This document shows, one piece after another, positions 1 through 35,066 of a stretch of DNA of 35,066 bases. A program made the position numbers and the translations under genes. The DNA is taken from positions 1 through 35,066 of the forward strand of contig MWYV01000065.1 in the NCBI GenBank assembly GCA_002050435.1. Reading direction: 5' to 3'. The notes below the pieces were generated by a model that searched no databases, was not told where the DNA came from, and saw nothing but the letters and a program-made list of their open reading frames with translations. Position 1 is the first letter of the stretch. Each line of letters begins with the position of its first letter. The stretch is from Chitinophagales bacterium 33-2. Lineage in GTDB: Bacteria; Bacteroidota; Bacteroidia; Chitinophagales; Chitinophagaceae.

Positions 1-1199
1 TTGGCGAAGTAACGTCAGATAAATTACTGAGTTTTTACATTCATGGTACACTGGAGGCCCAGTTGCCCGCCGATGAACTGGTTTTGGGTGGTGGTGCACC
101 GCAATACGACAGGGAATACAAAAGACCTGCTTATTTCGATGAGATAGAAAAATTCAATGCAGTTGATGTTCCGGTACCAGAGGATCTGAAGGGTTTGGCT
201 AAAAACCTGGTACAACTTCCAACGATAGCTTCAAAAAGATGGATATATAATCAGTACGACAGTATGGTAGGCACTGTAAACGCATCTACAAACGCGCCTG
301 CTGATGCTGCCGTTGTTTTGGTGCATGAAACCGGAAAGGCACTGGCGATTACGGTTGATGTTAACAGCAGGTATGTACATGCAGATCCCTATAAAGGCGC
401 AATGATCGCCGTTGCCGAAGCTGCAAGAAATATAGTTTGTACAGGTGGTATTCCTTTGGGTGTAACCAATTGTTTAAATTTTGGAAATCCGTTTGACCCT
501 GAAGTATATTACCAGTTTGTGCATGCGATAAAAGGGATGGGCGAAGCCTGTTTAAAATTCAATACGCCTGTAACGGGTGGAAATGTGAGCTTTTATAACC
601 AGAATCCTGATGGCCCTGTTTTTCCAACACCAACGATTGGAATGGTAGGATTGATCAATGATCCTTCACGCAGCATGACGATGAGTTTTAAAAATGAAGG
701 CGATCTTTTATTTATTCTTGGACCAGTGAACGATGACATCCATTGCTCTGAATATCTAAACAAATTAATGGGTGTTGCATATTCCCCGGCACCCTATTTT
801 AATTTGGAGGAAGAATGGACGATACAGCAGAAATTGTCTGAATTAATTCGAAAAGGACTGGTAAATGCTGCACATGATATCAGCGAAGGCGGACTTTTTG
901 TTGCCCTCTGCGAAAGTGGATTTTATAATGATCTGGGTTTTGCTGTGCACTCCATTCCGGGCATACGAAAAGATGCTTTTTTATTTGGCGAGGGACAAAG
1001 CCGGATATTGGTTACAGTTGCTCCTTCAAATGCGGAAGACTTTAAAAACACGGTAAAAGAGCTTCCTTTTTATGAAATAGGGAAGGTACAAAAAGACAGC
1101 ATCACCATTGACGGAGCCAACTGGGGACCGATAGTTGATTGGAAGATTGCATATAATACTGCATTGGAAATTATGCTTGGCGGGCATATGGTTGCATAG
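1..1199 (+). CDS. purL: Phosphoribosylformylglycinamidine synthase, C-terminal part (partial)
   Basis: PurL makes FGAM from FGAR, glutamine and ATP in purine synthesis. Only the last 399 codons are present: the frame is open from base 3 to the window edge, so the TTG at 63 is internal and not a start. Visible motifs are RYVYxDP-like RYVHADPYKG, then the AIRS-type stretch AVAEAARNIVCTGGIPLGVT, the NFGNP motif, TGGNVSFYN, PTPTIGMVGLI and the C-terminal AIRS-C signature HDISEGGLFVALCESG. These order as in the second half of small-type (about 740-residue) PurL proteins that work with separate PurQ and PurS. No glutaminase domain follows before the stop, which fits the small type. The next gene, pyrG, also makes nucleotides but lies 325 bases away. 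Confidence 0.95.
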   Translation, partial: GEVTSDKLLSFYIHGTLEAQLPADELVLGGGAPQYDREYKRPAYFDEIEKFNAVDVPVPEDLKGLAKNLVQLPTIASKRWIYNQYDSMVGTVNASTNAPADAAVVLVHETGKALAITVDVNSRYVHADPYKGAMIAVAEAARNIVCTGGIPLGVTNCLNFGNPFDPEVYYQFVHAIKGMGEACLKFNTPVTGGNVSFYNQNPDGPVFPTPTIGMVGLINDPSRSMTMSFKNEGDLLFILGPVNDDIHCSEYLNKLMGVAYSPAPYFNLEEEWTIQQKLSELIRKGLVNAAHDISEGGLFVALCESGFYNDLGFAVHSIPGIRKDAFLFGEGQSRILVTVAPSNAEDFKNTVKELPFYEIGKVQKDSITIDGANWGPIVDWKIAYNTALEIMLGGHMVA

Positions 1200-1327
1200 G
1201 TTGCTTTTAGTAAATAAACTTTCATATTACCCTACCAAACCTCCAAACCCATCCTCTCGTATTTACAAAGGCTATCCAATCAGCATCCCTTGCTGGATAG
1301 CAAAATCGAACTGGTTAGTAATGATGT

Positions 1328-1477
1328 TCAGGCTTTTTCCACAACCTTGTTAAAACCTTTATAACCACCCCAAATTTTACTTAGGTTTGCATGACCTCCC
1401 GGAAGTTTTTGACCATTCCGCTGGTCATACGTGATACGGTAGCCGTTGATCGTGACCCGAACTAAAGATCCGGCCAA
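1328..1477 (-). pseudogene. Possible remnant of a minus-strand gene (49 codons)
   Basis: The purL-pyrG gap (1200-1524) is otherwise empty except for an 8-bp inverted repeat (GCTATCCA 1271-1278, TGGATAGC 1294-1301, 15-base loop). Within it a minus-strand frame reads from a TTG at 1475-1477 to a TGA at 1328-1330. Its translation looks protein-like: it includes VRVTINGYRITYDQRNGQK and LPGGHANLSKIWGG. The frame is closed by a TGA 18 bases above the TTG, so it is at most a fragment. I do not recognise the family; the short basic Gly/His end resembles tails of larger secreted or toxin-like proteins, but that is a guess. It could also be a chance frame. Confidence 0.22.
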
Positions 1478-1524
1478 TGCCCATCTCCAGGTTCATTCAG
1501 CAATAAACAAGAACAATTGAATTT

Positions 1525-3174
1525 ATGGCCAAGTATATTTTTGTTACCGGTGGTGTAACTTCTTCATTAGGAAAAGGCATTATTGCCGCTTCATTAGCAA
1601 AACTGTTACAGGCAAGAGGTTTGCGTGTGACCATTCAAAAACTCGATCCATATATCAATGTGGATCCGGGAACTTTAAACCCTTACGAACACGGCGAATG
1701 TTTTGTAACAGAAGATGGTGCGGAAACCGATCTGGATCTTGGTCATTACGAAAGATTTCTCAACATCTTTACTTCCCAGGCAAATAATGTGACTACTGGT
1801 AAGATCTACCAGACCGTAATCAACAAAGAAAGAGAAGGCGCTTATCTTGGTAAAACCGTTCAGGTGATCCCTCATATCACCGATGAAATTAAAAGAAGGA
1901 TGTTGTTGCTTGGCCAGCAAAATGAATTTGACATCATTATTTCTGAGATCGGGGGAACGGTTGGTGATATTGAATCTTTGCCTTACATAGAAGCCATCCG
2001 CCAGCTACAATGGGAATTGCCTGATGAAGACCTGCTGGTGGTTCACCTTACTTTGATACCTTATTTAAAAGCCGCCAGGGAATTGAAAACAAAACCAACG
2101 CAGCACTCCGTAAAAATGCTGAGTGAAAGCGGAGTGTTTCCCGACGTAATTGTTTGCAGAACAGAAGAGCCACTCAATCAGGAAATCAAAAGGAAGATTG
2201 CCCTTTTTTGTAACGTAAAAGCTGAAGCAGTAATTGAAGCACCCGATGCAAGTACCATATATGAAGTGCCTTTACTGATGATGAATGAAAAGCTTGATCT
2301 CATCGTATTGAAAAAATTGAACATTACTGAATTCAGCGAGCCTGATCTTTCACGCTGGAAAGAATTTCTTGATAAACTGAAATATCCTAAAGCCAGGATC
2401 AACATCGGGCTGATTGGAAAATATGTTGAACTGCAGGATGCTTACAAATCCATCCTCGAATCTTTTGTTCATGCGGGTGCAGTGAATGAATGCAAAGTGC
2501 AGGTAATCCCCATTCACTCTGAATTTATTACACCTGAAAATGTTTCTGATAAACTGAAAAACCTGGACGGCTTATTGGTTGCCCCGGGATTCGGCTACCG
2601 TGGTATTGAAGGAAAGATCACGGCTGTAAAATTTGCACGCGAATCTGGATTGCCTTTCTTTGGAATATGCCTTGGAATGCAAATGGCGGTGATCGAATAT
2701 GGCCGTAATGTGCTGGGTATAACAAATGCCCAGTCAACAGAAACCGATCCTGAAACTTCCGAACCCGTTATCGACATGATGGAAGAACAAAAAAAGATCA
2801 CGGCAAAAGGGGGTACCATGCGCCTGGGATCATACCCTTGCAATATCAAACCCGGGACAGTTGCTTTTAAAATTTATGGAAGCCCGGTGATCAACGAAAG
2901 ACACAGGCACCGCTATGAATTCAATAACAGGTACCTGCAACAATTTGAATCCGGTGGCATGACCGCCAGCGGGCTAAACCCGGAAACAGGGCTCGTGGAG
3001 ATCATGGAAATTGAAGCACACCCGTTTTTTGTTGGTTGCCAGTTTCACCCTGAATTAAAAAGTTCTGTTGAAAACCCTCATCCTTTATTTATACATTTTG
3101 TAGCTGCAGCAAAGGCCCATAATGAAAAAAAACAGGCAACGCCCAATCCTTTGTTGCAAAGTGAAATGACCTGA
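1525..3174 (+). CDS. pyrG: CTP synthase
   Basis: Converts UTP to CTP with ATP and glutamine (pyrimidine synthesis, cytosol). The 549 residues match the usual full length. The N-terminal synthetase domain (about 1-270) starts with the P-loop TGGVTSSLGKGI (8-19) and has the conserved QKLDPYINVDPGTLNP (38-53) and EIGGTVGDIES (141-151). The C-terminal class I glutaminase domain (about 290-535) shows GFGYRG (355-360), nucleophile Cys382 in GICLGMQ, and His508 and Glu510 in QFHPE. ATG 1525 is the natural start because the P-loop follows at once. The last 15 residues are a short Gln/Pro/Asn tail. It is transcribed alone or with yidC, though yidC has its own promoter box. Confidence 0.97.
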   Translation: MAKYIFVTGGVTSSLGKGIIAASLAKLLQARGLRVTIQKLDPYINVDPGTLNPYEHGECFVTEDGAETDLDLGHYERFLNIFTSQANNVTTGKIYQTVINKEREGAYLGKTVQVIPHITDEIKRRMLLLGQQNEFDIIISEIGGTVGDIESLPYIEAIRQLQWELPDEDLLVVHLTLIPYLKAARELKTKPTQHSVKMLSESGVFPDVIVCRTEEPLNQEIKRKIALFCNVKAEAVIEAPDASTIYEVPLLMMNEKLDLIVLKKLNITEFSEPDLSRWKEFLDKLKYPKARINIGLIGKYVELQDAYKSILESFVHAGAVNECKVQVIPIHSEFITPENVSDKLKNLDGLLVAPGFGYRGIEGKITAVKFARESGLPFFGICLGMQMAVIEYGRNVLGITNAQSTETDPETSEPVIDMMEEQKKITAKGGTMRLGSYPCNIKPGTVAFKIYGSPVINERHRHRYEFNNRYLQQFESGGMTASGLNPETGLVEIMEIEAHPFFVGCQFHPELKSSVENPHPLFIHFVAAAKAHNEKKQATPNPLLQSEMT

Positions 3175-3214
3175 TCGGGCTTCAGTTTCCTTCATGAATC
3201 TTGTAGCTTCTGCC

Positions 3215-3222
3215 TATCTTTG
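3215..3222 (+). promoter_or_regulatory. Bacteroidota -7 promoter box upstream of yidC
   Basis: TATCTTTG fits the TAnnTTTG -7 consensus used by the primary sigma factor of Bacteroidota. It lies 53 bases before the ATG of yidC. I see no good -33 TTTG at the expected distance. The following bases GCGGCC are shared with the comA promoter. Confidence 0.5.
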
Positions 3223-3275
3223 CGGCCTTTAAAAGCCCGGTAAGCAGAGGTTTATTGGCAAAAAAACCCCATCAG

Positions 3276-5102
3276 ATGAATTTTGACCGCAATACTGTTA
3301 TTGGTTTTCTTTTTCTTGCCGTGTTATTCATGGGCTATTTTTACTTCAACAGCCAGCAACAGCAGGCCCACCTGAAAGACAAATTACGCCAGGACTCAAT
3401 TGCACAGGCCAGTCAGCCACCGGTTCATATTTCACCAAGTCAGGATAGTCTGAACCAGGATACTGTTTCGCAACTTTTACCGGGAGGAGAATTTCAGCAA
3501 TTTGGCCGCGGAACCGAACAACTTACCACGGTTGAAAACAATCTGATGAAAATTGTTTTTTCCAACCGTGGTGGCCAGCCAAAATCTGTTGAATTAAAAA
3601 ACTTTAAAGCGCCAGACAGCTCGAATGTTAAACTGGCTTCCAGTGATTTTGACCAGGTAAATTATACCATTGTTCCTGCTCCCAATACTACAGCACAGGT
3701 AAGCAGTTTATATTTCCAGGGTGGAGCACCCGTCAAAAATGCAGATGGTTCCACTACCATTTCCTACTCATTGCCTGCTGAAGGCAAGTCAATCGTTCAC
3801 CAGTTTATTGTAAGGCCTGAAAACTACATGATCGATTTTAATATTCTGATCAATGGAGTCAGTCAGCTGTTTACGAATAACACCATGAATCTTGTATGGC
3901 AGAATAAGGCCGTTCGTTTGCAAAAAGATCTTTCTTATGAAAAACAGCAGTCGCAGGTGAGTTATATGGTAGATGACGACTATGATTTCACTTCTTCCAT
4001 GAGTTCAGACCGCGAAGAATTTACCAAACAGGTAAGCTGGGTAGGTGTAAAGCAACAGTTCTTTAATTCCACCATCATTGCTAAAAACAAGTTTTCTTCC
4101 GGAATGGTGGAATGGACCGCTCCACCTGAAAACGACCAGAATACAATTGTACAGGCAACCGCACATTTGAAATATGCATTGCCTGCCACTAGTGAAGCTT
4201 CGATTCCTTTAGCGCTGTATTACGGGCCTACTGATTATAAGACCTTGAAGCAGTATGGGAATGATATGGAGAATATGGTGAACCTGGGCAGCGGTGTTTT
4301 TGCTTTTGTAAAATATATCAACCGGCTCATCATCCTTCCTGTTTTCGATTTTTTAAGAACACTGACCTCCAATTATGGTATCGTGATCTTATTGCTCACA
4401 CTATTTATTCGTTTATTGATTTCTCCACTCACCTATAAAAGTTACCTGAGTGGGGCGAAGATGAAAGCTTTACGCCCCGAGATCGAACAATTGAAGATGA
4501 AGTATGGTACCGACCAGCAGCAGATCAGCATGGAGCAAATGCGTTTATTCAGGGAAGCAGGCGTAAATCCTTTGGGTGGATGCATCCCGGGTTTACTGCA
4601 AATCCCGATCTTTTTTGCTCTTTATAGTTTCTTCAATGCCAATGTTGCCTTAAGAGGAGAAAATTTTCTTTGGGCAGATGACCTTTCACAATACGATTCC
4701 ATTTTGGACTTTAGTTTCAACATCCCATTGTTTGGCGATCACCTGAGTTTATTTACCTTGCTGGCCGTATTTACCAGTTTTCTGATTTCGATTTATAGTA
4801 TGAGTCTCACACCAGACCAGAGCAACCCGGTGCTGAAATACATGCCTTATTTCTTCCCGATCATTTTATTATTTGTTTTTAACAGTTTGCCTGCCGGACT
4901 TACCTGGTATTATACGGTTTCAAATATCATCACACTGATCCTTCAGTTCATCATTCAGAATTATATCATTAACCACGATAAGATCCTTGCCAACATTGAG
5001 TCGAACCGGAAAAAACCGAAGACAAAATCTAAATGGCAGGAAAAAATCGAACAAATGCAGGAACAACAAAAGAACATGCAGAGCAGTCAAAAAAGAAAAT
5101 AA
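3276..5102 (+). CDS. yidC: Membrane protein insertase YidC
   Basis: Inserts and folds inner-membrane proteins, alone or with SecYEG. I chose ATG 3276 (608 residues) over the in-frame TTG at 3255, because the family starts with a short MxxDRNTxIGF segment directly before the first membrane helix, as in MNFDRNTVIGFLFLAVLFMG here. A Gln-rich linker and a long periplasmic beta domain (roughly 90-340) follow. The conserved five-helix insertase core starts near FVKYINRLIILPVFDFLR and includes GIVILLLTLFIRLLISPLT, with the basic residue of the hydrophilic groove. The core continues through GCIPGLLQIPIFFALYSFFN and LPAGLTWYYTVSNIITL. The tail is Lys/Gln-rich, as expected for ribosome contact. A terminator follows at once. 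Confidence 0.97.
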   Translation: MNFDRNTVIGFLFLAVLFMGYFYFNSQQQQAHLKDKLRQDSIAQASQPPVHISPSQDSLNQDTVSQLLPGGEFQQFGRGTEQLTTVENNLMKIVFSNRGGQPKSVELKNFKAPDSSNVKLASSDFDQVNYTIVPAPNTTAQVSSLYFQGGAPVKNADGSTTISYSLPAEGKSIVHQFIVRPENYMIDFNILINGVSQLFTNNTMNLVWQNKAVRLQKDLSYEKQQSQVSYMVDDDYDFTSSMSSDREEFTKQVSWVGVKQQFFNSTIIAKNKFSSGMVEWTAPPENDQNTIVQATAHLKYALPATSEASIPLALYYGPTDYKTLKQYGNDMENMVNLGSGVFAFVKYINRLIILPVFDFLRTLTSNYGIVILLLTLFIRLLISPLTYKSYLSGAKMKALRPEIEQLKMKYGTDQQQISMEQMRLFREAGVNPLGGCIPGLLQIPIFFALYSFFNANVALRGENFLWADDLSQYDSILDFSFNIPLFGDHLSLFTLLAVFTSFLISIYSMSLTPDQSNPVLKYMPYFFPIILLFVFNSLPAGLTWYYTVSNIITLILQFIIQNYIINHDKILANIESNRKKPKTKSKWQEKIEQMQEQQKNMQSSQKRK

Positions 5103-5112
5103 TTAACATTTG

Positions 5113-5139
5113 ATCCCGCTTATTTCAGGCGGGATTTTT
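5113..5139 (+). terminator. Rho-independent terminator of yidC
   Basis: Perfect 7-bp stem ATCCCGC (5113-5119) and GCGGGAT (5129-5135) with a 9-base loop, then a run of five T. It lies 10 bases after the yidC stop. Confidence 0.9.
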
Positions 5140-5193
5140 AGTTAGACAACTAATAGTGATATTTGACTCGTCTAAGGAACGTTAATCAACATT

Positions 5194-5850
5194 ATGAAAA
5201 AGCTAGTTTACCTATTGGTTTTAATATTTACGGTGCAAATGTCAGCAACTGCCCAGAAGAAATTTTCTGAAGGAACGTTGTATTACGATATCGTGATCAA
5301 CACAGGGACAGACAAAACCCAGAATGCTGATTTCCTGGATGGTGCAACAAGTGCCGTTTACATCAAAGGGGCGAGGAGCCGTACGGAAATGGTGAGCCCT
5401 TTAGGAACCCAGTCTACAATTGTTGATGGTACAAAAAACCAGATCGTGATCTTAAAAGAATATGGAGAGCAGAAATTTATGATCAACCTGACTCCTGAAA
5501 ACTGGAAAGACGCGAATAAGAAATTTGAGAATATAAAATTTACTACTGATCCTTCTGCCACCAAAACCATACTTGGATATAAATGCGCGAAAGCAGTGGG
5601 GATCCTCGAAGATGGCAGCAGTTTTACCGTCTGGTATACTACAGACCTGACAACAGATAATAAAGACTTTCAGTATGCTACAAGGAATCTTCCCGGGGTT
5701 GCGCTGGAATATGAAACTACCATGGAAAATTTAAAAGTTACTTATACTGTTTCCAGGATCAGTTTCAGCCCGGTACCTGCAGCAAAGTTTGATATCCCCA
5801 AATCAGGGTACAGGATCATGAATTACGAGCAAAGCAGGAAAACAGACTAA
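5194..5850 (+). CDS. Secreted GLPGLI/DUF4412-like protein
   Basis: A 218-residue exported protein of unknown role. Residues 1-20 form a signal peptide (KK, then LVYLLVLIFTVQMSATA before QKK). The body starts with FSEGTLYYDIV, typical of a beta-rich periplasmic domain. Near residues 125-175 it has the pattern ILGYKCAKAVGILEDGSSF, then VWYTTDL and the NLPGVALEYE block. These correspond to the IxGYxCxKA and GLPGLI-type blocks of the GLPGLI/DUF4412 group, widespread in Bacteroidota. The assignment rests on these blocks only and the biochemical function is unknown. A TATTTG element about 30 bases above the ATG is a weak promoter match. Its 3' end overlaps the convergent gene at 5847 by 4 bases. 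Confidence 0.75.
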   Translation: MKKLVYLLVLIFTVQMSATAQKKFSEGTLYYDIVINTGTDKTQNADFLDGATSAVYIKGARSRTEMVSPLGTQSTIVDGTKNQIVILKEYGEQKFMINLTPENWKDANKKFENIKFTTDPSATKTILGYKCAKAVGILEDGSSFTVWYTTDLTTDNKDFQYATRNLPGVALEYETTMENLKVTYTVSRISFSPVPAAKFDIPKSGYRIMNYEQSRKTD

Positions 5851-6188
5851 CGGGAAGGGTTGAATTTGATCTTATCAAGTAAAACCCTCTTTTTCAAAGG
5901 CAGTACATAGGTAGCATTTCCTTTCTGAAAGGTAGTTACCGCATTGATCATGATAAACTTCTTCTCTGGAGCAATATTTAAAATATGATTGCTTCTGTAA
6001 TTATAACCAGTTCTCAGGGAAAAAGTTTTAGAGGAAAGAGCAGAAGTTTTAGACGGAGTAGGTGTGGTGGTTTTATTATAGCTACCATCACCAAGTGTTG
6101 CAAAAGCCGCAAATGACAATGAAACGCAAATAACCGTAGCTATTTTTCTTTTTATTATACACCTGAATATGGTTGAATTGAGCTTCAT
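5847..6188 (-). CDS. Small exported protein of unknown function
   Basis: A 113-residue protein that I do not recognise. The N-terminus (KRKIATVICVSLSFAAFATLG) looks like a signal peptide with a rather long polar lead. A Thr/Ser/Pro-rich linker follows, then a short domain with SLRTGYNYRSNHIL and a basic end (LPLKKRVLLDKIKFNPSR). It has its own -7 box only 7 bases before the ATG, which supports it as a real gene and suggests a leaderless or near-leaderless message. Its stop overlaps the end of the preceding plus-strand gene. Confidence 0.55.
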   Translation of the reverse strand: MKLNSTIFRCIIKRKIATVICVSLSFAAFATLGDGSYNKTTTPTPSKTSALSSKTFSLRTGYNYRSNHILNIAPEKKFIMINAVTTFQKGNATYVLPLKKRVLLDKIKFNPSR

Positions 6189-6195
6189 GCTGGCA

Positions 6196-6203
6196 CAAAG
6201 ATA
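6196..6203 (-). promoter_or_regulatory. -7 promoter box of the 113-residue gene
   Basis: On the minus strand the bases read TATCTTTG, a perfect TAnnTTTG match. Seven bases separate it from the ATG at 6188, so transcription would begin at or very near the start codon. Confidence 0.5.
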
Positions 6204-6329
6204 GTTTTAAATATTAACATAATTTCTACCATTCATCCTTTTCTTTTAGTTATTTATTAACGAGTGTGAGGAATAATTGTTGTTTAAACTTGGTAATATT
6301 TAACTGAAAGAATTAATTTGACTAAATAA

Positions 6330-7748
6330 ATGACAAGTGACCCCTACCAGGATAAAGAAAGTATAGATGAGCTTTTGAAGTTATATAATAACCTTAAGAA
6401 TGGTCATGCGGGCATTTTCCTGGAAGAAGATGCATTTGAAAAAATCATAGAATATTATGATGAGCAGGAGGAATTGAGCAAAGCGCTTGAGGCTGCTGAT
6501 ACCTCACTTGAATATTTTCCTTTTTCTGCTCCATTGATGATCAAAAAAGCAGATATTTTGCTTGCTTCCCGTAAATACCTTGATGCGCTGGATTTGCTGG
6601 ACAAAGCAGAATTATTCGATGCGAGTGATATCAACCTTTACATCCTGAAAACAGATGCTTTTCTAGCTATGGATATGCAGGAAAGAGCAGTTGAATTACT
6701 GGAAAAAGCGGTCAGTTCATTTGAAGGAGAAGAAAAGGTAGAACTACTTTTTGAACTGGCAGATGTATATGATGATTATGAAGAATTTGATAAGGTTTTT
6801 GATTGTTTATCCGTTATATTGAAAGAAGAGCCAACGAATGAAGAAGCGCTCTATAAGATCTGTTTCTGGACGGATTTTACCGGCAGGAACGAAGAAAGCA
6901 TTAAAATTCATAAACGGATTATCGATGACTATCCTTTCAGTGAACTTGCCTGGTTCAACCTCGCAGCGGCTTACCAGGGTTTAAAATTGTACGAAAAAGC
7001 CATTGATGCCTACCAGTACGCTTTGGCAATTGATGAAAAGTTTGACTATGCTTACCGGAACCTGGGGGATGCCTACATCAGGGTGAGAAAATACAGGGAA
7101 GCGATAGAGGCCCTGGAAAAGGTGCTGGAATTGTCAAAGCCGGAAGAGGTGATCTATGAAGCCATAGGTCATTGTTACGATCATCTGAAGAATTATGCGC
7201 AGGCAAGATTTCATTACCGTAAAGCCAGTCACCTGAATCCGGAAGACAGCAAACTGTTTTATAAGATCGCTTGTACCTATTATAACGAAAAGCAATACGG
7301 TAGTGCGATAAAACAATTAGAGTCCGCACTGAAGATCCAGAGGATGCAGCCAGAATACAACCTGCTCATGGGTGAATGTAAAATGCAGTTGAATGAAATC
7401 AAGGAGGCAGTTCAATACCTGTCGACCGCGGTAAGGGTGAGGCCTAAGAATATCGCTGGCTGGGAGGCGCTGATCAGGTGTTTGTATAATGCAGGTTTTT
7501 TGTCAGAGGCCCGGCAGCAGGCACTGGCAGCTTTAAGTCATTCCAACGGCAAACCGGTTTTTCTTTTTTACCTCAGTGCCATTCTTTTTTCGATGAATAA
7601 ATCCAAAGAAGCCTTATTGTACCTCGAAAAAGGATTATCCTCAACTACCAGGCACCTCAAAAAATTTGTAGACCTGAATCCATCCATTCTCCGGAACTCT
7701 CAGGTTGTGGATCTCATTGCGCAGTACAAAAGAAACCGCAAAGGATAA
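6330..7748 (+). CDS. Cytoplasmic tetratricopeptide-repeat protein
   Basis: A 472-residue soluble helical repeat protein without signal peptide. The N-terminus is acidic. TPR-type helix pairs are clear from about residue 200 (ELAWFNLAAAYQGLKLYEKA, then IDAYQYALAIDEKFDYAYRN, then LGDAYIRVRKYREAIEALEK). They continue through EAIGHCYDHLKNYAQARFHY, KIACTYYNEKQYGSAIKQLE and LMGECKMQLNEIKEAVQYLS to about 410. Residues 40-190 hold more degenerate repeats. Proteins of this kind scaffold other proteins; the partner cannot be read from the sequence. The next gene, comA, follows after 59 bases but has its own promoter box, so the two need not be one operon. The start is ATG 6330; no Shine-Dalgarno sequence is seen, which is usual here. 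Confidence 0.9.
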   Translation: MTSDPYQDKESIDELLKLYNNLKNGHAGIFLEEDAFEKIIEYYDEQEELSKALEAADTSLEYFPFSAPLMIKKADILLASRKYLDALDLLDKAELFDASDINLYILKTDAFLAMDMQERAVELLEKAVSSFEGEEKVELLFELADVYDDYEEFDKVFDCLSVILKEEPTNEEALYKICFWTDFTGRNEESIKIHKRIIDDYPFSELAWFNLAAAYQGLKLYEKAIDAYQYALAIDEKFDYAYRNLGDAYIRVRKYREAIEALEKVLELSKPEEVIYEAIGHCYDHLKNYAQARFHYRKASHLNPEDSKLFYKIACTYYNEKQYGSAIKQLESALKIQRMQPEYNLLMGECKMQLNEIKEAVQYLSTAVRVRPKNIAGWEALIRCLYNAGFLSEARQQALAALSHSNGKPVFLFYLSAILFSMNKSKEALLYLEKGLSSTTRHLKKFVDLNPSILRNSQVVDLIAQYKRNRKG

Positions 7749-7775
7749 TTCTGGATGGATGACTTTTTACTTTCT

Positions 7776-7783
7776 TATTTTTG
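7776..7783 (+). promoter_or_regulatory. -7 promoter box upstream of comA
   Basis: TATTTTTG matches TAnnTTTG and is followed by CGGCC, as at the yidC promoter. It lies 24 bases before the comA ATG and overlaps the upstream in-frame TTG at 7781, which is why that TTG was rejected as the start. Confidence 0.55.
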
Positions 7784-7807
7784 CGGCCAAATTACAAACG
7801 CCATCTT

Positions 7808-8581
7808 ATGAATTTTAATCTTTCGCAGATTCCGGACCGGTTGTTAAAGTCAAGAACTTCCGGAATTACCATGGTCATGGATAAAGGGCTTAGTGTGAAT
7901 GAAGCGAAAAATTTTCTTAGTGTTTGCCATCCGCACGTAGATATTATAAAGCTGGGATTCGGAACTTCTTTTGTTACACCCAACCTTGAGGAAAAGCTGG
8001 AAGTTTACCGCTCCTTTGAAATTCCAATTTACTTTGGAGGTACCCTTTTTGAAGCCTTCCTGATCAGGAACCAGTTTGATGATTATATTTCTGTGTGTAA
8101 GCAATATGGCATCAGCTATATGGAAGTGAGTGATGGTTCCATTGAAATTCCACATGCAGAAAAGTGTGGCTATATTGAAAAACTTACGCAGCATGGTATT
8201 GTGTTGAGCGAAGTGGGAAGTAAGGATGCCGCTCACATCATACCTCCTTATAAATGGATTGAATTGATGCGTGCGGAATTAAGTGCTGGTTCCACCTATG
8301 TAATTGCAGAAGCACGCGAAGCCGGTAATGTTGGTATTTACCGGGGTAGTGGTGAAGTTAGGGAAGGGCTGGTACAGGAGATCCTTACGCAGATACCTGC
8401 TGAAAAAATTATTTGGGAAGCACCCCAGAAAGCACAACAACTCTATTTTATTGAACTGATTGGTTGCAATGTCAATCTTGGAAATATCGCGCCTACAGAA
8501 GTCATTCCACTTGAAACCATGCGTATCGGGCTGCGTGGGGATACATTTCATCTTTACCTGAACAAGGAAAATGCAGGATGA
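7808..8581 (+). CDS. comA: Phosphosulfolactate synthase
   Basis: Adds sulfite to phosphoenolpyruvate to give (2R)-3-phosphosulfolactate. The reaction is known from methanogen coenzyme M synthesis, and a homologue acts in Bacillus spore sulfolactate formation. From ATG 7808 the protein has 257 residues, the usual length of this TIM-barrel family. Signature stretches in order are GITMVMDKGL, VDIIKLGFGTS, PIYFGGTLFE, YMEVSDGSIEIP, SEVGSKD, STYVIAEAREAGNVGIYRG, IIWEAPQKAQQLYFI and NVNLGNIAPTEVIPLETMR, with GLRGDTFHLYL at the end. Bacteroidota make no coenzyme M; a link to sulfonate metabolites or sulfonolipids is inference. Its stop overlaps the aroE start by 4 bases (ATGA), so the two are probably translated together. 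Confidence 0.92.
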   Translation: MNFNLSQIPDRLLKSRTSGITMVMDKGLSVNEAKNFLSVCHPHVDIIKLGFGTSFVTPNLEEKLEVYRSFEIPIYFGGTLFEAFLIRNQFDDYISVCKQYGISYMEVSDGSIEIPHAEKCGYIEKLTQHGIVLSEVGSKDAAHIIPPYKWIELMRAELSAGSTYVIAEAREAGNVGIYRGSGEVREGLVQEILTQIPAEKIIWEAPQKAQQLYFIELIGCNVNLGNIAPTEVIPLETMRIGLRGDTFHLYLNKENAG

Positions 8582-9309
8582 GCGCATTTGGGCTGATAGG
8601 AAAAAGTTTAAAGCATAGCTTTTCCCCCGGCTATTTTAATGAAAAATTCAGAAAGCTCGGCCTGGTTGATCATTCCTACCAGGCGTTTGAACTGAATGCG
8701 ATTGATGCGCTGCCCGGATTTTTAAAACAGCATCCGGAGTTAAAGGGACTGAATGTAACCATTCCATTTAAAAAGGAGGTCCTTCCTTTTCTTGATCAAC
8801 AGGACGAACTAGTTTCCAGGTCAGGAGCGTGTAATTGCATTAAGATCGCTGATCAAACGTTAACCGGTTTCAATACAGACATTCCGGGTTTTCGTAATGC
8901 GCTTTTACCTTTACTTGAACCACAACATACAAAATCATTGATATTAGGCTCAGGTGGCGCGTCCATGGCGGTTAGGTTTGTGCTGGAATCAATTGGAATG
9001 GATTACCTGGTGGTATCAAGAAAGGAGCGAGAAGGTGTAATAAATTACCAAAGCCTGGATGAAACTATTTTAAATCAACACAATTTGATCATTAACACAA
9101 CTCCACTGGGCATGTTTCCTTTAGTTGATGCGTTTCCTGAAATTCCCTATCATTTGATTTCAAAAAATCACCTGCTTTTTGATCTTATTTACAATCCACG
9201 GGAAACGGAATTTTTAAAGAAAGGAGCGGAGCGGGGTGCAAAAATTGAAAACGGATTCAGCATGCTGATCAACCAGGCGGAAGAAAGCTGGAAGATCTGG
9301 ACACACTAA
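8578..9309 (+). CDS. aroE: Shikimate dehydrogenase
   Basis: Reduces 3-dehydroshikimate to shikimate with NADPH in aromatic amino acid synthesis. At 243 residues it is slightly shorter than the E. coli enzyme (272). The shikimate-binding SxS is seen in KHSFSP (12-17). The catalytic pair is Lys65 in NVTIPFKK and Asp101 in GFNTDIPG. The dinucleotide-binding loop is GSGGAS (124-129), NTTPLGM is present, and the C-terminal GFSMLINQAEESWKIW closes the family signature. The start codon overlaps the comA stop. The 3' end overlaps the convergent thioesterase gene by 4 bases and no terminator is visible between them. Confidence 0.95.
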   Translation: MSAFGLIGKSLKHSFSPGYFNEKFRKLGLVDHSYQAFELNAIDALPGFLKQHPELKGLNVTIPFKKEVLPFLDQQDELVSRSGACNCIKIADQTLTGFNTDIPGFRNALLPLLEPQHTKSLILGSGGASMAVRFVLESIGMDYLVVSRKEREGVINYQSLDETILNQHNLIINTTPLGMFPLVDAFPEIPYHLISKNHLLFDLIYNPRETEFLKKGAERGAKIENGFSMLINQAEESWKIWTH

Positions 9310-9731
9310 TTCTTTTCAAACAGCATTATTGCTGCTTCCGGAAGGGCCACCACTTTTCTTTTGTTATAATCGAAACAGATCATTCCTGTTTTTGCAAGCA
9401 CGATCATTTTATTTTCCTTGTTCATCAACCGGTAATAAATATCAAATCCTGCCCTGGTAAAATCCACCGCTTTTACGGAAGCTGATATAACATCACCATA
9501 AAACAGTTCATTTTTAAATTCAATGACCACATCACCCATGATCAGTGATACGCCTGACACATCCATTTCTGTAAAGCCCATGCTGGTTAAAAATTGCATA
9601 CGCGCTTCATGGATGATGGAAAGAATGGAATCATTTCCCGCATGACCACCGTAATTGATGTCTGTAATGCGAACAGGAATTGTTGTATGAAAATTAAATT
9701 CCGCTGGCATTTGCAGTTTGATCCTGGGCAT
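9306..9731 (-). CDS. Acyl-CoA thioesterase, hotdog fold (4HBT/YbgC type)
   Basis: A 141-residue single hotdog domain. The stretch VRITDINYGGHAGNDSIL matches the 4HBT region that binds the acyl thioester, with Asp and His in DINYGGHAGND. The strands VIEFKNELFYGDVISASVKA and the C-terminal TGMICFDYNKRKVV complete the fold. The substrate is unknown; family members hydrolyse acyl-CoA or 4-hydroxybenzoyl-CoA. It lies 8 bases after the anti-sigma-like gene and is probably the last gene of the minus-strand block that starts at 12219. Confidence 0.88.
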   Translation of the reverse strand: MPRIKLQMPAEFNFHTTIPVRITDINYGGHAGNDSILSIIHEARMQFLTSMGFTEMDVSGVSLIMGDVVIEFKNELFYGDVISASVKAVDFTRAGFDIYYRLMNKENKMIVLAKTGMICFDYNKRKVVALPEAAIMLFEKN

Positions 9732-9739
9732 CTACAAGA

Positions 9740-10549
9740 TTACTGATTTTCTTTTAGGTTGCGGAGGAGTTCAACGACTCCGGTAAAATCATTTGTAGTA
9801 GCATAAGCCGCGATCTTTTGCTGTAACTGTTTTTTTTCCTGCTGGCAGATCAGTTCTTCTTTAACGCAATTAAAAAACTCAAATAGTTTTTTTGACATTC
9901 TCATGGCCTGGCCATCACCATCGCTGTACACCATATATTTATCAACAGGAATGGAAGTAATGACAGTGGCTTTTTCTTTTGCCTCCGAAGGAACGAAGGC
10001 GTTTGCAAAGCTGATGTCCTCCATTTCCAGGTTGTTGATCATTGAGGTTCTTTTCCTTTTATCCCGGGGATTGTAATAATAATTTGCAGTTTGAATAGGA
10101 TCATTTCCTGCATTTACAGCAGTTACCACTTCAATGCTGTTATAATCTGCAGCTCCATCTTCAATTGTTCCAGGAGCATCATTTACGGGTTGTGAAGGCT
10201 CAGTGGTTGTTTTTGATGGGGGCAGCGCTGTTATTATATTTCCGGAATCTGCAGGTTGGTTATCAGCCAGTAAAAAATAGGTAGTAAGCGCCAACACCAG
10301 AATGGCAGCTGCAGCGGCATATTTAGACAATGAGAAGATCCGGGTGGTTTTTTGTTGTTTGGGAACGGTGGCGAGGTTTTCTTCAATTTTATTCCAAAGT
10401 CCAGTGGGCGGAGTGGCTTCGTAATCAGCAAATTTATTTAAGAGCATTCCATTCAATCCTTCATCCAGTTGATTGCTGATTGCTTCCCATGCGGCTGCCG
10501 GCGGCTCTGGAGCATATTGCAATAATTTTTTCTGAAGTGCTGAATTCAT
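9740..10549 (-). CDS. Membrane protein, probable anti-sigma factor
   Basis: A 269-residue protein with one predicted membrane helix at about 77-95 (KYAAAAAILVLALTTYFLL). The cytoplasmic N-terminus holds two copies of a short motif, PEPPAAAWEAISNQLDE (15-31) and TPPTGLWNKIEENLA (46-60). The outer part is Thr/Asn/Pro-rich and ends in a polar helical domain (EELICQQEKKQLQQKI, then AAYATTNDFTGVVELLRNLK). There is no zinc-finger HxxxCxxC. The role rests on context: its ATG overlaps the stop of the ECF sigma gene by 4 bases, and this layout is usual for sigma and membrane anti-sigma pairs in Chitinophagaceae. The signal it senses is unknown. Confidence 0.65.
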   Translation of the reverse strand: MNSALQKKLLQYAPEPPAAAWEAISNQLDEGLNGMLLNKFADYEATPPTGLWNKIEENLATVPKQQKTTRIFSLSKYAAAAAILVLALTTYFLLADNQPADSGNIITALPPSKTTTEPSQPVNDAPGTIEDGAADYNSIEVVTAVNAGNDPIQTANYYYNPRDKRKRTSMINNLEMEDISFANAFVPSEAKEKATVITSIPVDKYMVYSDGDGQAMRMSKKLFEFFNCVKEELICQQEKKQLQQKIAAYATTNDFTGVVELLRNLKENQ

Positions 10550-11049
10550 TTTGACTTAGTATTTCTTTGCTGATCGATGTGTTTTTTTACAAGTTCCTGT
10601 AAAATCTGTTTTGCTCTTGATAGCTGCGATTTGCTGGTTCCTTCGCTGATTCCTAATTCCTCGCCGATCTGCCGGTGGGTGTATCCTTCCACTACATACA
10701 TATTGAAAACCGTACGATAACCTGGTGATAATTGCTGAACAAGTTCAATAATATCTTTCTCGGCAAGACTGTCAAGCACCGAAAGATATTTCCCTTCCAT
10801 TGTATTTTCTTCATAATCAGTAATTGGCTGCAGGTAGATCTTCTTCCTGTAATGTTCAATCGCTGTATTTACAAAGATCCTTCTGATCCAACCTTCGAAA
10901 GAACCTTCCCTTCTGAAACTACCTACTTTATTAAATACTTTAATAAATCCTTCCTGTAGAATATCTTCTGCTTCTTCCACGTTACCTGCATAACGCAGGC
11001 AAACTCCATACATTTTAGGTGCAAACTGCTGGTAGAGTTCTTTCTGCAT
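10546..11049 (-). CDS. ECF-type RNA polymerase sigma factor (start uncertain)
   Basis: Directs RNA polymerase to specific promoters. Region 2 is clear (FAPKMYGVCLRYAGNVEEAE, then DILQEGFIKVFNKVGSFR, GSFEGWIRRIFVNTAIEHYR). Region 4 is also clear (LSPGYRTVFNMYVVEGYTHR, then QIGEELGISEGTSKSQLSRA). The given start (ATG 11047-11049, 167 residues) is the first ATG in frame but is probably not the true one. The frame stays open upstream to 11125 and encodes DSDLIEGCILGDRR just before the Met, the usual beginning of region 2.1 in this group. No ATG, GTG or TTG lies in that extension; only CTG, ATA or ATC could start it. An ATG at 11093-11095 (minus strand) would be in frame if one base were added after ATGA. 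It is coupled to the anti-sigma gene downstream; rdgB is 79 bases upstream. Confidence 0.9.
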   Translation of the reverse strand: MQKELYQQFAPKMYGVCLRYAGNVEEAEDILQEGFIKVFNKVGSFRREGSFEGWIRRIFVNTAIEHYRKKIYLQPITDYEENTMEGKYLSVLDSLAEKDIIELVQQLSPGYRTVFNMYVVEGYTHRQIGEELGISEGTSKSQLSRAKQILQELVKKHIDQQRNTKSK

Positions 11050-11128
11050 TCTCCGGTCACCAAGGATGCATCCCTCGATTAAGTCGGAATCATTATATAT
11101 AAGGTTGCTTGCCAGGATTAATTTCTAT

Positions 11129-11707
11129 TTATATGTTCTGTTTCAAAAATGTTACCAGTGCACCCATTGCCCTGGCTCTATGGCTATAAAGGTTCTTTTC
11201 CTCCATATCCATTTCAGCAAAACAAATGGATGCCCCATCTGGTTGAAAAATGGGATCATAGCCAAAACCTTTTTCCCCTTTTGGCTGATAAAGGATCATT
11301 CCTTCACAAATTCCTTCAAAGAAATGTTCTTTTCCCTCAACAATCAAACAAATGACTGTTCTGAACCTGCCACTCCTATTGGTTTCATCCTTTAATTTAA
11401 ATAAAAGCTTTTCAATATTATTTCTGAATTCTGGTTCATTCTGCGCATATCTCGCAGACTTTACTCCGGGCTCATTTTGTAAAGCATAGATTTCGAGGCC
11501 GGTATCTTCACCAAAACAATTTTCCCCCGTAAGTGCATAAATGGTTCTGGCTTTTTCTGCAGCGTTTTCCTGAAGGGTATCATAAGGTTCCGGAATTTCT
11601 ATTTCAATTCCTGCTTCCTTTAATGAAAGCAACTTTAATGTTGCAGGTAATACCGATCTTATTTCTTCAACTTTATGTTGGTTGTTGGATGCAATAATCA
11701 GTTTCAT
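11129..11707 (-). CDS. rdgB: dITP/XTP pyrophosphatase (HAM1 family)
   Basis: Hydrolyses non-canonical purine triphosphates (dITP, XTP) to monophosphates and keeps them out of DNA. The 192 residues match the family. Visible motifs are the N-terminal substrate loop SNNQHKVEEI (7-16), LQENAAEKA, the metal-binding region EDTGLEIYALQNEPGVKSAR, the GEKGFGYDPIF loop and EKNLYSHRARAM at the C-terminus. The ATG shares one base with the stop of the upstream gene (TAATG), so the two are translationally coupled. Confidence 0.95.
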   Translation of the reverse strand: MKLIIASNNQHKVEEIRSVLPATLKLLSLKEAGIEIEIPEPYDTLQENAAEKARTIYALTGENCFGEDTGLEIYALQNEPGVKSARYAQNEPEFRNNIEKLLFKLKDETNRSGRFRTVICLIVEGKEHFFEGICEGMILYQPKGEKGFGYDPIFQPDGASICFAEMDMEEKNLYSHRARAMGALVTFLKQNI

Positions 11708-12219
11708 TATAAATCAAACATGATTTTTAGACTGTTCCAGAATTTTGATTTCAATTCTTTGTCTGCTTCGAGGATTTTCAAAACAGGTGCATGAAGAAAG
11801 CTGGTCTGATCAAATGGCTGCACCTGGAATTCAGGAAAATGAAAAGGGAGGCCGAGCGCGTTAGGTTCAATACCAAAAGCGATCACCTTTTTGGATTTTA
11901 ATTCACTGAAAGTGGCTTTTACTTCAGTTGGCGAAAGTTGATGCATGTTCAGGATCGCGACATCTGCAAGACTTAATTTACAGGCTGTAAGAATGTTGGT
12001 GAGAAAATTCAGTTCTTCATCACCCAAAAAAGGATGTTGATTTTCATTTACAAGGATCAGTATTTGGCGTTCATTTTTACCAAGATACCTGGGTGTTGAA
12101 GCTTGTATGTTTTTCCTGGGTAAATCTGGTTCAGCCTTTGCTGCATCTTCTTCAACCAGTACTTTCCCGTAAAAAGAAGATAACTGGTAATTTGTCAGGT
12201 TAAGATTGTTTAAACTCAT
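11707..12219 (-). CDS. Conserved-looking protein of unknown function upstream of rdgB
   Basis: A 170-residue cytosolic protein that I do not recognise. After a variable start (SLNNLNLTNYQLSSFYGK) it reads like an alternating alpha/beta domain: QILILVNENQHPFLGDEELN, LADVAILNMHQLSP, KVIAFGIEPNALGLPFHFPE, ending VLKILEADKELKSKFWNSLK. It has no signal peptide and no catalytic motif I can name. It is the first gene of a tight minus-strand block (this gene, rdgB, sigma, anti-sigma, thioesterase) whose spacings are -1, 79 or fewer, -4 and 8 bases. Codon use and translation quality support a real gene. Confidence 0.75.
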   Translation of the reverse strand: MSLNNLNLTNYQLSSFYGKVLVEEDAAKAEPDLPRKNIQASTPRYLGKNERQILILVNENQHPFLGDEELNFLTNILTACKLSLADVAILNMHQLSPTEVKATFSELKSKKVIAFGIEPNALGLPFHFPEFQVQPFDQTSFLHAPVLKILEADKELKSKFWNSLKIMFDL

Positions 12220-12279
12220 GCCAGGGATGGTGCCGGTTGGGCTTTTTTTTGTTTCTTTGCTCGGCTAAATTAATCTATT

Positions 12280-13347
12280 ATGCTTGCTACTATGGATATT
12301 GCTACAACTTTGGTCGAGCGCAGTAAACTGCAGGACCTTAATTTCCAGGATATTCCCTTTGGAAAATACTTCAGCGATCATATGCTGGAGGCGGATTATG
12401 AAAACGGGGAATGGAAAAGCGTGGAGATCAAACCTTATCAGCCTTTATTACTAAGTCCTTCCATAGCAGCATTGCATTATGGGCAGGCCATCTTTGAGGG
12501 AGTCAAGGCTTACAGGGATGTAAACGGTGAAGCCTTTATTTTCAGGCCCCAGGATAATTTCAGAAGATTCAATGTTTCCGCCGACAGGATGCAGATGCCC
12601 CATGTTCCTGAAGAAATTTTTATGGAAGGAATGAAGCAACTGGTGGCACTTGATCATAAATGGATTCCGGAAAAAGCGGATCATTCACTTTACATCAGGC
12701 CTTTTATGTTTTCTTCTGATGAGCTGATTGGTGTACGTCCTTCAGAAAAATACAAATTCCTGATCCTGTTAAGTCCAACAGGTCCTTACTATAATGCTCC
12801 GATGCGGATCTATGTTGAGGAACAATATGTGCGTGCCGTTCCGGGTGGTATAGGTTATGCGAAAGCTGCTGGAAATTACGGTTCTTCAATGTATGCTACC
12901 GCACTGGCAAAGAAAAAAGGTTACGACCAGGTTTTGTGGACAGATGCATTTGAACATAAATATGTGCAGGAGATCGGAACCATGAACGTGTTTTTCATTA
13001 TAGGCGATAAGGCCGTTACACCGGGACTAGAACTGGGTACCATCCTTGACGGGGTGACCCGGAACAGTGCATTAACTATTTTGGCCGATATGGGGTATAA
13101 GGTGGAAGAGCGCCGCGTTCATATTGATGAATTGATGGAAGCATATAAAAATGGTGAATTGAAAGAAGTATTTGGAACAGGTACAGCAGCCACCATTTCT
13201 TACATAAAGGAACTGCGCTATAAAGATTTTACCATGAATTTCGATTGCGACAGCTGGAAAGCAGCCCCGAATGTTAAGAAAACGCTGAATGGGATCAGAG
13301 AGGGCAGGATTCCTGATAAATACGGATGGATGGTGAAAGTTCATTAG
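12280..13347 (+). CDS. ilvE: Branched-chain amino acid aminotransferase
   Basis: A class IV PLP aminotransferase that makes or breaks down leucine, isoleucine and valine with 2-oxoglutarate/glutamate. Length is 355 residues, as in the longer BCAT type II group. Motifs: HYGQAIFEGVKAYR (66-79), the Arg of YIRPFMF (138-144), PLP Lys195 in GYAKAAGNYG, VQEIGTMNVFFI, the phosphate-binding TILDGVTRNS and VFGTGTAATISYI. ATG 12280 is used; an in-frame ATG at 12292 is equally possible. A weak promoter-like TTTCTTTG lies at 12252-12259. A terminator follows. Confidence 0.94.
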   Translation: MLATMDIATTLVERSKLQDLNFQDIPFGKYFSDHMLEADYENGEWKSVEIKPYQPLLLSPSIAALHYGQAIFEGVKAYRDVNGEAFIFRPQDNFRRFNVSADRMQMPHVPEEIFMEGMKQLVALDHKWIPEKADHSLYIRPFMFSSDELIGVRPSEKYKFLILLSPTGPYYNAPMRIYVEEQYVRAVPGGIGYAKAAGNYGSSMYATALAKKKGYDQVLWTDAFEHKYVQEIGTMNVFFIIGDKAVTPGLELGTILDGVTRNSALTILADMGYKVEERRVHIDELMEAYKNGELKEVFGTGTAATISYIKELRYKDFTMNFDCDSWKAAPNVKKTLNGIREGRIPDKYGWMVKVH

Positions 13348-13356
13348 TTGGAACAG

Positions 13357-13382
13357 TCCTGCCATGTGGTGGGATTTTTTTT
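13357..13382 (+). terminator. Rho-independent terminator of ilvE
   Basis: Seven-pair stem TCCTGCC (13357-13363) and GGTGGGA (13368-13374) with two G-U pairs and a 4-base loop, followed by eight T. Confidence 0.75.
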
Positions 13383-13457
13383 ATCTGATTTACCTGGTTT
13401 AAGGTGGCCTTTGCCAATTTTAGTTTAAAAACCTAAAAATTTCTCAGGCCGTCCATC

Positions 13458-13486
13458 TTGAAATTCAAATCTTTCCCCTACCTTTG
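13458..13486 (+). promoter_or_regulatory. Promoter of rpsL-rpsG
   Basis: TTG at 13458-13460 and TACCTTTG at 13479-13486 are 18 bases apart and fit the Bacteroidota -33/-7 pair. This is the best two-part match in the window. The start codon of rpsL is 24 bases further on. Confidence 0.65.
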
Positions 13487-13510
13487 CCGTCCAAAAATTA
13501 AAGGTTCGTA

Positions 13511-13909
13511 ATGCCTACAATTCAGCAATTAGTTCGTAAAGGAAGAGAGATTATTCGCGCCAAGAGCAAATCCAGAGCACTGGATAGCTGTCCTCAGCGC
13601 CGTGGAGTTTGTACACGTGTGTATACTACAACTCCGAAGAAACCGAATTCCGCGCTTCGTAAAGTAGCTAAGGTTCGTTTGACCAATAAAATTGAGGTAA
13701 TCGCCTACATTCCGGGTGAGGGACATAACCTGCAGGAACACTCAATTGTGTTGATCCGCGGAGGTCGTGTAAAAGATCTTCCAGGAGTACGTTATCATAT
13801 TGTACGCGGTTCACTTGATACTGCAGGTGTAAAAGACCGTAAACAAAGCCGTTCAAAATACGGTACCAAAAAGGATAAAGGCGGAAAAGCGCCTGCAGCC
13901 AAGAAATAA
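13511..13909 (+). CDS. rpsL: 30S ribosomal protein S12
   Basis: Core protein of the small subunit near the decoding centre. Its 132 residues include [20 protein letters not shown] (31-50), [20 protein letters not shown] and [16 protein letters not shown]. The positions at which streptomycin resistance changes arise are unmutated: Lys43 in TPKKPNS and the Lys before DLPGVRYH. The C-terminus is an extended Lys-rich tail ([17 protein letters not shown]). It is followed by rpsG after 71 bases. Confidence 0.98.
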
Positions 13910-13980
13910 TTAATTACTTAAAAGTAAATCTTTAAGATTCATAAAACAGATCCGTAAAAAGATCGAAAAATAGTGATACG

Positions 13981-14448
13981 ATGCGTAAGTCACAAGCCAA
14001 AAAACTTCCATTAGCTCCAGATCCGCGTTATAATGATACGCTGGTAACCCGTTTTGTAAACAACATCATGTGGCAGGGTAAAAAAAGCGTTGCTTTTGAT
14101 ATTTTCTATAATGCGCTTGAAAGAGTTGCAAAGCAAACAGGTGAAGACGGATATGAGATCTGGAAAAAAGCCCTTTCCAATGTTACACCAGCTGTTGAAG
14201 TACGCAGCCGTCGTATTGGTGGTGCTACCTTTCAGATACCTGCGGAAGTGCGTGCCGACAGGAAGATCTCTTTGAGCATAAAATGGCTGATCCGTTTTAG
14301 CCGCGAAAGAAATGGCCGTAGCATGGCAGATAAGCTTGCCAATGAAATCGTTGCTGCTGCTAAAGGTGAAGGCGCTGCATTTAAAAAGAAAGAAGATACA
14401 CACCGTATGGCCGAAGCCAACAAAGCTTTTGCCCACTTTAAAGTGTAA
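13981..14448 (+). CDS. rpsG: 30S ribosomal protein S7
   Basis: Primary binding protein of the 16S rRNA 3' domain; 155 residues. Conserved blocks are [58 protein letters not shown], and the C-terminal [20 protein letters not shown]. It is the second gene of the rpsL-rpsG transcript, which stops at the terminator just downstream. fusA, the usual next gene, is 1.4 kb away beyond an opposite-strand gene. Confidence 0.98.
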
Positions 14449-14470
14449 CCGGTAATAAAATAGTAAAAAA

Positions 14471-14498
14471 AACCATCAGATTTCTGATGGTTTTTTTT
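14471..14498. terminator. Bidirectional terminator between rpsG and the basic protein gene
   Basis: Perfect 10-base arms AACCATCAGA (14471-14480) and TCTGATGGTT (14483-14492), preceded by a run of A and followed by eight T, so it can end transcription in both directions. It lies between the convergent rpsG and 14503 genes. Confidence 0.88.
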
Positions 14499-14502
14499 GT
14501 TT

Positions 14503-15624
14503 TTATCCGTTATCGTTTTGAGATCCTGTTCCTGAGCCATTATCACCTGCCTCCACCATAGGTGAGGTTACACCTTCAGGAGTTTGTGAACCTGTACTCA
14601 GATCAGTTCCTTCATATTGATTACCTGCGCTCATTCCTGATCCGCCAGAGGAACTATTGCTGCCAGTGGAGCGCCTGCTGCCACCCCGACCACTGTTACT
14701 GTTCCTGGAAGTGCTCCGGCTGCCCGTGCGTGCACCGCCAGAGGATGCTGCACTACCTTTACTCGCTGCGCTGCTTCTTGTGGATTTACTTGCAGAAGCC
14801 ATTCCGCGACCTGATGATCCCTTTGAAGAAGACGCTCCGGAGCTTTTCCTTCCTGCTGTTGATCCTGAAGAAGCACCACGTCCTGATTTGCTGGCACTCC
14901 TTGAGGAAGAAGAACCGCCCCTTAATGAAGAGGAACTGCTTTTGGAAGCAGGGCGACCTTTGGAAGATGAGGAACTGCGTTTAGTTGAAGCACCACCTCT
15001 TGAGGATTTCGTTGCGCCGCCTCTTGAAGACGATTTGGTTGCGCCGCCCCTCGAAGACCTTCCTTTAGAAGCCGTTTTTCCAGCTTTTGAAGAAGATTTT
15101 GCTGCACTTCGGCCTGTAGATGTACTACGGGAAGCAGCTCTTTTAGTAGATGTGCTCTTTGAAGAAGCTCCGCCTCTTGATGCACTTTTCTTAGCAGCAG
15201 TGCCACGACCTGAAGTACTGCGTTTGCTACTTCCTGAAGAAGAGGCACCACCTTTTTTAGCTACCCTTGTACGGGTTGTTTTGCTTGCAGATGCCAACCC
15301 TCTTTTAGCAGAAGATTTTGATGCGGATCCTTTGGAAGCAGCAGATCTTTTGGAGGCAGATTTTTTAGGGGCTGCTTTTTTAGGGGCTGCTTTTTTTGCT
15401 GCTGTTTTCCTGGATGTGGATTTAGAACCTGCTTTTGAAGCAGTTCTGGAAGAAGATCCACGAGATGATTTTGATGAAGCTTTAGAACCTCCGCGTCCGG
15501 CTGATGACCGGCTTTTGGAAGCGGCACCACTGCGTCCTGATTTAGAAGCAGACTTGGAGGTAGACCTTCCACCAGCACGTTTACCTGCTGTTTTGGAGGC
15601 TGTTTTCCTTGATGATTTTGCCAT
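14503..15624 (-). CDS. Histone H1-like, Ser/Lys/Ala/Arg/Gly-rich basic protein
   Basis: A 373-residue low-complexity protein. I used the ATG at 15622-15624 (MAKSSRKTASKTAGKRAGGR), because the 24 residues encoded upstream in frame have a quite different composition. Almost the whole body is Ser, Lys, Arg, Ala, Gly and Thr, with short repeats such as KKAAPKKAAPKK and runs like RGGASTKRSSSS. The last 40 or so residues change sharply to an acidic and polar tail (YEGTDLSTGSQTPEGV, VEAGDNGSG). It resembles histone H1-like and AlgP-type DNA-binding proteins in composition only, so a nucleoid or RNA-binding role is inference. It lies on the opposite strand between rpsG and fusA. The long antisense frame at 14657-15658 is a by-product of its biased codons. 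Confidence 0.8.
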   Translation of the reverse strand: MAKSSRKTASKTAGKRAGGRSTSKSASKSGRSGAASKSRSSAGRGGSKASSKSSRGSSSRTASKAGSKSTSRKTAAKKAAPKKAAPKKSASKRSAASKGSASKSSAKRGLASASKTTRTRVAKKGGASSSGSSKRSTSGRGTAAKKSASRGGASSKSTSTKRAASRSTSTGRSAAKSSSKAGKTASKGRSSRGGATKSSSRGGATKSSRGGASTKRSSSSSKGRPASKSSSSSLRGGSSSSRSASKSGRGASSGSTAGRKSSGASSSKGSSGRGMASASKSTRSSAASKGSAASSGGARTGSRSTSRNSNSGRGGSRRSTGSNSSSGGSGMSAGNQYEGTDLSTGSQTPEGVTSPMVEAGDNGSGTGSQNDNG

Positions 15625-15783
15625 GTTAATGGGTTTAATTGGGTTAATAATCTGTTGAAAATTACAATAGTTAAATGAATTGCAAAAATTATGCACTTGT
15701 TCTTAATACAGTTCTTATACACTTTTCAATTTATGTTTAACAAACAAGTTTCTCATGCATGCAAAAAATGCGGGCTATTTCAT

Positions 15784-15791
15784 TACCTTTG
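15784..15791 (+). promoter_or_regulatory. -7 promoter box of fusA and long leader
   Basis: TACCTTTG matches TAnnTTTG. It lies 108 bases before the fusA ATG, so the message has a leader of about 100 bases (to 15899). I see no strong hairpin in that leader. The -33 position shows no clear TTTG. Confidence 0.55.
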
Positions 15792-15899
15792 CACCCTCAA
15801 TTTTCAGTTTGGTGAATTGTGTACACAGTTACTTTTCTGAATTGATAGAATAACAGCTTTTAAAAGGGAAACAACCAACAATATTCAATTTTAATTATC

Positions 15900-18044
15900 A
15901 TGGCAGACTTGAGATTTCAACGCAACTTTGGTATTGCCGCACACATTGATGCGGGAAAAACGACTACCACCGAGCGTATTTTGCGCTACACGGGTATGAT
16001 CCATAAAATTGGTGAAGTACACGATGGAGCCGCCACTACTGACTGGATGGAACAGGAAAAAGAAAGAGGAATTACCATTACTTCAGCAGCGGTTAGCTGC
16101 CAGTGGAATTTTCCTACTGTTTTAGGTAAGGAGAACGCTGATACAAAAAAATATGCTTTCAACATTATTGACACACCTGGTCACGTTGACTTCACTGTAG
16201 AAGTGGAGCGTTCCATGAGAGTGCTTGATGGATTGATCGCTTTGTTTTCTGCTGTTGATGGTGTAGAGCCTCAGTCTGAAACCGTTTGGCGCCAGGCCAA
16301 CAGGTACAATGTTCCCAGGATCGGTTTTGTTAACAAAATGGATCGTTCAGGAGCCGACTTCCTCAACGTAGTAAAGCAGGTAAGAGAAATGCTTGGATCA
16401 AAAGCAGTTCCGTTGCAGCTGCCAATTGGTGCGGAAGATGATTTTCGTGGTGTTGTGGATCTGATTAAAATGAAAGGGATCATTTGGCACATGGAAACAG
16501 AAGGAATGACCTTTGATGAAATTGAAGTTCCTGCCGACCTGCTTGAAGAAGCGAATGAATGGAGAGCAAGTCTTGTTGAAGCAATTGCCGAATATGATGA
16601 CAAACTGATGGAAAAATTCTTTGATGATCCGAATTCCATCACCGAAGATGAATTGCACGAAGCCATCCGTAAAGCAACGATCGATCTGAGTATCGTTCCG
16701 ATGATGTGCGGGTCTTCATTTAAAAATAAAGGCGTACAAACTGCCCTTGATGCAGTATGCCGTTACCTGCCTTCTCCGATGGATATTGAAGCCGTTAAAG
16801 GCATCAATCCTGATACAGGTGAAGAAGTGGTGCGTAAGCCGGATGCAAAAGAACCATTTGCCGCTCTTGCCTTTAAGATCATGACCGATCCTTTCGTAGG
16901 TCGTCTTGCATTCTTCAGGGTGTATTCGGGGCACCTTGATGCAGGTTCTTATGTATTGAATGTTAGAAGCGGCAAAAAAGAAAGGATCTCCCGTATTATG
17001 AAAATGTTTGCCAACAAACAAAACCCGATCGATTTTATTGAAGCGGGTGATATTGGTGCTGCGGTTGGATTTAAAGAAATCAAAACCGGAGATACTTTAT
17101 GTCATGAAGACCATCCCATCACACTGGAAAATATGTTCATTCCGGAACCGGTAATTTCTGTAGCGGTTGAACCAAAAACCCAGGCTGATGTAGATAAAAT
17201 GGGAATGGCGATCTCTAAACTCGTAGAAGAGGATCCGACACTGCGTGTAAAAACAGACGAAGATTCAGGTCAGACGATTCTTTCAGGAATGGGAGAGTTG
17301 CACCTTGAGATCATTGTTGACCGTATGCGTCGTGAATTTAAAGTTGAAGTAAACCAGGGTGCACCCCAGGTAGCTTATAAAGAGGCATTTAATACAACTA
17401 TTGAACACAGGGAAGTTTTGAAAAAGCAGTCTGGTGGTCGTGGTAAATTTGCTGATATCATGTTTGCGCTTGGCCCGATAGATGCGGAATGGAAAGAAGC
17501 AAATCCTGATAAGAAATTCCAGTTTCAAAACGACCTGTTTGGCGGATCCATTCCCCGTGAATTTGTTCCTGCCATTTCGAAGGGTTTTGAAAGTTCAATG
17601 GGTACCGGTGTGTTGGCTTCCTACCCGGTTGACAATCTGAAAGTGCGTGTATATGACGGATCTTTCCACGCGGTGGATTCTGATGCCATGTCTTTTGAGC
17701 TTTGTGCCAAACAAGGTTTCAGGGAAGCTGCAAGAAAAGCCAAACCGGTTTTACTTGAGCCGATCATGAGAGTTGAAGTATTGACACCAGACCAGTATAT
17801 GGGAGACGTTACGGGTGACCTTAACCGTCGCCGTGGAATGTTGGAAGGCATGGATACCCGTGCAGGTGTTCAGGTGATCAAAGCCAAAGTTCCGTTGAGT
17901 GAAATGTTTGGTTATGTAACCCAGCTTCGCTCACTGTCTTCAGGTCGTGCGTCTTCCACCATGGAATTTTCGCATTATGCTCCGGCACCAACAAATATTG
18001 CTGAAGAAGTAATTGCAAAAAGCAAAGGAAAAGTAAATGCGTAA
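15900..18044 (+). CDS. fusA: Elongation factor G
   Basis: GTPase that moves tRNAs and mRNA through the ribosome. The 714 residues match full-length bacterial EF-G. GTPase motifs are AHIDAGKT (14-21), the switch I RGIT (56-59), DTPGH (91-95) and NKMD (145-148). Domain II includes [20 protein letters not shown]. Domain III shows [14 protein letters not shown] and domain [17 protein letters not shown]. Domain V ends with [20 protein letters not shown]. The sequence is that of the canonical str-operon type, but here the gene has its own promoter and terminator and stands alone. Confidence 0.98.
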
Positions 18045-18074
18045 TAGGTAATTCCTCTTATATTATAAAAAAAG

Positions 18075-18099
18075 CCCTGCATGAGCAGGGTTTTTTTTT
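18075..18099 (+). terminator. Rho-independent terminator of fusA
   Basis: Stem CCCTGC (18075-18080) and GCAGGG (18085-18090) with loop ATGA, then nine T. Confidence 0.9.
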
Positions 18100-18236
18100 A
18101 TTTTTTATCCAAAATATATTTCTGAAAACAATCAGGCATTGCATTTGCTAAAAGCAAAATGTTCAATAAATATTTTCATTTGGATACCCCGTTTTGGTCC
18201 GGCCGTAAGGCTTATGAAAAACACCCATTATTGAAC

Positions 18237-18266
18237 GAGGCCGTCTCAAAAGGACGGTCTCTTTTT
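18237..18266 (+). terminator. Second terminator-like hairpin after fusA
   Basis: GAGGCCGTC (18237-18245) pairs with GACGGTCTC (18253-18261) with one G-U pair and a 7-base loop, then TTTTT. It is 160 bases past the fusA terminator, with no clear gene between them. It may back up fusA or end a small RNA from 18100-18236; the short open frame across this region is not convincing. Confidence 0.55.
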
Positions 18267-18313
18267 ATTTTGAAAATGGTTTTTATAATTTATTTTCTGT
18301 CAGTTAGTAGATG

Positions 18314-18721
18314 TTATTTCGCGGCTGCACCGATCATTTTTTCCAGCACTTTTATGTCAACATCCCCGAGTTTATTAATGTAGAGGCAACCGGCCCCGGT
18401 CTTATGTTTTCCCAGGTTTTTTAAAGCTTCAGCATGTTGCTGTATATCTATAGTGAGGTGCAATGATAAATTAGCTTTGCGTGGTGCAAAACCAATTTTA
18501 AACCAATCCACTTCTCTTCCGGTAGCTGGACTTTTATACCTCATTTCTCCAAAACCAATGAGTGAGCTGCCCCACATTTTGGGTTTTTCTTTTGTGGCTT
18601 TTTCCATCATCTTTAGAATAAGGTGACTGTCTTTACGCTTCTGCTCATCAGCAATACTGTCAATATATTCTGTTACGCTTGAAGCAGTTGGTTTGGTTTT
18701 GATTTCTACTAATTTTCCCAT
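18314..18721 (-). CDS. DUF1801 domain protein
   Basis: A 135-residue soluble protein of the DUF1801 family. Diagnostic stretches are the N-terminal SVTEYIDSIADEQKRKDSHL, KMWGSSLIGFGEMRYKSPAT, VDWFKIGFAPRKANLSLHLT and the end GAGCLYINKLGDVDIKVLEK. The family has a small alpha/beta fold and is found near stress and metabolic genes in many bacteria; no activity is established. No terminator is visible at its 3' end except the hairpin at 18237. The 146-base gap upstream contains an inverted repeat (TTTGATGATT at 18824-18833 and AATCATCAAA at 18863-18872) that reaches into the end of the next gene. Confidence 0.88.
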   Translation of the reverse strand: MGKLVEIKTKPTASSVTEYIDSIADEQKRKDSHLILKMMEKATKEKPKMWGSSLIGFGEMRYKSPATGREVDWFKIGFAPRKANLSLHLTIDIQQHAEALKNLGKHKTGAGCLYINKLGDVDIKVLEKMIGAAAK

Positions 18722-18867
18722 AAAAATGTATCGAATTGTTTACAGTAAAAATTTACATCTATTCAGGCATTCATTTAGAATAATTGCTTTCTATCATCAT
18801 CTGTTATCGTTCTGTTCCTATTTTTTGATGATTCCCATTGTTTAAAAGACAGATACAATAATAATCA

Positions 18868-19452
18868 TCAAATTTTTAAAGCACCGCGAAAGCCTCTTGA
18901 ACCATAATAAGATTGTGCACCATTGTGATAAATGAAAACCCGCCCATACCGGTAATCCCCAAAAATGGCACCACCAAGTTTTCTAACCGCATCTGGTGTG
19001 TTTAACCAGCTTGAAGTTTTCGTATCAAAATTTTCGAATTGCTGCAGCTCATGGTATTGTTCTTCGGTTAACAATTCTATTCCCATACCAGCAGCCATTT
19101 CCATAGCGCTGTTGGATGGTTTATGTTCTTTTCTTGATTCCAGGCCTTCGCGGTCATAACAAAGGCTCCTGCGGGCTTTAGGACTTTCCACAGCGTAATC
19201 ATAAAATAGAATTGTACCAGATTTTTTATCATACCCAACCACATCAGGTTCTCCTCCGGTAATTTCCATTTCATTCAATGACCATAGCTTTTCTTTTTCA
19301 CCCGGCGATCCTGAAATACAGGCTTCCAGCTTTTTCTGAATCCGTTCCCATTCAATCCCCTTGTGGCGGTTTCTATTATTTTCGAAACGCGCCTGTAAAG
19401 TTTGCAGCAATGCTTCTGCTTGTTTTGCAGACAGCTCTTTTTTATTTTTCAT
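18868..19452 (-). CDS. DUF4256 domain protein
   Basis: A 194-residue protein whose whole length fits the DUF4256 family. Conserved features are LLQTLQARFENNRNRHKGIE, the block MEITGGEPDVVGYDKKSGTI, FYDYAVESPKARRSLCYDRE, EMAAGMGIELLTEEQYHELQ and the C-terminal GGAIFGDYRYGRVFIYHNGA, then the Gly/Tyr/Arg-rich end SYYGSRGFRG. No catalytic function is known. It is cytosolic and appears to stand alone; a near-match to the -7 box (TAAACTTG on the minus strand, about 19487-19494) lies 35 bases upstream of the ATG. Confidence 0.88.
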   Translation of the reverse strand: MKNKKELSAKQAEALLQTLQARFENNRNRHKGIEWERIQKKLEACISGSPGEKEKLWSLNEMEITGGEPDVVGYDKKSGTILFYDYAVESPKARRSLCYDREGLESRKEHKPSNSAMEMAAGMGIELLTEEQYHELQQFENFDTKTSSWLNTPDAVRKLGGAIFGDYRYGRVFIYHNGAQSYYGSRGFRGALKI

Positions 19453-19621
19453 TTTTTATGATTAGATGGTGCGGGTTCATCCTGCATCAAGTTTATTTAA
19501 TTTATGCTGAGTATATAAAATCAGACTTATAAATAAATTTAAGAAAGTTGTGCTTTTCGGGAGCGGCTTCTTTTCTAAAGTTGACCTGTGATTTCGTTTT
19601 ATTTCAGCATGTTTAAACCTG

Positions 19622-19646
19622 AATCCAAATCAAAGATTGGATTTTT
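19622..19646 (+). terminator. Terminator-like hairpin without an obvious gene
   Basis: AATCCAA (19622-19628) pairs with TTGGATT (19637-19643), and the stem can be extended with a one-base bulge; five T follow. It reads as a plus-strand terminator although no plus-strand gene ends here (fusA is 1.6 kb away). Confidence 0.35.
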
Positions 19647-19684
19647 CATGACAAATGGGTTCATCTGATTGGCGAAATATCAAA

Positions 19685-19692
19685 TACCTTTG
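19685..19692 (+). promoter_or_regulatory. -7 promoter box overlapping the 5' end of mtaB
   Basis: TACCTTTG is a perfect TAnnTTTG match, only 6 bases before ATG 19699. It falls inside the region that a longer frame from TTG 19669 would translate, so it argues for ATG 19699 as the start and for a message with almost no leader. Confidence 0.6.
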
Positions 19693-19698
19693 CAGGTC

Positions 19699-20973
19699 AT
19701 GCAAAGTCCACGTACAGTTGCCTTTCATACATTGGGTTGTAAACTAAATTTTTCAGAAACCTCCACGATCTCCAGAAACATGGAATTGGAAGGTTTTTTA
19801 AAAAAACCGTTTGACGACATTGCCGACGTGTACGTGATCAACACCTGTTCTGTCACGGATAATGCCGACAAGGAATGCAGGCAGTTGGTTCGCAGGATAC
19901 AGAGAAGGTCGCCCTCCAGCCTGGTGGTGATCACTGGTTGTTATGCCCAGTTGAAGCCCCGTGAGATCGCTGAGATTCCCGGCGTGGACCTGGTACTGGG
20001 CGCTGCCGAAAAATTTAACCTGATTAAACACCTGAAAGACCTTACGAAAGGCGACTCTGCCAGGATCAGTTCCTGCGATATAGAAGATGTTTCCGGTTTT
20101 AATAGTTCGTATTCCTTAAATGATCGAACCAGAACATTTTTAAAAGTCCAGGATGGATGTGATTACACCTGCTCATTTTGCACCATACCAATGGCAAGAG
20201 GGAAGAGCAGGAGTGATCGTATCGAAAATGTAGTGGCAAATGCGGAAAAGCTTGGAGCTGGTGGGGTAAAGGAAATTGTATTAACCGGAGTGAACCTCGG
20301 AGATTTTGGAAAAGGTGCGGATGGTTTAAAGAAAAATGAGGAAAACTTTTTTGATCTGGTTCAGGCGCTTGAGCAGGTGGAAGGAATTGAACGGTACCGG
20401 ATTTCCTCTATTGAACCCAATCTTCTTTCTGAAGACATCATTCAATTTGTTGCACGCAGTAAAAAATTCATGCCTCATTTTCATATACCCCTTCAGAGTG
20501 GTAGCAATGAAATATTGGGACTGATGCGCCGCAGGTACAGGAGAGAGCTATATGCGGAGCGCGTCCAAATAATAAAATCACTGATGCCCCATTGTTCCAT
20601 TGGCGTGGATGTGATCACGGGTTTTCCTTCTGAAAGCCAAACGCATTTTGAAGAAACATTTCATTTCCTTCATAACATGGATGTTTCCTACCTGCATGTA
20701 TTTACCTATTCGGAACGCGATGGAACCAGGGCGCTTGACCTTACACCGGTAGTGCCTATACGCACACGGCAGGAGCGGACGAAGTTGTTACGAAACCTGA
20801 GTTATAAAAAGCTCCAGTATTTTACGGCGCAGCATGAAGGGTCAACAAGAAAAGTTTTATTTGAAGGCCATGAGAAGAATGGTATGATGGAAGGGTATAC
20901 GGATAATTACATCAGGATCACTACGCCTTTCAGGACTGAATGGGCGAACGCGGTGGTTGATTGGAAAATGTAA
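19699..20973 (+). CDS. mtaB: tRNA t6A37 methylthiotransferase
   Basis: A radical-SAM enzyme that converts t6A to ms2t6A at position 37 of ANN-decoding tRNAs. From ATG 19699 it has 424 residues. The N-terminal UPF0004 domain carries the three cluster cysteines Cys14 (TLGCKLN), Cys50 (NTCSVT) and Cys81 (GCYAQ). The radical-SAM CxxxCxxC is Cys154, Cys158 and Cys161 in DGCDYTCSFCTIP. Further family blocks are EIVLTGVNLGDFG, FHIPLQSGSNEIL, MRRRYRRE, IGVDVITGFPSE and VSYLHVFTYSERDGT. The first-domain wording TLGCKLNFSE separates MtaB from MiaB and RimO. It ends in a bidirectional terminator. Confidence 0.95.
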   Translation: MQSPRTVAFHTLGCKLNFSETSTISRNMELEGFLKKPFDDIADVYVINTCSVTDNADKECRQLVRRIQRRSPSSLVVITGCYAQLKPREIAEIPGVDLVLGAAEKFNLIKHLKDLTKGDSARISSCDIEDVSGFNSSYSLNDRTRTFLKVQDGCDYTCSFCTIPMARGKSRSDRIENVVANAEKLGAGGVKEIVLTGVNLGDFGKGADGLKKNEENFFDLVQALEQVEGIERYRISSIEPNLLSEDIIQFVARSKKFMPHFHIPLQSGSNEILGLMRRRYRRELYAERVQIIKSLMPHCSIGVDVITGFPSESQTHFEETFHFLHNMDVSYLHVFTYSERDGTRALDLTPVVPIRTRQERTKLLRNLSYKKLQYFTAQHEGSTRKVLFEGHEKNGMMEGYTDNYIRITTPFRTEWANAVVDWKM

Positions 20974-20980
20974 TAAAAAA

Positions 20981-21004
20981 AACCTGCTGAAACAGGTTTT
21001 TCTT
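20981..21004. terminator. Bidirectional terminator between mtaB and the lipoprotein gene
   Basis: AACCTG (20981-20986) and CAGGTT (20993-20998) with a 6-base loop, eight A before and a T-rich tail after, between two convergent genes. Confidence 0.82.
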
Positions 21005-21382
21005 TTAGCGCTTCAGTTGAATGAATGATTCTTCGTATTCTCCCGGAGCGTAGGTTTCTTTCACATAGAGCACTACACTGTTTTCAGAAAGTCCCTGCAT
21101 GGTATATGTTTCTCCGTCAAAGCTCACTGTATTCCCGCTTACAGTGTAAGTGTGCGTTTCGGTGGAGCCGTAAACGACAATGATTGCCGAGCCATCATCC
21201 TTAAAATTGATCGTTGCATTAGTAAGCACTTCAGTATCACTGTCATCAAGGGCGTTATTCACGTAATATTTCCAGGAAACGCTCTCAATATTCCAGAGCC
21301 CTTTAATGGTAGGGTCTTTATCTTTTTTACAGGAGGTGAACAATGCTACTGAAAGCAGGGACAGGACAAGGATTTTTTTCAT
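21005..21382 (-). CDS. Lipocalin-like lipoprotein
   Basis: A 125-residue exported lipoprotein when started at ATG 21380-21382, chosen because MKKILVLSLLSVALFTSC is a classic lipoprotein signal with the acylated Cys at residue 18; the longer frame adds 17 unlikely residues. The mature part is KKDKDPTIKGLWNIESVSWK, then strands such as TINFKDDGSAIIVVYGSTET and NTVSFDGETYTMQGLSENSV. This is the layout of the small lipocalin-like proteins common in Bacteroidota. The ligand is unknown. Confidence 0.75.
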   Translation of the reverse strand: MKKILVLSLLSVALFTSCKKDKDPTIKGLWNIESVSWKYYVNNALDDSDTEVLTNATINFKDDGSAIIVVYGSTETHTYTVSGNTVSFDGETYTMQGLSENSVVLYVKETYAPGEYEESFIQLKR

Positions 21383-21475
21383 ATTAAATTTAATTATTTG
21401 ACGTAAAGAAAATAAAACTAGACAGAAATTCAAAGGGGTCGGGTGAAATTTATTTTTTTTATTTTCCTCAACCCT

Positions 21476-21483
21476 TATATTTG
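21476..21483 (+). promoter_or_regulatory. -7 promoter box of tRNA-Val
   Basis: TATATTTG, a TAnnTTTG match, 12 bases before the first base of the mature tRNA; T-rich sequence lies at the -33 position. Confidence 0.6.
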
Positions 21484-21495
21484 CAATCCCAAAAA

Positions 21496-21570
21496 GGGAG
21501 TTTAGCTCAGCTGGTTCAGAGCATCTGCCTTACAAGCAGAGGGTCGGCGGTTCGAACCCGTCAACTCCCA
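21496..21570 (+). tRNA. tRNA-Val (anticodon UAC)
   Basis: A full 75-base cloverleaf. The acceptor stem pairs GGGAGTT (21496-21502) with AACTCCC (21563-21569), with discriminator A 21570. The D-arm contains AGCTCAGCTGGTTCAGAGC. The anticodon stem is TCTGC/GCAGA with loop CTTACAA, giving UAC at 21531-21533, which reads GUA and other Val codons. The T-arm has GGTTCGAACCC. The CCA end is not encoded. It is followed by its own terminator. Confidence 0.97.
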
Positions 21571-21583
21571 CGGCAATCTGTTA

Positions 21584-21611
21584 GCGTCTCAGGAAACTGA
21601 GGCGTTTTTTT
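21584..21611 (+). terminator. Terminator of tRNA-Val
   Basis: GCGTCTCAG (21584-21592) pairs with CTGAGGCGT (21597-21605) through a GAAA tetraloop with two G-U pairs, followed by seven T. Confidence 0.85.
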
Positions 21612-21627
21612 ATTAAAATTTTGAAAA

Positions 21628-21747
21628 GCTCAATGGTTCATTGCATCCCGACTTATAGCCGGGATGGTCGGCGGTTTCCCGAAGTTATGTGGAATCCTCT
21701 CCTACAACAATCGGGTAGCGTTTCATAAACTGATGCGCTTTTTTTAT
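21628..21747 (+). pseudogene. Decayed tRNA copy followed by a decayed copy of its terminator
   Basis: GCTCAATGGTTCATTGCATC (21628-21647) aligns to the D-arm region of the tRNA-Val just upstream (GCTCAGCTGGTTCAGAGCATC). CCCG and CGGG arms around CTTATAG follow in the anticodon-arm position, then GGTCGGCGGTT (21666-21676), identical to the same 11 bases of tRNA-Val (21542-21552). The T-arm is broken (TTCCCGAA in place of TTCGAACCC) and no acceptor stem is left. At 21716-21747 TAGCGTTTCATAAACTGATG, then CGC and T7, repeats the tRNA terminator in altered form (8 of 9 stem pairs). So gene and terminator were once duplicated in tandem, or derive from a tRNA array. Confidence 0.6.
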
Positions 21748-21887
21748 CACCTGATTTTTGGTTTAAGAACTTAATTTCAAAACAACAGTAACACATTTGC
21801 CTGCACATTATCAGCATGTAGTAAAATTGTCAGAAGAGAGAACTTTTCTAACGGTGATCATGTTGATGAAAAATATGGCTAAAGAAA

Positions 21888-22013
21888 ATGATTACTGATG
21901 AGCAGAATGAAATTGCAGAGCTGCATGACGAATATTTTTTCATTTTTCCAATAGATTCACAGATCGCTCTTCATAACTTTTACGTAAATTGTGTAAGCGT
22001 CTCAATGACATGA
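21888..22013 (+). other. Possible small ORF or gene remnant between the tRNA region and the His-rich gene
   Basis: From ATG 21888 a 41-codon frame reads MITDEQNEIAELHDEYFFIF then PIDSQIALHNFYV, with a protein-like amphipathic pattern. Its TGA (22011-22013) overlaps an ATG at 22010 (ATGA). Just upstream another frame (21767-21893) reads KTTVTHLPAHYQHVVKLSEE, then RTFLTVIMLMKNMAKENDY, before two stops. The two may be pieces of one gene broken by a frameshift. I recognise no family. Together with the decayed tRNA this fills the 462 bases between tRNA-Val and 22033. Confidence 0.2.
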
Positions 22014-22032
22014 AAAAATTTATTTTTTTGAA

Positions 22033-22398
22033 TTGAAAACTACACCCTCATTCTTACTTATTATACTTTACATGGTTGCTATGTGCAAGCCTGTATTGCC
22101 ATTAATACAGGATGAGGTTGCTCACTTATTCTGGAAAGCGCAGCACCTGGCTACAATTCACCACCACCACGGTCACTATCATGCCGAAGAAGCGATTGCT
22201 ATAGCCACACAGGAGGAAGAAAGCAATAAAGTTCCCGCAACATCAAAAACTTCTGAACCCGTTTCTCTCCATATAATTATTCCTGGTTTTTATTCGATCC
22301 CTCAATTGTTGGTAGACAAACAAAAATTTTGTACAAGAATCTGTAGCGCGTCTTCACTGACTTTAGACAAGTACTACCCCCCGCCCAAAACGTCTTAA
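22033..22398 (+). CDS. Small exported His-rich protein upstream of a TonB receptor
   Basis: A 121-residue protein with an N-terminal hydrophobic segment (PSFLLIILYMVAMCKPVLPL), then QDEVAHLFWKAQHLATIHHH and HGHYHAEE, a run with nine His in about 25 residues. It ends in KYYPPPKTS. Small proteins of this plan, with a hydrophobic start, His cluster and PPP end, occur in Bacteroidota next to TonB receptors; metal binding is plausible but not shown. The start is doubtful. TTG 22033 is used, but an ATG at 22010 (MKKFIFLN) lies in another frame and would join it if the T run at 22023-22029 had one more base. The TonB gene follows after 271 bases. Confidence 0.6.
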   Translation: MKTTPSFLLIILYMVAMCKPVLPLIQDEVAHLFWKAQHLATIHHHHGHYHAEEAIAIATQEEESNKVPATSKTSEPVSLHIIIPGFYSIPQLLVDKQKFCTRICSASSLTLDKYYPPPKTS

Positions 22399-22669
22399 TA
22401 CTTCAGTTAAGGACAAATGAATTGTTTTTTACGCAAGAGCGTTAAAAAGGTACAGGATTGCGACTTTTGCTATCTCCATGCAGGCATAGCGCCTGCCTGA
22501 TAGCAGCAAGGTTTCCTGGAACCAAAAAAAACTTTATTTGTTGCTTTTTGCAAGTATATAGCAGATTATTTTCCTTGATAATTCATTTAGCTAATGTTGC
22601 GCCCGGCACAACTATTACTGCTATCTGCTTTTTGTATCAATAAAACTTATTTTACTTATGTTTCATTAT
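22399..22669 (+). promoter_or_regulatory. Long leader upstream of the TonB receptor, with a two-part hairpin
   Basis: No gene fits in these 271 bases. At 22468-22505 TGCTATC pairs with GATAGCA around an inner GCAGGC (22480-22485) and GCCTGC (22491-22496) stem with a 5-base loop. TAGCAG occurs again at about 22559 and its complement CTGCTA at about 22620, so alternative pairings are possible. No B12 box (GCCACTG) or TPP box was seen. It could be a cis-regulatory RNA for the receptor; this is inference. Confidence 0.35.
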
Positions 22670-24931
22670 ATGAATAAGATCAAATATTTTTTGGTCTTGT
22701 GCTTCCTGCTGGCTGGTAATTTGGCATATACCCAAAATACACTCAAAGGAATTTATGTTGTAAATACAGTATCAAAAATTCCTGTACCCGACGCCTTTGC
22801 ACAAAGCGAAGATTTAACCTTCAATGCTTCAGCCGATGAAAATGGCTTTATCAGTTTTAAAAATTTGCCGTCTTCAATAAATAAATTAAATATTACCCGG
22901 ATAGGGTTTGAGCCAAAAAGAATTGACCTGAGCACACTAATCATTTCAGGTAATTCAGCTATCGTTTATTTTGATAACAAAGTTTCCAGCCTCGATGAAG
23001 TAAAGGTTTTGGCAACAGCGAATAATGGTGTTTTTAAAACCATCAGCGACCTTGATATTCACCTTCGACCTATCAATAATTCGCAAGAGATTTTAAGAAT
23101 GGTTCCCGGGTTGTTTATTGGCCAACATGCCGGAGGCGGTAAAGCAGAACAAATATTTATAAGAGGTTTTGATATTGACCACGGCACTGATATTAACCTG
23201 ACTGTAGATGGAATGCCAGTTAATATGGTAAGCCATGCTCATGGCCAGGGCTATGCTGACTTGCATTGGCTAATTCCTGAATTGATAGACAAAGTAAACT
23301 TTAATAAGGGTCCATACTTTGCAAATAAGGGTAATTTTACCACCGCAGGTTTTGTTGAGTTTAAAACGAAAGACTATTTGGAAAATAACTTTTTAAAAGT
23401 TGAAGGTGGACAGTTTAATACTTATCGTACAATTGTAGGGATAAATCTTTTAAAACCACAAGGAGACAGGAGAAACCAAAGTTTATACTTTGCAGGTGAA
23501 GGTTCTTTTACTAAAGGATTTTTTGAGAGTCCGCAGGATTTTAGCCGCTTTAATGGTACATTAAAGTACCACGGCAGTATCAGCAACAACAGTACTTTAA
23601 CGACAACCTTAACAGGTTTTACAAGCCAGTGGAATGCATCGGGTCAAATACCGGACAGAGCCGTTGAAAGTGGAATGGTTGGTTTTTATGGAGCTATTGA
23701 TGATACGGAAGGCGGTAAAACATCAAGATATAATGCTAGCATAGAATTATTGAGCAACCTTAATAGTGGCGGTGCAGTTCGTAATCAATTTTTTTATAGT
23801 AAGTATAAGTTTGAACTGTACTCAAATTTTACCTTTTTTAAAGAAGATCCAATAAACGGCGACCAGATAAGGCAAAGGGAAGACAGGAATATAATTGGAT
23901 ATAATGGCTCTTATAAAAAAGAGTTTTTGTTAGGTAACATCAAGACAGAGACTAAAGCCGGCGTTCAGTTAAGATATGATGATGTGAATGACATTGAACT
24001 AACCCGAACAAAAAGCAGAACTTTCAATATCAACAGCATCATGCTCGGCGATGTGAATGAATTCAATGCTGGTGCTTATTGGGCGCAACGGTTTTCTGTT
24101 TCTAAAAAATTGGATATTACCGGGGCATTAAGAGTAGATTATTTTACTAATAAATACAATGATCAATTAGCCGCAGAGCAACTACAATCCTACTCAACAA
24201 TCGTAAGCCCTAAATTAAATTTTAATTATAGGGTAAATGATAAGGTGCAATTGTACTTCTATAATGGAAGAGGATTTCATAGCAACGATACAAGAGTAGC
24301 AGTGCAACAGGAGGGAAGAAAGGTTTTACCACCGGCTTATGGAACAGATTTTGGAGGTGTTTTTAAAATAGGCAAAAATTTAGTGTTACAATCAGCCTTG
24401 TGGTATTTGTGGCTTGACCAGGAATTTATTTATGTTGGCGATGAAGGCATTGTAGAACCTGGAGGTCAAACAAAAAGATATGGCTTTGATCTTTCAGCGA
24501 GGTATGAAGTTATAAATAACCTGTTTGCTGATGTTGATGTAAGTTTTGCAAATCCAAGAGCATTAGATGTACCGAAATCGGAAAGCTTTTTACCATTATC
24601 CCCACGCTTTTCAAGTGTTGGCGGCTTAACCTATAGAAAACAATACGGTTTGAATGGCAGCTTGCGTTACCGTTTTATGGATGACAGACCAGCCAATGAA
24701 GACAACAGCACTATAGCAAATGGATACTTTGTAACGGATGCATCAATCAACTATACAAAGAAAAGGTGGGAAGCAGGAATCGCTATTCAGAACTTGTTTG
24801 ATGTAAAATGGAAAGAAACACAATTTGAAACAGAGAGCAAATTGCAGAACGAACCTGCTCCGGTTTCTGAAATTCACTTTACACCCGGAACACCATTTTT
24901 TGCCAGAGTAAGTTTTACAGTGTTTTTTTAA
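22670..24931 (+). CDS. TonB-dependent outer-membrane receptor
   Basis: A 753-residue receptor for energised uptake across the outer membrane. I used ATG 22670 (MNKIKYFLVLCFLLAGNLAY then TQ), a normal signal peptide; an in-frame ATG at 22658 adds four residues. Residues about 22-105 form a carboxypeptidase-like regulatory domain. The plug follows with EILRMVPGLFIGQHAGGGKA, then EQIFIRGFDIDHGTDINLTV, DGMPVNMVSHAHGQGYADLH and WLIPELIDKVNFNKGPYF. The barrel ends in FARVSFTVFF with a C-terminal aromatic residue. The SHAHGQGYADLH stretch puts His residues at the plug. It is not a SusC-type protein: it is shorter and has no SusD partner. The ligand is unknown; the His-rich neighbour suggests a metal or metal chelate. 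Confidence 0.92.
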   Translation: MNKIKYFLVLCFLLAGNLAYTQNTLKGIYVVNTVSKIPVPDAFAQSEDLTFNASADENGFISFKNLPSSINKLNITRIGFEPKRIDLSTLIISGNSAIVYFDNKVSSLDEVKVLATANNGVFKTISDLDIHLRPINNSQEILRMVPGLFIGQHAGGGKAEQIFIRGFDIDHGTDINLTVDGMPVNMVSHAHGQGYADLHWLIPELIDKVNFNKGPYFANKGNFTTAGFVEFKTKDYLENNFLKVEGGQFNTYRTIVGINLLKPQGDRRNQSLYFAGEGSFTKGFFESPQDFSRFNGTLKYHGSISNNSTLTTTLTGFTSQWNASGQIPDRAVESGMVGFYGAIDDTEGGKTSRYNASIELLSNLNSGGAVRNQFFYSKYKFELYSNFTFFKEDPINGDQIRQREDRNIIGYNGSYKKEFLLGNIKTETKAGVQLRYDDVNDIELTRTKSRTFNINSIMLGDVNEFNAGAYWAQRFSVSKKLDITGALRVDYFTNKYNDQLAAEQLQSYSTIVSPKLNFNYRVNDKVQLYFYNGRGFHSNDTRVAVQQEGRKVLPPAYGTDFGGVFKIGKNLVLQSALWYLWLDQEFIYVGDEGIVEPGGQTKRYGFDLSARYEVINNLFADVDVSFANPRALDVPKSESFLPLSPRFSSVGGLTYRKQYGLNGSLRYRFMDDRPANEDNSTIANGYFVTDASINYTKKRWEAGIAIQNLFDVKWKETQFETESKLQNEPAPVSEIHFTPGTPFFARVSFTVFF

Positions 24932-24954
24932 AAAGGAACGTCCATAATGATATT

Positions 24955-24980
24955 GGGGCAGTTGAATTATCGACTGCCCC
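24955..24980. terminator. Hairpin between the TonB gene and hupE
   Basis: GGGGCAGTTGA (24955-24965) pairs with TCGACTGCCCC (24970-24980) with one T-G pair and loop ATTA. It is followed by ATTTATT, not a clean T run. Its place between two convergent genes fits a terminator. Confidence 0.65.
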
Positions 24981-25094
24981 ATTTATTAATGAATTTTTAT
25001 GAAAGCGGGTAGGTACTAAACTGATCACCAACTTCCTTTGCAGCTGGAAAATGAAAAAGCATAGGACTTATTCCAACTTCACTCATTAAATTAA

Positions 25095-25742
25095 TTAACC
25101 CACCACACGCTCTATGGTCCAATACAAAGCCACCATTGCAATTAAAATTGAAATAGGATATATAACCCATTTCCTATATTCCTTTTTCTTACCGAAAGGA
25201 CGAATCAGTAAAAAGTAAACCATCAGTATAATGACAAATTGTCCAATTTCCACCCCCAGATTGAACGAAACGATTGAAGTGAAAAAGCGATTTCTTGGTA
25301 AGCCGATTTCATTTAGCGCAGCAGCAAAACCAAGTCCGTGGATTAACCCAAATAAAAAGATGATCAATAGCCGCCAGACTTTTACCTTATTAAAAAAAAT
25401 ATTTTCAAGCGCCAGTAAAAAAATTGAAAAAGCAATAATGGGTTCTATAATTTCTGAAGGAAGTATAATTATGTCCTTCATACTCAAAGCAAGCGTAATT
25501 GAATGGGCTACCGTGAAGGCAGTTGCCTGCAGAATGATCTTTTTAACATCTGAATTTAATAAACTAAGAGCGATTATGAAAAGTATATGATCCAGTCCTA
25601 AGGGTATTATGTGCTCTATTCCCAAAACCAAATAATACCAAATTACATTTCCAGCCGTTTCTCTTTCCATGATGACATTTGGATTATGGCCCCAGGCAGG
25701 AATAGAGAGAGCCAGCAGAATTACAATTGCCCCTAACTTCAT
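25095..25742 (-). CDS. HupE/UreJ-family membrane protein
   Basis: A 215-residue inner-membrane protein. ATG 25740-25742 is chosen because MKLGAIVILLALSIPAWG is a signal peptide; cleavage would leave HNPN at the mature end. Family motifs are the paired GIEH (41-44) and GLDH (49-52), FTVAHS (76-81), HGLGFA (135-140) and FNLGVEIGQ (160-168). His and Asp residues lie inside predicted helices, and about six helices follow the signal. HupE/UreJ proteins occur with Ni or Co enzymes and some act as metal permeases; no hydrogenase or urease gene is here, so the cargo is unknown. It follows the TPR gene on the same strand after a 380-base gap with a large palindrome. Confidence 0.88.
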   Translation of the reverse strand: MKLGAIVILLALSIPAWGHNPNVIMERETAGNVIWYYLVLGIEHIIPLGLDHILFIIALSLLNSDVKKIILQATAFTVAHSITLALSMKDIIILPSEIIEPIIAFSIFLLALENIFFNKVKVWRLLIIFLFGLIHGLGFAAALNEIGLPRNRFFTSIVSFNLGVEIGQFVIILMVYFLLIRPFGKKKEYRKWVIYPISILIAMVALYWTIERVVG

Positions 25743-26122
25743 AATTGTAAAGTTTCTTTGAGAGAGCAATTTATATTAAATAATTAAAAGCAAGTTTTAA
25801 GAAAAGAAGTGCCAGGAGTAAATGGATTTCCTGAACCGGTCCGGGTTCATTCATCAAACGGCTTTTCTCTGTATAATTACTAAATGAATAATTCACCTTA
25901 GAAGGTGACCTTTTTTAAGAGAAATAATTATTTCTTTTAAAAAAGGGAGTAGGTAACCAATAAAAGGGGATCAGGATAATTAATAAATCCTGTACAATTC
26001 ATAAGAAGTTGTTATCGAACAACAGATATGCTCATTTAATTACCTGATCACCTGAAAAAATTGTATTAACCCGTTTCTATCAGATAACGGACAATCAGTT
26101 GAATAGGTAGCATAGCACTGAA
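25743..26122. repeat. Gene-free stretch with a 38-base near-perfect palindrome
   Basis: No gene is seen in these 380 bases. The main feature is 25909-25946: outer arms CCTTTTTTAA (25909-25918) and TTAAAAAAGG (25937-25946), one G/T pair, and a perfect 16-base palindrome AGAAATAATTATTTCT (25920-25935) in the centre. Immediately before it TCACCTT (25893-25899) and AAGGTGA (25902-25908) form another inverted repeat. The AT-rich palindrome could fold as a hairpin in RNA from either strand or be a symmetric protein-binding site in the upstream region of hupE. The rest (25947-26122) shows nothing I can name. Confidence 0.6.
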
Positions 26123-27460
26123 CTAAAAACCATTCATGGCAATACTCACTTCATCTTTTAACTCCGGATAAAAATAGAAGTCAGGCTGACGGATATCCTG
26201 CATGAGCTTTTTTGCAATATCTACAGCTCCGGCATTTGCATGGATAATTCCTGCACGGTGTAAAAATTCAGGATGTTTATAATTCGTACGCATCGCCATC
26301 TGGATATGTTTTAATGCATTTTTATGATCCCCGGTTTTAAAATAAATCCATCCCAGGGTATGATTTACATCAATATTATCGGGCCTGATGCCATATTCTT
26401 TCCTTGCAGATTCCAATGCTTTGGATGGTTTGCTTTGTAACAGGTAAACATTTGCCAAATCAATTCCAGCATGGTGATTGTTCCCGGTTTCTGTTTCATC
26501 TTCTTTTGTCAGTTCAACAACTATAGATTCAAGTAATTTTTCAGCCTGGGTATTTTTTCCGGTTTGGATGTAAATCTTAGCCAATTGTTCTTTAAATCCA
26601 AAATCATTACCAGCTTCAATAGCCTGGAGGCATAAGGCTGTTGCTTTTTCATAATTTTTTTGAGACATGGCTATCCGGCTCAAACCTGCTAAAGCATATG
26701 CATATCCAGGTCTTTCAGTTAATGCAATTGTATAATGCATTTCGGCATGCTTCATTTGATTGGTATTTTCATAAAGTTGTCCGAGCTGAATCCGACACCA
26801 CTCCGTACTTTCTTCGCCATAAGCTCCGGCACCAACTGCCATTTTCATTGCTTCAATGGCACCATCCATGTCACCATGAATTTCTCTTAAATAAGCAACG
26901 CGGGAATAAGAACGAATATCAGGTCGGATCGAAATCATTTTATCTGAATATTCTACTGCTTTTTCATAATTTCCCATTTCCACGTTTCCATCTATGAGTA
27001 TTCCGTAAATAAATGCACTATAAGGATTGATTTTAACAGCAATATCTGCGGTTTCCAAAGCTTCCTGGAAATGATGTTGTGAAAGTTGTATTAAGGCTTT
27101 TAAAAGAAGCGCATTAAAATCCTTTGGGTTATTAACGATTACTTTTTCAACATAATGCAATGCTGCAGCATTATAATATTCATAATTACCGGTAATTCTG
27201 GCCTCCTGCACGTATAATGAAGCTAAAGAAAGGGCAGTTTTTGCATCGTCCGGTTTATCCCTGATGACCCTGATCATTTTATTGCCATTCTCTTTTATAG
27301 TTGCCCATTCGGGAAGTAAGGCGGAAGGTCCCTCCCTATCCTTCAACGGGTAAAAGGCCACTACATCGCCTTTAATTTCTTTATTGTATTTCAATATAAC
27401 AAAAGCAGTGAAACCGCAAAATATCAGGATTAAAATAAGAGGAGTAAATTTTCTTTTCAT
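26123..27460 (-). CDS. Membrane-anchored tetratricopeptide-repeat protein
   Basis: A 445-residue protein with an N-terminal signal anchor (KRKFTPLILILIFCGFTAFV, residues 2-21); the rest faces the periplasm. TPR helix pairs run from about residue 70 to 430: ALSLASLYVQEARITGNYEY, FIYGILIDGNVEMGNYEKAV, CRIQLGQLYENTNQMKHAEM, LAGLSRIAMSQKNYEKATAL, LAKIYIQTGKNTQAEKLLES, DLANVYLLQSKPSKALESAR and HTLGWIYFKTGDHKNALKHI. A helical scaffold of this kind probably holds other proteins of the cluster. It lies 58 bases after the DUF4331 pair on the same strand, separated by a terminator hairpin, so its level may be set by read-through. Confidence 0.88.
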   Translation of the reverse strand: MKRKFTPLILILIFCGFTAFVILKYNKEIKGDVVAFYPLKDREGPSALLPEWATIKENGNKMIRVIRDKPDDAKTALSLASLYVQEARITGNYEYYNAAALHYVEKVIVNNPKDFNALLLKALIQLSQHHFQEALETADIAVKINPYSAFIYGILIDGNVEMGNYEKAVEYSDKMISIRPDIRSYSRVAYLREIHGDMDGAIEAMKMAVGAGAYGEESTEWCRIQLGQLYENTNQMKHAEMHYTIALTERPGYAYALAGLSRIAMSQKNYEKATALCLQAIEAGNDFGFKEQLAKIYIQTGKNTQAEKLLESIVVELTKEDETETGNNHHAGIDLANVYLLQSKPSKALESARKEYGIRPDNIDVNHTLGWIYFKTGDHKNALKHIQMAMRTNYKHPEFLHRAGIIHANAGAVDIAKKLMQDIRQPDFYFYPELKDEVSIAMNGF

Positions 27461-27475
27461 ATAAAATATTTAAAA

Positions 27476-27508
27476 AATGATGGACCGGCCAAAGCCAGGT
27501 CCATCATT
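27476..27508 (-). terminator. Terminator after the DUF4331 pair
   Basis: AATGATGGACC (27476-27486) and GGTCCATCATT (27498-27508) form a perfect 11-bp stem with an 11-base loop. On the minus strand it is followed by TTTTTAAATATTTT. It lies between DUF4331 copy 1 and the TPR gene and could reduce, but not abolish, transcription into the latter. Confidence 0.8.
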
Positions 27509-27518
27509 ATAATTATAG

Positions 27519-29582
27519 TTATTGCTTCACAATACGTATTGATTGCTTCACTTCACCATTACTAACAGCTTTTACAAAATATACACCTTTTGCTAAAGAA
27601 GTAGAATTGAAAATAACACTGTGTATTCCCTGGTCCTGCGTACCATTTACTAATACGGAAACACGATTACCTGAAGCGTTATAGACTTCAATGTTAACCT
27701 GGCTTCTTTCAGCTAATCTGTAACGAATAGTTGTATTGTTTTCAAATGGATTAGGCGCAGACATCATAAATACTTCAGGTGTACTAATTGCCATTTGGCT
27801 TGGTGCCAGCAAATTAGGTTGCATATATCCTGTTGCCAATCCGGCGCATTTGCAGGTACCTGACCATGGCGTTTGGACAAAAGGAAATGAAGTTTTAAAT
27901 GTTGTATCATTTTTTTCAACCAAAGTTGTATACCCTAAAACCAAATTGAGCCTAGCAGGATTTTCATATGGAAATCCAATTGCCGCTAATATTACGCCGC
28001 TCACAGTCTGCAATTCAATACGTGTTACATCATCTTCAAGTCTTCTTCCATTCGGAAAGCCATCCATATTTGGAATGAATTGAAGGTTCGTGTTTGTATT
28101 GAACATCGGGTCAGTAAGTCCCAGTACTGCAGCCTGAATCAATCCAAGAGAACTGAACTTCGGATCTGTACGGGGTGTTGGGGGCACTGCCATATTCAGG
28201 CGAAGCATATCACCACCATTTGGAAGGAAGTTGTTGACGAAAGGTTTACCTGCTGCTAAAGGATTACCATTCTTGCCTGTAGCTAACTGATAAGGCCTTA
28301 GGTTAGGCACACCTGTTCTGAAGATCGGATAAAGATCAACAGATCGAGGTTTCGCAGGACCAGGCAATAACACTTTGCCAAAAATGGCATCGTCAAGTGC
28401 CGTACCTGCAACAGCTGGTGTACCTTTTAGAGGAAATAAACCATTCTTAGTATTTCTAAAATCATAAGTTCCTAATGAATTGGTTTGAATTCTTAGTGGT
28501 GCAAATGCTGGAATAGCTGGCCCAAATTGGCTATCATCCATATACAATGCAAGTTCAGGATTGTATAAATTATCATCCAGGATTTGGTTAAAGCTAAAGA
28601 TTCCATCATTCAAAGCAGCTTCCTGATATGGTGTAAGTGAATTCCATAAATCCTTTTCACCTATAGGATTAACTACCTCATTTGTTAATGGCATTCCTAA
28701 CCTTGATACCTGAACCCAGGCACCAGTAGCAGTTTCTGTTCCATTAGTATTGAAAGTAGTTATTTTTCTCCGACTTGCAGATGCCCATACGCCGATAACA
28801 TACTCAGGATCAAGAATGCTTGTTGCCTGGCTAACTGGTTTTCCCTGTTTTTGTAAAGTGGAAATATCAATCTGCAACGCAATCGTAGATACATTTTTGC
28901 ATTTTAATCCATCAGCAGGCACACCAGATGTAGTTGCGGGTGCATCGCCAAGGTCAAAAATACCTCCAAGGTCTACAAAGAAGGGATCATCCACAGGGCC
29001 ACAAAAAACCTTTTCACCTGAAGACGCATTTGTAATTGCGTTTTGCATCAAGGTATTATAATTCGGAGCATTTAATCCAACAGGACTACTGATGGAGCGT
29101 GGACCAACATTTGGAGGTGGCACTTTTCCATTAGAGATAATTGTTTGAAAGTTGATACCACCATCCATACTTCTTTCAAGCGTATAAGTGGTTTTCAAAT
29201 TTTCTTTACCCAGCCTGATAAGGAAGAAAGTTGTCGGGTCTTCGTTTACTCTTTTAAAGGTAAAACGGTAAACGATATCGTCTCCTGAAGCATAGGTATT
29301 ATTGGCAACATTATTATCAATATGGATCTCATACCTGACATTTTCATTGAAATGATAATAGTTAGGGCCTCCCTGAGGTAACTGGAAGGGGATATAATTG
29401 GCAATAATAGTGATCTTGTTAGGATCGTCAGGGTTACGGAATGCATACAGGTCTGTGTTATCAGCTGTTGGATCCGCAAGTAACAATGGCGCCTCGCGAT
29501 GACTGGAAGCAAATACTTGAATGGGGATTGTTTGTAGCAACATTACACCCATTAGTATTAGTGCATATATTTTTCTTTTCAT
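27519..29582 (-). CDS. DUF4331 protein with type IX secretion sorting domain (copy 1)
   Basis: A 687-residue secreted protein. The signal peptide (KRKIYALILMGVMLLQTIPI, then QVFA) is followed directly by the family hallmark SSHREAPLLLADPTADNTDL then YAF. Further conserved stretches are KITIIANYIPFQLPQGGPNY, FCGPVDDPFFVDLGG, ALQIDISTLQKQGKP, GKPFVNNFLPNGGDMLRLNM, SLGLIQAAVLGLTDPMFN and FPNGRRLEDDVTRIELQ. The last 80 or so residues form a Por-type C-terminal sorting domain (APNPFENNTTIRYRLAERSQ, then GVYFVKAVSNGEVKQSIRIV), so the protein should cross the outer membrane by the type IX system and be displayed or released. DUF4331 has no established function. It lies 21 bases after the paralogue and surely shares its message. 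Confidence 0.9.
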   Translation of the reverse strand: MKRKIYALILMGVMLLQTIPIQVFASSHREAPLLLADPTADNTDLYAFRNPDDPNKITIIANYIPFQLPQGGPNYYHFNENVRYEIHIDNNVANNTYASGDDIVYRFTFKRVNEDPTTFFLIRLGKENLKTTYTLERSMDGGINFQTIISNGKVPPPNVGPRSISSPVGLNAPNYNTLMQNAITNASSGEKVFCGPVDDPFFVDLGGIFDLGDAPATTSGVPADGLKCKNVSTIALQIDISTLQKQGKPVSQATSILDPEYVIGVWASASRRKITTFNTNGTETATGAWVQVSRLGMPLTNEVVNPIGEKDLWNSLTPYQEAALNDGIFSFNQILDDNLYNPELALYMDDSQFGPAIPAFAPLRIQTNSLGTYDFRNTKNGLFPLKGTPAVAGTALDDAIFGKVLLPGPAKPRSVDLYPIFRTGVPNLRPYQLATGKNGNPLAAGKPFVNNFLPNGGDMLRLNMAVPPTPRTDPKFSSLGLIQAAVLGLTDPMFNTNTNLQFIPNMDGFPNGRRLEDDVTRIELQTVSGVILAAIGFPYENPARLNLVLGYTTLVEKNDTTFKTSFPFVQTPWSGTCKCAGLATGYMQPNLLAPSQMAISTPEVFMMSAPNPFENNTTIRYRLAERSQVNIEVYNASGNRVSVLVNGTQDQGIHSVIFNSTSLAKGVYFVKAVSNGEVKQSIRIVKQ
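28012..28100. repeat. Near-identical 89-base patch shared by the two DUF4331 genes (copy in gene 1)
   Basis: These bases match 29809-29897 in the second gene with two mismatches, whereas flanking parts of the genes differ far more. The patch encodes the FPNGRRLEDDVTRIEL region and the NTNxNLQFIPNMDG stretch. It points to recent gene conversion or strong constraint. Confidence 0.75.
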
Positions 29583-29603
29583 GATTGTAATTTCTGAGGT
29601 TAA

Positions 29604-31388
29604 TTATTGATTTTTAACAATAGTGCCTCTCCATGGCGTTTGTTCATAAGGAAATACTGCCTTGAAAGTCGTATCGTTTTTTTCCACACCAGTAGAGTAT
29701 TGCAACGTGTTAATAAGCCTGTTGGTAATAGGGGTAGGTGAGGTGTTTGGATTATAATCATCGTAAAATAATCCGAGTGCAAAAAGAACGATTCCCCCGA
29801 CGGCCTGTAATTCAATACGTGTTACATCATCTTCAAGTCTTCTTCCATTCGGGAAGCCATCCATATTTGGAATGAATTGAAGGTTCATGTTTGTATTGTA
29901 CATTGGGTCAGTAAGTCCAAGAACAACAGCTTGAACCAGTCCAAGTGAACTGAACTTTGGATCATTACGTTGTGTAGGAGGCACTGCCATATTAAGGCGC
30001 AGCATATCACCACCATTTGGAAGAAAATTGTTGACAAATGGTTTACCTGGAGCCAAAGGATTATTATTCTTACCTACAGCTAATTGGTATGGTCTGAGAT
30101 TGGGAACTCCGGTATTAAAAAGTGGATACAAATCAACCGAGCGCGGTTTGCCCGGCCCAGGTAATAGTAAATTTCCAAATAATGCATCGTCAAGAGCAGT
30201 ACCGGCAACAGCAGGTGTTCCTTTTAAACCAAACAATCCCATTTTGCCATTTCTAAAGTCAAACATTCCTAAAGAATTACTTTGAACTCTTAGCGCATTA
30301 AACGCGGGAACAGCTGAAGCAAACTGGGTTTCATCCATGTACAATGCCAACTCAGGATTATAAAAATTATTTCCAAAAGTTCCAATGTTAGCAAGATCCT
30401 GGTAAGGTGTCAGAAAATTCCATTGATCTTTCATTCCAATAGGAGTAATTACTTCATTGGTTAAAGGCATACCAATACGGGAAATCTGAACCCACTCTCC
30501 ACTTTGAGAAAATGTACCACCACCTGTTGGGTCAAACGGAGACCCTCCATTTGCGCTATTTAATGTTTTGGTTTTCTGGCGACTTGCAGAAGCCCATACA
30601 CCAATTACATAATCAGGATCAAGGATATTAACTGCCTGGCTAACTGGTTTGCCGGCTTTTTGAAGCGTAGAGATGTCAATTTGCAATGCAATTGTATGCA
30701 CATTGTAACGTGCCAATCCATCGCGGGAAGCACTGTTCTGACGAGGCAGATCTGCAAGGTCAAAAGCTCCACCAAGGTCTACAAAAAATGGATCATCAAC
30801 TGGACCACAAAAAACAGTTTCGCCTGAGCTTGCTGTTGTGATGGCATTTTGCATTAAACTATTGTAACTCGGGGCATTTAACCCAACAGGTAATTCAATA
30901 CTTCTTGGTCCAATATTATTGGGAGGAACTATGCCATTTGCAATGACCATTTGAAAACTTGCGCCTCCATTAATACTTCTTTCCAACTTGTAGGTTGTTT
31001 TGAGGTTTTGTTTGCCCAGGCGGATGTTAAAAAATGTTGTGGGATCTTCATTCACCTGTTGGAAGGTGAAGCGATAAATTATATCATCCCCGGTTGTGTT
31101 GATATTATTATCAATATGAATCTCATACCTCGTATTCGGTTCAAAATTGTAATAATTTGGACCACCCTGCGGCAATTCAAAAGGAATGTAATTCGCAATA
31201 ATGGTGATCTTGTCTGGTTTGTCGGGACTTCTGAAAGCATACAAATCTGTATTATCAGAAGTAGGCATATCCGCAATCAACGGTGCCTCCCTGTGACTGG
31301 AAGAAATTAATGCTACCGCAAGCGCCAAACCACTAAACGGAAGCACTAAATATCCCAGTACATTCGTAATTGTAAATTTTTTTTTCAT
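29604..31388 (-). CDS. DUF4331 protein without sorting domain (copy 2)
   Basis: A 594-residue exported protein, paralogous to the next gene over nearly its whole length. The signal segment (GYLVLPFSGLALAVALIS) is followed by SSHREAPLIADMPTSDNTDL then YAF. Conserved stretches are KITIIANYIPFELPQGGPNY, FCGPVDDPFFVDLGG, ALQIDISTLQKAGKPVSQAV, PRSVDLYPLFNTGVPNLRPY and FPNGRRLEDDVTRIELQ. It ends at FPYEQTPWRGTIVKNQ, exactly where copy 1 continues into a Cys-containing linker and the type IX domain. Copy 2 should therefore stay in the periplasm or be anchored by its N-terminus. It also has an insert (SANGGSPFDPTGGGTFSQS) not found in copy 1. It is the first of the DUF4331 pair; the esterase gene ends 150 bases upstream. 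Confidence 0.9.
   Translation of the reverse strand: MKKKFTITNVLGYLVLPFSGLALAVALISSSHREAPLIADMPTSDNTDLYAFRSPDKPDKITIIANYIPFELPQGGPNYYNFEPNTRYEIHIDNNINTTGDDIIYRFTFQQVNEDPTTFFNIRLGKQNLKTTYKLERSINGGASFQMVIANGIVPPNNIGPRSIELPVGLNAPSYNSLMQNAITTASSGETVFCGPVDDPFFVDLGGAFDLADLPRQNSASRDGLARYNVHTIALQIDISTLQKAGKPVSQAVNILDPDYVIGVWASASRQKTKTLNSANGGSPFDPTGGGTFSQSGEWVQISRIGMPLTNEVITPIGMKDQWNFLTPYQDLANIGTFGNNFYNPELALYMDETQFASAVPAFNALRVQSNSLGMFDFRNGKMGLFGLKGTPAVAGTALDDALFGNLLLPGPGKPRSVDLYPLFNTGVPNLRPYQLAVGKNNNPLAPGKPFVNNFLPNGGDMLRLNMAVPPTQRNDPKFSSLGLVQAVVLGLTDPMYNTNMNLQFIPNMDGFPNGRRLEDDVTRIELQAVGGIVLFALGLFYDDYNPNTSPTPITNRLINTLQYSTGVEKNDTTFKAVFPYEQTPWRGTIVKNQ
29809..29897. repeat. Near-identical 89-base patch shared by the two DUF4331 genes (copy in gene 2)
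   Basis: Partner of 28012-28100, offset 1797 bases, in direct orientation. Recombination between the two would fuse the genes and drop one copy. Confidence 0.75.
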
Positions 31389-31538
31389 TGTTTAAATTTT
31401 AATTTGTTTCTCCATTTCGGGCGGATTAACGCTTATCACTTCATTATTTTACAAGGGGGGAGGATTATCATTTTCATAGAAATCTATTCATGAAAAAGCT
31501 TAAGGCATTAATGTTACAAGGGCAATTGTAATTTTTAA

Positions 31539-32366
31539 TCAACGCTTATGCTGCAACATCCATTCATAGATGTTCATTCCGTTTTCTCTAAAACCGGGTT
31601 CTAAAGCCCTGGTCCAGGCATCATGGCCGCCACTGGGCCAAATAGTAATTTTTGATTTTTTTAAAGGGTTATATGAATTAATTTTTGAGACAAAATTTTT
31701 GGCAGCGGCTATACTAAATACCACATCATCATTTGAGTGGAATGCCCAGACAGGTAAGTTTGAACCTGCTATCAGGTTACACTTGTTGTTGATTTCAAAA
31801 TCAAGGGAAACCCCGGCCATAGGCACAATGGCAGCTATAGAAGAAGTATAGTCAGCACCAAGGTCACAGGAAAGGGTGCCACCTATGCTTAACCCAGAAA
31901 TGTAGATCCTGGTGGAATCGATTCTGTATTTGTTTTTTGCATAATCAATGCTTTCTTTAATGCTGGAGGTATTAGGCCAATACCGAAGCTGGGGAGTAAA
32001 AACAATAAAATTGAAGACCTCGCCGTTGATTTTAAGATTTGTGGGAAATATACCTTCATCAATCAATTGCGCAGGACCATCCTTTAATAGTAGGTGAAGG
32101 TCATTAGTTCCATTACCAAACTGGCCTGCACCTGGAATAAATACCAATAGGGGATGCCGTTTTGTGTTGCTATCATAATCAGATGGCAATCCAACATAAT
32201 AACCCCCTACAACATTATTTATGGGAAAACTAACAGGTTTTAACTTCATCGTTACTGGAGGCAATTGGGGAGGCTCGGGCTTAATAATTTCAACATCCTC
32301 TTTTTTACAGGACATAAAAAAGCAAATGCTTGCAGTGATGATAGTAATTATGATGTTCTTCGTCAT
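31539..32366 (-). CDS. Lipoprotein alpha/beta hydrolase (esterase/depolymerase-like)
   Basis: A 275-residue lipoprotein: signal MTKNIIITIITASICFFMSC with acylated Cys20, then an acidic, Pro-rich linker (EDVEIIKPEPPQLPP). The alpha/beta hydrolase domain shows HPLLVFIPGAGQFGNG (oxyanion region), the nucleophile elbow GLSIGG with Ser160, the acid Asp213 or Asp214 in FHSNDDVVF and His248 in PSGGHDAW. This order fits the LpqC/poly(3-hydroxybutyrate)-depolymerase-like esterases that are usually exported. The natural substrate is unknown. It is on the same strand as, and 150 bases upstream of, DUF4331 copy 2, so co-transcription is possible. No promoter box was found upstream of it. Confidence 0.85.
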   Translation of the reverse strand: MTKNIIITIITASICFFMSCKKEDVEIIKPEPPQLPPVTMKLKPVSFPINNVVGGYYVGLPSDYDSNTKRHPLLVFIPGAGQFGNGTNDLHLLLKDGPAQLIDEGIFPTNLKINGEVFNFIVFTPQLRYWPNTSSIKESIDYAKNKYRIDSTRIYISGLSIGGTLSCDLGADYTSSIAAIVPMAGVSLDFEINNKCNLIAGSNLPVWAFHSNDDVVFSIAAAKNFVSKINSYNPLKKSKITIWPSGGHDAWTRALEPGFRENGMNIYEWMLQHKR

Positions 32367-32960
32367 TTTACAAATTTTCCATTAGAATATGCACTCTAAA
32401 GGGGTTTATGATTTTTACATACGTAAATACTGTTTGAAGCAGATTTATTAATGCAGGCTTTTCAAAAAATGAAAGGAATGGAAGTGATTTTTATTGTTAA
32501 AATTATATACCAATAGGCGTGTTGGATTATAAAGGATTTTTATTCCTAATTCATTGAACAAGTGAGGTATTAATTGGGGAAAAAGGTATCCACGTACCTC
32601 ACTCAGAGATAATTATCCAATAAATTAGACCAAAAATAGTTTAGGAAACTGAAGGTATTTTTTTATACAGCTGGGCAGTATGAGCTGTATTTTCGTAGGA
32701 AGAATTCAGTCTCTTTCGACACGATTCGACTACGGCAAAGGTTAGTTGGAACAAACCCAACAACTACAAAAACAAGTAAATGGTTTGGTAAAACCATTTT
32801 TATTTTTTAAAGATTTAAAGGGATTATAGAAATCAAAATTAAACCAACACATCAATAAATAAATGATGAAACTTGTTCTATAAGAGCGGAGCACTAGTTG
32901 TATATTTTTTCTAACTCTATTTATAACTGCTCAAAATTTTGGAAAGCCTATCGCAGCATT
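32367..32960. other. Gene-free stretch with two inverted repeats
   Basis: I see no convincing gene in these 594 AT-rich bases. GTGAGGTA (32562-32569) and TACCTCAC (32595-32602) form an 8-bp inverted repeat with a 25-base spacer. AAATGGTTT (32778-32786) and AAACCATTT (32791-32799) form a tight hairpin followed by TTATTTTTT, a plus-strand terminator shape with no known gene in front of it. The rest shows nothing I can name. Confidence 0.4.
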
Positions 32961-34016
32961 TTACTGGCTTTTTTCAGATGAAGTTTGCACCTCCTGTTTT
33001 TTAATATAAACTTCCTGAAGTACCACCATCACGATAGCTGTCAGTGCTGTTGCCAGCACAAGGCCCCATCCACCTATTAAAACACCCATAACCAATTGCG
33101 CAATAATCATCAGCGCTGGTGGGATGTGGATCAGCTTTTTTTGTATCTGTGGCATGATCAGATTACTTTCCAGTAGCTGAATCAGCATGTACAAACCTAA
33201 AATCAATAATGCCATAGTCGGTCCTTCCATAAAACCGATCAATACTGCTGGAATCAGCGCTAATAAGGGACCGAAATTCGGCACAAAGCTTAAAAGCCCG
33301 GCAATGAGCGCAAGAACAAGCCACATGGGTACCCCAAGAATGGCCAAACCAATAGCTGTAAGAGCAAAAACCACCAGCATGGAAAATATCATTCCTTTTA
33401 GCCATTTTGTTAATGTGCTTCCGATTTTATCTATCACTTCTTCTCCTTTTGCCTGGCTATTTTTCGGTATTAACTTTATGAAGCCTTTTTTATAGATCTT
33501 TGGTGATGCTGTAAAAAAAAGTCCCAGGAAAAGCACCACATAAATATCTCCAAGCACACCAAAAGTTGTTCTAAAAAACGACTGTAAAACAGCAGAAGAT
33601 TTACTAAAGCCATCACCTGAGGATACCCTATTCATAATCTTTTGTCCAATTGGATGCGCATTCACCTTTTGTTTAAGATCATCAACTGCTGAGGGTAAAG
33701 AATCGCTTAGTTGCTGCACCTGTTGCTGGATACGATCACCAGTAAACCATAAAAACAAAATGAGCAGAAGGATTGAGCCCACTGTAGCGATAACCAGGCT
33801 CACTTTATTAGGGATCCCTAACTTTCTGTTCAAAAGGCTGCTAAGTCCATGAAAGTAAAGCGCGATAAGAATACCCGCTAATACCAACAGCAAAACACTG
33901 AATATCGCTTTCAGAATCCACAGTACTACTATAAATAAGCTAACAATTGCTGCTACAATCCATACCTTTTTTTGAAAGCTGATGTTCATATTTTTATTGG
34001 TTTCCATTACATCCAT
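32961..34016 (-). CDS. AI-2E family transporter (PerM-like permease)
   Basis: A 351-residue polytopic inner-membrane protein. Two helices at the N-terminus (KVWIVAAIVSLFIVVLWILK; IFSVLLLVLAGILIALYFHG) and a third near 70-90 are followed by a soluble coiled segment (QQQVQQLSDSLPSAVDDLKQ). The C-terminal half holds the family core: LTKWLKGMIFSMLVVFALTA, LIAGLLSFVPNFGPLLALIP and LIQLLESNLIMPQIQKKLIH, with the PxxGPxL and ESNxIxPxxQ signatures. The family exports or takes up small molecules (AI-2 for TqsA, Na+ or H+ in others); the substrate here cannot be read. ATG 34016 is used, but ATG 34007 or 33989 are also possible starts. Confidence 0.9.
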   Translation of the reverse strand: MDVMETNKNMNISFQKKVWIVAAIVSLFIVVLWILKAIFSVLLLVLAGILIALYFHGLSSLLNRKLGIPNKVSLVIATVGSILLLILFLWFTGDRIQQQVQQLSDSLPSAVDDLKQKVNAHPIGQKIMNRVSSGDGFSKSSAVLQSFFRTTFGVLGDIYVVLFLGLFFTASPKIYKKGFIKLIPKNSQAKGEEVIDKIGSTLTKWLKGMIFSMLVVFALTAIGLAILGVPMWLVLALIAGLLSFVPNFGPLLALIPAVLIGFMEGPTMALLILGLYMLIQLLESNLIMPQIQKKLIHIPPALMIIAQLVMGVLIGGWGLVLATALTAIVMVVLQEVYIKKQEVQTSSEKSQ

Positions 34017-34072
34017 ATTTTTCGGTTAAAGAATCTCCTAACATCTAAAGTAACACTGTGATGTGAAGAGAA

Positions 34073-34264
34073 TCAAATAACAGGTTTATCTATATTCCGT
34101 GCTCCAAAGTTTCCTGAATTGTATTTAAGTTGGACAAACATAGGAAAATGGTCTGATCCGAAATCTTCCTTCTTCTTTATTTTATGCAATCCAAAGCCAT
34201 CAATATGAAAGAATGATCTAACGGATAACGGGATAAGATATACATGGGTAGAAGTAATGGTGCG
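34073..34264 (-). pseudogene. Decayed C-terminus of an endonuclease/exonuclease/phosphatase-family protein
   Basis: A minus-strand frame of 63 codons ending in TGA (34073-34075) contains VYLIPLSVRSFFHIDGFGLH, KIKKKEDFGSDHFPMFVQLK and YNSGNF. The GSDHFP motif with the catalytic Asp-His, following an IPLxxxFxxDGFGL stretch, is the usual end of Bacteroidota EEP-family proteins. The frame is cut by TAA at 34265-34267 and has no start; the domain's N-terminal 250 or so residues, with the metal-binding Asn and Glu motifs, are absent. It therefore looks like a gene remnant. Confidence 0.6.
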
Positions 34265-34638
34265 TTACCTTGTGGAACCAAAAGCACCAGGCCGGTTAAA
34301 AAACAGAATCTTTATAAACCTCATGGAAGAATTAAGCATTATCCAGACAAGGTGATGCTGCCAAAAACCAATATGCGGTAAATTAATCGCGTTGTTTAAT
34401 TAAGTTTATCAAAATAAACAGATTTTTAAATTGTTAGATAATGTAAGCACCACTATTTTCAGTAAATATTCTTTGGAGCTTTGAGAGACTTGCAAGACAG
34501 ATAGTGCAGCGAATTTTTCCTGAGCGGGAAATTATTTAAATTCATCCAATGGCACTTAACCGGAATGTGGGTGGGATGAACTGCGCTACGCAACAGCAAC
34601 CAGGATAAAGCTTACGATTGTCCTTAATATGTTCTTCT
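34265..34638. other. Gene-free stretch before the DUF4258 gene
   Basis: Short frames only. On the plus strand 34244-34381 could encode 45 residues (MGRSNGALPCGTKSTRPVKK and on), overlapping the EEP remnant. On the minus strand, in the frame of the EEP remnant and before its stop, HIGFWQHHLVWIMLNSSMRF can be read. Neither resembles a known family. No clear promoter box was found for the following gene. Confidence 0.3.
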
Positions 34639-35016
34639 ATGAAACCCCGCAACGTTATATATAGTCTTCTTGCCGTCATTGCCATGCTGGCGCTGGCCAT
34701 CAATGTCTGGAGGAATGAACCAAAGCGTAAGGAGGCTTTTGACAGAACACCAGAACAACTTGCCTATACTAAGCATGCAAAATGCAGAATGGAATGCCGC
34801 GAGATCACCGAAGAAGAGATCAGGGAAGTCCTTGAAAAAGGCATGATCTTATTTAATCGTAGTAATCGAAACGATAAACCCTGTCCAACATTTGCCCTCC
34901 AGCGACGCACATCCAAAGGCGCCAGTTTACGCGTTATATTTGCCCAATGCAACAGGGAAACCAGGGTGGTTACCTGTTATAATTTAGAAAAAGAATTTTC
35001 CTGCGATTGTCCCTAA
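34639..35016 (+). CDS. Membrane-anchored DUF4258 domain protein, Cys-rich
   Basis: A 125-residue protein. ATG 34639 is preferred because KPRNVIYSLLAVIAMLALAI gives a normal signal anchor; the upstream TTG at 34618 would add seven residues. The rest is a DUF4258 domain: TKHAKCRMECREITEEEIRE, VLEKGMILFNRSNRNDKPC, the strand GASLRVIFAQCNRETRVVTC and the end EKEFSCDCP. The core pattern is HAxxRMxxRxITxxEIxxVLxxG. Seven cysteines lie in the part that would be outside the cytoplasm, which suggests disulfides or metal binding. DUF4258 has no assigned function. The next gene begins two bases after its stop. Confidence 0.8.
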   Translation: MKPRNVIYSLLAVIAMLALAINVWRNEPKRKEAFDRTPEQLAYTKHAKCRMECREITEEEIREVLEKGMILFNRSNRNDKPCPTFALQRRTSKGASLRVIFAQCNRETRVVTCYNLEKEFSCDCP

Positions 35017-35018
35017 CT

Positions 35019-35066
35019 ATGCGCTACCTGCTTAAGCCTTTCCAGATCCTTTACGTGGTATATGCC
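35019..35066 (+). CDS. Start of a gene, probably a 1-acylglycerol-3-phosphate acyltransferase (partial)
   Basis: Sixteen codons before the window ends: MRYLLKPFQILYVVYA. A short basic start with LLKPFQxLYxxYA leading into a hydrophobic helix is typical of Bacteroidota PlsC-type lysophosphatidate acyltransferases. The HX4D motif would lie beyond the window, so the product is a guess from the N-terminus only. The ATG is 2 bases after the DUF4258 stop, which implies one transcript. Confidence 0.45.
   Translation, partial: MRYLLKPFQILYVVYA

Follow-up and report, generated by a model that had tools for sequence, protein, structure and literature searches.

A candidate nickel-uptake relay that joins DUF4331 proteins to a TonB-dependent receptor and a HupE permease

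We propose that a cluster of genes for DUF4331 proteins, a TPR protein, a HupE permease, and a TonB-dependent receptor encodes a nickel-uptake relay that runs from the cell surface to the cytoplasm. We put the probability of this reading at roughly 55%. The cluster lies in a stretch of 35,066 nucleotides from Chitinophagales bacterium 33-2 (contig MWYV01000065.1; hereafter, the window). It is an instance of a recurrent module that comprises one or two copies of DUF4331, a TPR protein of a specific family, a TonB receptor, and, in some genomes, HupE. DUF4331 and the TPR protein are the core of the module, and HupE is optional (it is beside DUF4331 in 10 of 48 genomes). Three sequence features point to metal capture: the predicted mature DUF4331 proteins start with X-X-His, the predicted mature permease starts with His1, and the plug of the receptor has five invariant histidines.

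Five of the genes in the window are on the minus strand, and an earlier note on this DNA had described all five; profile searches confirmed their domains. In order of transcription, they encode an esterase-like lipoprotein (31539-32366; Abhydrolase_2, 4e-8); DUF4331 copy a (29604-31388; PF14224, 4e-127; no NCBIfam match); DUF4331 copy b (27519-29582; PF14224, 8e-129); a TPR protein that has a hydrophobic stretch at its N-terminal end (26123-27460; matching TPR families); and a HupE_UreJ_2 permease that is predicted to be in the inner membrane (25095-25742 with an ATG start, or to 25769 with the TTG start of the ORF call; PF13795, 4e-43, 147.4 bits against a cut-off of 24.5). The DUF4331 profile scores 431 and 425.3 bits (cut-off 27), and its positions 1-421 are covered in both copies. 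The earlier note was right to group DUF4331, TPR, and HupE, but it had included the esterase and overlooked the TonB-dependent receptor (22658-24931, plus strand; Plug domain PF07715). The receptor gene is convergent with the HupE gene, and 163 bp separate their ends. We judge the esterase to be outside the module because none of 127 other loci has a homologue (0 of 47 drawn loci and 0 of 80 named loci). The TPR and HupE genes are 353 bp apart in the window (380 bp with the ATG start); in 23 of 28 same-strand pairs, the window's among the 28, the spacing is -43 to 52 bp.

Within the window's phylum, homologues of the TPR protein were found in 41 of the 47 drawn loci and 63 of the 80 named loci. 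The corresponding numbers are 22 and 42 for the receptor and 8 and 24 for HupE; the PF13795 profile places HupE beside DUF4331 in 9 of the drawn loci. (Because the named loci were retrieved as the 80 best matches to a pattern in which SSHREAP is included, they are not independent evidence for that motif.) Across 48 genomes with DUF4331, the HupE profile has 41 matches (one below the cut-off). HupE is within 8 kb of DUF4331 in 10 of these genomes, where about 0.15 would be expected by chance if genomes are 4.3 Mb. The receptor subfamily is present in 30 of the 48 genomes versus 24 of 347 others, and in 24 of the 48 it is within 12 kb of DUF4331; our tests of co-occurrence and association, here and below, ignore phylogeny. 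The TPR proteins form a specific family, with H129, F131, D157, E161, G163, R187, and G196 invariant across 104 aligned sequences. Adhaeribacter swui has two plasmid copies of DUF4331-TPR-receptor.

Plasmids from Pseudomonadota, Actinomycetota, and Cyanobacteriota (the last in one record) also carry DUF4331-TPR-permease. In Actinomycetota and Cyanobacteriota, the permease is NicO in place of HupE. We examined 23 of 33 plasmid records from other phyla and found a gene in the TPR position in 18 and HupE or NicO in 14, with several of the query sequences taken from the very loci that were searched. Pfam identified NicO or HupE_UreJ_2 in four of four permeases from these phyla and TPR in five of the six proteins tested; the TPR identity of the Lichenicola protein (which has no Pfam match) and of those from Comamonadaceae, Variovorax, and Paraburkholderia is based on position, size, or mutual similarity. 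In the Pseudomonadota loci with DUF4331 and TPR, the HupE proteins have an N-terminal extension with His1, and in Actinomycetota and Cyanobacteriota it is NicO that bears this extension; His1 is present in all 10 of the extended permeases that we aligned. In five records from Rhodobacterales, DUF4331 adjoins type II secretion genes, and neither TPR nor permease was found within the examined stretch beside it. The earlier note had proposed a lack of recurrence of the DUF4331-TPR-HupE neighbourhood in other genomes as grounds for refutation; the neighbourhood recurs in the window's phylum and in three further phyla, so its reading is not refuted on that count. Of the envelope module that it envisaged, recurrence and the link to metal transport stand, without the esterase.

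DUF4331 is a large family (at least about 8000 scored candidates per query), and our literature search found no paper that names it. SSH directly follows the predicted signal peptide in 359 of 360 DUF4331 proteins (120/120, 120/120, and 119/120 in three sets, each being the best matches of one query, with the window's own protein in the first set); in six of the 360, the annotated start lies beyond where a signal peptide would be. In both of the window's copies, SSHREAP comes after the predicted signal peptide. In 24 of 25 diverged loci of the split type, SSH is replaced by ADH or GDH, and the DUF4331 protein of Nostoc begins with SDH. X-X-His is also kept where REAP changes to IDAP, and it is preceded by A or S at a plausible predicted cleavage site. 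A crude, hand-made cleavage predictor, which gets roughly half of the sites in DUF4331 wrong, puts histidine at position +3 in 64 of 116 DUF4331 proteins versus 3 of 297 other secreted ORFs. The mature N-terminus, as predicted, fits the pattern of the ATCUN motif (amino-terminal NH2-X-X-His), which is reported to bind Cu(II) and Ni(II) (PMC12509749), so it is a putative site for either ion. In the available part of that paper, ATCUN-like histidine motifs of PcoB from Caulobacter serve copper efflux.

One of the two DUF4331 copies is probably on the cell surface. Copy b ends in a type A sorting domain for type IX secretion (TIGR04183, 45.7 bits, cut-off 23), copy a has no such tail, and the genome encodes the PorU sortase (1365 bits, cut-off 420). 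These results support the surface placement of one copy that the earlier note had suggested. Among 30 proteins that we picked by hand from the named loci, the tail is present in all 20 of the single or second copies (including 10 of 10 second copies in other loci) and in none of 10 first copies in other loci.

DUF4331 and the TPR protein might have another role in the envelope, as a surface structure, an enzyme, or a stress protein under an ECF sigma factor. SSHREAP would then be a structural N-terminal strand, and the metal permease and the receptor would be frequent but separate neighbours. This would fit the low share of genomes in which HupE adjoins DUF4331 (10/48), the genes for ECF sigma factors and anti-sigma-like proteins near DUF4331 in many loci, and the invariance of residues beyond the histidine in the long form of DUF4331 (R33, E34, A35, and P36); also, we obtained no fold assignment for DUF4331. 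However, a permease is kept across four phyla even as HupE and NicO are swapped, X-X-His survives the change from REAP to IDAP, and the linked receptor carries an invariant cluster of histidines. We consider a role of this kind quite unlikely.

In the window's HupE, the better start is the ATG at 25742, which gives a predicted cleavage site of ...IPAWG|HNPN and a mature protein that begins with His1. We aligned 29 of the 33 HupE ORFs near DUF4331, and His1 is invariant in these. Another three (from genomes G140, G200, and G280) have neither a signal peptide nor His1, and one over-extended ORF was set aside. The same crude predictor places histidine at +1 in 18 of 26 HupE proteins versus 5 of 297 other secreted ORFs. 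The earlier note had remarked on the histidines near both mature N-termini (SSHREAP in DUF4331 and HNPN in HupE), and these prove to be among the most conserved features of the system. Nickel transport is a reported function of HupE/UreJ relatives (PMC2667541; PMC12537917).

In the plug of the receptor, His 157, 175, 193, 195, and 203 are invariant in 62 of 62 aligned sequences, the window's included, as is His 541 further on (we left out 4 short ORFs of 66). The window's receptor lacks His1. It scores below the cut-offs of the models for TonB-dependent siderophore receptors (TIGR01783, 77.4 bits versus 223.5) and vitamin B12 receptors (TIGR01779, 33.5 bits versus 599.7).

We favour nickel because members of this receptor subfamily are encoded in urease operons and are overrepresented in genomes with urease. 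In one locus (L180), the receptor gene is behind ureE, ureF, ureG, ureD, and a urea transporter; two others (L181 and L182) have the homologous run of genes; and urease alpha is just upstream in all three genomes. In another genome (G316), the receptor is 7 kb from urease. Overall, the receptor is present in 9 of 12 genomes with urease versus 45 of 383 others (p = 1.4e-6), where urease was counted at E < 1e-50 and 20 further genomes with weak partial matches at E ≤ 1e-3, the window's among them, were not counted among the 12.

The same relay could carry copper: X-X-His and His1 would hold Cu(II), the receptor would take copper chelates, and HupE_UreJ_2 would be a copper permease. An ATCUN site suits either metal, and the Cu2+ preference that was measured for anglerases, in the accessible part of PMC12537917, counts against nickel. 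Also, the window's genome has no full-length match to urease by profile search (the partial match has E = 2e-5 and 26 bits, which is 3 over the cut-off, and covers 38 of 121 positions) and no match to NiFe-hydrogenase at E ≤ 1e-10. Against copper stand the presence of the receptor in urease operons and its enrichment in urease genomes, and the permease in Actinomycetota and Cyanobacteriota matches NicO, which Pfam describes as high-affinity nickel transport. We view copper as unlikely. Further observations count against the nickel relay: HupE adjoins DUF4331 in just 10 of 48 genomes and has no signal peptide or His1 in three of these, the window's receptor lacks His1, and no TPR or permease gene was found in the five Rhodobacterales stretches. 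NiFe-hydrogenase is, if anything, rarer alongside DUF4331 (3 of 48 genomes versus 133 of 347 others, the latter mostly from one family, f18). A search for nickel superoxide dismutase matched 0 of 80, but the controls were silent as well. A riboswitch search yielded no riboswitch: its matches were a tRNA in the window and a single tRNA in a set of eight loci, and eight further loci gave none. Promoter and terminator patterns are near the level expected by chance.

Or the module might export metal, with HupE/NicO-type proteins and surface chelators serving to exclude an excess. Some proteins of the NicO family are exporters, such as RcnA, and the two plasmid copies in A. swui could be viewed in this light, as could the reported increase of a HupE/UreJ protein of Sphingobium under excess nickel (PMC5557971). 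Given that the receptor subfamily adjoins urease genes, detoxification seems very improbable. Furthermore, TonB receptors are importers.

In the nickel-uptake relay that we prefer, type IX secretion would display DUF4331b on the outer surface, and DUF4331a, without a tail, would remain in the periplasm or be just loosely held. Removal of the signal peptide would free Ser-Ser-His, which would capture the metal. The receptor, powered by TonB, would admit the metal or a chelate of it via the five-histidine plug; the TPR protein would hold or receive the periplasmic partner; and the HupE permease, with His1 at its N-terminus, would bring the ion into the cytoplasm. The gene order, its recurrence, the N-terminal motifs, the invariant histidines of the receptor, the sorting tail, and the location of receptor genes in urease operons are observed, whereas we infer metal binding, the identity of the metal, the direction of transport, the cleavage sites, the order of hand-over, and the role of the TPR protein. 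A broader idea, which we offer tentatively and would not bet on, is that DUF4331 proteins act as protein-based metallophores across four or more phyla, with the freshly cut X-X-His N-terminus as the metal site. Different bacteria would use unrelated machineries for their display (a class F sortase, type II secretion, or type IX secretion), and histidines at N-termini and in the plug would hand the metal on in turn, first from DUF4331 to the TonB receptor and then to a His1 permease (HupE or NicO).

If the metal-capture role is correct, then it would assign a function to DUF4331. It would also define a class of receptors for nickel or copper that is recognisable by the five-histidine plug, identify partners of the anglerase-type permeases that were described recently, and provide a case of a metal site in a surface protein that is made by signal-peptide cleavage. 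The role of DUF4331 can be tested directly with one purified protein.

The closest known systems are the anglerases, Ang-1/Ang-2-HupE/UreJ-2, which have in common with the window's protein the HupE_UreJ_2 permease and a proposed role in metal capture and import, and whose N-terminal His1 after a signal peptide resembles the predicted mature end of the window's HupE; His1 of the Ang-HupE/UreJ-2 proteins is reported to bind Cu2+ and Ni2+ (Franco Cairo et al. 2025, PMC12537917). Unlike these, the window's HupE has no Ang domain, which is a separate extracytoplasmic beta-sandwich between His1 and the permease. Its HupE domain begins at residue 46 of the 224-residue ORF and His1 is residue 28, and because only 17 residues lie between them, we do not class it as an anglerase. 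The available portion of PMC12537917 does not name DUF4331 or TPR proteins as partners. Sequence searches of solved structures with one permease or with a profile of ten sequences gave no match, to the anglerase structure PDB 9GCE or to any other, in a set that may not include 9GCE. Rhizobium HupE, from the HupE/UreJ secondary nickel transporters, resembles the window's HupE in the membrane domain (PF13795/PF04955) and in being a single-component permease, whereas the window's HupE carries a predicted N-terminal His1, has genes for DUF4331, TPR, and a TonB receptor as its linked neighbours, and has no hydrogenase or urease genes adjoining it in the window. The receptor shares the Plug domain with the metallophore and vitamin B12 receptors CntO and BtuB and has weak similarity to both (8e-4 and 1.7e-6, respectively), but it differs in its five invariant plug histidines and is far under the NCBIfam cut-offs for siderophore and B12 receptors. 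In the hemophore system HasA-HasR, an exported capture protein feeds a TonB receptor. By analogy, the relay would follow the same logic, with a proposed capture site at the mature N-terminus and display by type IX secretion as the differences.

The minus strand of the window between 25095 and 32366 holds five genes, which encode an esterase-like lipoprotein, two DUF4331 proteins (DUF4331a, 29604-31388, and DUF4331b, 27519-29582), a TPR protein and a HupE_UreJ_2 permease; gene calls and profile matches agree with the earlier note on all five. DUF4331b has a type A sorting domain for type IX secretion (T9SS), and the TPR protein has a hydrophobic stretch at its N-terminus. DUF4331a and DUF4331b are separated by 21 bp, and DUF4331b and the TPR gene by 58 bp. 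The gap between the TPR gene and HupE is 353 bp if HupE starts at a TTG or 380 bp if it starts at the ATG at 25742, which is likelier. A TonB-dependent receptor is encoded on the plus strand (22658-24931), and 163 bp separate its 3' end from that of HupE. An Rfam scan of the window found no riboswitch and a single tRNA gene, upstream of the receptor (21496-21570). An AI-2E family transporter gene is near DUF4331 in the window (32961-34016) and on an Adhaeribacter plasmid (L079, 18151-19227); no homologue was seen in 127 other loci. Also, 16 kb from the DUF4331 module is an ECF-type sigma factor (10546-11049) that shares a 4-base overlap with a minus-strand ORF of 269 residues (9740-10549) with no Pfam match.

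We sampled 395 genomes evenly across the window's phylum, taken as Bacteroidota on the basis of named relatives, and 48 of them (including the window's own) have matches to PF14224 (DUF4331). Around DUF4331 in the other 47 genomes, we searched as much as 20 kb of sequence and found a homologue of the window's TPR protein in 41, of the receptor in 22, and of HupE in 8. In 36 of the 47, the TPR gene immediately follows DUF4331 on the same strand, within 1.5 kb. With the PF13795 profile, 10 of the 48 genomes (families f1, f9, f31, f35, and f50) have HupE no more than 8 kb from DUF4331, versus about 0.15 genomes expected by chance. The 80 best pattern matches are nearly all from Bacteroidota (Chitinophagaceae, Saprospiraceae, Dyadobacter, Hymenobacter, Pontibacter, and others); 63 of these loci include the TPR homologue, 42 the receptor, and 24 HupE, with many of the contigs being short. 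Counting the window's pair, 23 of 28 same-strand TPR-HupE pairs are spaced by -43 to 52 bp. The esterase, which the earlier note placed in series with the other genes, has no homologue in any of the 127 other loci (47 drawn and 80 pattern matches), so we do not consider it a member of the module.

Of the 47 drawn loci, 25 (L034-L058) have DUF4331 split into two adjacent short genes (for example, L036 9430-10713). The C-terminal half resembles a lipoprotein, and the TPR gene follows, as does the receptor in many of these loci. Many of the split-type loci, and Pseudoalteromonas loci, have an ECF sigma factor and an anti-sigma-like gene near DUF4331 (L036 7893-9208, L080 7591-8807, and L201 4433-5637), which suggests envelope-stress or metal-responsive control; no such pair adjoins DUF4331 in the window. 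Two plasmids of Adhaeribacter swui (L079 and L089) each have the DUF4331, TPR, and receptor genes, and the annotation of one plasmid divides the receptor into two ORFs.

A search across Bacteroidota and other phyla, as the earlier note had proposed, showed that DUF4331, a TPR protein, and a permease recur together in four phyla. With tblastn, DUF4331 was found in 33 plasmid records, and we examined 23 of these: 18 have a gene in the TPR position after DUF4331, and 14 have a HupE or NicO permease. Pfam identified TPRs in five of six proteins tested (from Streptomyces, Nostoc, Pseudoalteromonas, Marinobacter, and Miltoncostaea); the protein in this position in Lichenicola had no TPR match. Because Pfam also assigned the permeases of Pseudoalteromonas and Marinobacter to HupE_UreJ_2 and those of Streptomyces and Nostoc to NicO, the triad of DUF4331, TPR, and permease is present in Bacteroidota, Pseudomonadota, Actinomycetota, and Cyanobacteriota (one record), and its permease can belong to either family. 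Three NicO permeases (L084 12014-13666, L088 9471-10961, and L198 9892-11772; the family was tested with Pfam for the first two) have an extracytoplasmic extension with His1 and an EF-hand-like loop, and this extension aligns with that of the HupE proteins.

The earlier note remarked on a histidine near the mature N-termini, and this proved highly conserved. The motif SSH is present in 120/120, 120/120, and 119/120 DUF4331 proteins from three query sets, and the single exception starts downstream of the motif. The preceding residue is S (115) or A (5) in the first set, A (115), S (3), G (1), or T (1) in the second, and A in 119 (mostly SAA or SSA) in the third. In 24 of 25 split-type proteins, the N-terminal half is predicted to start with ADH after A or GDH after S, even though the residues that follow change from REAP to IDAP. 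The Nostoc protein has SDH. Because X-X-His is kept while its neighbors vary, positions 1-3 of the predicted mature protein fit the pattern of an ATCUN site, an amino-terminal motif for Cu(II) or Ni(II) (as defined in PMC12509749). Of 33 HupE ORFs near DUF4331, 29 were aligned and all of these have His1 directly after the predicted cleavage site; three have neither a signal peptide nor His1, and one over-extended ORF was left out. Ten of ten aligned N-terminally extended permeases (HupE and NicO) from other phyla are predicted to start with His after A, and they share an invariant D and E in the EF-hand-like loop. When a single crude cleavage rule was run on all ORFs, His was at +1 in 18/26 HupE proteins and 18/51 receptors and at +3 in 64/116 DUF4331 proteins, versus 5/297 (+1) and 3/297 (+3) for other secreted proteins. 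The window's receptor has no His at its predicted mature start.

The export machinery encoded next to DUF4331 differs between lineages, which suggests that DUF4331 acts extracellularly. Among loci picked from the 80 pattern matches, the type A T9SS tail is present in 10/10 second copies and 10/10 single copies of DUF4331 and in 0/10 first copies. In the window the tail is on DUF4331b, and the window's genome encodes the PorU sortase. In five Rhodobacterales records (L081, L085, L091, L193, and L194), type II secretion genes adjoin DUF4331, with a prepilin peptidase on its other side in four; the fetched stretches contain no TPR or permease gene. Two Streptomycetaceae records have a sortase gene within the cluster, which in one is annotated as class F and lies between DUF4331 and the TPR gene.

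The receptor links these genes to urease. Across 62 sequences, His 157, 175, 193, 195, and 203 of the plug are invariant, as is His 541 beyond it, and all 62 have the motif SHxHGxGxxDxH. This subfamily (plug query, E ≤ 1e-30) is present in 54 of the 395 genomes: 30/48 with DUF4331 versus 24/347 without (Fisher test ignoring phylogeny, p = 3e-18). In 24 genomes, the two genes are within 12 kb. We fetched 20 loci with the receptor away from DUF4331, and three of these share a run of homologous ORFs that ends with the receptor (L180 452-8870, L181 2154-8739, and L182 1682-8737). In L180, Pfam identified ureE, ureF, ureG, ureD, and a urea transporter, and urease alpha is just upstream of each of the three stretches, so these receptors are candidate nickel receptors that are independent of DUF4331. 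In another genome (G316), a copy of the receptor is 7 kb from urease. The other fetched receptor loci have no common metal partner, except for L183 (5505-9023), where the receptor directly adjoins a HupE-like protein of 428 residues that starts with HPVPNS after IFS. This resembles the arrangement of anglerases (proteins with His1 domains), and the fetched L183 stretch has no DUF4331. Of the 12 genomes with urease (E < 1e-50), 9 have the receptor, versus 45 of the 383 others (p = 1.4e-6), and 5 have DUF4331, versus 43/383 (p = 0.009). Hydrogenases are not enriched with DUF4331 (3 of its 48 genomes).

We propose that the module is a nickel uptake system. Which genes make up the set, their motifs, the T9SS sorting tail, and the link to urease are direct observations, from which we infer metal binding, the identity of the metal, and the order and direction of its transfer. 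DUF4331 would capture nickel at the cell surface, the TonB receptor would import it, the TPR protein may take part in the periplasmic hand-over, and the His1 permease would let it enter. The main rival is that the same module handles copper, because the anglerase domains measured in PMC12537917 prefer Cu2+, and because the window's genome (90% complete) has only a partial match to the urease profile and no NiFe-hydrogenase was found in it.

His1 domains on HupE/UreJ-2 permeases were described in 2025 in the anglerase paper (PMC12537917), which reports that the most frequent neighbors of these permeases are proteins of unknown function; sections 7 and 8 of that paper name neither DUF4331 nor TPR. 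The literature library searched returned no paper on DUF4331 (PF14224). Within reach of these searches, what is new is the proposed partnership of DUF4331 and a specific TPR family with the His1 permeases, along with the form of the module that has NicO, the receptor with histidines in its plug, and X-X-His at the N-terminus. TonB-linked metal acquisition is already known as a kind of system.
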